Assembly (NCBI GenBank): GCA_019166125.1 | Contig: JAHTBO010000003.1 | Span: 252,985 to 316,984 of the forward strand | From: Alcaligenaceae bacterium CGII-47 | GTDB lineage: Bacteria > Pseudomonadota > Gammaproteobacteria > Burkholderiales > Burkholderiaceae_B | Direction: 5' to 3' | Length of the DNA stretch: 64,000 nt | Part shown: positions 1 through 64,000 of the stretch, in pieces | How the letters are laid out: the number at the start of each line of letters is the position of its first letter | Position numbering within the stretch: the first letter of the stretch is position 1 | Made by a program: the position numbers and the translations under genes | The notes under the pieces: model-generated | The model's database searches: none | What the model saw: only the letters and a program-made list of their open reading frames with translations | Told to the model about the DNA's origin: nothing

Positions 1-1207
1 TCCGGGTGCGGTCACACTAAATAGCATGAGCTACAACCTTATGCGCAGTATCGGGCCTGCGGTGGGTGGCCTGACCGTAGCCGTGGCCGGTGCCGCATTT
101 GCCTTCGCAGTGAACGCAGTCAGTTACATTGCCCTGATCAGAGCACTCGTCCGTTGGACGCCGCAACCCACCGTTCGCACCCTCCCGCGCGAATCCTTCG
201 GCGGCGCGCTGTCCGTCGGGTTGCGCTACATCGTCATGTCGCCCAATTTGATCAAAGTCATGTGCCGCAGCTTTATGTTTGGCCTTGCGGCGGTGGCGGT
301 CCTGGCGCTGCTGCCCTTGGTCACGCGCGACCTGGTCGCTGGTGGGGCCTTTTCGTACGGCATCATATTAGGCTGCTTCGGCTTAGGAGCCATTGGCGGC
401 GCCTTACTGAATGATCGAGTACGTGCTCGCTGGGGCAACGAAACCATCGTTCGCGCGAGCTTTTTGATCTTTGCTCTGAGCACCGTGGCACTAGCCCTCA
501 GCCGCCAGATGTGGTTAAGCTGCCTGGCGGTCATCCCCGCCGGTGCCTGTTGGGTATTAGCGCTGTCGCTGTTTAACGTTACCGTGCAGCTATCCACCCC
601 ACGTTGGGTCGTGGGGCGCGCCCTGTCGCTCTACCAGACCGCCACCTTCGGTGGCATGGCAATGGGCAGTTGGATCTGGGGTGTTTGTGCCGAATCTTAC
701 GGGACGGGCATGGCCTTAATGACATCGGGTGCGGTGCTGGTGTTGGGCGCAGCGGTAGGTTTGCGTTATGTTTTGCCTGAATTCAGCAAACTCAGCCTGG
801 ATCCCGCAGATCAATTCAACGAGCCCGTATTGAAACTGGATCTGCGAGGGCGCAGCGGTCCCATCATGATCATGGTGGACTATGAGATTGCGCAGCGCGA
901 TATTGGCGCCTTTTTATCCCTGATGAGGCAGCGCCGTCGTATCCGCCTGCGTGATGGCGCCCGGCAATGGTCGTTATTGCGCGACCTAGAGAATCCCAGC
1001 ATCTGGACTGAAAGCTATCACGTCCCTACCTGGGTGGAGTATATGCGCCACCATCAGCGCCGCACGCAGGCGGACACGAGCGCATTTGAGGATTTGCAGG
1101 CACTGCACCGTGGACCCAACCCACCCCGTGTGCATCGTATGATCGAGCATCAAACTGTCCCCATGCGTGACGACACGCCACTCAAAGACCACTCAGAGGT
1201 GCCGTGA
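1..1207 (+). CDS. MFS transporter with C-terminal ABM-like domain (5' end outside window)
   Basis: C-terminal part of a major facilitator transporter of the MFS_3 / EntS-like group, an inner-membrane exporter. The frame is open to the left edge, and codons before the first in-window ATG (position 26) read LNS-MSYN-LMRSIGPAVGG, which resembles the family's internal conserved segment. The real start is therefore outside the window. Several hydrophobic helices run to about position 770. From about position 820 a soluble tail follows (rrirlrDGArqW, then pTWvEYmrhHqRrT), which resembles the antibiotic-biosynthesis-monooxygenase-like domain found on some MFS_3 proteins. It is convergent with the next gene. 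The substrate cannot be told from sequence. Confidence 0.8.
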   Translation, partial: PGAVTLNSMSYNLMRSIGPAVGGLTVAVAGAAFAFAVNAVSYIALIRALVRWTPQPTVRTLPRESFGGALSVGLRYIVMSPNLIKVMCRSFMFGLAAVAVLALLPLVTRDLVAGGAFSYGIILGCFGLGAIGGALLNDRVRARWGNETIVRASFLIFALSTVALALSRQMWLSCLAVIPAGACWVLALSLFNVTVQLSTPRWVVGRALSLYQTATFGGMAMGSWIWGVCAESYGTGMALMTSGAVLVLGAAVGLRYVLPEFSKLSLDPADQFNEPVLKLDLRGRSGPIMIMVDYEIAQRDIGAFLSLMRQRRRIRLRDGARQWSLLRDLENPSIWTESYHVPTWVEYMRHHQRRTQADTSAFEDLQALHRGPNPPRVHRMIEHQTVPMRDDTPLKDHSEVP

Positions 1208-1233
1208 GTGGGGCATCCTGCATGTCTCCAAAC

Positions 1234-2043
1234 TCAGGGTTTAGGGCCAGACATGGATAACAACATTTGGTTAACTGCCGCCAGATGTTCTGGCTCGTTA
1301 TGACACATTCCTTGAAATGCCGCACACAGATCCAGAAAGTCCTTGAGTTCCATGCGCTGCGCCATCTTCATCAGTCGTTTGGTCAAACGGGTCGCCTTAG
1401 GCGGCTGGCTTGCGATGCGCGAGGCCAGCGCCATGGTGGTGGGCATCAATTGATCCGGCGCGGTAACGTTCAGGACTATGCCCAGGGATTTTGCTTCGTC
1501 GGCATCAATAATACGTCCCGTGAGCGTTAATTCAAACGCCTGTTGGTAGCCAATCAGACGCTGCATGAACCAGGCTCCGCCGTCTCCCGGGATAATGCCA
1601 AGATTAAGGAACGTTTCCCCAAACTTCGCCCGCTCGGACGCAATGCGTATATCCGCCATGTTTGCCAGATCGAAGCCCGCGCCGATGGCCGGCCCATTTA
1701 CCGCAGCGATGATCGGGACCTCGACCGCCTGCAGCGCGAGCGGAATACGTTGGATACCTCTGCGATAGCGTTGTTCGCATTCGGCGACATCACCGGCAAA
1801 GTCCCCTTGGCGCTCGGCCATGTCGCGAATGTTACCCCCAGCACAAAATGCCGAACCCGCTCCGGTAATGACCAAAACCGAGACTTGCTCACTGAGGTTA
1901 ACCCACTGTGCCGTCGACACAATATCATCAATCAGATGTGTTCCAGTCAATGCATTACGCACATCATGGCGATCGAGCGTGAGCGTGGCGACCCGGTCGA
2001 GCAAATGTAATTGAGCGTCGATCAGTTTGGGCGGATTATTCAT
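1234..2043 (-). CDS. Crotonase (enoyl-CoA hydratase/isomerase family) with altered catalytic residues
   Basis: A 269-residue crotonase-fold protein acting on an acyl-CoA. The oxyanion-hole segments are clear: GAGSAFCAGGNIRDM (about 61-75) and NGPAIGAGFDLA (about 116-127). Against classical hydratases, the first catalytic Glu is Asp125 and the second falls on Phe145 (FGETFLNLG). Plain enoyl-CoA hydration is therefore doubtful, and isomerase, hydrolase or lyase activity is possible. I chose ATG at 2043 because GGAGG lies 8 nt upstream; the longer frame has no support. It is the last gene of the ABC/CoA-transferase operon, 37 nt after the ATPase gene. Confidence 0.85.
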   Translation of the reverse strand: MNNPPKLIDAQLHLLDRVATLTLDRHDVRNALTGTHLIDDIVSTAQWVNLSEQVSVLVITGAGSAFCAGGNIRDMAERQGDFAGDVAECEQRYRRGIQRIPLALQAVEVPIIAAVNGPAIGAGFDLANMADIRIASERAKFGETFLNLGIIPGDGGAWFMQRLIGYQQAFELTLTGRIIDADEAKSLGIVLNVTAPDQLMPTTMALASRIASQPPKATRLTKRLMKMAQRMELKDFLDLCAAFQGMCHNEPEHLAAVNQMLLSMSGPKP

Positions 2044-2080
2044 GGTTTCGTCCTCCATTTCACTACAGTACAAAAGCGGC

Positions 2081-3715
2081 CTAATGCGCCATATCGTCGC
2101 GTTGGACAAGCACATGATCCAGCCAATCAGGGTCCATCTCTGGCACTGAGGCGAGTAGGCGCTGGGTGTAAGGTTCGTAAGGCGGCGATAGAACCACCGG
2201 TTTTTCACCCGACTCGATCACCCGGCCAGCCTGCATCACAATGACGTCATCGGCAATGGCGCGAACAGTGGTAATGTCGTGAGTGATGAACATATAAGCA
2301 AGGTTCAGCTCTGTTTGTAGACGTGACAATAGCTTCAGGATCTCCTCGGCAACCAGTTGATCCAACGCCGAGGTGACCTCATCACAGATGATAAAGCTCG
2401 GCTCTGCAGCCAGCGCTCGGGCGATTCCAATGCGCTGTTTCTGACCACCCGACAGCTCTCCAGGGAAACGATGCATATATATATCTGGATCAAGCTCAAT
2501 CAAGCCGAGTAGCTCGCGTATACGCGCTTCTAGCGCTCTCCCACTCAAACCCCTGTAGAGTTGTACCGGCCACCCGATAATCTCGGAAATGCGTTGGCGA
2601 GGGTTGAGGGCGGTATCAGCCATTTGGTAGATCATCTGAATCTGGCGCAGCGTGTCCTTGGACCGATGGCGATAATCAGGAGCCAAGATCTGGCCATTCA
2701 TTCGAACCTCGCCACCGGCGGGTCTGAGCAGCCCTGTAATCACTCTTGCTGTCGTAGATTTCCCAGAGCCTGATTCACCGACCACGGCCACAGTGCGGCC
2801 AGGATGGATCGAGAAGCTCACATCATGTAAGGCGAGATTTCCATCGTACCCGGCAGTCACCTTGCAGACTTCGATCACAGGAATGGTGCCTATAGGCGGC
2901 GCAGGTTTAGCAGGTATCTGCAGACTACGAACGGCCCAAAGCGACTGTGTATACGCCTGCGTCGGGGCCTCTATCATTGCTCGTGTTGGGGCGTCCTCAA
3001 CCTCAGCACCATACCGCAGGACTTTGATTCGGTCAGCCATTTGAGCCACGACGGCCAAGTCATGCGTGATGTAGATCGCCGCTGTTCCAAAGCGTCGGAT
3101 CACGTCACGGATCGCCCGTAACACTTCGATTTGGGTCGTCACATCCAGCGCAGTCGTGGGTTCATCAAAAATGATCAGATCCGGCCGGCACGCCATTGCC
3201 ATCGCCGTCATGGCGCGCTGTAACTGGCCTCCAGACACCTGATGCGGATAGCGCAATCCAATCAGATCCGGATCAGGTAGCTGCATTCGTTGATAGAGCG
3301 CTCTGGCATCCTGTTCGGCCTCAGTGCGACGCATGACATGGTGTCGTATTGGACCTTCGACATATTGATCGATCAGGCGATGTGCGGGGTTAAAGCTGGC
3401 GGCTGCTGATTGGGCCACATAAGCGATACGCCTACCGCGCAAGGCGCGCCTTTGCGATTCGGGTGCGTTGCGCAGATCAATACCATCGAACAAAATTTCA
3501 CCCTCCGAGATCCGACAGCCATCCCGGGTATAGCCCATCGCCGCTAGGCCAATTGTAGATTTGCCAGCCCCTGATTCGCCAATCAATCCGAGAATTTCGC
3601 CACGCTGCAGGCTCAGATCTACGCCTTTGACAATTTCCGTCCAGCCGCTCTCGCCTCGGCCTTCGATACACAGATTTCGAATGGTTAAAAGCGGATGCTT
3701 GCTTGCAAGACTCAT
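2081..3715 (-). CDS. Dipeptide/oligopeptide-type ABC transporter, fused DppD-DppF ATPase
   Basis: A 544-residue protein with two complete ABC ATPase domains in one chain, energising import by the neighbouring permeases. Each half has a Walker A (GESGAGKST near residue 42; GESGSGKST near 315), a signature (SGGQLQRAM; LSGGQKQRIGIARAL) and a Walker B (IIFDEPTTALD; IICDEVTSALD). The halves match DppD and DppF/OppF, so the fusion replaces the usual two subunits. It follows the DppC-type permease by 4 nt. Classification as a peptide/nickel/opine-type ATPase is secure; the transported solute is not known. Confidence 0.93.
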   Translation of the reverse strand: MSLASKHPLLTIRNLCIEGRGESGWTEIVKGVDLSLQRGEILGLIGESGAGKSTIGLAAMGYTRDGCRISEGEILFDGIDLRNAPESQRRALRGRRIAYVAQSAAASFNPAHRLIDQYVEGPIRHHVMRRTEAEQDARALYQRMQLPDPDLIGLRYPHQVSGGQLQRAMTAMAMACRPDLIIFDEPTTALDVTTQIEVLRAIRDVIRRFGTAAIYITHDLAVVAQMADRIKVLRYGAEVEDAPTRAMIEAPTQAYTQSLWAVRSLQIPAKPAPPIGTIPVIEVCKVTAGYDGNLALHDVSFSIHPGRTVAVVGESGSGKSTTARVITGLLRPAGGEVRMNGQILAPDYRHRSKDTLRQIQMIYQMADTALNPRQRISEIIGWPVQLYRGLSGRALEARIRELLGLIELDPDIYMHRFPGELSGGQKQRIGIARALAAEPSFIICDEVTSALDQLVAEEILKLLSRLQTELNLAYMFITHDITTVRAIADDVIVMQAGRVIESGEKPVVLSPPYEPYTQRLLASVPEMDPDWLDHVLVQRDDMAH

Positions 3716-3719
3716 CGTT

Positions 3720-4547
3720 CTAATCCTTTAAGCCACTGGAGGCATGGAGCATCCAATCAACAACGAAATTCACACCGATGGTGAGCAGTCCGATGGCCGC
3801 TGCGGGGATCAATGGGGTCAGGTCACCAAAGGTGATCAGGCTTGAGTTGTCGCGTACCATCGACCCCCAATCCGCAGTGGGGGGTTGAATGCCTAATCCC
3901 AAGAAGCTCAGGGCAGAAATAGCGAGGAACACAAAGCAGAAACGCAAGCCGAATTCCGCGAGTAGCGGCGCCGAGGCGTTTGGCAAGATTTCCCGCCGGA
4001 TCAAGCGCCAAAGGCCATCGCCTCTCAGGCGTGCGGCCTCGATGTAATCCATCACCACGATATTCATGGCAACTGCGCGCGATAGACGAAAGACCCGGGT
4101 ACTATCGACCAGTGCGATGATCAAAATTAAGCTTGGAATCGAAGTCCCAAAAATTGTCAACAATAAGAGTTTAAAGATCAAGGAAGGAATCGCCATGAGA
4201 ATATCGACGATACGGCTGAGCACCTGGTCGTGCCATCCTCCGCGTAACGCTGCGAGGATGCCTAACGTGCCGCCTACGATAAAGGCCAGTACGGTCGTCA
4301 GCAGGGCAATCCCCACGGTGTTTCGAGCCCCATAGATAATCCGACTAAGCATATCGCGCCCCAGACTGTCGGTACCTAATAGATACTGTGCACTACGTGG
4401 CAAGAACTCCGCACCCACGATTTCACTCTCCCGATAGGGCGCAATAAGCGGAGCAAAGACCGCCACAAGTGCGTAAAGCGTAATGACAGCCAGGCCAAAA
4501 AGGGCAGTAGGCGGCGCCGTGCGCAAAGTTCTGAGTAGTTTGATCAT
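3720..4547 (-). CDS. ABC transporter permease, DppC type
   Basis: A 275-residue inner-membrane permease of the binding-protein-dependent (BPD_transp_1) family. It has the N-terminal helix and the LLGTDSLGRDMLSRIIYGAR segment typical of DppC/OppC. The EAA-like cytoplasmic loop (EAARLRGDGLWRLIRREILPN) docks on the ATPase. The C-terminal region (LGIQPPTADWGSMV) is also typical of the family. It pairs with the DppB-type permease upstream, 8 nt away, to form the translocation pore of the importer encoded here. Confidence 0.93.
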   Translation of the reverse strand: MIKLLRTLRTAPPTALFGLAVITLYALVAVFAPLIAPYRESEIVGAEFLPRSAQYLLGTDSLGRDMLSRIIYGARNTVGIALLTTVLAFIVGGTLGILAALRGGWHDQVLSRIVDILMAIPSLIFKLLLLTIFGTSIPSLILIIALVDSTRVFRLSRAVAMNIVVMDYIEAARLRGDGLWRLIRREILPNASAPLLAEFGLRFCFVFLAISALSFLGLGIQPPTADWGSMVRDNSSLITFGDLTPLIPAAAIGLLTIGVNFVVDWMLHASSGLKD

Positions 4548-4555
4548 AGGAGGCC

Positions 4556-5539
4556 TTACCGATTATGGCGAAGGCGTGGGTTCGACAAGGTCGCCAATAC
4601 GTCCGCCGCGAGATTAAGCAAGATATAGGCTGAGGCAAAAATCAAGCTCACGGCCTGTACCACCGTGACGTCACGCTTGGACACCGAGTCAACCATAAGC
4701 TGGCCTAGACCCGGGAAAACAAAAACAACCTCCACCACCACGACGCCGGTAATTAAATAGGCCATGTTCAGAGCGACGATATTGATGATCGGCGCCAACG
4801 CATTGGGTAATGCATGGTGAAAAATTATCCGCGACGGTTTGATGCCCTTAAGATGCGCCATTTCGATATAGGGCAAGGCGAGCAAATTAACAATCGTTGC
4901 CCGTGTCATACGCATGATGTGGGCGGTGACGACCAGAGTTAAGGTTAGTGCGGGTAAAAAACTATGGTATATCTTGCCACCCAAGGTGATGCCAGGTGGG
5001 AGATCTGCTGTAGATGGGAAGACCCCTGATTGGGCGAGCAAGGCAATCAGGATATAGCCTAAAAAAAACTCGGGAAAGGACACTGCAGCCAAAGCCCCAA
5101 TATTAACAAGACGGTCAAAGATCGAATTGCGATACAGAGCAGCCAACATGCCCAAGCTCACCGCCAAAGGAATCGAGAGGACCGCCGCGTAGACCGCAAG
5201 GAATACGGTGTTACTCAGTCGTTGCGAGATGAGCTCTGATATCTGTCTGCCGCTGGCCAAAGAGGTACCAAAATCCCCCGTTACGGCACCGGCTAACCAG
5301 TGTAGGTACCGTTCAGTTGCCGGGCGATCGAGGCCGAGTTCGGCACGAAATGCAGCGACAGACTCCGGCGTGGCAGATTGGCCAAGAATTTCTTGGGCCA
5401 AATCACCTGGCAACAGCTGAATGGCAAAGAAGATAATCAACGAAATCGCCCAGAGCGTTAGCAGGCCGAATGCCAAACGCTTTAGGATCATCGACGAGAT
5501 GCTATTCATCATGGGACCTGTTGAACTGATCGGGTGCAT
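4556..5539 (-). CDS. ABC transporter permease, DppB type
   Basis: A 327-residue inner-membrane permease. The N-terminus (LKRLAFGLLTLWAISLIIFF, then LPGDLAQEILGQ) and the long periplasmic loop before the helical core are typical of DppB/OppB. The EAA-type loop reads EMAHLKGIKPSRIIFHHALPN. Two further methionines at residues 10 and 11 could be the true start, so the first nine residues are uncertain. It sits between the solute-binding protein gene (58 nt) and the DppC-type gene (8 nt) and is probably cotranscribed with both. Confidence 0.92.
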   Translation of the reverse strand: MHPISSTGPMMNSISSMILKRLAFGLLTLWAISLIIFFAIQLLPGDLAQEILGQSATPESVAAFRAELGLDRPATERYLHWLAGAVTGDFGTSLASGRQISELISQRLSNTVFLAVYAAVLSIPLAVSLGMLAALYRNSIFDRLVNIGALAAVSFPEFFLGYILIALLAQSGVFPSTADLPPGITLGGKIYHSFLPALTLTLVVTAHIMRMTRATIVNLLALPYIEMAHLKGIKPSRIIFHHALPNALAPIINIVALNMAYLITGVVVVEVVFVFPGLGQLMVDSVSKRDVTVVQAVSLIFASAYILLNLAADVLATLSNPRLRHNR

Positions 5540-5597
5540 TTATCATGAAAAATGAACTCAACTGCGCTGGCTACCTCTGGCGCCCAGCGCAGTGAGA

Positions 5598-7163
5598 TCA
5601 GCCCTTACGCCACCAGCGCTCTAGCGATCGACCACCATCCAGCTCCCAAACCCCGGACATCGTGTCAGAATGGCCAATCTGGCTGGACATCGCAAAAACA
5701 TGATCCGCAAAAAGCGGTATGACATTACCCCCATCATCGCGAACCAGGAGCTGTAGCTCGCGGTACATCTCTGCGCGCTTTGCTTCATCAAGCTCAGAAC
5801 GTGCCGCCAACAGGACGTTGTCAAAGCGTTCATTTTTCCAGAACGTGTCGTTCCACTTTGCGGTGCTGAGGTACGTGGTGGAAAAAATGAGATCGGCTGT
5901 TGGCCTCGGAGCCCAATAAGAGGCGGTGAATGGTTTTTTCATCCAGACGCTGGAAAAGTATCCATCACTGGGTTCACGCACAACGTCCAGATTGATACCT
6001 GCTGGTGCGAGGCTCTCGCGGTAGATCGTGATGCCATCTACGGCACCCGGGTAAAGCATATCTGAAGCGCTCAGACTCGTCGACAACGAATCTAGCCCTG
6101 CCTTTTTGAGATGGAATTTAGCCTGATCCGGATCGTATTTGCGCTGCTCAACATCCGCAGCAAAGAACTTTGTCGTGCTGGATATCGGCTGGTCGTTGCC
6201 AATCTTGCCATAGCCGCGTAAGACCTTTTGCAGCAGGGCCTCACGATCAATGCCATATTTTAATGCCAGCCGTACATCTGGGTTATTGAAAGGCGCTAAT
6301 GTCGTATTCATGGCGTAGTTGTAGTAGAGTCCACCGCTCGTATTGACCACATCGACATTGGGACTACGTTTAAGCAAATGCACAGTTTTTAGATCAACCT
6401 GGTCTATGACATCCAGTCCGCCGGTTATGAGAGCATTTTGCCGAGCCGTAGCGTCAGCCATGACGATAATATCGGCACTATCAAAGAACGCACGGTCCTT
6501 ACGCCAGTAGTTTGGGTTGCGTTCCACTTGGGCGCGCACGCCGGGTTCAAAGGACTTAATGACATAAGCACCCGTCCCAATGCCAGATGCCCAATCCGCC
6601 AAGCCGTCTTTTTCCGGGACGATCATGATGTGGAAATCGGAAAAGATATAAGGGAAATCCGCATTGCCCTCAGTCAGTTCAAAGCGAATAGTGTGTGCAT
6701 CCTCGGCCTTCATGGACTGGATACCCGCTAAGAGCGACTTAACGGGGGACTTGCTATCATCCCCTCGATGGAGATTGATTGAGGCCATCACATCAGTGGA
6801 TGTCAAAGGCTTGCCATTATGAAAGACAATGCCCGAACGCAGCTTGAATATCCAGGTCTTCGCACCAGGCTCTGCCTCATAAGACTGCAGCAACTCTGGC
6901 CTCAACGTGTTGTTGGCATCAATCTCGGTCAGCGTATTACAGAACGCATAACCAAGGGTGCGCGTAAACGAATTGGAGTAGGTGGTGGGATTGAGTGTAT
7001 CCGTAGTAGATCCACCGCGAACACCATAACGGACATGTCCGCCACGCTTCGGTTGGGATTGGGCTTTTACGCTGTCGGGCAACAGGCCCGAAGTGATTCC
7101 CATTAGGGCTGCACCCGCCAATAGTATGCGGCGATTAGGTGATTGTATTTTATGGTCTGACAT
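5598..7163 (-). CDS. ABC transporter periplasmic solute-binding protein, family 5
   Basis: A 521-residue extracellular solute-binding protein of the DppA/OppA family (SBP_bac_5). The N-terminus carries a twin-arginine (Tat)-like signal (SPNRRILLAGAALMGI) ending near KAQSQ, so it may be exported folded. Family hallmarks include LRPELLQSYEAEPGAKTWIF, FKLRSGIVFHNGKPLTSTDV and NNPDVRLALKYGIDREALL. It lies 41 nt after the cupin gene and before the permeases. The family also binds non-peptide solutes such as opines and glycosides, so a peptide ligand should not be assumed. The neighbouring CoA-transferase and crotonase point to a small carboxylic acid derivative. Confidence 0.92.
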   Translation of the reverse strand: MSDHKIQSPNRRILLAGAALMGITSGLLPDSVKAQSQPKRGGHVRYGVRGGSTTDTLNPTTYSNSFTRTLGYAFCNTLTEIDANNTLRPELLQSYEAEPGAKTWIFKLRSGIVFHNGKPLTSTDVMASINLHRGDDSKSPVKSLLAGIQSMKAEDAHTIRFELTEGNADFPYIFSDFHIMIVPEKDGLADWASGIGTGAYVIKSFEPGVRAQVERNPNYWRKDRAFFDSADIIVMADATARQNALITGGLDVIDQVDLKTVHLLKRSPNVDVVNTSGGLYYNYAMNTTLAPFNNPDVRLALKYGIDREALLQKVLRGYGKIGNDQPISSTTKFFAADVEQRKYDPDQAKFHLKKAGLDSLSTSLSASDMLYPGAVDGITIYRESLAPAGINLDVVREPSDGYFSSVWMKKPFTASYWAPRPTADLIFSTTYLSTAKWNDTFWKNERFDNVLLAARSELDEAKRAEMYRELQLLVRDDGGNVIPLFADHVFAMSSQIGHSDTMSGVWELDGGRSLERWWRKG

Positions 7164-7204
7164 GTTGTGACTCCTCCAAATGATATATTGGCAAAAACGC
7201 AGGG

Positions 7205-7840
7205 TTAAACACTAGGAACGGCGTGTGGCCCCAGTTCGCCGCTCTGTAGGAAATAGCAAAGTAAGGGCTCATTAAGTGTGCGCATGGCGTGACTGCGCAT
7301 CCGATCATGAAATACGGTGCTGCCTTCGGGGCGTGCAATGGGATTCTCGCCTTCACGCCACCAGATCGCCGTTCCGGAAAGAATGAAGTAGGCCTCCAGA
7401 GCGGGATGGGCATGTGCCGGATAGTCAGTATTCGCACCCATTATGAAAAGCCCACTCCATACTTGGTCGTTCGCAACCAGTCCACCGCTACCGGTCAGCA
7501 TGCAGTAGGTCGATACACTTAAATAATCAGCAAATTCCGGTCGGCCTCGATAGTTTGGGTTCTGGGTCCACGGTAGGATAGAAAGGGTATCAGTCAATGC
7601 CGCACCCAGCGGGGCATCAGCCAGGTTCGAGGCAATAGCGCTAAGTTGTTGGGCTTGGGGCAACAATGGCCGCGACGGAAAATCAGTGGCAAAGGCCAAG
7701 TCCGCACAAGCATGCTTTGCCTCATCAAGCATCGAGCCAGGAATTTCCGGATTGTCCCGAGCCAGATCAATTATCTGACTTAGATGCCCAGCCAAGACTG
7801 CGACAGATTTTCCGCCGACCGATAAATCAACTTTGCTCAT
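7205..7840 (-). CDS. Cupin-domain protein resembling DMSP lyases (DddL/DddQ type)
   Basis: A 211-residue protein with a C-terminal cupin barrel. The metal motif HAHPALEAYFILSG (about residues 142-155) has the two His and the Glu-x-Tyr order seen in the dimethylsulfoniopropionate lyase family, and a later His (SHAMRT) supplies the usual fourth ligand. The N-terminal half is helical, also as in that family. The start overlaps the CoA-transferase stop by 4 nt (ATGA), so the genes are translationally coupled. By analogy it could cleave an onium or related substrate by beta-elimination. That role is inference; an unrelated lyase or isomerase is equally possible. Confidence 0.6.
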   Translation of the reverse strand: MSKVDLSVGGKSVAVLAGHLSQIIDLARDNPEIPGSMLDEAKHACADLAFATDFPSRPLLPQAQQLSAIASNLADAPLGAALTDTLSILPWTQNPNYRGRPEFADYLSVSTYCMLTGSGGLVANDQVWSGLFIMGANTDYPAHAHPALEAYFILSGTAIWWREGENPIARPEGSTVFHDRMRSHAMRTLNEPLLCYFLQSGELGPHAVPSV

Positions 7841-9081
7841 CGCTTATCCATCTGTGAGGCATCCCATGTCCCGACAACACCCGCCCGCACAAGGCGCTCA
7901 ATCTCTGCATCTGCCAGACCGAGACGTTGGGACAACAATTCTCGGGTATGCTGCCCAAGCATCGGTGGGCCTTCGGCTGCTGTCATGCTGGCGCCATCAA
8001 AGCGTATCGGGTTGGCAACACAAGCGACCGTACCCAATGATGGGTGGGGCAAGGTTTTAACCAGGCCGCGTGCTAACGCTTGTGGATCCGCAAAGACATC
8101 CTCCACCGTATTGATCGGCCCGCAGGGCACGCCCAGTGGCTCGAGCAAATCCACCCAGTGCCCCCGGCTGTTGGCTATGAATATCTCTGAAAGAACGGAG
8201 GTCAACACATCCCGGTTATGCACCCGCTTTGAATTGGTCTCAAACCTCATGTCAGAGCCGAGCTCTGGGCACCCAATAGCTGTGCATAGCTTACGGAACT
8301 GACCGTCGTTGCCTACCGCCAAAACAATATATCCATCCGCGGTCTGGAATGTCTGGTAGGGCGCAATGCTGGGGTGGGTGTTGCCAGCGCGGGCGGGAAC
8401 CATACCGCCGATCAGCCAGTTTGAGGCTTGATTAGCCAGGCTGGCTGCACACACTTCATAGAGCGCCAAATCGACATGACGACCTTGACCATCCGCCGCG
8501 CGTGCATGAAGCGCCGCTAAGATCGCCGTTGACGCATAGAGGCCTGTCAGCACATCAACCAGCGCGACACCCACCTTCATGGGCTCAGCACCAGGCTCGC
8601 CATCAGGTTGACCGGTAATACTCATCAAACCCGCCATACCTTGCATCAATAAGTCATAACCCGCCTGATTGGCACGTGGTCCAGTTTGACCAAAACCCGT
8701 TATTGACACATAGATCAATTTTGGATTGATCTGCCGTAGAGACTCATAATCCAAATCGTAGCGCGCCATGTCTCCGGTCTTGAAATTTTCCACCAGCACG
8801 TCGGCAGAAGCCGCGAGCTGTCGGACTAGCGCCCGTCCTGCTGGCGCCTTCAGATCAATAGCAAGCGACTTTTTGCCTCGATTAGTGCCAAGAAAATACG
8901 CAGACTGAGGCGCCTCACTATTCGCGACCGCTGCATAGGGCGGCCCCCAGCTACGCGTATCATCCCCAAGCCCAGGCCGCTCGATTTTAATCACCTCCGC
9001 GCCTAAATCAGCGAGCATCTGTGTCGCGGTGGGCCCCGCGAGAATACGGGACAAGTCTAAAACGGTTGTCTGCTGTAGCAC
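7837..9081 (-). CDS. CoA-transferase family III (CaiB/BaiF)
   Basis: A 414-residue class III CoA-transferase that would move CoA between carboxylic acids in the cytoplasm. The family start (VLDLSRILAGPTATQMLADLGAEVIKIE) and the central KSLAIDLKAPAGR segment are present. The presumed catalytic Asp lies in VALVDVLTGLYAS (about residue 190). Start is GTG at 9081, with AGAGGA about 9 nt upstream. It is the first gene of a minus-strand operon and is transcribed divergently from the MocR-like regulator 88 bp away. With the cupin, ABC importer and crotonase it suggests uptake, CoA activation and breakdown of one compound. Confidence 0.9.
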   Translation of the reverse strand: MLQQTTVLDLSRILAGPTATQMLADLGAEVIKIERPGLGDDTRSWGPPYAAVANSEAPQSAYFLGTNRGKKSLAIDLKAPAGRALVRQLAASADVLVENFKTGDMARYDLDYESLRQINPKLIYVSITGFGQTGPRANQAGYDLLMQGMAGLMSITGQPDGEPGAEPMKVGVALVDVLTGLYASTAILAALHARAADGQGRHVDLALYEVCAASLANQASNWLIGGMVPARAGNTHPSIAPYQTFQTADGYIVLAVGNDGQFRKLCTAIGCPELGSDMRFETNSKRVHNRDVLTSVLSEIFIANSRGHWVDLLEPLGVPCGPINTVEDVFADPQALARGLVKTLPHPSLGTVACVANPIRFDGASMTAAEGPPMLGQHTRELLSQRLGLADAEIERLVRAGVVGTWDASQMDKR

Positions 9082-9169
9082 TCGGATTAATCCTCTTTAT
9101 TCGAGCATGTTGTATTACAATATGAGTTATAACCGTTATCAACACTAGATTCAATATCTATATTGACAT
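9082..9169. promoter_or_regulatory. Divergent promoter region with likely MocR operator
   Basis: This 88-bp AT-rich gap separates the divergent CoA-transferase operon and MocR-like regulator gene. It contains the palindrome TTGTA-T-TACAA (9110-9120) and the near-repeat TTATAACCGTTAT (9127-9139). Regulators of this type usually bind repeats in such gaps and control both directions. Binding is inferred from position only. Confidence 0.5.
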
Positions 9170-10534
9170 ATGCCAATTGCTAAGAGCGATCTGCTTATAT
9201 CTTCGGAGCCTCTCTACAAACGCTTGGCCCAGACGCTTGAGGATCGAATCCGCTCGGGTCAGATCGCCGCAGGCCAGCGTTTGCCGCCGCATCGCGAGCT
9301 GGCGTACAAATTAGGGGTCGCTGTCGGATCGGTGGCGCGTGCATACAGCGTTTTGGCAAATGAAGGCCTCGTAAGTGGTGAGGTCGGACGGGGGACCATC
9401 GTCCAGGATCTGGGTCAGACGCAGCGTATTGGCCTGACCCTGGATGCCTCGCGAATAGATATGCGCCTCGTCATCCCCCCCCCCATCGAAGACCCTGAGC
9501 TTTTGAGCGCATTAGGCCCAAAGACACTGAACGGGCTTGCACGAAGCTGGCAACGATTGAGCCTGAACAACTTCCCGGAAACCAGCGGGCAAGAGCAGCA
9601 CAGGCAGGCGGCGGCTCAGTGGTGTACCGCGCGTGGTGTTGCGGCAACGCCAGGCACTTCGATCATGACTTATGGTAGTCAGGATGCGATGTTGGCCACC
9701 ATTCTGGGATTAACCAAACCCAGTGAGCCCATCCTTTGTGAGGAATTCACGGCAGCCGCCTTACGGAACCTCGCTACCACCTTGGGCCGCAAACTCATTC
9801 CGGTAGAGATGGATGATCAAGGGGTGATCCCAGAAGCACTGGCCGACGCCGCCAAACGCTACGCAGCGCGTCTTATTATCGTTTTCCCTTCATTGCAAAC
9901 ACCCACTGCACGCCGTATGTCCAGCGCCCGCCGCGCTGCGATTGCCGCAGTCGTAGAAGAGGCTGAACTTCTCTTGTTCGAGAATAGCGGCTACGGAGCG
10001 TTGGTTGATCTGCCTGCCGATGATTTTTCACGATATTTACCTGAACGCTGCATCAGCGTCCAGGCCTTATCCAATGTCACCTTGCCTGGGCTTCGATGTG
10101 CCACGCTCCACGCACCACCGCGTTTACTCCCAAGGATCGTCGCGGTTCTGCACTCGGTGAGTATCGCTTTGTCTACCGTGGTGGCAGAAATTGCATCCAC
10201 CTGGATTCTGAGCGGCTTGGCCGAGCGTGTGTTGGCTGCCAATCGCGCAGTGCTGCGTCGCCGCCATGCAATTATTGCAGAATACTTCCCCGATGTTGCC
10301 CTACGTACGCCCCTTGGCAGCCCCTACATCTGGCTTCCTTATCCAGACGGCACTGCGGATGATTTAGTCCAGGCGGCGTCCGTGCGTGGTGTCGGCGTTA
10401 TTCCATCCGATCGCTTTAGTGTGGCCAGCATGTCAAAGGTCAACGCCATCCGGGTGGCGATCTCTACGCCTCCAAATGACGAACTCGTATCGCGGGGGCT
10501 GGATATCTTGCGCGAGCTCGTCGGGCATGACTGA
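9170..10534 (+). CDS. MocR/PdxR-type GntR regulator lacking PLP-binding residues
   Basis: A 454-residue transcription factor with an N-terminal GntR winged helix (LYKRLAQTLEDRIRSGQI, LPPHRELAYKLGVAVGSV, LVSGEVGRGT) fused to an aminotransferase fold-I domain. The PLP sites are changed. The usual QNPT is QTPT (243-246), the Asp-rich EDD-x-Y motif is ENSGY (271-275), and the Schiff-base lysine in SK-x3-PGLR is Asn302 (SNVTLPGLR). The domain probably binds an effector without an internal aldimine. Divergent placement makes it the likely regulator of the CoA-transferase/ABC operon, and the effector may be the imported solute or its product. Confidence 0.88.
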   Translation: MPIAKSDLLISSEPLYKRLAQTLEDRIRSGQIAAGQRLPPHRELAYKLGVAVGSVARAYSVLANEGLVSGEVGRGTIVQDLGQTQRIGLTLDASRIDMRLVIPPPIEDPELLSALGPKTLNGLARSWQRLSLNNFPETSGQEQHRQAAAQWCTARGVAATPGTSIMTYGSQDAMLATILGLTKPSEPILCEEFTAAALRNLATTLGRKLIPVEMDDQGVIPEALADAAKRYAARLIIVFPSLQTPTARRMSSARRAAIAAVVEEAELLLFENSGYGALVDLPADDFSRYLPERCISVQALSNVTLPGLRCATLHAPPRLLPRIVAVLHSVSIALSTVVAEIASTWILSGLAERVLAANRAVLRRRHAIIAEYFPDVALRTPLGSPYIWLPYPDGTADDLVQAASVRGVGVIPSDRFSVASMSKVNAIRVAISTPPNDELVSRGLDILRELVGHD

Positions 10535-10611
10535 TCATGCACAGGATTGAACCCATTGCTCGTCTGGCGTCGCATCGAGCGGCATACGCAGCTCAATATC
10601 TAACTCATCGA
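10535..10611 (-). pseudogene. Possible gene remnant after the MFS gene
   Basis: After the MFS stop the minus strand stays open for about 25 codons, read as VIDELDIELRMPLDATPDEQ then WVQSCA, with no good start codon. The composition looks like the N-terminus of a real soluble protein. It ends directly against the convergent MocR gene. It may be the leftover of a gene cut when the two blocks were joined. The evidence is composition only, so confidence is low. Confidence 0.25.
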
Positions 10612-11928
10612 TTACGCCTCCTGAACCTCTTCCAACCCGGCTGCAGCGTATATCGCTAATGCAGCCATCAACGTGAAGATCGCAAGCACAGCACCAATGC
10701 CGAGCCACTGCGCGATGACTCCGAAGATGCCGCCAGCGAGCAGAATCAACCCGACCACCGAATTGCTGAGCGCGGTGTAGGTCGCTCGGCTGTCGCGATC
10801 GGCCATGTCTACGACATGCACTGAACGCCCCAAGCGCACGCCCTGATGCGCAATCATCAGCACAAACAGCAGCATCGGTAGTAGCGCTGTCCCGCCCAGC
10901 AGATCCGGCATCATTAATGCAACGAAGGCGGCCACAGCATTTGCCAGCGCAGCGAGCGTCGCAGCAAGCATCAGTACGCGCCGACTCGATCGATCGGCGA
11001 GCCACCCCCAGGCGTAGGCGCTGGCCAGGCTCGCCCCCGCCGACGCAATCATGAATGGGCCCAGCGTGCCAAGGCCGCTGGCCGTGCTGTCGCCGCTGAG
11101 AGCGATATAAAACGGTGGTGCCAGCGCCGTCGACAGCAGCAATCCACGTGTCACGATAAGACGTCGCAGAGGCGCATCACTACGCAGCAGGCCAATCTGT
11201 GCGATCACCGCGGCCAGGCCGTCGATGCCGCCTGCGGTCGCACCGGGCTCTTCGCGGATTGATCCGAAGACGAACGCGGCGAGCAACCAGCAGATGCCGC
11301 CGAGCGTGACCATGCCGGCGACAATTGGCACGGTGAGCGGGATCCACCCCATTGAATAACCGACTGCCAACAGCAGTGTCGCCATGGCGGCGACGCTGCC
11401 TGCCGTACCGCTGATCGAGCCACGACGACCCTTGTCCACGGTCTTGCCGAGAACGTCCTTAAAGCTGATCGAGCACAGGCTGCGGCCTAGCGCAAAGACC
11501 GCGATCAAAGCGACCGACACAATGCCCGCAACGGATCCTGAGAGCATTTGTGCCAACCACCCCATCAAGCCAAAGCCAATGATCGCCGCGCCCTGGACGA
11601 CACAGCCGAACACGTAAACGGTCTTACGGATATCAAGCCGGCGGATGCGCGCCGAGATTGCTAGTTGCGGCAGCATCGCCAGCGATTCACGCACCGGTAC
11701 CAACAGGCCCAGCGCCCAGGTCGGGGTGCCGATGGCGTCAAGCAACCAGGCGAGCACAAGCTTGGGATCGGCCAGACCTTCACCGATTTTCGTGAGGCTG
11801 AGCGATACGGCATGCACGCCATAGTTGCGTGGCTGCTCGCGGCATGCGGATTCGGGCAGATCACGACACACCTGCACCAGCGTATCATCGCCGACAAGTA
11901 GTGCGTGCAGGCGGGCGTAACCAGTCAT
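10612..11928 (-). CDS. MFS transporter
   Basis: A 438-residue polytopic inner-membrane protein of the major facilitator superfamily with about 12 hydrophobic segments in two halves. A basic cytoplasmic loop follows the early helices (ISARIRRLDIRKTVYVFG), and the second half has the related WGWLADRSSRRVLML loop. Start is ATG at 11928, overlapping the FMN reductase stop by one base (TAATG), so the two are translationally coupled. This removes 15 residues from the longest frame. The long N-terminal part (about 60 residues, several Cys and Arg) before the first helix is unusual. Substrate unknown; pairing with a flavin reductase suggests export linked to redox-active compounds. Confidence 0.85.
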   Translation of the reverse strand: MTGYARLHALLVGDDTLVQVCRDLPESACREQPRNYGVHAVSLSLTKIGEGLADPKLVLAWLLDAIGTPTWALGLLVPVRESLAMLPQLAISARIRRLDIRKTVYVFGCVVQGAAIIGFGLMGWLAQMLSGSVAGIVSVALIAVFALGRSLCSISFKDVLGKTVDKGRRGSISGTAGSVAAMATLLLAVGYSMGWIPLTVPIVAGMVTLGGICWLLAAFVFGSIREEPGATAGGIDGLAAVIAQIGLLRSDAPLRRLIVTRGLLLSTALAPPFYIALSGDSTASGLGTLGPFMIASAGASLASAYAWGWLADRSSRRVLMLAATLAALANAVAAFVALMMPDLLGGTALLPMLLFVLMIAHQGVRLGRSVHVVDMADRDSRATYTALSNSVVGLILLAGGIFGVIAQWLGIGAVLAIFTLMAALAIYAAAGLEEVQEA

Positions 11929-12479
11929 TAGCTGGCGTGTTTTTTCACCCATACGACATAGCGATCCATCCAATCCTGCAGGAATTTCTCGCTGCCCGCA
12001 TTGAGATTGCCTGACGCATCGAACAATCCTTCCTTGGCGTGAATGAATGCTTCGGGCTGCCCTAACGTCGGCACGTCCAGATACGCGAGGACGGTGCGCA
12101 AATGCTGCTGCGCCACCGCCGTGCCGATGGCGCCAATCGAGGCACCCAGCACACCGGCTGGCTTTCCCGCCCAGGCGTTTTCACCATAAGGGCGCGAGGC
12201 ATGATCGATAGCGTTCTTGAGTACGCCCGGAATCGAGCGGTTGTATTCGGCGGTGACGAACAGTAGCCCACGGGCCGACTTAATTTCAGCCTTCAGACGT
12301 TTAACCGGCTCAGCCTGATTTGCATCGTCATCCTGGTTGTAGAGCGGCAGGTCACCGATCTGAAGCGGATTAAACGAAAATTCTGGCGGCGCAAGCTTTG
12401 CAATCGCCGTGGCGAGCTTGCGGTTGAATGAATCGCGGCGAAGGCTGCCGATCACAACAGCGATGGGGTATTGGCTCAT
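11928..12479 (-). CDS. NADPH-dependent FMN reductase / quinone reductase family protein
   Basis: A 183-residue flavodoxin-fold oxidoreductase (FMN_red family, ArsH/ChrR/YieF-like). The phosphate loop GSLRRDSFNRKLA (about 12-24) and the FMN motif TAEYNRSIPGVLKNAIDHASRP (start about 76) are clear, as is the GASIGAIGTAVAQQHLR segment. It is predicted to reduce FMN, quinones or similar acceptors with NAD(P)H in the cytosol. It is the upstream partner of the MFS gene and lies 110 nt after the MBL-fold gene, so it may be read from its own promoter. The physiological substrate is not indicated. Confidence 0.9.
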   Translation of the reverse strand: MSQYPIAVVIGSLRRDSFNRKLATAIAKLAPPEFSFNPLQIGDLPLYNQDDDANQAEPVKRLKAEIKSARGLLFVTAEYNRSIPGVLKNAIDHASRPYGENAWAGKPAGVLGASIGAIGTAVAQQHLRTVLAYLDVPTLGQPEAFIHAKEGLFDASGNLNAGSEKFLQDWMDRYVVWVKKHAS

Positions 12480-12589
12480 GTTGATCTCCTGAAAGGACTA
12501 GCTTACAGCAAGCGGGATTTCGTAGCTCGGATTGGGGCGTTGGTGCACAAAGCGGACGGCGTTAGCAGCGGATTTGTGCGCCAAACGCC

Positions 12590-13714
12590 TCAATGCACAA
12601 CGCTTGTTTCATTCACTTCCGACTTAACGTTGGATGTGACCACCGACAAGCATCGTCCCGCAGATGCCACTGCCTGGACAACTAAAGATCCCGGATGCCG
12701 CCAGTTACTATACCGATCTGCGGATGCAACACAGAAACTTGCTTGAATTTGATCAAGAAGCTCGGTATGGAAATTGCACTCCGAACCATGGTGAGGCAGC
12801 GTCATCGTGACAACTTCCTGCAGCAAAGTCCTGTAATGATTAAGAAACGCTCGACGCCGCCGACCGTTTCTCAAGGCCGCATCGCCTGTACCCAGCCATG
12901 CCACGCCGGCCTTTTCTGATTCCGAAAAGGTCGACGCTCCAAACTTGCCCAAATATTCGCTCTGGTGTTGGGCAGTCGGGACCGGCCCGGAGTATATACA
13001 CATAGAAGTGATGTTCAGATCAGGGCAGATCTTAATATAGGCATCTTGGAGATCTGAAAGGTGCGTTGTCAGCAACTCTAGGACGTATTTAGCGTCGCGC
13101 AACGAATTCTCGAGCTCCTCGAGCGTCTTATTTTGTCTTGCGGCGAGATTTTCCAAAAATGGTCTGGTTTCGGCCTCGACCGAGGGGTCAACGTATGGTG
13201 CCAATAGTCAGGCTGGCGGGGTGGCGTCACTCGTGCATACCATCCCGAGGCTGTCAGGCATTACAACGCTGCCATCGGGCTCACCAGGGAGAGTGGAATT
13301 GATAGATCCTGTGCCGACAAGGTTCCATGGCATATCACCATACAGCAGCCCAGCGCTATCGCCCGGACCGTCTCCTGATTCTTCTGGCCCCCTACTGAAT
13401 GGTGATCCGTGTTCAGGGTCGCCTGGTCGGACAATGACCTGAACCGCCAGCCCATTACCTTGGTTGAGCAGCCGCTCGACACCATTCAAGTGATCGGCAT
13501 GTGCATGAGAGATAAAAAGAATATCAAGTGGCTGCGGTGCTCCGACTAGCTTGAGATATGCATCAATCCGGGCGTCTCGCTGCTGAGCGTAACTGGTCAT
13601 TGCTCCGCAATCAACGACATATCGGAGCCAAGGTTCCTCGGCATGTGACAATTCACCTGTGTGAAAAAAGCCCTGGCCAACCGCGTACTGCGTTCGAGTG
13701 TTTCGTATCATCAT
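12590..13714 (-). pseudogene. MBL-fold hydrolase gene interrupted by an in-frame UGA
   Basis: Two consecutive open frames lie in the same reading frame, separated only by TGA (13210-13208) and one CTA codon. The first part (168 aa) holds the zinc motif HAHADHLNG (H70, H72, D74, H75). The second (204 aa) holds the C-terminal half of a ComEC-like metallo-beta-lactamase fold (AWLGTGDAAL, LPHHGS). Joined, they make a 374-residue protein with all domain parts. If Trp stood at the stop the sequence would read PPAWLLAPYVDP, so TGG to TGA is a plausible single change. It is either a recent nonsense mutation, a readthrough site or a sequence error. It follows the second MBL gene of the patatin/peptidase cassette by 127 nt. 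Confidence 0.75.
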
Positions 13715-13841
13715 CGCTTTCTATGCTCCCGTAATTTGACGGAACTCTTTACCCACGCAAGTCATACTCTGATTTCAGAGCTTGAACCTTTTCCGGCTGA
13801 ACATCTGTCGCGACAACACTTTATATCCTGCGTTCCATCCA

Positions 13842-15158
13842 TCAATCCTGACCGAAAAGCGCGTCAACGTACGCGACATTCCCTATGGCATCCGTGGCGA
13901 CAAGATGGGTGCGTTCGCGCAGTGCCGTGACCAAGGCGCGACGTGGCACTTCCGTGCCGATTCGCTCATCCCCGTGCTTGCCAGGCTTGGTGGACATCAT
14001 TGAGGTGATGGTCTCGGGCGACTTTGATGCACCCGGGACCCGATCATCGGGGAACCAGTGCTGCCATAGTGTCTTGGGCGTTGCGTTGCGGCTGCCATGG
14101 TGGCCCACCTTATACACATTGACACCGTGCAGCAGCTCAACAAAATCGGCACGCCCCAGCGCGTACTCCCAGTTCTCGATCTGTGCGTCGCCGGGGAATA
14201 GCAGCTTCTGTTCGCCGAACTCAAATAACAGAATCACGCTGGTATTATTCATCGCCTTGTCCAGCGAACGCACGATGCCCAGCAACCGCTCGCTTTGGGC
14301 ACGGCGCACGGCGTGAACGAGCCAGCGGGCCTCCGGCGATGCGCTCCCGCCAGTGACCTGCGGGTAGCCCTCAAACAGTAGCGCGTCCTCGGTCTCCCGC
14401 GCTTGCGCACTGATACCGAACGCCTGCGATTGCGCAAGCCAGAATTCATCCGGGTCGGCACTGCGTTGCCTCTTGATGGCTGCCGACTGCGTCACCGTGG
14501 GCGGACCAAGCACATGCACCTTCACGCCCGGCAAAAAACCCTGCAAGCGGGTGCGTTTGCCAGCATATACGTAATCGTTTCTTCCCATTTTGGCAAGGTT
14601 CTCTACAGCGCGCGCGTTGCCTAGATTGTCCTCGCCGAGGAAGGCGAGTTCTCGTATGACCGACGTTGCTCCTAGCGAGCGCTTCAGGCGTGGTATCTCT
14701 CTGTCCATGACTTGCTGGGAGATGACCTGCATGCGTTCAAGTGAGGCTCTACGCAAGGCCATGCCCTTGAAATGGGCTGGCGCAACTGCCTCGACTGGAA
14801 GATCCCGCTGTTCGGTCCATGGCTGAACCACCCAGCGTGGCTTCAGTGCGGCGATCACAACACCCGGACCATCCTCTTTGACGCCAGGGTCAAAGCCGGC
14901 AATGTGATCGGCGTGCCGATGGGTAGCGACCACTGCGAACGGATCCATGTTGACGGCCTGTCTGATGTCCTCGGCAATTTTTGCCAGCATTCTGGCTCGA
15001 TTGACTCCCTCTGGCGCCTCGGTCGAACCGAAGTCGATCAGCACATGACGTGCGGGGCTGGGTGCGGGGTAGCTGAAAGTCAGCAGAAAGCAGTCGCCGA
15101 ATCCGACTTGATACATGCGCACCCGCACGTGTGTAGGGGTAGAAGGCCGGCGCCTCAT
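13842..15158 (-). CDS. MBL-fold metallohydrolase (ComEC/Rec2-like)
   Basis: A 438-residue soluble metallo-beta-lactamase-fold protein. The motif THRHADHIAGF gives H80, H82, D84 and H85. A GDA segment (LLFPGDAQIENWEYAL) and KVGHHGSRNATPKTL follow, as in the MBL half of ComEC-type proteins. No membrane segments are seen, so it is a stand-alone hydrolase, possibly acting on nucleic acid or another phosphoester. Its ATG overlaps the peptidase stop by 4 nt (ATGA), showing translational coupling. The inserts between motifs make it longer than the typical stand-alone MBL. The substrate is unknown. Confidence 0.82.
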   Translation of the reverse strand: MRRRPSTPTHVRVRMYQVGFGDCFLLTFSYPAPSPARHVLIDFGSTEAPEGVNRARMLAKIAEDIRQAVNMDPFAVVATHRHADHIAGFDPGVKEDGPGVVIAALKPRWVVQPWTEQRDLPVEAVAPAHFKGMALRRASLERMQVISQQVMDREIPRLKRSLGATSVIRELAFLGEDNLGNARAVENLAKMGRNDYVYAGKRTRLQGFLPGVKVHVLGPPTVTQSAAIKRQRSADPDEFWLAQSQAFGISAQARETEDALLFEGYPQVTGGSASPEARWLVHAVRRAQSERLLGIVRSLDKAMNNTSVILLFEFGEQKLLFPGDAQIENWEYALGRADFVELLHGVNVYKVGHHGSRNATPKTLWQHWFPDDRVPGASKSPETITSMMSTKPGKHGDERIGTEVPRRALVTALRERTHLVATDAIGNVAYVDALFGQD

Positions 15159-16951
15159 GAGGTGATCCTGCGTTCAGAGCGCCCAGAGCTAAAGCCATAT
15201 AGTGCCCGCGCCCTATGCATGCGGGAAAAATATCCACGGCTGAATGCTTCATCACTTGCGTAATCGAAGAAACCCGATCGCGCCAGGTAGTCCAATCGTG
15301 CTTGCTGGCGCTGCACATCGGCGATGTTATTGCCAATACTGTATTTGAGTTGGCCGAATTCATCGAACACCAACACGCCACCACCATACAGTCGTACCTG
15401 GCGGTTTATCTGGATTTCAGCGGGGCGTTTCAACCCGAGCCCCCTCAACTCGTGGCCACGAACGGCAAGGACCTGCATGTAGTCCACCACCGTTTCCTGC
15501 ACCAATAAACCATCCGGTGCTACCCGCGCAATCGGACGCACAGCCTGAACGTTCGTACAGGCGGTGGCAGACAACTTCAAGGAATCAAAATTTTCCCACA
15601 GGAAACGGAACGCCTCGACAGGATCCCGTTGTAACTGTGCGAAATGAATATTCCGGTGCGACACGGATTCACCAAACGGCTTCCAGCAGCCTTCATTGTG
15701 CGCCCCGCTAGTCGGGTTCACGCCCCACAATGCGAACTGGGCGCGCACCTTGTCGCGGTAGCCGTATTTCGAATCGTCTGGTACGGTTTCCCGATCAGCG
15801 GTGAGCAAGGCGCTAAGGAAATCACCAAACTGCAGATCGGTAGGAGGCGCGTAGTCCAGCGCACGCAGGCACATGGTCAGCAGGTGCTGTGCGCCAGTGG
15901 CCCCTTCTTCGATGACACGGCCACCATCAATCAAGCCGCCTCCCGTGGACAACAGCGCGCGAATGCGCTCGCTCCATACGGTGAGGAACGCATTCATGAT
16001 CGCCGCGACCAGGATTTCCCCGCGTTGATGAGGTTCTTCGTAATCTGGATCGCTTAGCCATCGCCGGTTGGGCGTGAGCAGTACAGAACGCCGCAATGCG
16101 GTGGCCACGCCATTGGGAATCACATTACTCATCTGCTCAGCCAGGCCGAGTAACGCAGATTGCTTAAGAAACTGTGCATCAATTTGTGCTAGATCGACCA
16201 GTTTGCGCCCGTTATTGAATATCTTGGCGCTTTCGAACACTGCCTCGATCAAGCGGCCTTGGGACAGCACCGAGAGCAAAGCCACCAGATCGGCGAAGCC
16301 TTCGTGGAATCCAGCCTGATCGGCTGAGGACGGATCGATATAGCGCGGCCTGAGTCCGTCGAGCAGGGCGTGCGTGGTCTCGTGCGCCACCACGTCATGC
16401 GAGAGACAGGTATACACCGTCTGCATTTTGCCGATCGGAAAATAGCCAAAGCTCAGACTACGATCCTCGCGTGAATAGTACGCGTTGGCGTCCGCAAAAG
16501 CGTGCGGGGCAATATGCAGTTGATGGCCCGAGAACCCGAAGTTGACCCGGCGTCCCAGCGCCGTCTCGAAGGCGCCAATCACCTGCATGGCAATCGCGTA
16601 GACATTTTGTTGGTGAAAGGTCGGATCGGCCAAAAGTGTCGCATCCGACTCGCCTGCAAACGGATCGGCCCACGCTCTGGCCGACTCATAGCCGCCACGG
16701 CGGGGCAGATACAGACGGTCGCGCGATGCATCGTAATCAACGACTTTGATACGTGCACCACAAGGGCCTGGATGGATGGGCTCTGCAGTTATAGTAGCTG
16801 TCGCCGTTAAAATGCGACCGTCCTGAGCGCACACCGAGGGATCCTGGGCGACGATGGTAAGCTCGCGCTGAGGTGCAGATTCCCCGCGTGTTTCTGCCAG
16901 ATCGCGTTTACGCTGCGACCGGGGTTTACTCGTAGAGACAGCACCATTCAT
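15155..16951 (-). CDS. Gluzincin (M4-like) zinc metallopeptidase
   Basis: A 598-residue predicted zinc peptidase. The active site is VVAHETTHALLDG (H190, E191, H194), and the third ligand is Glu217 in FHEGFADLVALL, the spacing expected for thermolysin-like gluzincins. There is no signal peptide, so it is probably cytoplasmic, unlike secreted M4 enzymes. I chose ATG at 16951 because GGGAG lies about 7 nt upstream; the longer frame would run into the patatin gene. It starts 14 nt after the patatin stop and overlaps the MBL gene by 4 nt. The substrate is unknown; it could process a partner in this cassette. Confidence 0.8.
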   Translation of the reverse strand: MNGAVSTSKPRSQRKRDLAETRGESAPQRELTIVAQDPSVCAQDGRILTATATITAEPIHPGPCGARIKVVDYDASRDRLYLPRRGGYESARAWADPFAGESDATLLADPTFHQQNVYAIAMQVIGAFETALGRRVNFGFSGHQLHIAPHAFADANAYYSREDRSLSFGYFPIGKMQTVYTCLSHDVVAHETTHALLDGLRPRYIDPSSADQAGFHEGFADLVALLSVLSQGRLIEAVFESAKIFNNGRKLVDLAQIDAQFLKQSALLGLAEQMSNVIPNGVATALRRSVLLTPNRRWLSDPDYEEPHQRGEILVAAIMNAFLTVWSERIRALLSTGGGLIDGGRVIEEGATGAQHLLTMCLRALDYAPPTDLQFGDFLSALLTADRETVPDDSKYGYRDKVRAQFALWGVNPTSGAHNEGCWKPFGESVSHRNIHFAQLQRDPVEAFRFLWENFDSLKLSATACTNVQAVRPIARVAPDGLLVQETVVDYMQVLAVRGHELRGLGLKRPAEIQINRQVRLYGGGVLVFDEFGQLKYSIGNNIADVQRQQARLDYLARSGFFDYASDEAFSRGYFSRMHRARALYGFSSGRSERRITS

Positions 16952-16965
16952 GTGCGCTCTCCCGT

Positions 16966-18108
16966 TCAAGCCAGTGGCTGATCTGGGTATGGAAAAATGG
17001 GCTTTGGGGTATCTGCACGACACAAGCTACTGCACCAGCGGCGTATACCAGCGTCGCACACGGCATAGCCCCAGTTGATCAGGCGTTTTTGCTCGGTGTC
17101 GTTGAAAGCATCCAAGCGAGTACGCATGCTCGCTAGTTGCGTGATGGACTGTCTAGAGACCGGCAAAGCATCACCCAGCTCATAGTCGACAATCTGCGTC
17201 GTGATCCCCCAGTAGGTTCCCTTGGGGCCACCATCGGCTGGGTCATGCTCGTGACGCTGGAACTGGTCTATCAACCAGCGCTTGCGTGCGCCACGCGCCT
17301 GATCGGTCGCGATTTCGAAGGCGGCATGAAGCTGTGAAAACCAACCAGTAGCAGGGCGCTCTGCGTTCACAAAGGGAGCACCAGCGTCGCTGACCAGGAT
17401 GTTCGCGTACTTATCCCAGATGGGTTCCAGGCCCATATTATCGTAGGCGCCACCGTCCGTAAGATAAAGGCGCTGGGAAAAACGCTTGTCGTTGGTCAGC
17501 GTAGAGTAAGTGGTCGCTTCCCACTTTGCCTGACGAGTATCGATTTCCACGGGCGACAGGAACGGAGGAAAAGCACTGGATGCGGCGACTGCACGCGCCA
17601 GCGGAACATCCAAAGCAGTCCGCCCGATGCGGTAGTCTACGATCCGATTACGCGTAAGATGTACCAGGCGTCCAGTCTGGAGGTTGGTCGAGCAAAACGT
17701 AAAGCGTGGTCTATCTAGCGGCAACTGCGACAGCAACAACCCATCGAATAACGCACCGTCATACTTGCTAGCCAGCACGTCGCTCACGCGGCGAAACGGT
17801 GTCAGCAGGCCACCGATAATGGTTGGGGTATCAATAGTGTGGCTGCAAAACTTCCGGAGCACATCGGTGAGGCGCGCAATACGCTGCAGTGCGTCATCGG
17901 TGGGATGTCGCACCCAATCAGCGGCGAGCGCGCCGGCGACAATTGATCCTCCGGACACGCTGGAGACATGGCTGACTTGCTCCAGAACACCCGTTTCCGC
18001 CAGCCGCCGAAGCGAGCCAACATGGAACAGCGTCGCACGATAGCCCCCCCCTGACAGCGACAAACCAATACCGGATTCGCGTTTGCGGGGTTTGCGCGTA
18101 GCGTTCAT
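16966..18108 (-). CDS. Patatin-like phospholipase
   Basis: A 380-residue patatin-fold lipid hydrolase. The oxyanion loop is SLSGGGYRATLFHVG (18-31). The nucleophile is Ser52 in SVSGG, where the first Gly of the usual GxSxG is Ser. The catalytic Asp is D218 in LTDGGAYDNMG, so the Ser-Asp dyad is intact. It has no signal peptide or transmembrane helix and would act on membrane phospholipids from inside. Start is ATG with AAGGA 6 nt upstream. It leads the cassette with the metallopeptidase and MBL proteins. Patatins are known effectors of bacterial immune systems such as CBASS, but no nucleotide cyclase is seen nearby. Confidence 0.88.
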   Translation of the reverse strand: MNATRKPRKRESGIGLSLSGGGYRATLFHVGSLRRLAETGVLEQVSHVSSVSGGSIVAGALAADWVRHPTDDALQRIARLTDVLRKFCSHTIDTPTIIGGLLTPFRRVSDVLASKYDGALFDGLLLSQLPLDRPRFTFCSTNLQTGRLVHLTRNRIVDYRIGRTALDVPLARAVAASSAFPPFLSPVEIDTRQAKWEATTYSTLTNDKRFSQRLYLTDGGAYDNMGLEPIWDKYANILVSDAGAPFVNAERPATGWFSQLHAAFEIATDQARGARKRWLIDQFQRHEHDPADGGPKGTYWGITTQIVDYELGDALPVSRQSITQLASMRTRLDAFNDTEQKRLINWGYAVCDAGIRRWCSSLCRADTPKPIFPYPDQPLA

Positions 18109-18435
18109 TTGAGGTCCTTATCGTGAGTTCAAGCCTGCTCGCACGACTCGCTTTCCACACTGGAACAAATGCAATCCTGGTTCACACGTTTTTAGTTTAC
18201 GCCCCACCACCAATTAGTTCTAGATGGTTCTTGCTCTTCAATCACTAACGGTCACGATCACGGTGTCCGCATAAAGTCCTGCGGCTGCCTACAGTCCACA
18301 CCGAAATCCATAGTCGCGCACTTGAGTTCGAGATGAACATCAATAGCGGCTTGGCCGCTTGTGCCAGCGGTGTTTCGCATCGACTACCCGTTCAGAACCA
18401 CCAGGCAAACAACGATCGCGTTTGTCTGTTTTTGA
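18109..18435. other. Intergenic gap upstream of the patatin cassette
   Basis: This gap of 327 bp holds no convincing gene. It must contain the promoter of the patatin operon, but I see no strong sigma-70 pair. Its left part gives the patatin ribosome-binding site. Its right end holds a terminator-like hairpin pointing along the plus strand, listed separately. Confidence 0.6.
18402..18433 (+). terminator. Rho-independent terminator-like hairpin on the plus strand
   Basis: The arms CAGGCAAAC and GTTTGTCTG (one G-U pair) flank a 9-nt loop and are followed at once by TTTTT. This is a standard intrinsic terminator for plus-strand transcription. No plus-strand gene ends here. The minus-strand lysR gene ends 3 nt beyond it, and in that direction there is no U-run. 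Confidence 0.6.
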
Positions 18436-19371
18436 TCACCCTGGGCGTACGCAGGCATCTAGGGCTTTAGCCATCTGCAGTCGCGTTTCCTCAACTAGGA
18501 AGTCCAAAAAAACATGGGTTCTTCGAGGGATGAACTTTCGGCTGGGAAGTGCTGCATACATGGCCACGCGCCCCGTTACCCAGGGGGACAACACTCGGAC
18601 AAGCTGACCCCGGGTCAAGTAAGGCGCCACCACATCCAGCGACACCGAAGTGATGCCACCATCGTCCAACGCGACACGCAGTAGCGTATCAGTGTGATTG
18701 GCTAACAGAACCGGCGCTATTTCCGTTTCAATCACTTCTTTCGGCTTTTCAGTGCGCCACATGCGCCAATAGCGAGGACGACTGGTGGGCGTTTTCAGTT
18801 TGAGGCAATCGTGTTGCATCAGATCTTGCGGCATTTGCGGTGACCCCCGCTGCGTTAGATACTGGGGGGACGCAACCAGAATCGTCTCGCATTCGATCAC
18901 CTTGCGCGCTACGACATCGGCATTAAAGCTCATGTCCGTGCCCAGCAACGTGATGTCAAAATTCTCAAAGAATGGCTCTTTTACCGTTTCAACCTCAATA
19001 TCCACGATAATCTTGGGGTAGGACCGATGAAACCTTCCGAGCAGTGGACCAATGATGTAGCTAGCCAGGACGGGTGGCGCATGCACACGCAACACGCCAG
19101 CCAACTCGTATGTTTGTGAACCGGTGACTGCCTCGGCCTCGTCTATGTCTTGTAGGATAGGGCGAACGCGATTTAGATAAATACGACCCGCATCCGTCAG
19201 TGATAACCAACGTGTCGTTCGTTGCAATAAGCGGGTGCCCAAGTGCTCTTCCAGATCAGCAACTAAGCGCGTTACCACTGGCGCGGAAATATCCAATACG
19301 CGTGCCGCAGCGGCAAAGCCACCCTCAGTCACAACGCGTTCAAAGACCCGCATTGATTGCAATCGATCCAT
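18436..19371 (-). CDS. LysR-family transcriptional regulator
   Basis: A 311-residue LysR-type regulator. The N-terminal winged helix reads MDRLQSMRVFERVVTEGGFA, AAARVLDISAPVVTRLVADL and EEHLGTRLLQRTTRWLSLTD. The rest is the periplasmic-binding-protein-like effector domain, whose RVHAPPVLASYIIGPLLGRF segment is typical of the CrgA/DntR-like group. It is divergent from the pirin gene with 221 bp between, so it probably regulates pirin and itself. The inducer is not known. Confidence 0.92.
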   Translation of the reverse strand: MDRLQSMRVFERVVTEGGFAAAARVLDISAPVVTRLVADLEEHLGTRLLQRTTRWLSLTDAGRIYLNRVRPILQDIDEAEAVTGSQTYELAGVLRVHAPPVLASYIIGPLLGRFHRSYPKIIVDIEVETVKEPFFENFDITLLGTDMSFNADVVARKVIECETILVASPQYLTQRGSPQMPQDLMQHDCLKLKTPTSRPRYWRMWRTEKPKEVIETEIAPVLLANHTDTLLRVALDDGGITSVSLDVVAPYLTRGQLVRVLSPWVTGRVAMYAALPSRKFIPRRTHVFLDFLVEETRLQMAKALDACVRPG

Positions 19372-19592
19372 TACCGCTCCTTGGAAAAGATAGTGTGCAT
19401 CTGCCTTGATGATTGTTTCTATTTTAGCAATGCATCATAGATTCTTTGGCTATTTTCCTGCTGTATAAGAAGCGATATAGTTCGTCTTATGGAATGAAAG
19501 GCGCAACGCAGACCAATGCATTACTTCGTCTCATTGCGCGGTAAACAGAGCAAATTGGGCAGAAACAAAAGCCTGACTTTTAGGAGTTTTAT

Positions 19593-20318
19593 ATGATAAA
19601 GATCCGCAAATCATCAGAGCGTGGTCGCGCCGACCACGGCTGGCTGCGCAGCCAGCACACCTTCTCGTTCGGCGACTATTTTGACATTGCACACCAAGGC
19701 CATGGCAATCTGCGTGTCATCAACGATGACACCGTCGCACCAGGCCAAGGTTTTGGTACCCACGGTCACCGCGATATGGAAATTATCAGCTACGTGCTGG
19801 AGGGTGAGCTGGCCCACAAAGACAGTATGGGCAACGGCTTATCCGGATCAGCGAATAGCGGCGTCGTGCGCCCCGGCGATGTGCAGCGCATGAGCGCAGG
19901 CACCGGCGTGCAGCATAGTGAATTCAACAACTTGCAAGATCGCAGCACCCATTTCTTGCAAATATGGATCAAACCTAAGTTTATAGGCATCCGGCCAGGC
20001 TACGAGCAAAAACATTTTGCCAAAGAACAACGGCAAGGGCGTCTTGTCCTCGTTGCCTCGGCGACTGGTGCGAACGGATCCGTCAGCATGAACGCCGATG
20101 CTGCGATTGAAGCTGGCCTGTTTAATGGCGATGAATCGTATACCAAAACACTCGATACAAGCCGTTTAACCTATGTTCATCTGGCGCGCGGCGAACTGAC
20201 AGTGAACGGAATACTTCTTTCTGGTGGCGACGGCGCTCTGCTCGATGGCGAGGCCGAGTTGACGTTAAGCCACGGCCACAAAGCAGAAGTGCTGGTGTTC
20301 GACATTACGCGCGACTGA
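19593..20318 (+). CDS. Pirin family protein
   Basis: A 241-residue bicupin of the pirin/YhhW type. The N-terminal barrel has the metal motif FGTHGHRDMEIISY and a later QRMSAGTGVQHSEFN, giving the usual three His and one Glu. Members include YhhW-like quercetinases and redox-sensing regulators, so either enzymatic or regulatory action is possible. Start is supported by TAGGAG 8 nt upstream. Divergence from the LysR gene suggests induction by that regulator, as seen for many pirin loci. Confidence 0.93.
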   Translation: MIKIRKSSERGRADHGWLRSQHTFSFGDYFDIAHQGHGNLRVINDDTVAPGQGFGTHGHRDMEIISYVLEGELAHKDSMGNGLSGSANSGVVRPGDVQRMSAGTGVQHSEFNNLQDRSTHFLQIWIKPKFIGIRPGYEQKHFAKEQRQGRLVLVASATGANGSVSMNADAAIEAGLFNGDESYTKTLDTSRLTYVHLARGELTVNGILLSGGDGALLDGEAELTLSHGHKAEVLVFDITRD

Positions 20319-20475
20319 ATGTTTGGTCAACCCAAAACAGCAAGCAGGGGCGTGGCGCCGGATGGGGCGTCATGCGGTACGAATTTAAGAGGTTATCGTT
20401 GTATACGGTCTGGTAACATCCATCAGCGCATTTAATTTGCCTGATAGATCTCAATCCAACTCGCTCCAATGCCTC

Positions 20476-22974
20476 ATGACACAAAATCAGCCCGTTGATC
20501 GCATCATGCAGACAGGCCTGCTAACCTGCTCGCGACAGACCCCACTGTACGAGGCAGCCGAACGTATGACCCTGCGGCATTGCAGCGCCATGCTGGTGAT
20601 GGAAGCCGGGCGCGCAATCGGCATCTGGACCGAGCATGACTGCCTAAGCCTCAACTTCGATGATCCGGCTACCTTACAGGTACCAATTGGCGAAGTAATG
20701 AGCCAGCCCGTGATCACTCTGCGTCAGGGCACGCCCATCGGCGAGGCAGCGTTGCGCTTCGCCAGTGAACAGTTGCGTCATTTTCTGGTGGTTGATGAGC
20801 ATGAAGTGCCCCAGGGCATCATTACTCAGACCGATGTGGCCTTGAACCAGGGGCTTGAGCCCTACTTGCGGCTACGTGAAGTAAGCGGAGCAATGCGCAC
20901 CCACCCTCTGGTACTGACCTGCCAGCTAAGCCTTGCACAGGCAGTGCGTCAGATGAAACAGCACGGCTGCGATGCCGCCGTCGTCAATTGCGGTAATGGT
21001 GAGCTAGGCATCCTCACTGAGCGCGACATCGTGCGTTTCGTTGCATACCATCCCGGCGCCACACCGATTGATGAACTAGTCAGCCGCCCACTTTTGACGG
21101 TACGCAAGACCGACTCGCTTATCCACGCTCGCGACTTGCTGATTGATCACCACGTGCGCCATCTTGTTGTACTCGATGAGCAGGGGGAGATAGTAGGGTT
21201 GCTGGGCTTTCGCGACATGCTGGCCGGCGCCGAGTATCTCTACCTTGAAGATCTGCGCCAGGCCCTTCAGCAGCGTGACCAGGCCCTAGCTTTGTCGCGG
21301 CACAACCTGCAGCTCGCCGAGCGCGTAATCGAATCATCGCTTGAGGGGATCATCATCACCGATTCCAAGGGGCGCATCGAATTCGTCAACCCCGCTTTCG
21401 TCCAGATGACTGGATACACCCGGGAGGAGGCTGTCGGGCGCACCCCGGGGATGCTCTCCTCGGGACGCCAGGATGCCGACTTCTATCGCGAAATGTGGGC
21501 AACCCTGCACGCCCACGGCTACTGGCGGGGCGAGATCTGGAACCGCCACAAAAGCGGCGCGCTCTACCTGGAACTGCTGACCATCACCGCCATCCGTGAC
21601 GAGAATGACCACATCACCCACTACGCTGCACTGTTTCGCGATATCACCCACATTCGCGAGAACGAAGAGCGCATCAGACAATTGGCCTACTACGACCCAT
21701 TGACTGGCCTGCCCAACCGGCGTCTGCTCGACGACCGTCTGGATCTGGCAATTCGCCATGCCCATCGCCAAGAGAAACGTCTGGCGGTGATCTTCCTTGA
21801 TCTCGACCATTTCAAGCAGGTGAACGATGCGCTAGGCCATGCGGCGGGCGACGAACTGCTGCTCAAGATTTCTCAACGGCTGCGCTCATACCTGCGCGAG
21901 GATGACACGCTGGCGCGCCTGAGCGGCGACGAGTTCATCGTGGTGCTACACATTACTGATCTTGAGGATGTGACCCGCGTGGCCGGCCAGCTCATCGACT
22001 CCGTCAGTGCGCCGTTCGACATTGAAGGGCAGGTTTTCCGAATGGGGTGCAGCCTGGGTATCGCTTTCTATCCCGAGGACTCGACCACGCCACAGGGGCT
22101 GGTACGCTGTGCCGACACGGCGATGTATCAAGCGAAGCAGGAAGGGCGTAATACTTACCGCCTGTTTCGAGCGGAAATGCAGCAACAGGACTTCAACCGC
22201 CTGCAGTTAGAGAGCGCGTTGCGCGACACCGTCGAGAATGGAAATGGCCTGTCGGTACACTATCAGCCGATGGTGCATCGCGACAGTGGCCAAGTGCATG
22301 ATGCAGAGGCGCTGCTGCGCTGGCACCACCCCACATTAGGCGAGGTATCGCCGGGGCAGTTTATCCCCTTAGCCGAGCGCTCTGGGCTGATCCTGCAACT
22401 GGGCCAACGCGTGTTGGATATGGTTGCCAGCCAGCTACGTCGCTGGCTTGATGAGGGGTACAACCCACCACGCATCGCGGTGAACCTGTCAGCCCGAGAG
22501 TTCTGGCAGCCTGATTTGCTCAAGCGCATACGATGTCTTTACAAACAATACGAACTGCCCCTCGGCCAGATCGGCTTCGAGCTTACCGAAAGCGTGTTGT
22601 TAAACAAGCAACAGAAGGCCGAAGCGACCCTCAAGGGACTACGCGACCTGGGCTGCCAGTTGGCCATCGACGACTTCGGTACCGGCTATTCTTCACTAAG
22701 CTATCTGCAGGATCTGCCGGTCACCACCCTAAAAATAGACCAAAGCTTCATTCATGGTCTCGACAAGAACCGAGGCAGTGCAGCGATCGTCGCAGCGGTA
22801 ACCAGCCTGGCAAAGGAGCTCGGGCTTCGTGTGGTGGCCGAAGGTGTCGAAACCCAGGTGCAGCTTGATGCACTATCGCGCCATCATGTCAACTTGATCC
22901 AAGGCTACTTGACTGGCCACCCGGTGCCGGCGGAACGCTTCGCAGCGCTCTACCTTATTCACTCGGCAGAATAA
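20476..22974 (+). CDS. CBS x4 - PAS - GGDEF - EAL signalling protein
   Basis: A c-di-GMP signalling protein of about 832 residues. Four CBS motifs (two pairs, about 1-260) are followed by a short helix and a PAS domain (about 281-395). A GGDEF domain follows with active-site RLSGDEF (about 480) and an RxxD inhibitory site (REDD) five residues before it. A C-terminal EAL domain has DAEALLRW (about 610) and DDFGTGYSSLSYL. Both cyclase and phosphodiesterase sites look intact. No membrane segment is seen, so sensing is probably cytosolic: adenine nucleotides by CBS, a ligand or redox signal by PAS. ATG at 20476 is preferred to a TTG 39 nt earlier, though neither has a good ribosome site. Confidence 0.9.
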   Translation: MTQNQPVDRIMQTGLLTCSRQTPLYEAAERMTLRHCSAMLVMEAGRAIGIWTEHDCLSLNFDDPATLQVPIGEVMSQPVITLRQGTPIGEAALRFASEQLRHFLVVDEHEVPQGIITQTDVALNQGLEPYLRLREVSGAMRTHPLVLTCQLSLAQAVRQMKQHGCDAAVVNCGNGELGILTERDIVRFVAYHPGATPIDELVSRPLLTVRKTDSLIHARDLLIDHHVRHLVVLDEQGEIVGLLGFRDMLAGAEYLYLEDLRQALQQRDQALALSRHNLQLAERVIESSLEGIIITDSKGRIEFVNPAFVQMTGYTREEAVGRTPGMLSSGRQDADFYREMWATLHAHGYWRGEIWNRHKSGALYLELLTITAIRDENDHITHYAALFRDITHIRENEERIRQLAYYDPLTGLPNRRLLDDRLDLAIRHAHRQEKRLAVIFLDLDHFKQVNDALGHAAGDELLLKISQRLRSYLREDDTLARLSGDEFIVVLHITDLEDVTRVAGQLIDSVSAPFDIEGQVFRMGCSLGIAFYPEDSTTPQGLVRCADTAMYQAKQEGRNTYRLFRAEMQQQDFNRLQLESALRDTVENGNGLSVHYQPMVHRDSGQVHDAEALLRWHHPTLGEVSPGQFIPLAERSGLILQLGQRVLDMVASQLRRWLDEGYNPPRIAVNLSAREFWQPDLLKRIRCLYKQYELPLGQIGFELTESVLLNKQQKAEATLKGLRDLGCQLAIDDFGTGYSSLSYLQDLPVTTLKIDQSFIHGLDKNRGSAAIVAAVTSLAKELGLRVVAEGVETQVQLDALSRHHVNLIQGYLTGHPVPAERFAALYLIHSAE

Positions 22975-23030
22975 ATTCAAGTCCGCGCGGCGGCAGGCTA
23001 CACAGTATCCGGACGGAAGTGCCATTCCCC

Positions 23031-24680
23031 TTATGGACGTGCAATAGCGGCCCCACCATATACGGACGCCGCGTCGATCTTGACGTCGATCACCAATGGG
23101 CGCTTGCGGTCGCGCGTGGCCACAGCGGCCATCGCGGCTCGCAGTTCGGCACTGCTGGTCACGGTTAACGCGTTGCAGCCGAAAGCCTCGGCGATGCGTG
23201 CGAAATCACGCGACGGCAGCAGCGAGATGTCCGGATCCATGTTGTGCATGGTCAGGGCAATGTGCTCCGCGCCGTAGCTGCTATCGTTGGCGACGATGAC
23301 CACCAGGTCCAGCTGCTCGGCTACGGCAGTGGTCAGTTCGCTCAGGCCACTAAGCATGAAGCCGCCATCGCCGGTGACGAGCAGGGTGGGCCGATCTCCG
23401 GCTGCTCTGGCGGCGCCCATAGCCGTGGCCGCACCCAGGCCGATACAGGAGAAGCCATTGCAGTCGACGTAAGAGCGCGGATTCGGCACCGAAATCACGC
23501 GCCAGAATGCGAACATGAAACGCCCAGAGTCGGTGACGAACACACGGTCCTTGGGCAGCGCGTCTTCCAGTGCAAAGGCCAGCTCGTAAAGATCAACGGT
23601 TCCGGCTGGCGTCGAATGCACGAGTTTCTTTTGCGCCTGATCGTGGTAAGCCTTAAGTTCCTCGAGCAGATGGTCGCTGCGCGCGCCGGCGCCCGCAATC
23701 TCGGCTTCATCCAACCACTTGACCATCGCATCGGCCGTCAAACCAGGATCACCGACCAGACCGACGGTCACTGGCGTGTTGCGTCCGATTTCGCTTGCCA
23801 ACGGGTTGACCTGGATAATGCGTTTGTCGCGGGTCAAGCCTCGCTCTCCGGAAGTGTATTTGTTCAGGCTGGCGCCAAACACGATCAAGCAGTCGCTGCG
23901 ACCAATGACGTCGAGTGCCACCTCATGGCTCACGGTTCCGGAGATGCCGAGGTGGAACGGATCATCAATAAACAGGCCTTTCCCACGCGACGAGGTTGCC
24001 ACAGGCGCCTCAATGCGACGCGCAAAACGTAACACCGCAGCCTCGGCCTCCGGTTCACACACCCCGCGCCCGGCGATAACAACCGGCAGATGCGACGAGG
24101 CGATGATGCCGATGGCGTCATCCATGTCCTTGCTGCTAGCAATGGCGCTGCGCGTCTCGGGCAAGCGAAGGTAGGGCTTCTGGTATTCGACTTCCTGCCA
24201 TTGGAACTCCACCGGCATATTGAACACGATCGGTCGACGCTCACAGTGGGCGCGATAAAACGCACGCGCCAAATCCTCGGCCACGGTCTCTGGGCCGCGC
24301 AGCGGCTCGAAACCTGCCCCAGTCGCGGCAACGAGCCCCCGCTGATTGACGTTCTGGGCGTGCTCGCCGTCAATCACCGGGGTATCACCGGCGAGCAGCA
24401 CCATGGGAGTGCCTGCCTTCACACCTTCGACGAGGGCCGTGACGGTGTGCGTTAATCCGGGCCCGTGGGTGACGGCAGCCACACCAATCTTCCCAGACAC
24501 ACGTGCCCAACCCTGTGCCATCAACACGGCACTACCTTCCTGAGCTGCTGCGATATAGCGCCCGTTGCAGTCACGGCGAAAACTGTCGATGACGTACACG
24601 CAACCGTCTCCGAGTACTCCGAACAGCTCTGTGCAACCCAGGTCCGACAATCCGCGGGCAATGGCTTCATAGACTTTCAC
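23031..24680 (-). CDS. Thiamine-diphosphate-dependent enzyme (acetolactate synthase/decarboxylase superfamily)
   Basis: A 550-residue enzyme with the three-domain layout of the ThDP family. The activating Glu is E48 (AAQEGSAVLMAQGWARVSG). The central domain has APVATSSRGKGLF, and the C-terminal ThDP/Mg motif runs from GDGGFMLSG to VIVANDSSYG. It would decarboxylate or ligate a 2-oxoacid. The central FAD-site features of true acetolactate synthases are not obvious, so benzoylformate- or phosphonopyruvate-decarboxylase-like activity is open. Start is GTG at 24680 with AAGGA 8 nt upstream; the longest frame adds an unlikely 44 residues. It stands alone, convergent with the c-di-GMP gene. Confidence 0.85.
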   Translation of the reverse strand: MKVYEAIARGLSDLGCTELFGVLGDGCVYVIDSFRRDCNGRYIAAAQEGSAVLMAQGWARVSGKIGVAAVTHGPGLTHTVTALVEGVKAGTPMVLLAGDTPVIDGEHAQNVNQRGLVAATGAGFEPLRGPETVAEDLARAFYRAHCERRPIVFNMPVEFQWQEVEYQKPYLRLPETRSAIASSKDMDDAIGIIASSHLPVVIAGRGVCEPEAEAAVLRFARRIEAPVATSSRGKGLFIDDPFHLGISGTVSHEVALDVIGRSDCLIVFGASLNKYTSGERGLTRDKRIIQVNPLASEIGRNTPVTVGLVGDPGLTADAMVKWLDEAEIAGAGARSDHLLEELKAYHDQAQKKLVHSTPAGTVDLYELAFALEDALPKDRVFVTDSGRFMFAFWRVISVPNPRSYVDCNGFSCIGLGAATAMGAARAAGDRPTLLVTGDGGFMLSGLSELTTAVAEQLDLVVIVANDSSYGAEHIALTMHNMDPDISLLPSRDFARIAEAFGCNALTVTSSAELRAAMAAVATRDRKRPLVIDVKIDAASVYGGAAIARP

Positions 24681-24960
24681 GATTTTTCCTTTAGCAATCC
24701 AGTTTCTAACGAATCCTATTGACGCCTCCCCGGCTAGATTCTGAACCGCTGCGGGAATGCTCGCCCACAACACCGGCTGGAAAACAGTATCTGCTGTAGA
24801 CATCCCGGCCACTTTTCATCACTAATGGGGAGCACTAGCATCCATTTGACTCGATTTTATGTTTAATAGAGCGAATGTCGATGTCCGCAATAAGGTGAAA
24901 AAACGAACTGTTGGATACAATCGGTGCACGCATGACAAAGATCTGGCTCAAACACAACCC

Positions 24961-26793
24961 TTACTCCACCGTCACGCTTTTTGCCAAATTCCGTGGCTTA
25001 TCCACATCTGTCCCGCGCACACATGCCGTGTGATACGCTAGCAATTGCAATGGGATCGTATGCAGAATTGGCGAGAGCTTGCCGTAATGCTCTGGCATGC
25101 GAATGACGTGAATCCCCTCACTGCTACCGATCTGCGTGTCCGCATCGGCAAAGACATACAGCTCGCCGCCGCGTGCATGCACTTCCTGCATATTGGATTT
25201 CAGTTTCTCCAGCAGCTCATCATGCGGGGCGATGGTGATAACGGGCATGGCATCGGTCACCAGCGCGAGCGGGCCATGCTTGAGCTCACCAGCGGGATAG
25301 GCTTCGGCGTGGATATAGCTGATTTCCTTAAGCTTTAATGCGCCCTCCAGGGCGATTGGATAGTGCATGCCACGCCCGAGGAACAAGGCGTTTTCCTTGC
25401 TTGCAAATCGATCTGCCCAAGCCATGATCTGCGGCTCGAGCGCCAGTACGGCAGCAATCGCGACGGGCAAGTGGCGCAAGGCCTTTAGCTCTTGCTCTTC
25501 CTGCGTCTCAGTGAGGCGTCCCCGCATTTGGGCCAGGGTGAGCGTAAGGAGGTAAAGCGCGGTCAACTGCGTCGTAAAGGCCTTGGTCGAGGCGACACCG
25601 ATCTCGACCCCTGCACGGGTGATGAAGGCCAGCTCACATTCGCGCACCATCGCGCTGGTCGCGACGTTGCAGATCGTCAGTGTGTGATTCATGCCCAGGC
25701 TGCGCGCGTGCTTAAGCGCAGCCAAGGTGTCGGCGGTTTCGCCAGACTGGGAAATCGTCACCACCAGGGTGCGCGGATCAGGCACGCTGGTTCGATAGCG
25801 GTATTCGCTGGCAATCTCGACGTTCACCGGAATACCCGCCAATGACTCGATCCAGTAGCGTGCGGTCAAGCCGGCGTAGTAGCTGGTGCCGCACGCAAGG
25901 ATCAGGACACGATCGATCTCGCTAAACGCAGCATAGGCCTTGTCACCGAACAGCTCGGGCGTGATGGATTCGATATTTTGCAAGGTATCGCCGACGGCAC
26001 GAGGCTGCTCAAAGATCTCCTTCTGCATGTAGTGCCGATAGGGGCCAAGCTCTGCTTCACCGGTATGTACATAGACGGTATGGACGGCGCGCTCAGCAGA
26101 ATGGCCATCGCGATCCACCACCCAGACACGGGATAGCTGTAGATCAACGACGTCGCCATCCTCTAGGTACATGATCTGGTCAGTGGTTCCTGCCAAGGCC
26201 AGCGCATCAGAGGCCAGATAATTTCCCTGGGAACTACACCCGACGACCAGAGGCGAGCCCTGGCGCGCGCCAACGACGCGGTGCGGCTCATCGGCACAGA
26301 ACACCGCAATGGCGTAAGCGCCCATCAGGCGACGTGTCGCCTGCTGCACTGCAGTAAACAGGTCGCCATCGTACAGATGGTCAACGAGATGCGCGATGAC
26401 CTCGGTGTCGGTCTGGCTCTCGAATATATAGCCCGCAGCCTGGAGCTCTAGGCGCAGCACGTCGTGGTTTTCAATGATGCCATTATGAACAAGCGCGATG
26501 CGCGCGTTGCCGTGCGACAGTCCCGAGAAATGGGGGTGTGCGTTACGGGTAGCGGGTACGCCATGCGTGGCCCAGCGTGTGTGTGCAATGCCGGTCAGGC
26601 CCTGTACCTGATCCTGTGCCACCTGGGCGGTTAGCTGGGCAACGCGCTCGGTGCTGCGCACACGCTGCAGGCCGGTGCCGGTATGCACGGCAATACCGCA
26701 GGAATCGTAGCCACGATATTCCAGCCGCTTCAGCCCTTCAAGCAGAACAGGAACGATATTATTTTGCGCAACAGCGCCGACGATGCCACACAT
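24961..26793 (-). CDS. glmS: Glutamine--fructose-6-phosphate aminotransferase
   Basis: A 610-residue enzyme that makes glucosamine-6-phosphate from fructose-6-phosphate and glutamine, the first step to UDP-GlcNAc for peptidoglycan and LPS. The N-terminal Ntn domain starts MCGIVGAV with Cys2 as nucleophile. The glutaminase motif [17 protein letters not shown] follows. Two SIS domains ([32 protein letters not shown]) and the C-terminal [11 protein letters not shown] are typical, and length matches the family. It is divergent from an Lrp/AsnC regulator across an AT-rich gap. No glmS ribozyme is seen. Confidence 0.98.
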
Positions 26794-26987
26794 ATACCTA
26801 CACCTCTATTGGTTCGCGATGCTTGGTATTGTGACCGAGCTGCTTAGAAATAAGATTTCTTAATAATATCTTATATGAATTTATATTTCTTGATATACTT
26901 ATATTGAAATATAAGCACATTATCGACTTATATATCTAATTATATTTCATAAAAGTTACATCTCGTACCTAAGGGCTGCTCTATTAC
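26794..26987. promoter_or_regulatory. AT-rich divergent promoter region, glmS / Lrp-type regulator
   Basis: The centre of this 194-bp gap (about 26845-26960) is very AT-rich, in sharp contrast to the GC-rich surroundings. It holds a perfect palindrome CTTATATT-GA-AATATAAG at 26898-26915 and further ATAT/TTATAT runs. AT-rich, bendable DNA is the usual target of Lrp/AsnC proteins, and one is encoded just downstream. Several -10-like TATAAT variants are possible, so transcription starts cannot be fixed. Confidence 0.6.
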
Positions 26988-27479
26988 ATGTCTGCACACC
27001 GACCCATCGAACTCGACGATCTGGACTACCGTATTCTGGATCAGCTTCAGCAGGATAGCTCCCTCACTAATCAGGCACTGGCCGAGCGCGTCCACGCCTC
27101 GCCACCTACGTGTCTGCGCCGGGTACGTCACCTTACCGAATGTGGCGTTATCGAACGCCAGGTCGCCATTCTGAATCCACAACATTTAGGCATAGGCTTG
27201 ACTGCCATCATCGAAATCACCCTGGATACACAAGAGACCGGGGCGCTAGAGGCTTTCGAACGAGACATCATTACCGCCCCCGAGATCACGCAATGCTACC
27301 GGGTCTCCAGTGGGCCAGATTTCATCCTGATTGCCCAGATTCCCAACATGCCTGCCTACCAGGCGTTGGCGCAGCGCGTCTTTACACGCGACACCCATGT
27401 ACGCAACGTCCGCAGTTTTTTTGCCACACATCGTAGTAAATTTGACACGCGCAGTTTATTTTCCTCGCATGATCATTGA
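26988..27479 (+). CDS. Lrp/AsnC-family transcriptional regulator
   Basis: A 163-residue feast/famine regulator. The N-terminal helix-turn-helix is LDDLDYRILDQLQQDSSLTN, QALAERVHASPPTCLRRVRH and LTECGVIERQVAILNPQHLG. The C-terminal RAM/ligand domain includes LTAIIEITLD and CYRVSSGPDFILIAQIPNM. The tail is His/Ser-rich. It probably binds an amino acid and autoregulates through the AT-rich gap it shares with glmS, which may place glmS under the same control. That last link is inference. Confidence 0.93.
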   Translation: MSAHRPIELDDLDYRILDQLQQDSSLTNQALAERVHASPPTCLRRVRHLTECGVIERQVAILNPQHLGIGLTAIIEITLDTQETGALEAFERDIITAPEITQCYRVSSGPDFILIAQIPNMPAYQALAQRVFTRDTHVRNVRSFFATHRSKFDTRSLFSSHDH

Positions 27480-27648
27480 TTCATACGCTACACTCTCGTC
27501 CACTGCATGAAATTTTGCGGCGGCATTCCGTGGTAACGCTCTCACGTACCACCTGAGCAGTTGGCTGATTTACAGCACCCATGCCGCACGCCATCGATAT
27601 CTGACCCCTGGCCTTTCCGTCGCTTGTTACGTTCCGTACTCGCTGCAT

Positions 27649-27689
27649 AGTAGGTTGATCCGGTCGGCACGATGCTCCATCAACCTGCT
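27649..27689 (+). promoter_or_regulatory. Strong hairpin in the helicase gene leader
   Basis: Arms AGTAGGTTGAT and ATCAACCTGCT pair over 11 positions with one G-U pair and a loop of 19 nt. The hairpin lies about 58 nt upstream of the helicase start. There is no U-run, so it is not a standard terminator. It could be a structured leader that the helicase itself or cold controls; this is inference. Confidence 0.4.
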
Positions 27690-27746
27690 CAAGGCAATTT
27701 GAACCCTTGATGCGCGCTTGCCATATTTAATGGCATGAGGATCTGT

Positions 27747-29522
27747 ATGTCTTTCGAAACCCTGGGCTTAAGCCCTGTTCTGCTTTCCGCCCTCCGCGAT
27801 GAAGGCTTTGACGCCCCCACGTCCGTCCAAGCTGCGGCAATCCCACAAGCTCTGGCCGGGCATGACCTGATGGTCTCCTCCCAGACTGGTAGCGGCAAAA
27901 CCGCTGCCTTTATGCTCCCCGCACTCGAAACCCTGTCCCGTAGCCCCGTTAACGGTGGCCGTGGTGTACAAGTCCTGGTACTCACCCCGACCCGTGAGCT
28001 GGCGATGCAAGTCGCCGCTGCGGCCAGCAGCTATGGCCGCCACATCCCTGGCTTGCGCGTCACCACCGTTGTGGGCGGCATGCCTTATAGCGCACAGCTC
28101 AAGGCCCTGGGCCGTCGTGTTGACATACTCGTTGCCACCCCCGGCCGCTTGATCGATCACCTGCAGGCCAAGCGCGTGGATCTATCCACCGTGCACACAC
28201 TGGTGCTCGACGAGGCTGACCGCATGCTGGACATGGGCTTTATCGAGGACATCGAGACGATTATCTCGCGCACCCCGGCCAAGCGGCAGACCTTGTTGTT
28301 CTCTGCCACGCTGGATGGCACAGTGGCTCATTTGGCGGCCAAGATGATGAACAAGCCCCAGCGTATTGAAATTGCTTCGGCCCATCAAAAACACACCAAT
28401 ATTACGCAACACCTGTTGTACGCTGACGACAACGCGCACAAGCTGCGCCTGCTTGATCACCTGCTGCGTGATTCCACCCTGGATCAGGCGATTGTCTTTA
28501 CCGCCACCAAGCGTGGCGCAGACACGTTGGCTGACCATCTGTCCGAAGAAGGTTTTTCTGCCGCCGCACTGCATGGCGACATGAATCAGCGTCAGCGCAC
28601 GCGCACCCTGGGCATGATGCAAAATGGCCGGGTACGTGTATTGGTTGCAACGGATGTTGCCGCCCGTGGGATCGATGTCCAAAGCATCAGTCATGCGTTC
28701 AACTACGATCTGCCCATGCAGGCCGAGGACTACGTTCACCGCATCGGCCGTACCGGTCGTGCTGGCCGTGATGGCCAGGCCATCACCCTGGCCACGCACG
28801 CAGAACGCCATAAGATCCGTCGCATCGAGCATTTCATTGGCCAAGCCATCCCGACCGAGACGGTCGCAGGCATGGAACCCCAACGCACTGCTCGCCCGAC
28901 TTATAAGGATCGCCCCGCAGGCAAGGGCGCTCGTCCGATGAGCCGACCTAACGGTGCACGCCCGTTTGCCAGCAAGCATGGTGCGCCGCGCGCCCAAGGT
29001 GAGGGTCGCTTTGCCCATCCCGGAAAACGTCCTGAATACGCAGCACAACCCGAACGCGCTGATCGCACCGAGCGCACAGAACGCCCGGCTCGTCCAGAGT
29101 ACGCGGCGCGCCCGGAGCGCACGTCACGCCCTACCGGTTACGCCGAGCGCCCCACACGCCCAGAGCATGCTGCACGTGCCGAGCGTCCGGCGAATACAGG
29201 CTATGCCACTCGTTCAGACCGCACAGATCGTCCAGCACGCGCCGAATATGCGCCGCGCGCTGACCGGCCTGCCCGCACTGAATACGCGCCTCGTACTGAC
29301 CGCCCCGCTCGTCCGGCTCATGCCGCTCGCCCGGATCGTCCTGCGCGTCCAGAGTACGCGGCGCGTGCAGACCGCCCCGTTCACGCCGAACACAAACGCC
29401 CAGCGACTCGTGAAGGGTTTGCTCCACGCCAGGATAAGGATGGCCCAAAGGTTGGTGCAAAATCGACATTTAAGCGCGAAGCTCGCCCCACCGCACCGCG
29501 CCGCCCGAGCTTTGCCAGCTGA
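27747..29522 (+). CDS. DEAD-box ATP-dependent RNA helicase, RhlE-like
   Basis: A helicase of about 591 residues that remodels RNA (ribosome assembly, mRNA decay, cold adaptation). Core motifs are present in order: Q motif region MSFETLGLSP, SQTGSGKTAA (I), TPTRELAMQVA (Ia), LDEADRMLDMGF (DEAD), FSATL (III), TDVAARGIDV and HRIGRTGRAGRDG (VI). After about residue 395 comes a roughly 195-residue Arg/Ala/Pro/Tyr-rich tail with short irregular repeats such as RPARxEYAxRxDRP, probably RNA-binding. I prefer ATG at 27747 because AGGA lies about 6 nt upstream. A methyltransferase gene follows 13 nt later. Confidence 0.93.
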   Translation: MSFETLGLSPVLLSALRDEGFDAPTSVQAAAIPQALAGHDLMVSSQTGSGKTAAFMLPALETLSRSPVNGGRGVQVLVLTPTRELAMQVAAAASSYGRHIPGLRVTTVVGGMPYSAQLKALGRRVDILVATPGRLIDHLQAKRVDLSTVHTLVLDEADRMLDMGFIEDIETIISRTPAKRQTLLFSATLDGTVAHLAAKMMNKPQRIEIASAHQKHTNITQHLLYADDNAHKLRLLDHLLRDSTLDQAIVFTATKRGADTLADHLSEEGFSAAALHGDMNQRQRTRTLGMMQNGRVRVLVATDVAARGIDVQSISHAFNYDLPMQAEDYVHRIGRTGRAGRDGQAITLATHAERHKIRRIEHFIGQAIPTETVAGMEPQRTARPTYKDRPAGKGARPMSRPNGARPFASKHGAPRAQGEGRFAHPGKRPEYAAQPERADRTERTERPARPEYAARPERTSRPTGYAERPTRPEHAARAERPANTGYATRSDRTDRPARAEYAPRADRPARTEYAPRTDRPARPAHAARPDRPARPEYAARADRPVHAEHKRPATREGFAPRQDKDGPKVGAKSTFKREARPTAPRRPSFAS

Positions 29523-29535
29523 TATCCTATAGGGC

Positions 29536-30717
29536 ATGAGCACACTGCCTGTCGTCACCCTGCCGTCCGGTCTGCCTGCACTCGATCCCGAGTCGCTGGC
29601 ACACGGTCGGCAGATTGCTTTCTATCTGACTGAACGCATCCAAGCGGCCGGTGGCTGGATGGCATTCGAGGACTGGATGCAAGCTGCGCTCTACACACCG
29701 GGCCTGGGTTACTACAGCGCGGGCAGCACCAAGTTCAGCCACGCTGGGGACTTCACCACAGCGCCCGAGATCAGCCCCTTGTTTGGTCAGACTCTGGCAC
29801 GCCAGGTCGCCCAAATTCTACGCGCCGTCGATAGCACCAATGTGCTGGAATTCGGTGCAGGCTCGGGCGCACTCGCTGCGGCCCTGATTCCAGCCCTGCA
29901 GGACATGGGCCTCTTTGTAAACTATCAGATCATCGAGCTGTCTGCCGACCTGCGCACACGTCAGGCGACGCGTCTGGCGCATGTGCAGCCAGCTGTGCAA
30001 TGGCACGATACCCTTCCCGAGGCTTTTAGCGGCTGCGTACTCGCCAATGAAGTATTGGACGCCATGCCCGCAACGCTATTTCGCTGGAATGAGGCGGGCG
30101 CACTGATGCAGCTCGGCGTCAGCCTGAACAAGCTGACGGATGCCATCAGTCCATTTTGCTATGCTGAACGCCCCGCACCCGATGTCTTGGCGGGGCAGAT
30201 CGCACCACGCATGCCCCCCCTACCGGCTTATCGTTCCGAAATCAATCTGCAGGCTGAGGCCTGGGTTCGGCAAATGGGCCAGTGGCTCACACGCGGTGCC
30301 GCACTATTGATTGACTACGGCTTTCCACAGCACGAGTATTACCACCCTCAACGCGCCCAGGGCACCTTGATGTGCCATTTCCGGCACCATGCGCACGACC
30401 AGGCACTCGTTCTTGCGGGTCTGCAGGACATCACCACCCACGTAGATTTCACCGCGATGGCCGATGCTGCCCTGGAGGGTGGCCTGGACGTCATGGGCTA
30501 TACCTCCCAGGCGCGTTTTTTGATGAACGCAGGGCTGACCGATCTCATCCGCTCACCGGGCGAGGATTCCACCGCGCGCGCGCGCCAGTTGACGGCCTTC
30601 AACACCCTGGTGTCCGAGGCCGAGATGGGCGAATTGTTCAAGGTATTGGCCGTAGGCCGTGGCCTGGATGAGGCCCTTCTGGGCTTTGTACCGGGTGACC
30701 GGCGCGATCGCCTGTAG
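29536..30717 (+). CDS. Class I SAM-dependent methyltransferase, MidA/NDUFAF7 family
   Basis: A 393-residue protein of the COG1565/DUF185 family, whose mitochondrial relative NDUFAF7 methylates an arginine of complex I. The entry segment LGYYSAGSTKFSHAGDFTTA is the family hallmark. The SAM site is LEFGAGSGALAAAL (about 97-110), followed by YQIIELSADLRTRQ. Later ANEVLDAMPATLF and LLIDYGFPQHEYYHPQRAQG match the family core. It follows the helicase gene by 13 nt and may be cotranscribed. The bacterial substrate is not established. Confidence 0.9.
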   Translation: MSTLPVVTLPSGLPALDPESLAHGRQIAFYLTERIQAAGGWMAFEDWMQAALYTPGLGYYSAGSTKFSHAGDFTTAPEISPLFGQTLARQVAQILRAVDSTNVLEFGAGSGALAAALIPALQDMGLFVNYQIIELSADLRTRQATRLAHVQPAVQWHDTLPEAFSGCVLANEVLDAMPATLFRWNEAGALMQLGVSLNKLTDAISPFCYAERPAPDVLAGQIAPRMPPLPAYRSEINLQAEAWVRQMGQWLTRGAALLIDYGFPQHEYYHPQRAQGTLMCHFRHHAHDQALVLAGLQDITTHVDFTAMADAALEGGLDVMGYTSQARFLMNAGLTDLIRSPGEDSTARARQLTAFNTLVSEAEMGELFKVLAVGRGLDEALLGFVPGDRRDRL

Positions 30718-30750
30718 GGCGCGACTCACCACTGCGGCAGGCTGCGAACC

Positions 30751-30764
30751 GTTCTGATCAGAAC
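30751..30764. terminator. Palindrome at the convergent gene ends
   Basis: GTTCTGATCAGAAC is a perfect 14-bp inverted repeat covering the last codons of the autotransporter gene, facing the methyltransferase end. It has no U-run. It may serve as a weak bidirectional terminator or mRNA end. Confidence 0.3.
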
Positions 30765-33700
30765 CGGTAGCTGGCCTGCAGACGCAGCCCATGGTTCTGT
30801 ACGCCCCCACCGATCTGGCCCAGATAGCCTAACTCCAGGCTGGCCACCGGCGTATGTGCCAGGCTTGCCTTCAGCTCAATCTGCAAGGCGTTGCGCGCCC
30901 GGGGCACACCGGATAGTGCGTAGTCCTGGCCACCACCACCCTGATAGGCTAGGCGTACGTGTGGCGACAGGCCGCCTAGCGCATGAACCCAGCCCGCACC
31001 CGCCATCAGGCGCAGATCCCCCCCCGGGGTGTCGATCTGCCAGTAGCCGCGCGCCCCCAGCGTTGTATGCGTCAAGGAATCATGGCTCGCGTGCCCCGTG
31101 AGCGGCGCTTGGCCGTCCTCCTTAAAATCGCGGCCACCCTGCCAAATCTGTGTCACCCCAAGGTAGGGCTCTACCACGGCCTCGCCTACCGGCAGCATGT
31201 GTCCCACCTCGGTAAACATCTGCGTCGCCCAGGCGCCATAACGTGCCGTCTGGCGTCCCAGGCCGGCGGCGTCGATCTCGCGGCGTGTATCTACCGTGAA
31301 CCACGACTGGCCCATCCCGGCGCGCAGACGCCACGGGCCCTGGGTCACGGCGCCATACGCCAGCAGATGATAACCATCGAGCGCGGCCTCGTTGTGACGC
31401 TCGGCACGCACCTGCGACCGGGTGTAGCCAAGCGCCACGCCGGCCTGAAGCCCAGAGGCCCCTTCCACATCGCGCCCCAGCATAAAGCCCGAACCAAAGC
31501 GGCGGGTATCCTGGGCGACGCCGGCCCCGTCATAGCGTCCCCAAGCGCTCATGGCGTGGCCCCAAAGACCATTGCTGCGCGTGTTGTGTGGTGTGAAACT
31601 ATCCGCGCGCCCCCACGCCCCTGACCACAGGCGCCCCATCACCGCGCTACGCGCCATCCCCACATCCTCGGCGACCATCGAGCGCGCCGTGGCATGCAGC
31701 TCGCCAGAGAGCTGATCATATAGATCCGGAGCCTCATGGGGAGCCTGCAGCCCGATCAGCAATTCGTAGGGCCTGGCACCGGCGCCCAACGCCTCGATTG
31801 CACGCGCCGCACCGCGCTGATTGTCCGTGCGCCCCAGCTGGGCAAAGGTCGTCGGATTACGCTCAACCGCCAGGCGAATGCCCTTGCCCGTGGACACCAG
31901 ACGCAAGTCGGCAAACACGAACCCATCGTGCACGCCCGCAAAGCCCGGCCCGTCGATGGCCCCGCCCACGCTCAGGAACGTATATTCCTGGCCCACCACC
32001 GCGCCGGTAAGACCAATCAGTTGGACGGTGCCGCCGTGCAAGTGCGCATTGCCCTGCACATCCACCCGATCAGAGCCCCCTGCTGCATCGACCTCGATTT
32101 CAAGCACCGAGCCAGCGTGCTGGGTGTAATCGCCTACGACCGTCAGCGTGCCAATCGAGTTGCCTGGCGCCAAGCGACCATAGACTTCAGTCGAGCCCAC
32201 CTTGCCTGTGCCCCCCAGGGTGCCGCCTGCCTCGACAGTAAAACGAGACAATGAGGTGTCTCCATTGACTGCCAAGCGTCCGCCCTCGATACGGGTGGCG
32301 CCAGTGTAGGTGTTGTGACCACTAAGTATTAAAGAGCCGGCGCCCGCCTTGACCAACCCGCCCGTGCCCCTGATGTTGTTGCTGAACTGCGAGTCCAAAC
32401 CCTGGGTATCAGCGCGAAAGACCGGAGCAAAGCCCTCGGCGCCGAATTCGCCCGGCCCACGCACGGCTTTGCCCAGATCCAGCACACCGCGCCCGTAGAT
32501 CGCCTTGTCACCATAATCGTAGTCGGTGCGATTCGTAGTGGTGAGCATGACCTCAATGATCTGGCGCGCGCTCAGGTAGGGAAAGGCCTCGCGCAGCACT
32601 GCAGCGGCTCCGGTCACCACAGGCGCCGCCATAGAGGTCCCCTCCATGGTCACGTAATAGCCGTTGCGCGCATCGGGATTGGTCGACCAGATCGGGGAGC
32701 CGAGTGGCACGGGCGGGGCCGGCACGCCCGGCTTCTCGTCTGGATTCAGATCACCGCCCGGCGCGGCCAGGCACCATAACCAGGCAGCACCGCAGCGGTT
32801 ACTGTAGCTGGATATCTTGCCATCGGGCCCAAGGGCAGCCACCGAGACCATCGTCCCGCCCAGATCCGAAAGATCCAGACCTTTTACACGCGCATCCTCG
32901 AAGTCCACAATGACATACGTCGTTGGATCATAGGGATCTTCGCCAGCCTCTTCCAGTGTGAAACGGAAGATCGGATCACCGGCAGGTGGCGTATCGTCGA
33001 TACTGCTTGAGCGGCCAGCCAACGCATCAGGGTTGATCAGGTGATACATGGCATAACCCGACGCATGGGACGCCTGTTGCTTATAGTATCGGTAGTCATT
33101 GCCTGCGGAAAAGACCATGACAATATCGGCCGCCGCCGCGCGCCTAAGCCCGGCAACTTGCGCCTGCAAGTCATTGATTGGCACCGCCTGATAGCGCGTC
33201 CACTTTGTACCAATATATTCCAAGTATTTTGGGTTCCATTCGCCACTTTCCAGAAGCTGCGGCGGTGTAGCGTCAGGACCATAGCTGCCGTTCATTACTT
33301 TGGCACCAGCGCGGATTGCATAATCAATCGCGTTCCAGTCAGTGTCCGTGTCCGCACGCACCCCTAGCAAACTGGCCTGATACGCCACCCCATGCATTTG
33401 CACACCGTCGCGCGCAGCACCAATAATGCCAGCCACATGCGTGCCATGACCCATGATCAAACCTGTATCCGGGTCCAGCGTGGTATCGGAATAATCCCAG
33501 GAGGCCTGGCCAGGCAAGAAATTCCAGCCGCCAACGACACGCCCGGCAAACTCCGGATGCCGAGCATACAGCCCGGAATCGATCACTGCCACCAATACGC
33601 CCCGACCGGTAAAGCCTCGCGCATAGGCCTGCTGGGCATTGATCAGAGACAAGGCGCCGCTACCCAGGAACTCGGCATCCACAAAACTGGCCGGATCGGC

Positions 33701-33820
33701 GATCAGATCACCCGGGGCGGCTCCAACCGGTGCAGACAGCCCAAGGGCCAAAGACAGGGCAAGCACCCGGCGCAGTCCATGGACGAGGCCGATGCAATCG
33801 CTTATAGGTAACGTAGTCAT
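30758..33820 (-). CDS. Autotransporter with subtilisin-like (S8) serine protease passenger
   Basis: A type Va secreted protease of about 1020 residues. The N-terminus (LRRVLALSLALGLSAPVGAA) is a Sec signal. The S8 triad is Asp (VLVAVIDSGLYARHPEF), His (GHGTHVAGIIGA) and Ser (GTSMAAPVVTGAAAVLREAF). A passenger-associated repeat follows (HNTYTGATRIEGGRLAVNGD; AGGTLGGTGKV). The C-terminal ~270 residues form an autotransporter beta-barrel ending in aromatic ASYRF. It would be exported to the periplasm, threaded through the outer membrane and displayed or released, with possible roles in virulence-type processing or nutrient proteolysis. ATG at 33820 is preferred to a TTG upstream because it directly precedes the signal peptide. 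Confidence 0.92.
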   Translation of the reverse strand: MTTLPISDCIGLVHGLRRVLALSLALGLSAPVGAAPGDLIADPASFVDAEFLGSGALSLINAQQAYARGFTGRGVLVAVIDSGLYARHPEFAGRVVGGWNFLPGQASWDYSDTTLDPDTGLIMGHGTHVAGIIGAARDGVQMHGVAYQASLLGVRADTDTDWNAIDYAIRAGAKVMNGSYGPDATPPQLLESGEWNPKYLEYIGTKWTRYQAVPINDLQAQVAGLRRAAAADIVMVFSAGNDYRYYKQQASHASGYAMYHLINPDALAGRSSSIDDTPPAGDPIFRFTLEEAGEDPYDPTTYVIVDFEDARVKGLDLSDLGGTMVSVAALGPDGKISSYSNRCGAAWLWCLAAPGGDLNPDEKPGVPAPPVPLGSPIWSTNPDARNGYYVTMEGTSMAAPVVTGAAAVLREAFPYLSARQIIEVMLTTTNRTDYDYGDKAIYGRGVLDLGKAVRGPGEFGAEGFAPVFRADTQGLDSQFSNNIRGTGGLVKAGAGSLILSGHNTYTGATRIEGGRLAVNGDTSLSRFTVEAGGTLGGTGKVGSTEVYGRLAPGNSIGTLTVVGDYTQHAGSVLEIEVDAAGGSDRVDVQGNAHLHGGTVQLIGLTGAVVGQEYTFLSVGGAIDGPGFAGVHDGFVFADLRLVSTGKGIRLAVERNPTTFAQLGRTDNQRGAARAIEALGAGARPYELLIGLQAPHEAPDLYDQLSGELHATARSMVAEDVGMARSAVMGRLWSGAWGRADSFTPHNTRSNGLWGHAMSAWGRYDGAGVAQDTRRFGSGFMLGRDVEGASGLQAGVALGYTRSQVRAERHNEAALDGYHLLAYGAVTQGPWRLRAGMGQSWFTVDTRREIDAAGLGRQTARYGAWATQMFTEVGHMLPVGEAVVEPYLGVTQIWQGGRDFKEDGQAPLTGHASHDSLTHTTLGARGYWQIDTPGGDLRLMAGAGWVHALGGLSPHVRLAYQGGGGQDYALSGVPRARNALQIELKASLAHTPVASLELGYLGQIGGGVQNHGLRLQASYRF

Positions 33821-33917
33821 TTGCGACGAAGTATCGCTGAAACTCAGGATTCTGACAAATTCCTGAAATGAAGAACACCGGGGCCGCAAGCGTCAGGTTG
33901 AAATGCTCAGGCGTCCC

Positions 33918-35015
33918 TCAGACCGCGAGCGCCTCTAAGGCTTGCAGCCGCGCCGTACGCAAATCCTGGCGAATACGGCCCACATCGCCACCTGCCGCGC
34001 GGGCAATCGCGCCTGCATCGATGGCGCGTGCGGCCTGAATACGATCTGCCCACGCCGCAAGGTCGACATCCCCGCGCACACAGTCGGCGGCTGCCAACAA
34101 TGCCACGCAGCGATCCGGTCGACGCCAAACATCACAGAATTCCAGCAAGTCCAGCCAGGACTCGGCGCCAAACATCCCTGTCGCCAAGCGATCAAGCATA
34201 GGCGAGAACAGCCGCGCCATGTCGTGACAGGCAGTCGGCGCACGCAGAACCTTGTGTAAGTGATCGTCCGAGGCCTGGCACATTAAGGCATAACGTTGGG
34301 ATAGATCCAGCCCGCGCAACGCTGCCTTGCGCAAGCCTGCTCGCACGTCCTCATTCCACTCCAGCCCCGGTGCAATCCGGGGCAATGCACCGCACTCGAG
34401 CAGGACATCGATCATGCGATCAGGTCGAGAACTCATCAAGCCTTTGGCAAATTCTTGCCAGACACGCTCGGGCACCAGCGCATCAACCTCACCGTCAAGC
34501 ACTAATTGTCGCGCCAGCGCCAGCGTCTCGGGGGCGATGGAAAAATCCGAGAATCGCGCCGCAAAACGTGCCAGGCGCAACAAGCGCACGGGATCTTCGG
34601 TGAAGGCCGGGCCCACATGACGCAACACGCGATCCCGAATATCTGCCTGCCCGTTTAAGGGATCGATTAGCGTGCCATCCGCACTACGCGCCATGGCGTT
34701 GACGGTCAGATCCCGACGTTGCAAGTCCTCGGTCAGCGTCACATCACTGCCCGCGTGAAAGACAAAGCCCTTATAGCCACGCCCCGATTTACGTTCGGTG
34801 CGCGCCAGGGCATATTCCTCGTGCGTATGGGGGTGCAAAAATACGGGAAAATCCCCACCGACGGGGACAAACCCACGTGCCGCCATCTGCTCGGGCGTCG
34901 CCCCGACCACCACCCAATCACGATCCCCAGCGGTCAAACCGAGCAAGTCATCGCGCACGGCGCCGCCCACGACATAGACTTCGAGCCCGGTCACGGCGGG
35001 ATCAGTCGCTTTCAT
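33918..35015 (-). CDS. cca: CCA-adding tRNA nucleotidyltransferase
   Basis: A 365-residue class II nucleotidyltransferase that builds or repairs the 3' CCA of tRNAs without a template. The head domain has [14 protein letters not shown], the catalytic DRDWVV (DxD) and the [10 protein letters not shown] segment. [16 protein letters not shown] follows in the neck. E. coli Cca is about 412 residues and has an HD phosphohydrolase domain. Here no HD metal motif is visible and the protein is shorter, so the phosphatase functions are probably missing. The start overlaps the lytic transglycosylase stop by 4 nt, so the two genes are coupled. Confidence 0.95.
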
Positions 35016-37138
35016 GGCAGTGTCGTACGTGTGCTTGGCACGGGTGCGATAGTACCCAGACGCGTCTTGAGCGATTGCGGCTGACTAGAGAACATGGCTG
35101 CGTAGTAAACCGCATTAGAAAGCACATTTTTGACGTACAGTCGCGTCTCGGTGAACGGGATTGTCTCGGCAAAAATCGCCCCCTCAACCGGGGCCTGTAG
35201 ACGTGAACGCCAGCGTTTGGGGCGCCCTGGACCAGCATTGTAGCCGGCTGTCGCCAGCAACTGGGAACCGTTCAGATCCTGTAAGACCATACTGAGGTAA
35301 TTTGTACCCAGAACAGTATTTGTGTCGAAGTCGTTGACCGAACCAGGTTTGAAATCTTTCATGCCGATCTTGCGCGCGACCCAGCGCGCCGTAGCAGGCA
35401 TGAGCTGCATGAGGCCGGACGCCCCGACACGCGAGCGTGCATCCGTAATAAAGCGCGACTCCTGGCGAATCAGACCATAGACCCAGGCCGGATCCAGATC
35501 GATCAGCTTGGCCTTTGCCGTCACCTGACCCTCGAAGGGTGCAATGAACCGTTGGCTGAAATCAACCTCGTTGCGTGTCTGCAGGGACGTATTGACGACA
35601 CGATCATAGACATGTTCCTGGCGGGCGAATTCAGCGGCCGCACGCAACTGCTGATCGCTCATGCCACGCAGCGCAAAATTCCACTCGGGCACCGCCTCAC
35701 GCCGCCACCCCAGGTCAAACAAGGCGATGGCGCGTTCGAGGCCTACATGACGACGCGCCTGTTCGATTTGGTCGGCAGGCACCGGCGACGGTGTGGGGGG
35801 CAGGTACAGCCCACGTCCCAACTCTTCGTTGGCGAGCTGCCCATAAAAACTGAAATCCTTGGAAATTGATTCATAGTATTGGATGGCTGCCTTTTGATTG
35901 CCCTCAGCAGCCAAGGCACGTCCATACCAATAACGCCAGACAGGCTCATCGGCCTGCTGTGCGGTCATTTTGCGTATGGCTGATGCGACACGCTTCCAGT
36001 CGATCCTGGCCTCGCGCAACTCGGCACGAACCTCCCAGGCATGGTTGTAATCGGTCATCGGCCCAAAGCCGGATTTGCGATACCAACGGGCCGCATCGGG
36101 CTCGACATTCAAGGCCGCCACGAGACCGAACTGTCCCCACACCCATTCAAGATCTGCCTTAGGCATCCACCGCGCCCAATGATCCTCAACGTATTTGGCC
36201 GCTGCGATCCGGTCATCTGTACGCGCCAGGCGTGACAAGGCCAGCGACGCCAGCTCGAACTCAATTGGCGTGCGAGGCTGGCTGCGTCCGTCCAGCCACT
36301 TACGGGGATTTTTCATGAGGGCGGTGTAATGGACCATCCCGGGCGTGTCGAAAACCACCGCGGCAACCCGAGTGGAGTACGCCTCTTTACCCAGCTCCAG
36401 CGTATCGCGCAGTAAACGGACCTGCTCTTTGCGGCTCAGGACATGATCGGCGACCATTTGGTCGAGCATATCCCAGCAATCGGAGTTGGGGGTATAAACG
36501 TCCAGCACCTCTGAGGATCGCGCACGCTTGCCTGTCATATGCCGGGCCAATAATTGCGAGCATTTGACACGTGAATTCGTCATCACCACGTCACCGATCT
36601 GGTTGACACGCGCAAAATCGCCCGCCCGCACTGCCGCAAGAATCCAGTCGCCCTTAATGCGATCAGACAGATAGGTGTCGGCGTTATCAGTCAAAAACGC
36701 CATCACGTCATCCTGTGGCACGGGTTGTGTCCGGTCAGAAAGCCGTTGGCGCAACGACCAATAGCGCGGGTAGATACCCAGCACGGGATCAGCTGCAGCA
36801 CTCTGTACGAGGCTATCGAGCGCACCCCAGCGCTTTTTTTGCACCGCGTCGTAAGCATCGACAACCGCCTGACGTGCGGCCGGCGGCACCGCTGGGGCGA
36901 CATAGGGCTGGCGGATTGACGCGGGGGCCGTTGGCGCCACAATCGCCTGATCCACGGCAACATCATCTGACGCCGCCTCGGCCTCGTTGCTGACAGCAGG
37001 TTCATCCGGGGCTTGTGCGCCCGCGCACCCTCCCAGGCCCAGGGCAGTAGCCACCCCAAGATACAGACCACTGCGTCGTAACCAGCACCCGACAGAAAAG
37101 CCTGGTGATTTCTGATACCGTAACGTATTGACGCTCAT
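35012..37138 (-). CDS. slt: Soluble lytic murein transglycosylase, predicted lipoprotein
   Basis: A lytic transglycosylase of about 708 residues (Slt70-like, GH23) that cleaves peptidoglycan to anhydro-muropeptides in the periplasm. A long alpha-superhelical region fills the first 500 residues. The catalytic domain has the Glu in [20 protein letters not shown], then [17 protein letters not shown] and [15 protein letters not shown]. The N-terminus ends in a lipobox (LGLGGC), so it is probably membrane-anchored, unlike E. coli Slt. ATG at 37138 removes 21 residues from the longest frame. It is divergent from the 5-formyl-THF cyclo-ligase gene with only 29 bp between and overlaps cca by 4 nt. 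Confidence 0.94.
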
Positions 37139-37167
37139 ATCGCCCGCAACCTCTATTTGAATCGACC

Positions 37168-37797
37168 ATGAATAACAAGGCACAGGATAACGCAGTCCCA
37201 CTACGTACGCGACTCAAGCAGCTTCGCGCCCAGCAAGACCCCGCCCAGCGTGACCGAGGTGCCCTGCTGATCCGAGGCCGCCTATATACGTGGCTGGCAA
37301 GCGAGCGCACCCGTCTGCGCGCGGCGGGCCGCAAGACGCCCTACCAGATTGCTGCCTTCTGGTCCTTACCCGAAGAGCCCGGCCTGCAAGCGCTGCTGCG
37401 TCAATGGGTAGAGGACGAGGCGCTCGGCGTCTCGTTACCCGTTGTCACGGGCCCGAATGAACCACTTGGCTTTCGGCAGTGGACCCCTAATACGCCAATG
37501 CACGAAGGTGCATATGGCGTCCAAGAGCCCGAGAGCGCCCCCGCACCGCCACCCGATATCGTGTTGGTCCCGACGCTGGGTTATACCCGTCAAGGCGATC
37601 GATTAGGCTACGGTGGAGGCTACTATGACCGCACCCTCGCTGCGTGGCAGGCAGCAGGCCATCCGTTCACCAGCCTGGGGATTGCCTGGGCCTGCGGGGA
37701 TTTAAGTGATGAATCGTATACCCCCGCCGCCCACGATGTACGCCTCGACAGTATCCTGACCGACAAGGGCTGGGCCGTCCCTGCCCCGGTGCTCTAG
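37168..37797 (+). CDS. 5-formyltetrahydrofolate cyclo-ligase
   Basis: A 209-residue enzyme that converts 5-formyl-THF to 5,10-methenyl-THF with ATP in one-carbon metabolism. The nucleotide/folate motif LVPTLGYTRQGDRLGYGGGY (about 131-150) and YDRTLAAW are diagnostic. The N-terminal RTRLKQLRAQQDPAQRDRGA is also typical. In many bacteria 6S RNA lies just upstream of this gene. Here the divergent slt start is 29 bp away, so no 6S RNA fits. It is convergent with metF, another folate gene. Confidence 0.94.
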   Translation: MNNKAQDNAVPLRTRLKQLRAQQDPAQRDRGALLIRGRLYTWLASERTRLRAAGRKTPYQIAAFWSLPEEPGLQALLRQWVEDEALGVSLPVVTGPNEPLGFRQWTPNTPMHEGAYGVQEPESAPAPPPDIVLVPTLGYTRQGDRLGYGGGYYDRTLAAWQAAGHPFTSLGIAWACGDLSDESYTPAAHDVRLDSILTDKGWAVPAPVL

Positions 37798-37840
37798 TCG
37801 ACCGTTGGATTAATTTAAATATATCCACCGCGGGCAGCGC

Positions 37841-37854
37841 GCCCCCCGGGGGGC
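37841..37854. terminator. GC palindrome between convergent genes
   Basis: GCCCCCCGGGGGGC is a perfect 14-bp palindrome in the 62-bp gap between the two convergent folate genes. It is flanked by AGC and GCT, which extend the stem with a bulge. No U-run follows on either strand, so it may act as a transcript end or pause only. Confidence 0.4.
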
Positions 37855-37859
37855 GCTGA

Positions 37860-38699
37860 TCAGTTCCCGCGCAGATTCGAGCAGATTGCAGACACCGCCT
37901 CAGCCTGGTTCAGCGTATAAAAATGCACACCGGGCGCACCTTGTGCAAGCAGCTTTGCCGTCATCTCGGTGATCACATCGATCCCAAATGCACGAAGCGA
38001 GGCCTTATCATCGCCGAAATCTGCAAGACGCAGACGCAACCAGCGCGGAATCTCGGCGCCACACATATTCGAGAACCGTGAGAGCTGGGTGTAATTGGTG
38101 ATCGGCATCACACCGGGCGTAATCGGAATATCCACACCGCGCGCCCGCACCCGATCAACAAAATCGAAATACCCATCCGGGTTGAAAAAATACTGTGTAA
38201 TTGCGCCATCGGCGCCCGCTTGTACCTTGGCCAGGAAATGCTCTAGATCCTCAGCCACACTGAGCGCCTGTGGGTGCATCTCGGGGTAGGCAGCCACCTC
38301 GATATGAAATGCCTTGCCGTAATGCTCACGCACAAAACCCACAAGATCAGCCGCATAGCGTAACTCGCCTGGGTCGCCGCCCATGCCCGAGGGCATATCA
38401 CCGCGCAGCGCCACCAATCGACGGATCCCCTGTTCGCGATACGTGTCCAGGATCTCGTGCAATATGGCCTTGGTAGAGCCTACGCAGGATAAGTGCGGCG
38501 CAACATCACACCCCAGATTCTGCATGATGCTGACCGTACTGGTAGTGCCGCTGCGGGTAGAGCCCCCTGCACCAAACGTCACGCTTACATACGCGGGGTG
38601 AACCGCCAGCAGTTGCTTGGCCGCGCGCACGAGCTTTTCCTGAGCGGCGATATCACGTGGTGGAAAATATTCCAGGCTAATCGTCTGATTGGGGCTCAT
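37860..38699 (-). CDS. metF: 5,10-methylenetetrahydrofolate reductase
   Basis: A 279-residue FAD enzyme that reduces methylene-THF to methyl-THF for methionine synthesis. Characteristic segments are ISLEYFPPRD, PAYVSVTFGAGGSTRSGTTS, LVALRGDMPSGMGGDPGELR (flavin site), ITQYFFNPDGYFDFVDRVRA and PITPGVMPITNYTQL. It is the third gene of the ahcY operon and overlaps the small membrane protein gene by 4 nt. It may therefore fall under the SAH riboswitch, a sensible link since MetF refills the methyl cycle. Confidence 0.97.
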   Translation of the reverse strand: MSPNQTISLEYFPPRDIAAQEKLVRAAKQLLAVHPAYVSVTFGAGGSTRSGTTSTVSIMQNLGCDVAPHLSCVGSTKAILHEILDTYREQGIRRLVALRGDMPSGMGGDPGELRYAADLVGFVREHYGKAFHIEVAAYPEMHPQALSVAEDLEHFLAKVQAGADGAITQYFFNPDGYFDFVDRVRARGVDIPITPGVMPITNYTQLSRFSNMCGAEIPRWLRLRLADFGDDKASLRAFGIDVITEMTAKLLAQGAPGVHFYTLNQAEAVSAICSNLRGN

Positions 38700-39034
38700 G
38701 ACGCCAACAGCCCCGACAGAAAGCCGGACACCAGGCTATACACAATTGCCCCTAAGACCGCCCACCAAAAACCCTCAACGTGAAAGCCTTTAAGGATTGA
38801 TCCGGCGAACCAGAATACCAACGCATTGAGGACGAGCAAAAACAAGCCCAGTGTCACGACGGAAATCGGCAAAGTCAGCAAAATCAAAAATGGCTTAACC
38901 AGCGTATTGAGCAAACCCAGCACCAGCGCGGCGATAAGCGCCGAGCCAAACGATGCAACCATAATGCCAGGCAAAACATAGGCCACAACCAGCAGGGCCA
39001 CGGCGTTAAGAATCCAAACCAGTATTAATGTCAT
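38696..39034 (-). CDS. Small four-helix membrane protein, 'phage holin family 4' (DUF360)
   Basis: A 112-residue hydrophobic inner-membrane protein with about four helices (for example LILVWILNAVALLVVAYVLP and FLILLTLPISVVTLGLFLLV) and a central LVLGLLNTLVKPFL motif. It belongs to the widespread family labelled phage holin family 4, although nothing phage-like is nearby. It sits between ahcY and metF, overlapping the latter by 4 nt, an arrangement common in betaproteobacteria. Function unknown. Confidence 0.88.
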   Translation of the reverse strand: MTLILVWILNAVALLVVAYVLPGIMVASFGSALIAALVLGLLNTLVKPFLILLTLPISVVTLGLFLLVLNALVFWFAGSILKGFHVEGFWWAVLGAIVYSLVSGFLSGLLAS

Positions 39035-39097
39035 GGCAAACCTCCTGCAGACTCTCCGCCCCGCATACCCACGGCATACCGGGCGAGAGCGCGTTAT

Positions 39098-40498
39098 TTA
39101 ATAACGGTAATGTTCGGGCTTGAATGGGCCGTTCACATTGACATTGATGTAGTCAGCCTGCTTTTGGCTTAGGGTACTTAACTGTACGCCAAGCTTTTTC
39201 AGGTGTAGGCGGGCGACTTTTTCATCGAGGTGCTTAGGCAACACATAGACCTTGCCCTGCTCGTAGTTCTCGCCACGCGTGAACAGCTCGATCTGGGCAA
39301 TGGTCTGATTGGTGAACGACGCAGACATCACAAACGACGGGTGACCTGTGGCGCAGCCCAGATTCACCAGACGACCCTTGGCGAGCAGAATCACCCGCTT
39401 GCCATCAGGGAAAATAATGTGATCGACCTGCGGCTTGATCTCCTCCCATTCCAGATCCTCGACGGAAGCTACATCGATCTCGCTATCAAAGTGACCGATA
39501 TTGCAGACGATGGCCTGATCCTTCATGGCATACAGATGATCGCGATCAATGACGTGGTAATTACCCGTAGCCGTTACAAAAATATCTGCCAGATGCGCCA
39601 CCTCGTCGAGGTCCACCACACGATAGCCCTCCATCGAGGCCTGCAATGCGCAAATCGGATCAACCTCAGTCACCCAGACCTGTGCGCGTAAGGCGGATAG
39701 TGCCTGGGCGCAACCCTTGCCCACATCACCAAAGCCGCAGACCACAGCGATCTTGCCGGCGATCATGACATCGGTCGCGCGCTTGATCCCATCGACCAGG
39801 GACTCGCGGCAGCCATAGAGGTTATCGAACTTGGACTTCGTGACGGAATCGTTAACGTTGATTGCGGGCACCTTTAGCTCGCCACTCAGGGACATCTGAT
39901 AGAGGCGATGCACGCCTGTCGTCGTTTCTTCGGTCACGCCCTTGATCTGAGCTAAGCGCGTTGAGTACCACTTAGGATCGCGCGCCAACTGTGCCTTGAT
40001 CGCGGCATACAGCGCACGCTCTTCCTCGTTCTCTGGTTTGGCCAGCAGTGACGCATCCGACTCTGCACGCGTACCCAAGTGCAGCAGCAGCGTCGCATCC
40101 CCACCATCGTCCAGAATCATGTTCGCCTGCTCGCCCGGCCATTCAAAAATGCGGTGCGTGTACTGCCAGTAGTCCTCAAGCGTTTCGCCCTTGACTGCGA
40201 ACACTGGTGTGCCGCCTGCCGCAATCGCAGCCGCTGCATGATCCTGAGTAGAAAAAATATTGCAAGATGCCCAGCGCACCTCGGCACCCAGCGCCTTGAG
40301 CGTCTCGATCAAAACGGCAGTCTGAATCGTCATGTGCAGGCTGCCGGCAATACGCGCGCCCTTAAGTGGCTGCGAGGCTGCGTATTCCTCGCGCGTCGCC
40401 ATCAAGCCAGGCATTTCAGTTTCGGCAATGGCCAGTTCGCGACGACCCCAGCCCGCCAGGGCTATGTCGGCAATAACGTAATCGTGTGGTGTTGTCAT
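39098..40498 (-). CDS. ahcY: Adenosylhomocysteinase
   Basis: A 466-residue NAD-dependent enzyme that splits S-adenosylhomocysteine to adenosine and homocysteine, relieving product inhibition of methyltransferases. Core motifs include [52 protein letters not shown]-like NAD binding (residues [11 protein letters not shown]), and the C-terminal [10 protein letters not shown]. The length with a ~40-residue insert fits the bacterial form. Start is ATG at 40498 with GAGGA 5-6 nt upstream. An SAH riboswitch lies in the leader, so the gene is induced by its own substrate. Confidence 0.98.
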
Positions 40499-40570
40499 GT
40501 GGTCCTCGTAATAGCCCACGCCTACGAGGATCATGCAGCATGCTCACCTCGCCCGCGTCAGGACAATGAT

Positions 40571-40665
40571 GAGCGCCGTTTGAAAAATTGTAATCCCGAG
40601 CCTAGCGGTTCGCATCCGGATCGTATCGACCCAGGCATGCCACCGGTGCAGCGCCCCTCAGGAAC
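40571..40665 (-). ncRNA. S-adenosylhomocysteine (SAH) riboswitch
   Basis: The minus-strand leader of ahcY matches the SAH riboswitch pattern. Stem P1 pairs CCUGAG (40662-40657) with CUCGGG (40600-40595). The conserved GAGGGGCGCUGC follows the 5' strand. The pseudoknot pairs GGGCGC (40656-40651) with GCGCUC at the 3' end (40576-40571). AGGCUCGG and AACGGCGCUC are the family hallmarks. The element lies about 72 nt before the ahcY start. Known members turn ahcY on when SAH is bound, and the same is expected here. Confidence 0.9.
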
Positions 40666-40671
40666 GCTAGG

Positions 40672-40677
40672 ATTATA
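40672..40677 (-). promoter_or_regulatory. Sigma-70 -10 box of the ahcY operon
   Basis: The minus strand carries a perfect TATAAT here. Transcription would start about 7 nt downstream, exactly at the 5' end of the SAH riboswitch. I see no good -35 box at the usual spacing, so an activator or extended contact may be needed. Confidence 0.6.
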
Positions 40678-40856
40678 ACGTGTAAGGCGCCCCACCCGCG
40701 CGACGCAGACTGCTACCTAGCCAATCCCACAAAAGTTCGCTGCTAAAATTAAAGCATCACCCTGCATTCTTTATCAGTCCATGATTGCGCCAGACCTGCG
40801 CCCCCATCTTTCGTGCCCGAATGACAAGGTGTCCAGACGCCTGGAGGAAATTTCCT
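40678..40856. other. Intergenic gap between ahcY promoter and diguanylate cyclase gene
   Basis: Together with the riboswitch region this is a gene-free stretch of about 358 bp. This part must hold the upstream promoter elements of both divergent units. It contains the GGAGG ribosome site (40843-40847) of the cyclase gene. I see no further RNA or gene. Confidence 0.5.
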
Positions 40857-42023
40857 TTGCAACTCACCATCACACAGGTTCTAGGCCTAGGCAGCCCAGG
40901 AGTTTCGATATTATTCTCACTTAGTTTCATCTTTGTGTGGAACTATGGGCGCCGGAAGTCCAACTACCTTTTGCTTATTTCTGCTGCTTTCGTGTTCTAT
41001 GCACTGGCGGCCACGTCACAGATTCTATTTATACCCCAAGATACTGGGCTAAATGCTCTGGTTTCGGGCGGACTGTTTATGAGCAGCCTGTTTTTGCTTA
41101 ATTATGGGGTTGCCAAGCGTTACCAGGTGCGCTTTGACCTGGCAATACACATATTGGTGCTGATCGGGGTTCTCATCGCACTCGCTTATTTTTTTTACGA
41201 GAACCGAAATATCATTGCTCGTATTTACATCTTGAATTTTAGTGTAGCAGGCATAATTCTGATTTCAGTATTCAGAATACGAAGCAATATTCGTGGTGCA
41301 CTAATAGATCGTATTTTTTTCTGGACTTACCTGTTATTTGGTATCAGTTTCTTCCCACGAACGGTCTTGTCCATCACCCAGGCGGTTTCACGTGGCTTGC
41401 CCGAGTTCAGCACATCACCATTCTGGTTGATTCTGCAGTTGACACTATTATTATTTGCCGTGCTGCTGGCTTTGGTATTGCTTGCGGCTGCAATGCTGGA
41501 TATTATCAATGCGCTACAACACGATCGAAACATAGATAGCTTAACGAAGCTCTACAATCGTCGTAGTTTCGAGGAACGCGGCCGCAATGCATTAGCTTCT
41601 GACCGTAACGAACCTATCAGCCTGGTAATGTTCGATCTTGATAATTTCAAGGCTATTAACGATAACTACGGACATGCGGCTGGGGATATGGTTCTGGCCG
41701 AGAGCGGAAACATTATTCGTCAATGCGCACGCAAAAAAGATATTGCAGGCCGATTTGGGGGTGAGGAATTCATTGTGCTATTGCCAGGTACCAACTTAAA
41801 CGAGGCGGCACGCTTTGCGCATCGGGTGCGTACCAAACTGGCTAACACTGTATTTTCCGCGCTGACCGATATGGAATCCGTCACCGCCAGCTTCGGTGTC
41901 GTCGAGCTATTACCCAAGGAGACCTTGTCCAATCTGGTGCAACGTGCAGATATTATGCTATATGAAGCAAAAAATGAAGGCAAAAATCGCGTCGCGCTAG
42001 ATACGAACACGGTTAAACCGTAG
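40857..42023 (+). CDS. Membrane-bound GGDEF diguanylate cyclase
   Basis: A predicted c-di-GMP synthase of about 388 residues. The N-terminal ~220 residues form roughly six to seven hydrophobic helices without a recognised sensor domain name. A C-terminal GGDEF domain follows (LTKLYNRRSFEERGRNAL, FDLDNFKAINDNYGHAAGD). The active site is RFGGEEFIVLLPG, and RKKD five residues earlier is a product-inhibition site. I chose TTG at 40857 because GGAGG lies 9 nt upstream; ATG at 40821 is the alternative. Its AT content is higher than that of neighbours. It stands alone, convergent with the TonB receptor gene. Confidence 0.88.
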   Translation: MQLTITQVLGLGSPGVSILFSLSFIFVWNYGRRKSNYLLLISAAFVFYALAATSQILFIPQDTGLNALVSGGLFMSSLFLLNYGVAKRYQVRFDLAIHILVLIGVLIALAYFFYENRNIIARIYILNFSVAGIILISVFRIRSNIRGALIDRIFFWTYLLFGISFFPRTVLSITQAVSRGLPEFSTSPFWLILQLTLLLFAVLLALVLLAAAMLDIINALQHDRNIDSLTKLYNRRSFEERGRNALASDRNEPISLVMFDLDNFKAINDNYGHAAGDMVLAESGNIIRQCARKKDIAGRFGGEEFIVLLPGTNLNEAARFAHRVRTKLANTVFSALTDMESVTASFGVVELLPKETLSNLVQRADIMLYEAKNEGKNRVALDTNTVKP

Positions 42024-42076
42024 GGGATCTGGCCGCTGGATCAACGCAACCGAGACGACTACGCAGCCAACTGTGT

Positions 42077-44179
42077 TCACCAGCTGAATTCGCCCCCGAT
42101 GAATATCGAACGGCGCAAGCCTGGATTGAATACAGCGTCCCCAGGTTTCGCTGCTACCACATACTCTGTTGACGCAGCATAGCGCCGATCAGTGAGGTTG
42201 CGAGCGTCGATGAATATGCGGTAATGCTTCGAGGCAGGCGCATAACCAAGCGCTAAGTTGATAATGCCGTAGCCTGGCGCCTGTAACGTGTTAGCTTGGT
42301 CGGCATAAGCTGAGGACGCGAATTCCAGCCTTGGTCCAATATACAGGCCAGACGGGTAGCGTCTGGTAATTTCCAAGCGGCCAAAGTGTGCAGGCACGGT
42401 CGGCAAGCGTTTGCTGCCAAACGTCTTGTCACCGTCAAACCGAAAGCGGCTCCAGGCGTAAGTAAGGCCCCAATCGACCTGCCCTTTCATGCCCCTGGGC
42501 TTAAGGCTTCCGTCAAGCTTGAGCTCGAGGCCTGAATGGGTCGTTCTAGGTATGTTTCCGCCTTCGTATTCTGTGTTACGAAGCGGATTGGTCTTAGGTA
42601 TGCTCAATAGCTCATCCTTGATGCGACTGTGGAACAAAGCCGCATCCCACGCAAGGGAATGGCTTCTACCTCGCGTACCAATTTCGAACGTGACGCCCTT
42701 TTGTGCCGCTGTCGTCCCGCGGGAGTTATAGAACTCCAGCAAGGTGGGTGGTTCGTAGCTGCGACTGATATTGGAGAATATTTGTATATCCCTGGCTACC
42801 CGCCATGAGATGCCAAGCTTTGGGCTGATTCCACGATAGTGGGCACGATGGTCAATATCCCGAAAATAGTCCAAGCCGATCGGGTTGCGCAAGGCGTCGA
42901 TCTTACGATACCGCTCAGCCAGCACACCCTGTATGGCGGCGACTAATGATATTTTAGGTGTTAGGAAATAGGCATTTTCGACATAGGCCTGCACGGTCTG
43001 AGCATGGGTTTCGATCGCTTCGTATTGCTCTAAAGATCGGTCCAATACCCTACCGCCGGGAAGCATGAAAGGACCGTAGGTATCGCTTTTGCTACGGCCT
43101 TGGATCAAGCTTGCGCCCCAGACCAATTGGTTTACATGCTGATTGGAGCGACGATACACTTCGCCGCGTAACGAGACACCATAGTCGCGTGTTTTGTAGT
43201 AAATCGGTACTGCTGTTCCAAGAAGTTCAAATTGGGTTTCGGCATAATGGGTGCCGAATGCGACATGATCGTCACGTCCGTATGCAAGCGCGTGTTGGTA
43301 GGCCAGCCATGTGCGTGGTGCAGTATGGATGCGCTGTTGCGGCCAGCGCGGATACTGGGAATCTGTCCCGTCTTGCAATTGTGCAAGCGTAAGCGGGGTG
43401 ACCACCTCCTGGTTCATATTCGCGACATCCACATGAAAACGACCCTCAGAGCGACTGTCTGGTTCAAAACCCAGGTTGCCGTAAAAGCGAGTGGCGTCCT
43501 GACGAGCATGATCGGCTGAACCGTTGGTTTGGTACCGGCTAATCGATGCAAAAACATCCAAACCATTACCCAATACTTGGCCAGCGCGCGCCTGGCTTGT
43601 CAGGCTCCCGTACGAACCGCCTTGTAGGCGTAGCTGGGGGCCTGGATGCGAATATCCTGTTGGTGAAATGAGGTTGATGGCGCCGCCAAGCGAGGCCGCC
43701 CCATATGCCACGGCGTTAGCGCCTCGGTAGGTTTCAATATACTGAGCATTAAACGGGTCGACGTATGAAGGGTCTACTGTGCCGTCGGCCATGGATAGCG
43801 GCAAGCCATCACGCAGCAAGGTGATGCCACGCATGCCCAGCGGCGAGGCGAGCCCTGAGCCTCGAATTGACAGCTTAAGCGCCTGCTGACCGGCACTTGC
43901 CTGGGCGTAGATGCCTGGCTGTCGCGAGAGTGCGTCGCCCAGGCTGAGGACGGCCGAGTCCTCGTAGTCGGATTCGGTGATCAAGCCTGCTGCCCCGGGC
44001 CACTGAGTCAAGCTTGACAGTGCGTCACCCCCCTCACCAGAGACGACTATTGGCATTAACTGTTGCGCAGCGCCGTCGTCTGCCGTTTGTGCAAGCGCAC
44101 CGACGGAGTGCAGGATCAACACGAAAAAAGCGGATGACACGCAGTAAAGACGCGAGATGCAAACACGAAATAATGTCAT
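42077..44179 (-). CDS. TonB-dependent outer-membrane receptor
   Basis: A 700-residue gated outer-membrane channel for iron chelates, cobalamin or similar scarce ligands. It has a Sec signal (YCVSSAFFVLILHSVGALAQ), a plug domain (LSLGDALSRQPGIYAQAS, IRGSGLASPLGMRGITLLRD, VAYGAASLGGAINLISPTG), a 22-strand barrel and an aromatic terminal GGEFSW. The plug start (LMPIVVSGEGG) may include the TonB box. AAGG lies 5 nt before the start. No Fur box or ligand-utilisation genes are recognisable beside it, so the ligand is unknown. Confidence 0.92.
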   Translation of the reverse strand: MTLFRVCISRLYCVSSAFFVLILHSVGALAQTADDGAAQQLMPIVVSGEGGDALSSLTQWPGAAGLITESDYEDSAVLSLGDALSRQPGIYAQASAGQQALKLSIRGSGLASPLGMRGITLLRDGLPLSMADGTVDPSYVDPFNAQYIETYRGANAVAYGAASLGGAINLISPTGYSHPGPQLRLQGGSYGSLTSQARAGQVLGNGLDVFASISRYQTNGSADHARQDATRFYGNLGFEPDSRSEGRFHVDVANMNQEVVTPLTLAQLQDGTDSQYPRWPQQRIHTAPRTWLAYQHALAYGRDDHVAFGTHYAETQFELLGTAVPIYYKTRDYGVSLRGEVYRRSNQHVNQLVWGASLIQGRSKSDTYGPFMLPGGRVLDRSLEQYEAIETHAQTVQAYVENAYFLTPKISLVAAIQGVLAERYRKIDALRNPIGLDYFRDIDHRAHYRGISPKLGISWRVARDIQIFSNISRSYEPPTLLEFYNSRGTTAAQKGVTFEIGTRGRSHSLAWDAALFHSRIKDELLSIPKTNPLRNTEYEGGNIPRTTHSGLELKLDGSLKPRGMKGQVDWGLTYAWSRFRFDGDKTFGSKRLPTVPAHFGRLEITRRYPSGLYIGPRLEFASSAYADQANTLQAPGYGIINLALGYAPASKHYRIFIDARNLTDRRYAASTEYVVAAKPGDAVFNPGLRRSIFIGGEFSW

Positions 44180-44201
44180 ACCACCTTGCCCAATACGGTT
44201 G

Positions 44202-44221
44202 GCGCCTTGCCTGACAGGCGC
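44202..44221. terminator. Hairpin between DUF1289 gene and TonB receptor gene
   Basis: GCGCCT and AGGCGC pair around an 8-nt loop in the gap between the two minus-strand genes. No U-run follows. It may end metK/DUF1289 transcripts or form a leader hairpin for the receptor gene. Confidence 0.3.
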
Positions 44222-44264
44222 GGAAAGCCGAATTTAAAGGCATAAACATATGCCAATCAGGACA

Positions 44265-44540
44265 CTAGTATTTTTTGGGAAAGCCCTGACTGCGAATACG
44301 CACCCAGACCTCGGCCTTTTCAGCGTCGTCCAGGAAGACCCAGTTAGCGACCTCCAGTACAGTACGCCCGCACCCGCGGCATACATCGTCATAGAGGGTA
44401 GAGCATCGTGCGACGCAAGGCGAATCGGTAGGTGTCAGCGAACGAGCGCTATCGCCTACCGTTGTGCCTGCGCCGCAGGCGCAACCCTCGTCGGGGGCGC
44501 CCGGCGCGATCGGCGTGTAAGGGCGCGTATCACCTGGCAC
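44265..44540 (-). CDS. DUF1289 family small protein
   Basis: A 91-residue protein whose C-terminal half is a DUF1289 domain: SPCVARCSTLYDDVCRGCGR then TVLEVANWVFLDDAEKAEVW. The four Cys in CxxxC and CxxC arrangement suggest a metal or Fe-S site. The first 40 residues are poorly conserved and contain a CACG motif. Start is GTG at 44540 with GAGG about 6 nt upstream, 9 nt after the metK stop, so it is probably cotranscribed with metK. The function of the family is unknown. Confidence 0.82.
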   Translation of the reverse strand: MPGDTRPYTPIAPGAPDEGCACGAGTTVGDSARSLTPTDSPCVARCSTLYDDVCRGCGRTVLEVANWVFLDDAEKAEVWVRIRSQGFPKKY

Positions 44541-44549
44541 GTCGAGGCC

Positions 44550-45713
44550 TCAGGCTGCCGCCTTCAACACCTGAACCTTGTCCGTTGCCTCCCAGCTGAA
44601 TTCAGGCTCACTGCGGCCAAAGTGCCCATATGCAGCGGTCTTGGTGTAGATAGGGCGCAACAAATCCAGCATATTGATAATGCCTTTGGGACGTAGATCA
44701 AAGTGCTCGGTCACCAGACGGGCGATCTGCTCATCGGGGATCACCCCTGTCCCTTCGGTATAGACCGTGATATTGATCGGCTCAGCCACACCGATAGCGT
44801 AACTGATCTGAATTTGGCATTGACGCGCCAGACCCGCTGCCACGATGTTTTTGGCGACATACCGCGCCGCATAGGCCGCTGAACGATCGACCTTGGACGG
44901 GTCCTTGCCAGAGAAAGCACCGCCGCCGTGGGGGCAGGCACCGCCGTAGGTATCAACGATGATCTTGCGTCCGGTCAGGCCGCAATCGCCTTGCGGCCCA
45001 CCAATGACGAATTTACCCGTCGGGTTGACCATAAAGCGTGTGCGCTCGGTGAGCAGACCCTCGCCAAATACCGGACGGATAATGTGCTCGAGCGCCGCGT
45101 CGTAGATATCGGACTGAGAGATATCGGGGTGATGCTGCGTCGATAAGACAACCGTATCAACCTCGACTGGCTTGCCTTCGAGGTAGCGGAAGGTCACCTG
45201 GGACTTGGCGTCGGGACGCAGCCAAGGCAGACGACCATCCTTACGCAATTCGCTTTGGCGCTGCATGATGCGGTGTGCATACCAAATCGGCGCAGGCATC
45301 AGATCGGGGGTCTCATCGCAGGCATAACCAAACATCAAACCCTGGTCACCGGCCCCCTGGTTAAGGATTTCTTCAGCCGAACGATTAACGCCCTGGGCGA
45401 TGTCCGGGGATTGTTTATCATAGGCAACCAGTACCGCGCAGCCTTTGTAGTCGATGCCGTATTCGGTATTGTCATAGCCAATACGGCGAATGGTATCGCG
45501 CGCGATCTGGATATAGTCAATATTTGCAGTCGTGGTGATTTCGCCCGCCAACACGACAAGACCGGTATTGCACAAGGTCTCGGCGGCGACACGCGAGTAG
45601 GGATCTTGCTCGAGCAGCGCGTCCAGAATTGCGTCAGAGATCTGGTCCGAGACCTTATCAGGATGGCCTTCAGAGACCGATTCCGAGGTAAAGAGAAAAT
45701 CGTTGTTTGCCAC
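44550..45713 (-). CDS. metK: S-adenosylmethionine synthetase
   Basis: A 387-residue enzyme that makes SAM from methionine and ATP. Signatures are [20 protein letters not shown] (the P-loop-like His), [15 protein letters not shown] and [20 protein letters not shown]. The C-terminal [14 protein letters not shown] is also standard. Start is GTG at 45713 preceded by AAGGA; the longer frame has no support. A small hairpin, ATGCC/GGCAT at 45733-45749, lies just before the ribosome site. The cell's SAM supply, ahcY and metF are thus within 8 kb of one another. Confidence 0.98.
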
Positions 45714-45888
45714 AGCGATGCGTCCTTGGTTAATGCCAAAAATCGGCATATGTTGATGAAGTGCGTTGCACCTCATACCAATGGAGTCGGGGCGCGACGC
45801 TTTAGCGGCTAACTGCGCACCTGGATAGATGCGTTATCGCTCCGCAAGTTGTCGTTTAACTCAGCGATGAAAGCTATTTTAAGGGAAA

Positions 45889-46812
45889 ATGAGGCAACTC
45901 GCCTGCTTCTACCTTTTTATCCTAGGGTTTCTACCCCTCATGTTGTTGTTTTTCGTACGTCTAAGCTCCACCCTTCCTCTGTGGCTTTTACAGGGCATTG
46001 GACGCGTTCTGGGCCGACTGGTCTATGCCTGCCCAGGGCGCTACCGACGGCGCCTGCAGGACAATGTCCGTCAGGCTGGTTACCCTGATCCGGCATTCGC
46101 CCGGCGCGCTGCCGCACAGACAGGCGCAATGATCCTCGAGATCCCCAAGGTCTGGTGGCGCACGGCTGCGTGTCTGGCCAAAACCGTAAGCGATGATGAG
46201 CATGTGGTGCATAACGCACTCGCTGAGGGGCGTGGGGTGATTTATCTCACTCCCCATCTGGGATGTTTCGAGATTACAGCGCGCCACTTGACCCAGCACG
46301 GGCCCCTGACCGTGATGTACCGCCCATCTCGTAGCCCGATTCTTGACCCTATCGTGAGTTCAGCCCGCGACATGGCCAATCTACACGCCGTCCCAGCCAA
46401 TCGCCAAGGTGTACGCGAGTTCGTTCGTGCATTAAGGCGCGGCGAGGCGGTAGGCATGCTGCCCGATCAGGTCCCGCGCGAGGGTGATGGCCTGTGGCTG
46501 CCGTTCTTTGGGCGCCCTGCGTTGACGATGACGCTGGCGGCACGCCTGGCCATCCAAACGCGCGCGGCCGTCATCCTCATCGCGGGCGAGCGCCTACCCG
46601 CAGGACGTGGCTGGCGTATCCATTACCTGCGGCTGGCCGCCCCCCTGTCTGACGCACCCGAGGCCGTGGCGCTACAAATCAACGAAGCAATGGAAACCCT
46701 GATCCGGCGTTTTCCCGAGCAATACCTATGGAGCTACAACCGCTACAAGCAACCCGATGACGCACCGCCTTATCCCGATGGGCCCACCCCAGTAAAAACA
46801 CCCGTCAACTAG
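45889..46812 (+). CDS. Lysophospholipid/lauroyl acyltransferase (LpxL/HtrB family)
   Basis: A 307-residue inner-membrane acyltransferase that adds a secondary acyl chain to lipid A. An N-terminal helix (FILGFLPLMLLFFVRLS) anchors it. The HxxxxE active-site motif is HLGCFE (about 122), followed by MYRPSRSPILDPIVSSARD and GMLPDQVPREGDGLWLPFFG. It is divergent from metK. dapF follows after about 30 nt, and this cell-envelope grouping is common in betaproteobacteria. Which acyl chain is added cannot be told. Confidence 0.92.
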   Translation: MRQLACFYLFILGFLPLMLLFFVRLSSTLPLWLLQGIGRVLGRLVYACPGRYRRRLQDNVRQAGYPDPAFARRAAAQTGAMILEIPKVWWRTAACLAKTVSDDEHVVHNALAEGRGVIYLTPHLGCFEITARHLTQHGPLTVMYRPSRSPILDPIVSSARDMANLHAVPANRQGVREFVRALRRGEAVGMLPDQVPREGDGLWLPFFGRPALTMTLAARLAIQTRAAVILIAGERLPAGRGWRIHYLRLAAPLSDAPEAVALQINEAMETLIRRFPEQYLWSYNRYKQPDDAPPYPDGPTPVKTPVN

Positions 46813-46844
46813 CCCCCGCCCCCACTTTGCACGATAATCCACCT

Positions 46845-47729
46845 ATGATCTGGAACTTCACCAAAATGCAGGGCGCAGGCAACGACTTTATTGTGCTGGA
46901 CGGTGTCCGCCAGCCTATTCATGTCACACCCGAGCGCGTTCGTGCGCTGGCAGACCGCCATTTTGGCATCGGTGCCGACCAGGTGTTGATCGTCGAGGAA
47001 CCCCTGCACCCCGAAGCGGACTTCCGTTACCGGATTTTTAATGCTGATGGCGGCGAAGTCGAACACTGCGGTAACGGCGCGCGCTGCTTTATGCGCTTTG
47101 TGCATGAACAAGGCTTATCGCACCGCAATCCGTTGCGCGCCGAAATAAGCACGGGTCTGATCGTGCTCGAGGCCGCCCCATCCGGCGAGATCACCGTCGA
47201 TATGGGCCAGACTCAGTTTGAACCCAAGGATCTGCATTTCGACACACAGGGTCTGGCTACTAAAATCTGCGGCATGGATACGCTCTACAGATTGGATCTA
47301 CCGGGCCATGATCCATTATGGTGGTCCCTGGTTGCCGTCTCCAATCCACATGCTGTCGTGTGCATCGACGATATCGAGCATTTCCCGATACCAGAGATCG
47401 GTGCGCAGATCGAGACCCACCCGCGCTTCACACAACGTGTCAACGTCGGATTCATGCAGATTATCGATCGACACCACATTCACCTGCGCGTTCATGAACG
47501 AGGCGTGGGCGAAACCCTCGCCTGTGGCACGGGTGCCTGCGCGGCCGCCGTCGCCGGCATTCGGCGCGATCTGCTCGATACACCCGTACGGGTCACAACA
47601 CGGGGCGGGATACTCACAATACATTGGGACCGTCAGCAGCTACGCATGAGCGGGCCGGCGACAACTGTCTTTAATGGTCAGGTGGATATTGATGCCCTGA
47701 CCGCAACCAAGGAAGCTTCCAGGACATGA
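46845..47729 (+). CDS. dapF: Diaminopimelate epimerase
   Basis: A 294-residue PLP-independent racemase that converts LL- to meso-diaminopimelate for lysine and peptidoglycan. The family start MIWNFTKMQGAGNDFIVLD sets ATG 46845 against a TTG 18 nt upstream. The two catalytic Cys lie in VEHCGNGARCFMRF and LACGTGACAAAVAG. It overlaps the DUF484 gene by 4 nt. dapF-DUF484-xerC is a classic proteobacterial operon. Confidence 0.97.
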   Translation: MIWNFTKMQGAGNDFIVLDGVRQPIHVTPERVRALADRHFGIGADQVLIVEEPLHPEADFRYRIFNADGGEVEHCGNGARCFMRFVHEQGLSHRNPLRAEISTGLIVLEAAPSGEITVDMGQTQFEPKDLHFDTQGLATKICGMDTLYRLDLPGHDPLWWSLVAVSNPHAVVCIDDIEHFPIPEIGAQIETHPRFTQRVNVGFMQIIDRHHIHLRVHERGVGETLACGTGACAAAVAGIRRDLLDTPVRVTTRGGILTIHWDRQQLRMSGPATTVFNGQVDIDALTATKEASRT

Positions 47730-48415
47730 CACACGACGCATTTTCTGCCCAGGATATCGCTGATTTTCTTCAGGCTCAGCCTGATTTTTTTGAGCAGCAT
47801 GCAGATATTTTCGCCAATCTGAGCGTCCCGCACCCGCATCAGGCACGCGCAATCTCGTTGGGCGAGCGACAGATTCTAACCCTGCGCACGCGGGCAAAGG
47901 AACAAGAAATGCGCTTGGCGCAAATCCTGCACAATGCCCGTAGCAACGAGCGCATTAACGCGGCGATGATGCAGTGGTGTGCACGCATGCTCGCCGAGGC
48001 GGATGCCACACAGCTCCCAGCTCATATCATCCGCAGCCTAAGCGATTTATTCGACATCCAATCGATCGCCCTACGTCTATGGGACCTCCCACTACTTGCC
48101 GATAGTGAATTCGCCCAGGACGTAACCGATCCCGTGCGCGACTATGCGCAATCCCTCACCACCCCGTACTGTGGGCCGCTTGACGGTCAACAGGCCGCAA
48201 GCTGGCTGGGGATGCCACCCGCCTCGCTGGCTATCCTGGCGCTGCGCACCCAACCGGGCCACCCAGCAATCGGCTTGCTGGTGTTGGGCTCTGAGGACCC
48301 CGAGCGTTTCGCCGCCAATATGGGCATCGCCTTCCTCGATACGATTGCTGAGCTGGCAGGTGCCAGCCTACATCGCTTGGCTGTGCAGCCTGTGCAATCT
48401 GTGGAGCTGAGCTGA
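47726..48415 (+). CDS. DUF484 family protein
   Basis: A 229-residue cytosolic protein of the DUF484 family, with a GAF-like fold. Typical segments are FLQAQPDFFEQHADIFANLS, VPHPHQARAISLGERQILTL and the C-terminal GLLVLGSEDPERFAANMGIA. The start overlaps dapF by 4 nt and the stop lies one base before xerC. Members always sit between dapF and xerC in such operons, but the function is unknown. Confidence 0.93.
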   Translation: MTHDAFSAQDIADFLQAQPDFFEQHADIFANLSVPHPHQARAISLGERQILTLRTRAKEQEMRLAQILHNARSNERINAAMMQWCARMLAEADATQLPAHIIRSLSDLFDIQSIALRLWDLPLLADSEFAQDVTDPVRDYAQSLTTPYCGPLDGQQAASWLGMPPASLAILALRTQPGHPAIGLLVLGSEDPERFAANMGIAFLDTIAELAGASLHRLAVQPVQSVELS

Positions 48416-48416
48416 C

Positions 48417-49370
48417 ATGCCTCATGCGGCAGTTGAACAATGGCTAGCCGCTCTCCAGTCCCAGCGACGCTATGCCGCCAACACCATCAACAGCTACCGC
48501 CGCGATCTCGATAGTCTGCAGCGCTGCTATCCAGACATTGCTCTGGACACTCTGGGTGAGGCGCATATCCGACATGCCGTCGCCCGCTTGCACGCCCAAG
48601 GCCTCAAGCCACGTAGCCTGGCACGTGCATTAGCAGCTTGGCGCGGGTTTTTCCAGTGGTGGGCACCGCAAATTGGTCTAGAGCGCAATCCGGTTCAGGG
48701 CGTGCGCGCACCCAAAATTCCGCGCAGCCTGCCCAAGGCCCTCTCGGTCGAACATGCCCAGGCTTTGCTGGACCACCCCAGCGTGCCATTATCCAACTCA
48801 CCCATCGATCTACGCGACCAGGCGATGTTTGAGATCCTCTACGCAAGTGGCCTGCGACTGGCCGAGCTCGTGAGCCTCGATCAACGCTATACCCACACCC
48901 CACACTACACGTCACGCAGCTGGATTCAGCTTGACGAGGGCGAGACCATCGTTCAGGGCAAAGGCGGCAAAACGCGTAGCGTCCCGCTGGGCCGCCAGGC
49001 TATCCACGCCATTGAAGCCTGGCTTTCGGTTCGCGATCAATTCGCAACAAAGGCAGTGGACGAGGATGCACAGGCCGCCTTATTTCTAGGTGAACGCGGG
49101 GCACGAATAGCGCCTCGGGTGGTTCAGGTGCAACTCAATAAGTTTGCAGCGCGCGCCGGACTACCGCACCATGTCCACCCACACAGCCTGAGGCACAGTT
49201 TCGCCAGCCACCTACTTCAATCGGCACAAGACCTGCGCGCCGTGCAAGAGTTGCTTGGCCACGCCAATATCACCACCACGCAGATCTATACTCGGCTGGA
49301 TTTCCAGCATCTGGCCGGCAGCTACGACAAGGCCCACCCCCGGGCACATCGCAAAACCTCGGATAAATAG
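48417..49370 (+). CDS. xerC: Site-specific tyrosine recombinase XerC
   Basis: A 317-residue recombinase that, with XerD at dif, resolves chromosome dimers. The catalytic residues are present: Arg in YASGLRLAELVSL, Lys in VQGKGGKTRSVPLG, HxxR in PHSLRHSFASHLL, His in LLGHANITTTQ and Tyr in IYTRLDFQHLAGSY. The N-terminal SAM-like core-binding domain (YAANTINSYRRDLDSL) is complete. It ends the dapF operon. No dif site is recognised in the window. Confidence 0.95.
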   Translation: MPHAAVEQWLAALQSQRRYAANTINSYRRDLDSLQRCYPDIALDTLGEAHIRHAVARLHAQGLKPRSLARALAAWRGFFQWWAPQIGLERNPVQGVRAPKIPRSLPKALSVEHAQALLDHPSVPLSNSPIDLRDQAMFEILYASGLRLAELVSLDQRYTHTPHYTSRSWIQLDEGETIVQGKGGKTRSVPLGRQAIHAIEAWLSVRDQFATKAVDEDAQAALFLGERGARIAPRVVQVQLNKFAARAGLPHHVHPHSLRHSFASHLLQSAQDLRAVQELLGHANITTTQIYTRLDFQHLAGSYDKAHPRAHRKTSDK

Positions 49371-49386
49371 GGCTGGCCGAAGCTCC

Positions 49387-50334
49387 TTAGGGGCTGAATG
49401 TTGCGAGCAGCTGCTGCATGTTCCAGCGGAACATGCCTAGATAAGTGCCTGCCTCCCGCTCGGGCGCATCCAACGCATCGGCATACAGCATGCCGCCCAT
49501 ACGCACGCCAGTCTCTTGGGCGATACGCTGCATGAGCTTTGGATTTGCTGCATTTTCCAGAAACAAGGCATGAATGTGCTCAGTACGGATTTGATCAATA
49601 AGCGAGGCAATCGTGCGGGCGGTCGGCTCTGCTTCGCTGGAAATACCGACGATAGAGATGAGTCGAATACCGTAGGCGTGACCAAAATAGCCAAATGCCT
49701 CATGCGAGGTCATCATGACACGCTGCGCAGCCGGGATCTTGGCCAGGCGATCACGTACCGCACGATCTTCTGCCTGAAGACGAGCAATATAGGCCTGAGC
49801 ACGCTGCCAATATTGCTGGGCATGCCCTGGATCGACCTCGGCCAGCCCGTGGGCGATATTACGTACATACACCACGCCATTGGACAGATCCTGCCAGGCA
49901 TGAGGGTCCAGATTGCCATCGTGGTGTGCGGTGTCCTCACCCAGACGCAGCGCTTGCACACCGGTGGCCGCGACCACGTCCAAACCATCGAACCCTGACG
50001 CCTGTACCAGGCGTGGCAGCCAGCCCTCAAAGCCCAGCCCGTTGCGCACCAGCATCTGCGCGTGCGCCAGCGCCCGGGCATCGCGCGGTGTTGGCTCAAA
50101 CGTATGCGCATCACCATTGCGTCCGACGATCGTCGTCAGGGTGATCTGCTCGCCACCGACCTCACGCACCATATCGGCGAGGATCGAGAATGTCGCCACG
50201 ACACGCACGGGCGAGGTCGACGGGACACCGAGCGCATGATCGGCCTGGGCCCAGACTGACCCCGCACAGGCGACAAAGAGCACCAGTGCAAACCGACCAT
50301 GACGCCAAAACTGCAAAAGCACTTTTTCAATCAT
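49387..50334 (-). CDS. znuA: Zinc/manganese ABC transporter solute-binding protein
   Basis: A 315-residue periplasmic cluster A-I metal-binding protein. A Sec signal (FALVLFVACAGSVWAQA) leads. Metal-site candidates are His in GDAHTFEPTPRDA, His in LDPHAWQDLSNG, His in TSHEAFGYFGHAYG and Asp in YADALDA. A His-rich loop as in classical ZnuA is missing. The site has features of both ZnuA and MntC-type proteins, and the Zur-type operator and CobW neighbour favour zinc. ATG at 50334 is right; the longest frame reads into znuB and is spurious. It lies 2 nt after the permease stop. Confidence 0.9.
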   Translation of the reverse strand: MIEKVLLQFWRHGRFALVLFVACAGSVWAQADHALGVPSTSPVRVVATFSILADMVREVGGEQITLTTIVGRNGDAHTFEPTPRDARALAHAQMLVRNGLGFEGWLPRLVQASGFDGLDVVAATGVQALRLGEDTAHHDGNLDPHAWQDLSNGVVYVRNIAHGLAEVDPGHAQQYWQRAQAYIARLQAEDRAVRDRLAKIPAAQRVMMTSHEAFGYFGHAYGIRLISIVGISSEAEPTARTIASLIDQIRTEHIHALFLENAANPKLMQRIAQETGVRMGGMLYADALDAPEREAGTYLGMFRWNMQQLLATFSP

Positions 50335-50336
50335 GG

Positions 50337-51233
50337 CTAATCCATCAATCCTTGCAAGTGGGTACGGCGCATGCGCGCCTGCTGTATGGCCTGCAGCACC
50401 CCCCCTCGCGGGCCGACGGACACCGAGACGAAGTACACGACGCCTGCCGCGAGAATAATAGCGGGCGATGCCGGGACATCGGTGTAATACGAGACCAACA
50501 GCCCGACATACGAGGCCAGCGCACCGAGCAATGCAGCAAGCACCATTTGCCCACCCGCCGAGCGCACCCAAAAGCGCGCCGCCGTAGCCGGGAGCATCAT
50601 GATGCCCACGACCATCAGCGTGCCCAGCACCTGAAATCCCGCCACCAAATTCAGTACCAATAGCAGCAGGAATGCCATATGCACCCAAGCACCTGCACGG
50701 CCTTCGCCACGCAGAAATAATGGATCAAGGCACTCGGTCACCAGCACCCTAAAAATCATTGCCAACGCAATCAGAGTCACGCTGCTCACACTCGTCACCA
50801 ACAGCAATGCACCATCATCGAGTCCCAGGACGGTGCCAAACAGTACATGGATCAAATCCATATTCGTGCCACGCATCGAAACCAACAATACCCCCAAGCC
50901 GAGCGACACAAGATAGAACGCAGCAAAGCTCGCATCTTCACGCAAAGGCGTCAGCCGCGAGACGAGCCCCGCCAGTCCCGCCACCAGCAAGCCAGTGATC
51001 AAGCCCCCCACGGTCATGGCAGAGAGCGAGAGCCCAGCGGTCAGGAACCCAACCGCCACACCTGGCAAAATAGCGTGCGCCATCGCATCGCCCATCAGAC
51101 TTAGGCGGCGCAGCACTAAAAAGACACCCAATGGGCCTGCGGCGAGGGACAGCGCCCAGGCCCCGGCAAGGGCGCGTCGCATAAACCCGTATTCGATAAA
51201 GGGCTGCGTGAGCAGATCCAGCCAAACGGTCAT
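50337..51233 (-). CDS. znuB: Zinc ABC transporter permease
   Basis: A 298-residue inner-membrane permease of the ABC-3 family with about eight helices. It carries the family segments ALAGAWALSLAAGPLGVFLV, LRRLSLMGDAMAHAILPGVA and GVYFVSVSVGPRGG-like C-terminal motif. ATG at 51233 overlaps the znuC stop by 4 nt, so translation is coupled. It forms the pore that takes metal from the adjacent binding protein. Zinc specificity rests on context. Confidence 0.93.
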   Translation of the reverse strand: MTVWLDLLTQPFIEYGFMRRALAGAWALSLAAGPLGVFLVLRRLSLMGDAMAHAILPGVAVGFLTAGLSLSAMTVGGLITGLLVAGLAGLVSRLTPLREDASFAAFYLVSLGLGVLLVSMRGTNMDLIHVLFGTVLGLDDGALLLVTSVSSVTLIALAMIFRVLVTECLDPLFLRGEGRAGAWVHMAFLLLLVLNLVAGFQVLGTLMVVGIMMLPATAARFWVRSAGGQMVLAALLGALASYVGLLVSYYTDVPASPAIILAAGVVYFVSVSVGPRGGVLQAIQQARMRRTHLQGLMD

Positions 51234-51955
51234 CGTGGATTCCCCGCACACAAATGACGCGCCAGGTGTAGATTTTCGGTAGACAAGACCTGCTCGGTGG
51301 CCCCCCATTCGACGACCTGGCCAGCGAGCAATAGGGTCTGCGGAAAATAGGCCCGCACCATGTCCAGATCATGCAAGACCGCGATAATAGTGCGGCCCTG
51401 TGCATGCCAGGTGTGTAGTAGCGCCAGCAGATCCTCGGTCGTCGCGCGATCGACAGCGGCAAACGGCTCATCGAGCAAGATCACCTGTGCCTCACGCAGC
51501 ATCAGGCGAGCAAAGAGTGCACGCTGCAACTGCCCCCCCGACAAAGCCTCGATCGGCAAATGCGAAAACCCCGCCAGACCTACCCTGTGCAAAGCCGCCT
51601 CAATCGCATCCAGCCCTTCATCATCTACGCCGCGCCACGCGCCCAGACGATGCCAAGCGCCCAGTGCCACGAGGTCAAATGTGCTGATCGGGAAGCTCAG
51701 GTCCAGCTCAGCCGCCTGCGGCAGGCACGCAATCTGATGTGACACGCCCGGGCCCAACTGGATGGTCCCCTTAAGGGGGCTCAAACGCCCCATGATGCCC
51801 TTGATCAGGGTGGATTTACCCGCACCGTTTGGCCCAACGACCGCCGTCAGCGAACCTGAGGCGAAACGACCGCTGGCATCGCGCACCGCGATGCGCTCGC
51901 GCCAACCCAGCCATACCCGCTGCAGTTCTATCGCAGTGGCCTGGTCTACCACCAT
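51230..51955 (-). CDS. znuC: Zinc ABC transporter ATPase
   Basis: A 241-residue ABC ATPase that powers the metal importer. Walker A is GPNGAGKSTLIKGIMG, signature LSGGQLQRALFARLM, Walker B VILLDEPFAAVD, and the switch His is in AVLHDLDMV. The short 241-residue length fits ZnuC/MntB ATPases. ATG at 51955 gives the family N-terminus (ATAIELQRVWLGW); no strong ribosome site precedes it, which suggests coupling to the small upstream reading frame. It is part of the operon controlled from the Zur-type palindrome. Confidence 0.93.
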   Translation of the reverse strand: MVVDQATAIELQRVWLGWRERIAVRDASGRFASGSLTAVVGPNGAGKSTLIKGIMGRLSPLKGTIQLGPGVSHQIACLPQAAELDLSFPISTFDLVALGAWHRLGAWRGVDDEGLDAIEAALHRVGLAGFSHLPIEALSGGQLQRALFARLMLREAQVILLDEPFAAVDRATTEDLLALLHTWHAQGRTIIAVLHDLDMVRAYFPQTLLLAGQVVEWGATEQVLSTENLHLARHLCAGNPR

Positions 51956-52086
51956 TGCAGCGCCCACCCCGTTAGTGCCCAAAGAAACCCAACGGCACAC
52001 AGCGCCCACAGCACGCGCTGGCGGGCGGACAACAGCAGCGCCGAGCCGCGATAGCGGCGCACCTTAGGAGGAAAAATTCTGGACAT
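51946..52086 (-). CDS. Candidate small membrane protein at the head of the znu operon
   Basis: A 46-codon frame between the Zur-type operator and znuC. It has a basic N-terminus (PPKVRRYRGS) and one strong hydrophobic helix (VLWALCAVGFLWALTGWAL) ending QWW. Its stop overlaps the znuC start by 10 nt (ATGGTGGTAG), so it could couple translation to znuC. No clear ribosome site precedes its ATG, which weakens the case; it might be translated from a very short leader. Function unknown. Confidence 0.45.
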   Translation of the reverse strand: MSRIFPPKVRRYRGSALLLSARQRVLWALCAVGFLWALTGWALQWW

Positions 52087-52120
52087 GGTGGGAAACGGAT
52101 CTGCCCCAATAACTACGAAT

Positions 52121-52138
52121 GTTATGTTATAACATAAC
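52121..52138. promoter_or_regulatory. Zur-type operator palindrome
   Basis: GTTATGTTATAACATAAC is a perfect 18-bp palindrome in the 83-bp gap between the divergent zur and znu genes. It matches the known gammaproteobacterial Zur box pattern (TGTTATAnTATAACA-like). Zinc-loaded Zur would bind here and repress both directions. Confidence 0.85.
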
Positions 52139-52169
52139 TATTATTGCAACAGGCCGCTCATTGATAAAA

Positions 52170-52640
52170 ATGCCTACTCATGCCCTCACACAGCGTCTGC
52201 ACACGGCAGAGCGCCTGTGCCAGAGCCGTGGCACACGTCTGACTCCGATCCGTCGCCGAGTCCTAGAGATCCTGTTGCGACGTCACACCAGCCTCAAGGC
52301 CTATGAATTATTGGATGAGATCAAGGCCCTCCAACCCGGCGCAGCGCCCCCAACCGTCTATCGTGCGCTGGACTTTTTAGTCGACCAAGGCCTGATACAC
52401 CGACTTGATGCCATTAACGCCTGGACGGCTTGCACCGATGCCGCCGGTACCCCCCACGATGTTTTGGTTGTCTGTACACGTTGCGGCACAGTCGCCGAAC
52501 TAAGCGATCCCGAACTAAGCCATCAGCTTGCCACCTGCGTAGCCGAGGCGGGCTTTACCCTCACCGGGCACGAGACCGAGCTGCGCGCACTATGCCGCAC
52601 ATGCCAGTTGGCACCCGAGCACGTGGCGCACGACAGGTAA
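52170..52640 (+). CDS. zur: Fur-family zinc uptake regulator
   Basis: A 156-residue Fur-family repressor. The winged helix is GTRLTPIRRRVLEILLRRHT, SLKAYELLDEIKALQPGAAP and PTVYRALDFLVDQGLIHRLD. Structural zinc ligands appear as CTRCG and CRTC. HDVLVVCTRCG supplies the metal-site region. The zur call over fur rests on the znu operon and the palindrome between them. ATG at 52170 is preferred to the frame start that lies inside the operator. It likely represses znu and itself when zinc is sufficient. Confidence 0.93.
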   Translation: MPTHALTQRLHTAERLCQSRGTRLTPIRRRVLEILLRRHTSLKAYELLDEIKALQPGAAPPTVYRALDFLVDQGLIHRLDAINAWTACTDAAGTPHDVLVVCTRCGTVAELSDPELSHQLATCVAEAGFTLTGHETELRALCRTCQLAPEHVAHDR

Positions 52641-52657
52641 ACGATATATAGTGCGAT

Positions 52658-52672
52658 GTTGTTCCATAACCA
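52658..52672. promoter_or_regulatory. Possible degenerate Zur box upstream of the CobW gene
   Basis: TGTTGTTCCATAACC resembles the Zur box with four of six arm positions matching. It lies about 140 bp before the CobW-type gene, which zinc starvation usually induces. The match is weak. Confidence 0.25.
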
Positions 52673-52813
52673 TGCATTCAGCTGTAGGTTTGCCCTAACA
52701 CACAGGCTGTGCTGTAATCGCATGTTGATTTGATTGCGCGGAGCATACCCAGGCGTTCAGCTGTATTCCAGGCGACGAATGAGGGGCGCCTCGCGCGCAA
52801 TGCGAGGCCTACC

Positions 52814-53893
52814 ATGAAAGCCGCTAGTGAATTGAACAAAATGATCCCTGTGACGGTGCTCACGGGATTTTTGGGTGCGGGCAAGACCACCCTCCTTAAG
52901 CGTATCCTGACCGAATATCATGGCCAGCGCATCGCCGTGATCGAAAACGAGTTCGGCCCAGAAAATATCGATAACGATCTGCTGGTGCAGGATAGCGATG
53001 AGCAGATCGTCGAGCTAAGTAACGGCTGCGTATGTTGCACGGTACGTGGCGACCTGATTCGCACGCTCAACGAGCTGGCGACCAAGCGCGATGCGGGTGC
53101 GTTGCGCTTTGAGCGCGTCATCATCGAGACCACGGGCATGGCCAACCCCGGCCCGGTATGTCAAACTTTTTTCATGGACGATGATATTGCCGAGGCCTAC
53201 CGTCTGGATGCGGTCATCACAATCGTGGACGCCAAGCATGGCATGGCCACCCTGGATCGACAAGAAGAAGCACAACGCCAGGTCGGTTTTGCCGATCGCA
53301 TCCTGATCTCTAAAAAGGATCTGGTCAACGAACCCGACTATCAGGCGCTACGTGCCCGGCTGGTACGAATCAATCCGCGCGCCACGATCATGCCTGTGCA
53401 TTTTGGCGAGACGGATCTGGCCGTACTGCTGGACGTAAGTGGATTCAACCTGGATACGATTTTGGATATTGATCCCGAGTTTCTCGCCGCCGAGGAACCT
53501 GGGCAGCAACACGAACACGAACACCACGATGAGGATGGCCACGAATGTGGCGCGCATTGTGGCCATACGCATGATCACCACCACGCCCACCACGACGATG
53601 AGATCGGCGCCTTCGTCTTTCGTTCACCCAGACCCTTTGATCCCGAACGCCTAGAGGAATTTTTAGGCGGGGTCGTACAAATCTACGGACCCGACCTGAT
53701 GCGCTACAAAGGCATTCTGTACCTCAAGGGCAGTAATCGCCGAATGCTGTTCCAGGGGGTACACATGATGATGGGCGCAGAGCCCGGCAAACCGTGGCTT
53801 AGTAGCGAAAAACCGAATACCCGTATGGTATTCATTGGCCGTAAACTTCCCCAGGATATATTTACCCAGGGGCTCGAGCAATGTTTGGCCTGA
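52814..53893 (+). CDS. CobW/COG0523 zinc-chaperone GTPase
   Basis: A 359-residue G3E-family GTPase thought to deliver zinc to client enzymes in zinc limitation. Walker A is GFLGAGKTTLLKRIL, and the metal motif CxCC is GCVCCTVRGDL. The specificity loop is DKLL-like SKKDLV. A His/Asp/Glu-rich run (start about position 53508) sits before the CobW_C domain. ATG at 52814 gives the family start (IPVTVLTGFLGAGKT). It follows zur by about 170 nt, forming a zinc block with znuABC. Confidence 0.92.
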   Translation: MKAASELNKMIPVTVLTGFLGAGKTTLLKRILTEYHGQRIAVIENEFGPENIDNDLLVQDSDEQIVELSNGCVCCTVRGDLIRTLNELATKRDAGALRFERVIIETTGMANPGPVCQTFFMDDDIAEAYRLDAVITIVDAKHGMATLDRQEEAQRQVGFADRILISKKDLVNEPDYQALRARLVRINPRATIMPVHFGETDLAVLLDVSGFNLDTILDIDPEFLAAEEPGQQHEHEHHDEDGHECGAHCGHTHDHHHAHHDDEIGAFVFRSPRPFDPERLEEFLGGVVQIYGPDLMRYKGILYLKGSNRRMLFQGVHMMMGAEPGKPWLSSEKPNTRMVFIGRKLPQDIFTQGLEQCLA

Positions 53894-53968
53894 TCTCAGG
53901 ACCGCGCGCTATCTGGCGCCCCCGGAAACTGCACTCAGATGCCGACACGACAATAATGAGGACACATC

Positions 53969-54409
53969 ATGGCAGGTAAAACAAACGTCAAGACCCCGAG
54001 CAAGCCATTGACGGAAAAAGAACTGCTGGCGATGCCTGAAAAGTGCTACATGAACGATGCACAACGTGCATTCTTTCGTGATCGCCTGCACCAGCTCGAA
54101 AACGAGATTCTGACCAACGCCGGTGCAACCACCGAGAACTTGCGCGAAACGCAGTACGTGCCCGACCCGGCCGATCGCGCGACCATCGAAGAAGAACACG
54201 CGCTCGAACTACGCACCCGGGATCGTGAGCGCAAGCTCCTCAAAAAGGTCCAGCAATCCATTAGCCGCATCGATAGTGGCGAATACGGCTGGTGCGAAGA
54301 AACCGGCGAACCGATTGGCATCGCCCGCCTATTGGCCCGCCCAACCGCCACGTTGTCACTCGAGGCGCAGGAACGACGCGAAATACGCCAGAAACTCTAC
54401 GGTGACTAG
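53969..54409 (+). CDS. dksA: RNA polymerase-binding transcription factor DksA
   Basis: A 146-residue coiled-coil factor that enters the RNA polymerase secondary channel and acts with ppGpp. The acidic coiled-coil tip carries the usual PADRATIEEEHALELRTRDRE. The zinc-finger region (YGWCEETGEPIGIARLLARP) keeps only one of the four canonical Cys; the others are T, S and A. This is usual in Burkholderiales and suggests a zinc-independent form. GAGGA precedes the start. It leads to hslVU. Confidence 0.93.
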   Translation: MAGKTNVKTPSKPLTEKELLAMPEKCYMNDAQRAFFRDRLHQLENEILTNAGATTENLRETQYVPDPADRATIEEEHALELRTRDRERKLLKKVQQSISRIDSGEYGWCEETGEPIGIARLLARPTATLSLEAQERREIRQKLYGD

Positions 54410-54486
54410 CACGACTGGGCGTTTTTCCAATCTCCCTTGAATTAGGCGCGTGCACCCCCATCTAAGCCTTTCAAAGGAAGAACGCC

Positions 54487-55020
54487 ATGGAACAATTTCA
54501 CGCCACCACCATCATCAGCGTGCGACGCGGCAATCAGGTGGCACTCGGCGGCGATGGTCAGGTCACACTGGGCAATATCGTCATCAAGGCAACCGCCCGC
54601 AAGATTCGCCGCCTCTACCACGACAAGGTTCTAGCAGGCTTTGCTGGCGCCACTGCTGACGCCTTCACCTTGCAGGAACGCTTTGAGGCCAAGCTCGAAA
54701 AGCACCAAGGCCATCTCATGCGCGCAGCAGTCGAACTTACGCGCGACTGGCGTACTGATCGGGCACTGCGCAAGCTCGAAGCCATGCTTATCGTGGCGGA
54801 CATCGGGCATACGTTGGTGTTGACAGGAACCGGCGATGTACTCGAGCCCGAACACGGTATGGCAGCCATCGGCTCAGGCGGTGCGTATGCGCAGTCCGCC
54901 GCACTGGCGCTGTTACATAATACCGATCTGACACCCGTCGAGATTGTTAAGAAGTCCCTCGAAATCGCTGGTGATATGTGTATCTACACAAATCAGAATC
55001 ACATCATTGAAACGCTCTAG
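54487..55020 (+). CDS. hslV: ATP-dependent protease subunit HslV (ClpQ)
   Basis: A 177-residue peptidase of the two-ring HslVU protease. Processing of MEQFHA exposes the N-terminal nucleophile Thr (TTIISVRRG). The GGDGQVTLG and [10 protein letters not shown] segments are family hallmarks, and length matches. AAGGAAG precedes the start. hslU follows 9 nt later in the same operon. Confidence 0.97.
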
Positions 55021-55029
55021 GCCGTCACC

Positions 55030-56361
55030 ATGTCTGCTACTACCATGACCCCAAAGGAAATTGTCTCAGAACTGGACAAGCACATTGTCGGGCAGGACCG
55101 AGCCAAACGCTCGGTAGCAGTTGCGCTGCGTAACCGCTGGCGGCGCCAACAAGTGGCTGAACCCTTACGCCACGAGATCGTCCCCAAGAACATCCTCATG
55201 ATTGGCCCCACCGGCGTGGGCAAGACCGAAATCGCCCGCCGCCTGGCACGTTTGGCGCAGGCACCCTTCATCAAGATCGAAGCCACCAAGTTCACTGAGG
55301 TCGGTTATGTCGGGCGCGATGTGGACACCATCATTCGCGACTTGGTCGAGGTCGCCGTCAAGCAAACCCGCGAAACCGAAATGAGGCGTGTACGCACCCA
55401 GGCCGAGGATGCTGCCGAGGATCGCATCCTGGATGTGCTGATCCCACCACCACGCAATGCACACGGCGAACCCGAACGAGAAGAAAACAACGCACGACAG
55501 GTTTTCCGCAAGCGGCTGCGCGAGGGTCAGATAGACGATATGGAAATCGAGATCGAGATCGCCCAGACAGCGCCCCAAATGGAGATTATGGCGCCTCCCG
55601 GCATGGAAGAGATGACAGAGCAACTACGCGGCATGTTTGCTGGTCTGGCCCAAGGCAAGACAAAATCCCGCAAGATCCGTGTCAAAGACGCCTTTAAGCT
55701 CCTCACCGAAGAAGAGGCGGCGCGCCGGGTCAATGAGGAAGAACTACGTTCCCAGGCCATCACCCTCGCCGAGCAACACGGCATCGTCTTTCTGGACGAA
55801 ATCGACAAGATCACCTCGCGCCAGGAACAAGGTGGGGCAGAAGTCTCGCGCCAGGGCGTACAACGCGACCTGTTACCGCTTGTTGAAGGCACCACTGTCA
55901 ATACCAAGTATGGCACGGTGCGCACCGATCATATTTTGTTCATCGCCTCGGGCGCTTTTCATCTCGCCCGCCCCTCCGACCTGATCCCCGAGCTGCAGGG
56001 CCGCTTTCCGATTCGTGTCGAACTGGACTCGCTTACCGCACAGGACTTTGTGCGCATACTAAGCAGCACAGACGCCTCCCTCACCAAGCAATATCGCGCC
56101 CTGTTGGCCACCGAAGGGATCGAGCTGGATTTCACCGAAGAAGGCGTTGCCCGGCTTGCCCAGCTCGCCTTTGAGGTCAATGAAAGCACCGAGAACATCG
56201 GCGCACGTCGCCTCTATACGGTGATGGAAAAGCTACTCGAGGAACTATCATTCGATGCCGCCAGTCAAGGCAACGAAACCGTGGTGATCAACGCGGAATA
56301 CGTAAACAAGCAGCTCGAGGAGACCGCCTCAAGCCAGGATCTTGCGCGCTACGTCCTATAA
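55030..56361 (+). CDS. hslU: HslVU unfoldase subunit HslU (ClpY)
   Basis: A 443-residue AAA+ ATPase that unfolds substrates and feeds them to HslV. The start [20 protein letters not shown] is standard. Walker A is [15 protein letters not shown], Walker [11 protein letters not shown], and the arginine-finger segment lies in the C-terminal region. The C-terminal SQDLARYVL ends in the tail that inserts into HslV. It is complete and cotranscribed with hslV. Confidence 0.97.
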
Positions 56362-56460
56362 TGCCACCTGACGCTGATGCGTAAGATGGCTGAACGATCA
56401 TCACAACCGAGCAGGACACCGTGACCAAGCGAACGCCCCTGACCTAACGGAAACCTCATC

Positions 56461-57015
56461 ATGTCACTGCGACTCTCGATCATTACCACACGTACCGGCG
56501 ACGACGGCACCACCGGTTTGGGCGATGGCTCACGTCTGCCCAAGGATGCGCCGCGCATCCACGCAATCGGTGAGGTCGACGAACTCAACAGCATGATTGG
56601 GCTCTGGCGAACTGAGTCGCTGCCCGAGGACGTCGACAGGCTGCTGAACCAAATTCAAAATGATTTGTTTGATCTGGGCGGTGAGCTCTGTATCCCAGGT
56701 GATTATGTCGCCGTCACCGAGGCACACATCCTACGCCTTGACGAGGCAATCCAACACTACAACGGCATGCTCAGTCGGTTGGAGGAATTCATTCTGCCTG
56801 GGGGCAGCCGAGCCGCTGCGCTCTCTCATGTCTCACGCACCCTCGCACGGCGCGCCGAGCGCTCGGTCATTACGCTGGCGCGCACCGAGCGCATCCACGC
56901 CCCAGTGCGCCAGTACCTGAACCGGCTATCTGATTTATTCTTTGTCCTCGCACGCACGCTGAACCAATCAGCACAGATCCCCGATGTGCTGTGGACGGGA
57001 CCGACGAAATCCTAG
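56461..57015 (+). CDS. Cob(I)yrinic acid / cobalamin adenosyltransferase (PduO-type)
   Basis: A 184-residue PduO/MMAB-type ATP:corrinoid adenosyltransferase that makes adenosylcobalamin. The ATP-binding N-terminus is TRTGDDGTTGLGDGSRLPKD, and the fold core has EVDELNSMIGLWR. The corrinoid-side segments FILPGGSRAAALSHVSRTLA and RRAERSVITLAR are typical, as is LNRLSDLFFVLARTLNQ. No cobalamin genes are close. The stop codon overlaps that of the next convergent gene (shared CTAG at 57012-57015). Confidence 0.94.
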   Translation: MSLRLSIITTRTGDDGTTGLGDGSRLPKDAPRIHAIGEVDELNSMIGLWRTESLPEDVDRLLNQIQNDLFDLGGELCIPGDYVAVTEAHILRLDEAIQHYNGMLSRLEEFILPGGSRAAALSHVSRTLARRAERSVITLARTERIHAPVRQYLNRLSDLFFVLARTLNQSAQIPDVLWTGPTKS

Positions 57016-57542
57016 TCCCGCGCATCATCTGAGTGAATATGCAGGGCTTCAAGAAAACGTGACACCATATTGTAGGTAGCGATCGTCGCTGTCAGTTCAA
57101 CGAGCTCTCGTGCGTCAAAGTACCCCTTGACTGCAGCAAAAATATCATCTGCCACCTGCACATCAAGTGTCATTGCGTCGGTATAGGCGAGCACCGCCTG
57201 GTCACGCGCATTAAACACCTTGTCTAATGGCCCAGCACGCAATGCATCCAGTTGGCCCTGGCTTAACCCCTGCGCAAGTGCAATAGGGGCGTGTTGATCC
57301 GCCTCATAGGGAGCACGATTCAGGTAGGCAATGCGCATGATCACCATTTCCCGAATATCGCCAGGCAGTACGGTCTGCTGGCGTATACCCGTGAGATGAT
57401 TAAGCCAACCTTGCGCGACCGGCGCACTATGCAACAGCATCTGATAGAGATGCAGGACGCTACCGCGCTCAGCCACAATCCGCTCGACCAGCGGGCGCAC
57501 CTCATCATGGTGCAGGTCAGCATAATCAAGTCGTGCCATCAC
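57012..57542 (-). CDS. Carboxymuconolactone decarboxylase / AhpD-like protein
   Basis: A 176-residue all-helical protein of the CMD/AhpD family. The motif REMVIMRIAYLNRAPYEADQHAP-like region (split at about 65-87) lacks the CxxC of peroxidatic AhpD, so peroxidase activity is unlikely and a decarboxylase- or unknown-type role remains. ELVELTATIATYNMVSRFLE is also typical. It lies 23 nt after the aminotransferase gene and is probably cotranscribed with it. Confidence 0.85.
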   Translation of the reverse strand: MMARLDYADLHHDEVRPLVERIVAERGSVLHLYQMLLHSAPVAQGWLNHLTGIRQQTVLPGDIREMVIMRIAYLNRAPYEADQHAPIALAQGLSQGQLDALRAGPLDKVFNARDQAVLAYTDAMTLDVQVADDIFAAVKGYFDARELVELTATIATYNMVSRFLEALHIHSDDARD

Positions 57543-57565
57543 GAGCTCCTAGCAGTTCAGATTGA

Positions 57566-58891
57566 TCAAGCAGGCAGAACATCGCGTATCGTGCGCGCGA
57601 CGCGCGCGGCGATCTCATCAATATCCGCTGCCGTGCAAATAAAGGGAGGGGCAAGCAGGATGTGATCACCATGCACACCATCAATGGTGCCTCCCATGGG
57701 ATACATCAGCAAGCCGTTGGCCATGGCGTGTCGCTTGAGTTTTGCGTGCGTCTTTAAGGCCGGGTCCAGTACTGATTTATCCGCCTTGTCCTGAACGAAT
57801 TCAATGCCCACGAATAAGCCCCGACCGCGAATATCCCCGACATTCGGGTGCGCACCCAGTGTCTCACGCAGGACCGCACGCAACTGCTCGCCACGCGCTC
57901 GGACATTGGCCAGCAGGTCGTCGCGCTCGATGACCTGCTGTACCGCCAAGGCGGCGGCGCAGGCTGTCGCATGACCCATATAGGTGTGGCCATGTTGGAA
58001 AAAACCGCTACCATCAACAATCGCCTGGTATATCGGGTCACTTACCAACATTGCGCCAATCGGCTGATAGCCGGCGCCCAGTCCCTTGGCGATGGTCAGG
58101 ATATCAGGCACAACATCATCCTCAACACACGCAAACAGATGTCCGGTGCGGCCCATTCCCGCCATGACCTCATCGAGGATCAACAACACCCCGTAACGAT
58201 CGCAGACCTCTCGGATGCGTTGTAGATAAGTTCGCACTGGCGCAACCGCCCCAGCGGTCGCCCCCACCACGGTTTCCGCAACAAACGCTGCCACCGTCTC
58301 TGGTCCGAGTTCCAGAATTTTCTGTTCCAGCTCTTCGGCCAGCCTCGCAGCATAAGCTTGCTCAGTCTCGTCCTCGCGCTGGTCGCGGTAGGCATAGCAG
58401 GGCGACACATGATGTGCTGGCACCAGCAAAGGCAGAAACGGCGCTCGTCGCCAGGCATTACCGCCAATCGCCAGCGCTCCCAGCGTATTGCCGTGATAGC
58501 TCTGCCGGCGAGCAATAAAATGCCGCCGCGTATCCTGACCGATTTCTACAAAGTACTGGCGTGCCAGCTTAAGGGATGCCTCGATCGCCTCTGAGCCACC
58601 CGAGACAAAATACACATGATTCAGATCGCCCGGCGCACGCTCTGCCAGAAAATCAGCCAGATCCTCACAAACCTGAGTGGTAAAAAATGAAGAATGCGCA
58701 TAGGCTATCTGGTCGAGCTGATGCTTGATCGCGTGAATCACATCAGGATGCCCGTGCCCCAGGCAGCAAACTGCTGCGCCACCCGATGCATCAATGTATT
58801 GCTTACCTCGCTGATCAAACAAGGATATGCCTTGGCCTCGTACCGCAACATCCAGCGTATGCTGTGGGTTACGATGAAAAACATGTGTCAC
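57566..58891 (-). CDS. Class III PLP aminotransferase
   Basis: A 442-residue aminotransferase family III enzyme (omega-aminotransferase / ornithine-type fold). Key segments are DASGGAAVCCLGHGHPDVIH, FVSGGSEAIEASLKLARQYF, SYHGNTLGALAIGG, LILDEVMAGMGRTGHLFA and the PLP lysine in LTIAKGLGAGYQPIGAM. Start is GTG at 58891 with GGAGAGG 7 nt upstream; this removes a long unsupported N-terminus. It is divergent from the RpiR-type regulator and convergent-coupled with the AhpD-like gene. Substrate unknown; the C45 acyltransferase nearby suggests amine or amide catabolism. Confidence 0.93.
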   Translation of the reverse strand: MTHVFHRNPQHTLDVAVRGQGISLFDQRGKQYIDASGGAAVCCLGHGHPDVIHAIKHQLDQIAYAHSSFFTTQVCEDLADFLAERAPGDLNHVYFVSGGSEAIEASLKLARQYFVEIGQDTRRHFIARRQSYHGNTLGALAIGGNAWRRAPFLPLLVPAHHVSPCYAYRDQREDETEQAYAARLAEELEQKILELGPETVAAFVAETVVGATAGAVAPVRTYLQRIREVCDRYGVLLILDEVMAGMGRTGHLFACVEDDVVPDILTIAKGLGAGYQPIGAMLVSDPIYQAIVDGSGFFQHGHTYMGHATACAAALAVQQVIERDDLLANVRARGEQLRAVLRETLGAHPNVGDIRGRGLFVGIEFVQDKADKSVLDPALKTHAKLKRHAMANGLLMYPMGGTIDGVHGDHILLAPPFICTAADIDEIAARVARTIRDVLPA

Positions 58892-59002
58892 GATTCGACC
58901 TCTCCGGATATATTCAACCGATACATTCAACAACCGTTTCATCCATAATATACTATGCAACAAATAAATCAATCTGAATTGCATCTTTGAGTCTGAGCCG
59001 CC

Positions 59003-59869
59003 ATGTCTGCACCCCATTCTGTCGACGCCTTGATCAAGCACATTCAGTCCCGCTATAAGGATATGAGTCCTCAGTTTCAGATCGGTGCTCATTACCTGAT
59101 CGATCATCCCACCGAAATCACGCTCATCTCGATGCGCAAAATCGCCAGCCTTGCGGGGGTCCACCCCGCCACCCTCGTTAGGCTGGCGCAATACCTGGGC
59201 TACGCGGGGTGGGACGAAATGAAGGCGGTCTTTAGTGACCGGCTGCGCATGCTGCCTGGTGGCTATGCGGACCGGGCGCAGGCTCTGGTCGCCGATACCC
59301 CATCAAGAGCGACCGCATGGGAACAGACGGTACACGCTCAGTCCGTGGACATCCATGCACTCGGATCAGCCAATGCCACGGCCCTGCCTGATGCAATTCA
59401 GGCCTTGCATCAGGCGCGACGCCTGCATATCACGGGCTTTCGTGCTTCGCATGCCGTCGCCTTCAGTTTTCAGTACCTATGCAGCTTATTCAAGCCAGAG
59501 GTCTTTTTACTGGACAACCACGCAGGCACCCTGAACACCGCGCTACATCACCTCAGCCCCGATGATGTGATTGTTCTTATCAGCTTCGCCCCGTACTCCC
59601 GCGAGATTATGCAGATATCTGCGGCTGCGGTACACGCGGGATGTACGATTATCGCTCTGTCCGACAGCAAGCTTGCACCCATCGCACTAGAGGCGGATCA
59701 CGTGCTGACCTTTGCGACACACAGCAGTTCCTTTTTTCCTTCGACTGTCGCTGCCCAAGCCCTGGTCGAGCTGCTCGCCCAGCACATGCTGCTCCTGGCG
59801 GATCCCTCAGCCATCCAGGGGCTGGCAGACATCGAAAGACGTCTGCATGATACCGGCGCCTATCTCTAG
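59003..59869 (+). CDS. MurR/RpiR-family transcriptional regulator
   Basis: A 288-residue regulator with an N-terminal RpiR helix-turn-helix (ITLISMRKIASLAGVHPATL, VRLAQYLGYAGWDEMKAVFS) and a C-terminal SIS domain (GFRASHAVAFSFQYLCSLF, LISFAPYSREIMQISAAAVH). SIS domains usually sense phosphosugars, but members also control amino-acid catabolism. It is divergent from the aminotransferase gene and 18 nt ahead of the C45 gene, so it likely regulates both. Confidence 0.93.
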   Translation: MSAPHSVDALIKHIQSRYKDMSPQFQIGAHYLIDHPTEITLISMRKIASLAGVHPATLVRLAQYLGYAGWDEMKAVFSDRLRMLPGGYADRAQALVADTPSRATAWEQTVHAQSVDIHALGSANATALPDAIQALHQARRLHITGFRASHAVAFSFQYLCSLFKPEVFLLDNHAGTLNTALHHLSPDDVIVLISFAPYSREIMQISAAAVHAGCTIIALSDSKLAPIALEADHVLTFATHSSSFFPSTVAAQALVELLAQHMLLLADPSAIQGLADIERRLHDTGAYL

Positions 59870-59887
59870 GCCCCAAGGAATACCACC

Positions 59888-60889
59888 ATGCTCACCTGGA
59901 TCGAAGCCGAAGGAAGCCCTGAACAAATTGGATATAGACTTGGGTGCTGGGGAAGGCAGGCCTGTCATGACCACCTGCTCAGCTCACCTGCATGGCATAC
60001 GATCATGCGTTGGCGCGAAAGCGACGCTATCCGGGTCATGGGGACACTGGTCGATCAGCACTTTCCGTGGATTGCAGCCGAACTCGACGGCCTGGCCAAG
60101 GGCTTAGGGCTGCCATACGAGGATGTGTTGCTATGGAATTGCCGGGGAGATCTCTGGGCGATGGCACCAGATGGATGCACGACGGTCCTGGCACCGGGGC
60201 GCCTCACGCATAATGAAGATGGCGACCCGGGCTTTAATGGCCGCTGTGGTATCGCACATGTCCAACCTACCACGGCACCCGCTTTCGTGTCTTTTGTGTA
60301 TCCTGGCTCGATCCCTGGCCACACCTTTGCCGTCACTGATGCAGGACTGGCAATGACGGTCAATAACGTACGCGCTCATGCCGTCGCCCTTGGCCTGCCG
60401 CGCATGGTGTTGACCCGCGCCATCCTCGCACAGCCCTCAATGTCACAAGCATGCGAGCTGTTGCGCAGCCTGCCACGCGCCGGTGCATTTCACCTCGGAC
60501 TGGGACAAACCGGCGCCAACGAGACCCTCAGTATCGAGTTTGCGTCCCAGGGGCTTTCAATCGAGACCGTCACCACCCCGCGCCTGCATGCCAACCACGC
60601 GAACCATACCGCCTTGCATGATCTGCCTCAGACGATCACCGCATCCTCGCGCCAGCGCCAGCTGCGCGGCGACGCGCTAATCAACGCGCAGGTGCCGGCG
60701 CTATCAATTCTTGCAGACCAACAAGACAACGCCGAGCCTATCTACCGTCGCCATGCCCACGATACCGACAATGAAAACACACAGGCCACTGCAGACATTG
60801 TCTTCAGTGGCCCGATCGTGACCTGGTCCATCTACGCGCACCCAGAGCAGGCGGCGCATTTTCAGCTTCAAGGCCTACAACGCGTATAA
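59888..60889 (+). CDS. C45 family autoproteolytic acyltransferase/amidohydrolase
   Basis: A 333-residue protein of the acyl-CoA:6-APA acyltransferase (peptidase C45, Ntn hydrolase) family. These precursors self-cleave before a Cys that becomes the nucleophile; here Cys97 in DGCTTVLAPG fits. GFNGRCGIAHVQP, VTDAGLAMTVNNV and GLPRMVLTRAILA are family segments. Start is supported by AAGGAAT upstream. It follows the RpiR gene by 18 nt. It may hydrolyse amide bonds of peptides or beta-lactam-like compounds; the substrate is unknown. Confidence 0.88.
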   Translation: MLTWIEAEGSPEQIGYRLGCWGRQACHDHLLSSPAWHTIMRWRESDAIRVMGTLVDQHFPWIAAELDGLAKGLGLPYEDVLLWNCRGDLWAMAPDGCTTVLAPGRLTHNEDGDPGFNGRCGIAHVQPTTAPAFVSFVYPGSIPGHTFAVTDAGLAMTVNNVRAHAVALGLPRMVLTRAILAQPSMSQACELLRSLPRAGAFHLGLGQTGANETLSIEFASQGLSIETVTTPRLHANHANHTALHDLPQTITASSRQRQLRGDALINAQVPALSILADQQDNAEPIYRRHAHDTDNENTQATADIVFSGPIVTWSIYAHPEQAAHFQLQGLQRV

Positions 60890-60901
60890 GTTGAATCGCA
60901 C

Positions 60902-61228
60902 TTACTGGACGCGGCTGACCATGTACTCGACGGCAGCGCGTACCGCCGCATCATCCGCCTTGGTGCCGCCGCGCGCAGGCATGCTGCCCTTGCCATTGAT
61001 GGCAATGCTGACCACCTCGTCCATGCCCTTTTCCAGTAGCGGTTCCCAGACCTTTTTGCTCCCCTTGCCAAGCTTGGGCGCATTCGCTGCACCGGTGCTG
61101 TGGCAGGCGATACACGCTGATTTGTAGAGCTTTTCCCCTGCAGGGTTGAGCTTGCCGCTGTCCGAGGCCATTGCCATCGCAGGAACCAGAGCCAGGGCCA
61201 GAGCACCCGCACAAATCATCTTCAACAT
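60902..61228 (-). CDS. Small c-type cytochrome, c5 family
   Basis: A 108-residue periplasmic monoheme cytochrome. A Sec signal (MICAGALALALVPAMAMA) is followed by the heme motif CIACH and the axial Met in GSMPARGG. The size fits cytochrome c5. AAGGAG precedes the start. It lies 52 nt after nirK in the same direction and may donate electrons to NirK. The intervening gap holds a strong hairpin. Confidence 0.93.
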   Translation of the reverse strand: MLKMICAGALALALVPAMAMASDSGKLNPAGEKLYKSACIACHSTGAANAPKLGKGSKKVWEPLLEKGMDEVVSIAINGKGSMPARGGTKADDAAVRAAVEYMVSRVQ

Positions 61229-61250
61229 TCTCTTCTCCTTAGTCGTTCTG

Positions 61251-61273
61251 GTATGGCCTCAGCGGCCATACCT
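61251..61273. terminator. Intercistronic hairpin between nirK and the cytochrome gene
   Basis: GGTATGGCC and GGCCATACC form a perfect 9-bp stem with a 5-nt loop. It has no U-run, so it may be a processing or stabilising hairpin that separates nirK and cytochrome transcripts rather than a strong terminator. Confidence 0.5.
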
Positions 61274-61280
61274 AGCTGGC

Positions 61281-62483
61281 TTACTTGGCAGGGATCGGCC
61301 CCGGGGCAGCAACCTGTTTCATCAAATCATCGTTCCACTTACCCTCGACCTTGACGTGACCAGCCGCCCCCAATTCGAAGGCCTCGATCAGGTTGTGGTT
61401 CACATAGGCATAAACGCCCGGCTGCTTGAAGGTATAGAACGCTGCACCGGCTGATCCGCCACGGATGAACCAAGTCTCTAGACCCTTTTCCGGCGGGTTG
61501 TCAAACTTGCCCGTCTCCCAGACCCAGTCGCCGTGACCGCCAATCAGGTGTGGACGCGTGTCACGATTAGCCGAGGCATGAATAAACAACACGCTCTCAC
61601 CCACCTTGGCGGTCATGGCACCATCACCCATAAGTGCGCCGACCTTACCGTTGAACACGATATGTGACGGAATCAGACCGCGCATGGCCTCAACGGTGTC
61701 GCCGTAGCTCTCTAGCGCCGTGTCGTACTCTTTGTAGTTGCCGTTTTCATCTTTGGGAATGTACAGGTCGAATTCACCGATGGTGTAGACCTTGTCGTAG
61801 CTCAAGGACTTGCCTTGGGTATCCTTCAGACCGTCACGAGGCAACACCATCAAGGTGCCGCTCATCCCCGTTACCACGTGCCAGGCCACCATCCCTTCAG
61901 GCGCACAATGATAAATAAAGACACCTGTGCGGTCTGCCTTAAAGCGCAAGATCGCCTGTTCACCTGGCGCCACCTTGGTCAGACCGGCGCCACCCAGTGC
62001 GCCCGTCGCAGCATGGAAATCAATGTTGTGTTCCAGCTTATTGGTGGCCGGATTGACCAGGGTAAGCTCGACGTAATCGCCCTCATGCACCACCATCGTG
62101 GGGCCTGGCATCGAGCCATCAAAGGTCATGGCCTGCATCGTTGCGCCGGACTCCTCGTCCACGACAATTTTCTTCTCTTCGATCACCATGCGAAATTCAA
62201 TCACACGGGGGGCAGCCTTGGTGGCCTGCTCGTGAGCGTGGACATGCGGCGGCGCAACCAACTTAACCTTGACGCGTTCGAGCTTGTCAACATCCACCGC
62301 GCCGCCCAACACCGCAGAGGGAGTCACACCGACGGCGCGCAACATATCATCTGTCCGAGTGCTCGCCGCAGCAACCGCTGACCCCGTCGCCAGTGCCAAT
62401 CCGCCTGCCATTGACGTCGTAAAGAAATTACGACGACTTAAAGGATTCCGGCTATCCAACTTCGTATCAGGTGAGCGATCCAT
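61281..62483 (-). CDS. nirK: Copper-containing nitrite reductase
   Basis: A 400-residue periplasmic enzyme that reduces nitrite to nitric oxide in denitrification. A Tat signal ([19 protein letters not shown]) leads. Copper ligands are visible: His/Asp/His in [10 protein letters not shown], type 1 His-Cys-His-Met in [17 protein letters not shown], His in [13 protein letters not shown] and His in [13 protein letters not shown]. This is the class I pattern. ATG at 62483 follows AAGGGAA. Two FNR/NNR-type boxes lie upstream. nirV upstream and a cytochrome c downstream complete the cluster. Confidence 0.97.
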
Positions 62484-62579
62484 AATGATTCCCTTGCAAA
62501 TAACGGCACATATTTGGTGCCTGATGTTGTTGTTGTTCATCCAACAATTCCATCATCACATATATCGGGTTAATACTTA

Positions 62580-62593
62580 TTGCGCTAGCGCAA
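62580..62593. promoter_or_regulatory. FNR/NNR-type box upstream of nirK
   Basis: TTGCG-CTAG-CGCAA is a perfect palindrome about 103 bp before the nirK start. It fits the TTGnn-N4-nnCAA pattern of CRP/FNR-superfamily regulators (DNR, NNR, NnrR) that respond to nitric oxide. A start site about 41 bp downstream is plausible. Confidence 0.7.
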
Positions 62594-62628
62594 AGAAAAG
62601 AGAAAGTTACGTGGAAAAGACCATTACT

Positions 62629-62642
62629 TTGATCTAGCGCAA
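62629..62642. promoter_or_regulatory. Second FNR/NNR-type box upstream of nirK
   Basis: TTGAT-CTAG-CGCAA combines an FNR half-site with the NNR-like half-site. It lies 49 bp (centre to centre) upstream of the first box and just past the nirV stop. It could act as a secondary operator. Confidence 0.5.
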
Positions 62643-62647
62643 CCCTT

Positions 62648-63457
62648 TCAAGCCTCACGCACAAGACGAAAGCCTAGATTGCTCGGCGGCAATCCCACAG
62701 AGCAGGCGCCCGAACGCGGATCACGGATAAAATCCGCCATGGCGGCGCGATGTGCACCACCCAGAAAGCGCACACCGCAGTCTTCGGTCTGGGCCGCGAG
62801 CTGCAATCCGACTTGTTGTCGGATAAAGCAGGTGTTCGTCCATTCCCAGACATTACCTGCAACATCCAGCAGCCCCAGGGAATTCTCACCAAAATATCCG
62901 ATCGGTTGCGCCTGCTTTTGACGCAAGCGCCTGCGCTCGGATTCACGCTCGTATTCGGCCAACCAGCGCACGGCAGGATTATCGGGATCCGCAGCGAGTT
63001 CACCCTCTTCTTGGTAGCGCTCAGCGGCCGCACGCACCCACTCGGCGTAATCGGGCAAGCGCCAGCGCTGGCCGGTACGCCGCGACAGCCAGGCGGCATA
63101 ATCCGTAGCGTCCTGCCAGCTTACGCCGATGGCAGGATAATCCGGTGCGGACAGATGGCGAAACCCCTTATCCAGCGCGCGACAGCCCCTATCCTGGACG
63201 CAAGCGGCATATTCAGCCTGAGTCACGAGCTGCTTCATAATGAAGTGCCGTGCGCCAATCTCGGCCTCGATGCGAGGTGGCGCGACGGGCGTTCCACGGT
63301 CCAGAAATTCACCTGGCGCCTGCAAGCTGAAGACACCGGCTGGAATGTGAGCCTGCGCGATCAGCTCGGGCGCCGTTGCCTGCGGCCACAGCTGCATCAC
63401 AGCCCAGCTCAGCAAACCCAACACCGCCCCGACACCCAGTACCGTCCTCGCCCGCAT
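62648..63457 (-). CDS. nirV: NirV, formylglycine-generating-enzyme family protein
   Basis: A 269-residue protein of the SUMF1/FGE-sulfatase family that usually accompanies nirK; its role in nitrite reduction is unclear. An N-terminal helix (VLGVGAVLGLLSWAVMQL) anchors it, facing the periplasm. FGE-fold motifs are FIMKQLVTQAEYAACVQDRG, RWRLPDYAEWVRAAAERY, GLLDVAGNVWEWTNTCF and the terminal PSNLGFRLVREA. ATG at 63457 follows GGAG. It has its own NNR-type box upstream and lies 164 nt before nirK. Confidence 0.93.
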   Translation of the reverse strand: MRARTVLGVGAVLGLLSWAVMQLWPQATAPELIAQAHIPAGVFSLQAPGEFLDRGTPVAPPRIEAEIGARHFIMKQLVTQAEYAACVQDRGCRALDKGFRHLSAPDYPAIGVSWQDATDYAAWLSRRTGQRWRLPDYAEWVRAAAERYQEEGELAADPDNPAVRWLAEYERESERRRLRQKQAQPIGYFGENSLGLLDVAGNVWEWTNTCFIRQQVGLQLAAQTEDCGVRFLGGAHRAAMADFIRDPRSGACSVGLPPSNLGFRLVREA

Positions 63458-63520
63458 CACAATCACTCCAAAAACCAACCCCTCGGAGTTCTATTGGATA
63501 CGCAACGGCGCCCCGGTGTC

Positions 63521-63534
63521 TTGTGCTAGCGCAA
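63521..63534. promoter_or_regulatory. FNR/NNR-type box upstream of nirV
   Basis: TTGTG-CTAG-CGCAA lies about 70 bp before the nirV start. It shares the CTAG centre and the CGCAA half with both nirK boxes, so the three sites are likely bound by one regulator. That regulator is not encoded in this window. Confidence 0.65.
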
Positions 63535-63563
63535 AGGCTGCGCAAGCAAGGACATTAAGGTCC

Positions 63564-64000
63564 TTAACGACCCGTCCATTTTGGTGGGCGCTTTTGCATA
63601 AACGCATCAATCCCTTCGCCCACATCGTTAGCCATCATGTTTTCGGCCATCACTGCCGCAGCGTAGGCATAGGCCTGATCGAGCGCCATGCCGCACTGAC
63701 GATGGACCATGGCTTTACCGATACGCACGGCTACCGGGCTTTTTTCACAAATTGTTTGCACCAAGGCATCCAGCGCACGATCCAACTCATCTGCGGGTAC
63801 GGCATGATTGATCAAACCCTGCCGCTGCGCCTCATCCGCACTAATAAACCGCCCTGTCACCAGCATCTCGAACGCGGCCTTACGTGGGATATTACGCGTG
63901 AGTGCGACTGCTGGGGTCGAGCAAAACAGGCCCACATTGATCCCCGATACGGCAAAGCGCGCCGACTGTGCGGCGATCGCCAGGTCACAACTTGCCACCA
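63564..64000 (-). CDS. Enoyl-CoA hydratase/isomerase family protein (5' end outside window)
   Basis: C-terminal part (about 144 residues) of a crotonase, cut by the window edge on its upstream side. Visible segments are SCDLAIAAQSARFAVSGINV and GLFCSTPAVALTRNIPRKAA, then the family stretch MLVTGRFISADEAQRQGLI and the terminal MQKRPPKWTGR. The segment GLFCSTPAVALTR stands where classical hydratases have the second Glu region, and no Glu is seen there, so it may be an ECHDC3-like non-hydratase. It is the gene upstream of nirV on the same strand, but the NNR box shows nirV has its own promoter. Confidence 0.85.
   Translation of the reverse strand, partial: VASCDLAIAAQSARFAVSGINVGLFCSTPAVALTRNIPRKAAFEMLVTGRFISADEAQRQGLINHAVPADELDRALDALVQTICEKSPVAVRIGKAMVHRQCGMALDQAYAYAAAVMAENMMANDVGEGIDAFMQKRPPKWTGR

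Follow-up and report, generated by a model that had tools for sequence, protein, structure and literature searches.

Three genes on the minus strand of the 64,000-nucleotide stretch of DNA analysed here (the window) form a compact cassette in the order patatin, peptidase, MBL1. The first encodes a patatin-like phospholipase (16966..18108; ATG start, 380 amino acids; catalytic Ser52 and Asp218; PF01734, E 7.5e-20), the exchangeable lipase of the cassette. The second encodes a gluzincin metallopeptidase (15155..16951; ATG at 16951, 598 amino acids), in which residues 29-420 are predicted to adopt a thermolysin/M36 fold and residues from about 430 to 598 form a C-terminal extension, and the third a ComEC-like MBL-fold protein of 438 amino acids, predicted to be a probable pro-nuclease (MBL1; 13842..15158). 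The 14 nt between the patatin and peptidase genes and the ATGA overlap shared by the peptidase and MBL1 genes, both described in the first-pass annotation, were also present in the gene calls, and the reported lack of signal peptides agrees with the absence of an N-terminal hydrophobic stretch from all three proteins, as judged by hydropathy only. The GC content of the cassette (0.569) is similar to that of the window (0.573), giving no signal of a compositional island.

The first-pass annotation described four tightly ordered genes with intact or near-intact catalytic motifs. This holds for the patatin, the peptidase and MBL1, whose motifs are conserved in aligned homologues, but not for the fourth gene, a second MBL gene (MBL2; 12590..13714, minus strand) that starts 127 nt past MBL1 and consists of two same-frame ORFs (13208-13714 and 12590-13204) split by a TGA at 13208-13210. 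The MBL2 homologue in locus L146 is a single gene of 411 amino acids, and since the two MBL2 pieces match just its residues 13-77 and 202-404, more than one codon may differ in MBL2. Among the related loci MBL2 had only two matches, both weak (E 0.002; L048 and L068), and with its frame interrupted as well, it was dropped as a component and placed outside the conserved cassette.

The peptidase carries the zinc site HExxH...E in what is modelled as a thermolysin-like fold, with H190, E191, H194, E217 and D221 conserved in 51/51 aligned peptidases (this set and that of the 54 aligned MBL1s, which includes the window's own, were each picked from 120 matches listed). Its fold was placed, as M4/M36, solely by a second look with VIA-align; Foldseek with the peptidase model returned no PDB match at E 0.001. 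Pfam gave a weak M4 match, and no model of NCBIfam or PADLOC matched the window's peptidase, whose family numbers several thousand proteins and which is stand-alone in the window, with no fused sensor. Thermolysin/M36 peptidases are typically exported via a hydrophobic N-terminal signal; no N-terminus of this type was found in the peptidase by hydropathy.

The metal-site motifs of MBL1 (HxHxDH, GD and KVGHHGS) are conserved in all 54 aligned sequences. The best fold match of MBL1 was ComEC, 3 Z units above Pce, and the best sequence models were LmuA (PADLOC) and Avs1a (NCBIfam). About 189 of its 438 residues are unmatched to ComEC, and two loops were modelled by AF2 with low confidence: loop 1 (residues 121-140; 14739..14798, minus strand; pLDDT blocks 61 and 47), a candidate gating loop, and loop 2 (residues 228-262; 14373..14477, minus strand; pLDDT blocks 47-68), a candidate protease site. 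Despite the low pLDDT, R232, D235, F239 and W240 of loop 2 are 94-100% conserved among the 54 sequences; an invariant Ile or Gly is absent from both loops in the same set (I228 55%, G132 61%). Distant relatives of MBL1 on plasmids retain HxHxDH in 17 of 18 cases, and HHGS is missing in 4/18, including L085, L124 and L125. These three loci are also those situated in the clearest defence islands.

The patatin has a nucleophile motif of the form S-x-S-G-G, particular to its family, rather than G-x-S-x-G. In aligned homologues GGG is conserved in 119/119, S52-G53-G54 in 118/118 and D218 in 119/120. A patatin adjoins the peptidase-MBL1 pair in 15/81 loci, and either a patatin or a DUF2235 protein, which are two unrelated families, in 27/81; neither adjoins the pair in the other 54. 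Where the patatin is replaced, Tle1/DUF2235 or PLD proteins are found. Its position varies among loci, upstream or downstream, and its presence or absence requires 11 changes on the locus tree, at least 7 of them forced. The number of loci expected by chance to carry a patatin within 1.5 kb is about 0.2 in 80; one was observed nearby in 14 of the 80 fetched loci, which rules out passive cargo or chance grouping for the patatin. The patatin, peptidase and MBL1 are grouped beyond chance.

The association between peptidase and MBL1 is nearly inseparable. Their homologues do not occur always singly, nor in a fixed link with a housekeeping pathway: the peptidase is paired with MBL1 in 79/81 loci, which excludes passive cargo or chance grouping for these two genes, and the gap between them is at most 20 nt in 70 of the 76 loci with both genes called. 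On plasmids, all 30 of the records that match MBL1 match the peptidase as well. The two proteins diverged in a correlated manner (r = 0.81 between peptidase and MBL distances, n = 74 loci; none of 1000 permutations as high, with kinship ignored). The pair was found in 12 named phyla and its spread is patchy, with carriers numbering 1/10 in the genus and 3/200 in the family (E 1e-20), and 6/398 in the phylum (E 1e-40). Relatives occur in 51 plasmid records, 25 of them predicted conjugative; no near-identical copies were found on plasmids. Viral carriage was set aside, with just 2 relatives in viral contigs and 2 in phage records. For an empty-site comparison within the genus, the nearest matches of the two flanking genes, only 44-62% identical, proved too distant to be of use.

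At part of the loci, known defence systems are repeatedly represented among the neighbours of the pair. They include a CBASS cyclase (L055, L057, L065 and plasmids L085, L122, L125), Hachiman HamA and HamB (L018, L085), DUF1837 with a DEAD helicase (L124), Lamassu LmuB (L015, L016, L027), an AAA and HNH pair (L125), and, in the first neighbour set, proteins matching the Septu PtuA/PtuB models. PADLOC families near the cassette numbered 75 and 88, versus 13 and 4 in control regions from 20 of the same genomes. In a count by protein that used few queries, 8/80 loci versus 0/20 shorter control regions were positive, a difference that is not significant (Fisher p = 0.35), and two of the 8 loci were themselves sources of a query protein. 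At most loci no defence system was named, and many neighbours of the pair are metabolic genes. In the window itself, the earlier remark that no named defence system lies beside the cassette agrees with our search, in which 22 fetched neighbour proteins, two fetched CBASS cyclases among the queries used, found no match among the window ORFs. In L018, L085 and L124, HamA-type and helicase genes begin 114-322 nt after the MBL gene; HamA there keeps its own GExK, and therefore the Hachiman genes look like intact separate systems, so that a merger with Hachiman as in HamMAB is not favoured.

Based on sequence comparisons and structural models, the reading we prefer, with a probability of roughly 0.5, is that of a compact, horizontally spread defence cassette of the abortive-infection type, with a protease and pro-nuclease core and an exchangeable lipase. 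The peptidase, probably cytosolic, would be held inactive until infection supplies a trigger, perhaps by its C-terminal extension; once activated it would cut MBL1 in loop 1 and loop 2 (about residues 121-140 and 228-262), freeing a ComEC-like active site that presumably acts on DNA. The adjacent lipase (the patatin here, Tle1/DUF2235 or PLD elsewhere) may act as a co-effector that damages the membrane as well, perhaps controlled by the same protease. Weighing against this reading are the 54 loci lacking both lipase families, the many metabolic neighbours, the intact GExK of HamA, the loss of HHGS in some plasmid relatives, the lack of an invariant Ile or Gly in the loops, the absence of a sensor fused to the peptidase and the non-significant count by protein. 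The first-pass annotation had the protease gating the lipase; a protease-gated effector is plausible, and we favour MBL1 rather than the lipase as the gated partner since MBL1 is constant while 54/81 loci have neither patatin nor DUF2235. A more ambitious version, an immune system shared across phyla in which a cytosolic metalloprotease switch activates an MBL pro-nuclease together with an interchangeable lipase, is tentative. If true, a single proteolytic event would destroy both DNA and membrane.

A defence cassette that acts on the membrane, with MBL1 as a phospholipid head-group phosphodiesterase, the lipase stripping acyl chains and the peptidase cutting a host or phage protein or activating the lipase, is rather unlikely: the fold of MBL1 is closer to ComEC than to Pce, the matching sequence profiles are those of ComEC and defence MBL proteins, and two-thirds of the loci have neither lipase family alongside. 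The loci without patatin or DUF2235, the numerous metabolic neighbours and the minority of loci with named defence systems would all fit an accessory module that serves metabolism or protein processing (lipid or storage turnover, for example) in environmental bacteria and has no role in defence. We consider such a module improbable, given the patchy distribution within genus, family and phylum, the many predicted conjugative plasmids, and the recurrence of CBASS, Hachiman, Lamassu and Septu models among the neighbours. The least probable reading is a weapon or self-toxicity module directed against other bacteria, in which the Tle1-like and patatin lipases are delivered. It would fit the match of the DUF2235 proteins to a Pfam family of phospholipase effectors of type VI secretion; however, no type VI secretion gene was named in the annotated features of 18 plasmid loci, and the window's three proteins have no signal-like N-terminus by hydropathy.

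The cassette also differs from the known systems that it resembles. CapV is the patatin effector of CBASS, and several loci have CBASS genes close to the cassette; unlike CapV, the patatin is co-encoded with a peptidase and an MBL protein, with no cyclase among the cassette genes. The window's patatin reached E 0.049 at best against a PADLOC phospholipase effector model and the L085 patatin had no such match at E 1e-5, giving no support for a CapV-type effector. For the PADLOC candidate PDC-M48, the PDC-M48B component models match MBL1 (E 6.1e-9), whereas the peptidase, of M4/M36 fold, is unmatched.

In late 2025, MBL nucleases of bacterial immune systems were described that are activated through proteolysis by trypsin-like proteases and caspases (PMC12799240). 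In Hachiman (HamM), AVAST (Avs1a), Lamassu and DRT, an MBL pro-nuclease is gated by a trypsin-like protease: two insertions block the MBL active site and proteolysis yields a DNase, the cut-site residue being a conserved Ile in HamM and Avs1a and a Gly in canu (PMC12799240). Like these pairs, the cassette combines intact metal-site motifs in a ComEC-like MBL protein exceeding the ComEC domain in size with an adjacent, co-diverging protease gene, and is found among defence loci. Unlike them, it has a stand-alone metallopeptidase where the gated pairs use a trypsin-like domain fused to a defence enzyme, the gene for its peptidase precedes that for the MBL protein, a lipase gene frequently accompanies the two, and, with respect to HamM and Avs1a, the loops have no invariant Ile. 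The peptidase-MBL1 pair may work like the gated pairs, though it is not classed among them. Further protease-MBL partnerships have been suggested, with co-evolution and blocking insertions as hallmarks (PMC12799240); our pair shows correlated divergence and a different protease chemistry, may have insertions, and frequently has one or another of several unrelated lipases beside it. If the proposed activation is correct, metalloproteases would be a further class of MBL pro-nuclease activators, alongside caspases and trypsin-like proteases. No paper on an operon of peptidase, MBL and patatin or DUF2235 was found among titles and abstract openings (subscription papers and supplements lay outside this scope). 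The cassette is a small, testable three-gene system, and it points to a large peptidase family whose member in the window is matched by no NCBIfam model and only weakly by a Pfam one. In Canu (CanABC), likewise, the gene for an MBL pro-nuclease lies downstream of one for a non-trypsin-like protease, and the loci are found in defence islands, but Canu has a caspase and CanB where the cassette has no caspase and a lipase in place of CanB (PMC12799240). In plasmid locus L088, a caspase-family gene lies some 1.3 kb upstream of the cassette.

In 79 of 81 loci, an MBL1-family open reading frame directly follows the peptidase gene in the same orientation. The 81 loci comprise the window's own and the best 80 of 139 confirmed peptidase relatives from a genome scan with alignment A1. 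Of the remaining two, L032 stops within the peptidase gene, while the other, L056, is a 5.4 kb contig with no such ORF. The intergenic gap was at most 20 nt in 70 of the 76 loci with both genes called, with a 4-nt overlap in 20; the MBL gene was split into two ORFs in L022, and the peptidase gene in L013. Identity-based distances, uncorrected for shared genome ancestry, were correlated between peptidase and MBL1 (r = 0.81, 74 loci, 0/1000 permutations as high) and between peptidase and patatin (r = 0.64, 14 loci). In the plasmid collection, all 30 MBL1-matching records were also among the peptidase-matching records.

In the window itself, gene calling confirmed the patatin (16966-18108), the peptidase (15155-16951) and MBL1 (13842-15158), all on the minus strand, with 14 nt between the first two and an ATGA overlap between the latter two. 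The first-pass annotation had described four tight minus-strand genes; these three stand with their spacing, but the fourth, MBL2 (12590-13714, minus strand), which starts 127 nt past MBL1, is broken by an in-frame TGA at 13208-13210. A homologue on a plasmid (L146) is a single 411-aa gene, and since the two MBL2 pieces cover only residues 13-77 and 202-404 of it, the difference possibly exceeds one codon. Among related loci MBL2 had two weak matches only (E 0.002; L048 and L068), and its N-terminal piece, searched at E 1e-12 in 274 genomes of the class, had no match outside the window's own genome. We therefore dropped MBL2 and consider the cassette to have three genes. The plasmid relatives of MBL2 (L146:5398-6633; L148), which are a separate MBL family, lie near rep/par genes, and L146 also carries a HipA-type toxin gene.

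In Pfam, the patatin matched PF01734 (E 7.5e-20) and MBL1 PF00753 (E 5.6e-05), and the peptidase gave only a below-threshold M4 match (17.9 bits against a cut-off of 22.4) and no match in NCBIfam or PADLOC at E 1. MBL1 matched LmuA (E 1.4e-15), PDC-M48B (6.1e-9) and Avs1a (7.5e-9) in PADLOC, and Avs1a (4.7e-11), 6A-MBL (7.7e-8) and ComEC (1.4e-7) in NCBIfam, the latter all far below the model cut-offs. Homologues among 8000 scored candidates per protein numbered at least 6606 (peptidase), 7888 (MBL1) and 7898 (patatin). In alignments of sequences picked among 120 listed matches per protein, the peptidase residues H190, E191, H194, E217 and D221 were invariant (51/51), MBL1 kept HxHxDH, GDA and KVGHHGS (54/54), and the patatin set showed GGG in 119/119, S52-G53-G54 in 118/118, S50 in 106 and D218 in 119/120.

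The third gene of the cassette varies. A patatin gene adjoined the pair in 15/81 loci (8 immediately upstream, 1 two genes upstream, 4 immediately downstream, 1 two genes downstream and 1 divergent), and a Tle1/DUF2235 lipase gene (PF09994; E 2.6e-65 to 3.2e-78 in the four members scanned) in 12 others, where it is downstream of the pair in 11 and upstream in the twelfth. With 162 patatins in ~182 Mb (31 of the loci's genomes), chance alone would give ~0.2 adjacencies across 80 loci. No locus of the 81 had both lipase types adjoining the pair; in L050 a patatin adjoins it and a DUF2235 gene lies ~3-4 kb past it. On a quickly built 81-row peptidase tree, where label changes count gains and losses alike, the patatin label requires 11 changes, of which at least 7 are forced (mean of shuffled labels 14.0, with 9/500 shuffles as low), and the number required for the DUF2235 label is 4 (shuffled mean 11.4, 0/500 as low). 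An astacin-like gene (cluster C10) adjoins the pair or its patatin in L020, L062, L069, L079 and L081, with the Pfam match seen in L079 and L081; the remaining loci had no nameable recurrent third gene. A 600-660 aa protein (cluster C46), possibly a sensor or further effector, is encoded after the MBL gene or the lipase gene in L023, L059 (13648-15630) and L074 (13129-14931), and two members scanned against Pfam gave no match.

For the wider family, 18 annotated plasmid loci were examined out of 51 records. The peptidase HExxH + E motif was present at constant spacing in 17/18 (exception L132). Among these are four peptidases that look like protease-protease fusions beside an MBL gene, the gluzincin following an S8 subtilase domain; for L086 this rests on Pfam, and for L126, L127 and L131 on their annotation as S8 peptidases. 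Among the MBL partners, HxHxDH was kept in 17/18, the annotated MBL gene of L131 being short and devoid of it, and HHGS in 14/18 (absent from L085, L124, L125 and L129). A lipase lay beside or near the pair in 10/18: patatin in L085, L124, L125, L130 and L133, DUF2235 in L084, L086, L122 and L129, and PLD in L128. In L129, L130 and L133 the lipase is encoded on the strand opposite to the pair, and a further annotated gene separates lipase and pair in L086 and L130.

Proteins around the cassette were compared with PADLOC models, with tallies counting family matches and not complete systems or genes, since a single protein may match many families. For 115 proteins of at least 80 aa within 4.3 kb of 20 loci (E 1e-8), 75 families were matched, with LmuB, CBASS cyclase, PtuA, PtuB, RmrA, QatD and mad2 among the matches listed, versus 13 (mad2, mad3, mad8, RtcR-type, DEDDh, PDC-S48, MzaA, AriA, Csa3) for 150/154 control proteins, taken from the central part of a single 16-kb region per genome in these 20 genomes. 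At E 1e-20, 115/117 proteins of at least 180 aa from 27/51 eligible loci, near-duplicates excluded, matched 88 families, with HamA, HamB, cyclases, TRIP13 and SAVED-PDDEXK among the matches listed, versus 4 (mad3 and RtcR-type) for 90/100 further proteins from the same control regions. A protein search with 22 queries found CBASS cyclases in L055, L057, L065 and weakly L076, LmuB in L015, L016 and L027, and a Pycsar-cyclase-like N-terminus in L010, with no match in the 20 control regions; this difference (8/80 versus 0/20, the controls being shorter and L016 and L010 having supplied a query) is not significant alone (p 0.35).

Plasmid loci carried CBASS (L085, L122, L125), DUF1837 with a DEAD helicase (L124), and an AAA+HNH pair (L125) whose best model is that of the candidate PDC-M01, the AAA protein also matching PtuA (9.8e-161). 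HamA and HamB were found in plasmid locus L085 (PADLOC E 7.5e-146 and 0) and in L018 of the genome set (3.7e-111 and 0). Since HamA near the cassette retains GExK, these Hachiman-type neighbours, judged by sequence, look like whole, separate systems within an island. In L018 (4823-9439) the MBL gene is followed by a short DUF2235-matching ORF (E 1e-19; a fragment) and then HamA+HamB, an order suggestive of a lipase gene in decay next to a Hachiman system. Five rhizobial loci, L016 (6167-9463), L015, L027, L005 and L080, have a conserved 1077-1098 aa protein (cluster C8) near the cassette. In L084, which is the L005 record, this protein is annotated as a DEAD/DEAH box helicase.

Among described mechanisms, the nearest is the gated pro-nuclease of PMC12799240, a ComEC-like MBL protein that is cut in two loops by either a trypsin-like protease or a caspase. 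The cassette shares with those pairs the protease-MBL partnership, co-divergence, island context at part of the loci and extra MBL residues, but differs in protease class, lack of a fused sensor and added lipase. As the paper also reports nuclease homologues with "other diverse families" of proteases, unnamed in its searchable text, we claim no priority for the metalloprotease-MBL pairing. We give a probability of roughly 0.5 to a defence cassette in which the peptidase would release MBL1 as a DNase, with the lipase as added effector. A defence role of some kind, whether this one or one in which MBL1 would act on the membrane as a phospholipid phosphodiesterase, is likelier, and we consider it probable.

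The peptidase is sparsely distributed, being found at E 1e-20 in 3/200 genomes of the window's family and in 1/10 listed genomes of its genus (the window's own), and at E 1e-40 in 6/398 genomes of the phylum. The 81 loci, many from metagenome bins, span 12 named phyla by record title, and the phylum label requires 19 changes on the peptidase tree; 25/51 plasmid records are predicted conjugative. A guaA-type gene, possibly an integration site, precedes the peptidase start by 249 nt in L046 (6584-9730) and 364 nt in L028 (4314-5891), and one lies 6.2 kb upstream in L051 (Pfam name taken from L046).
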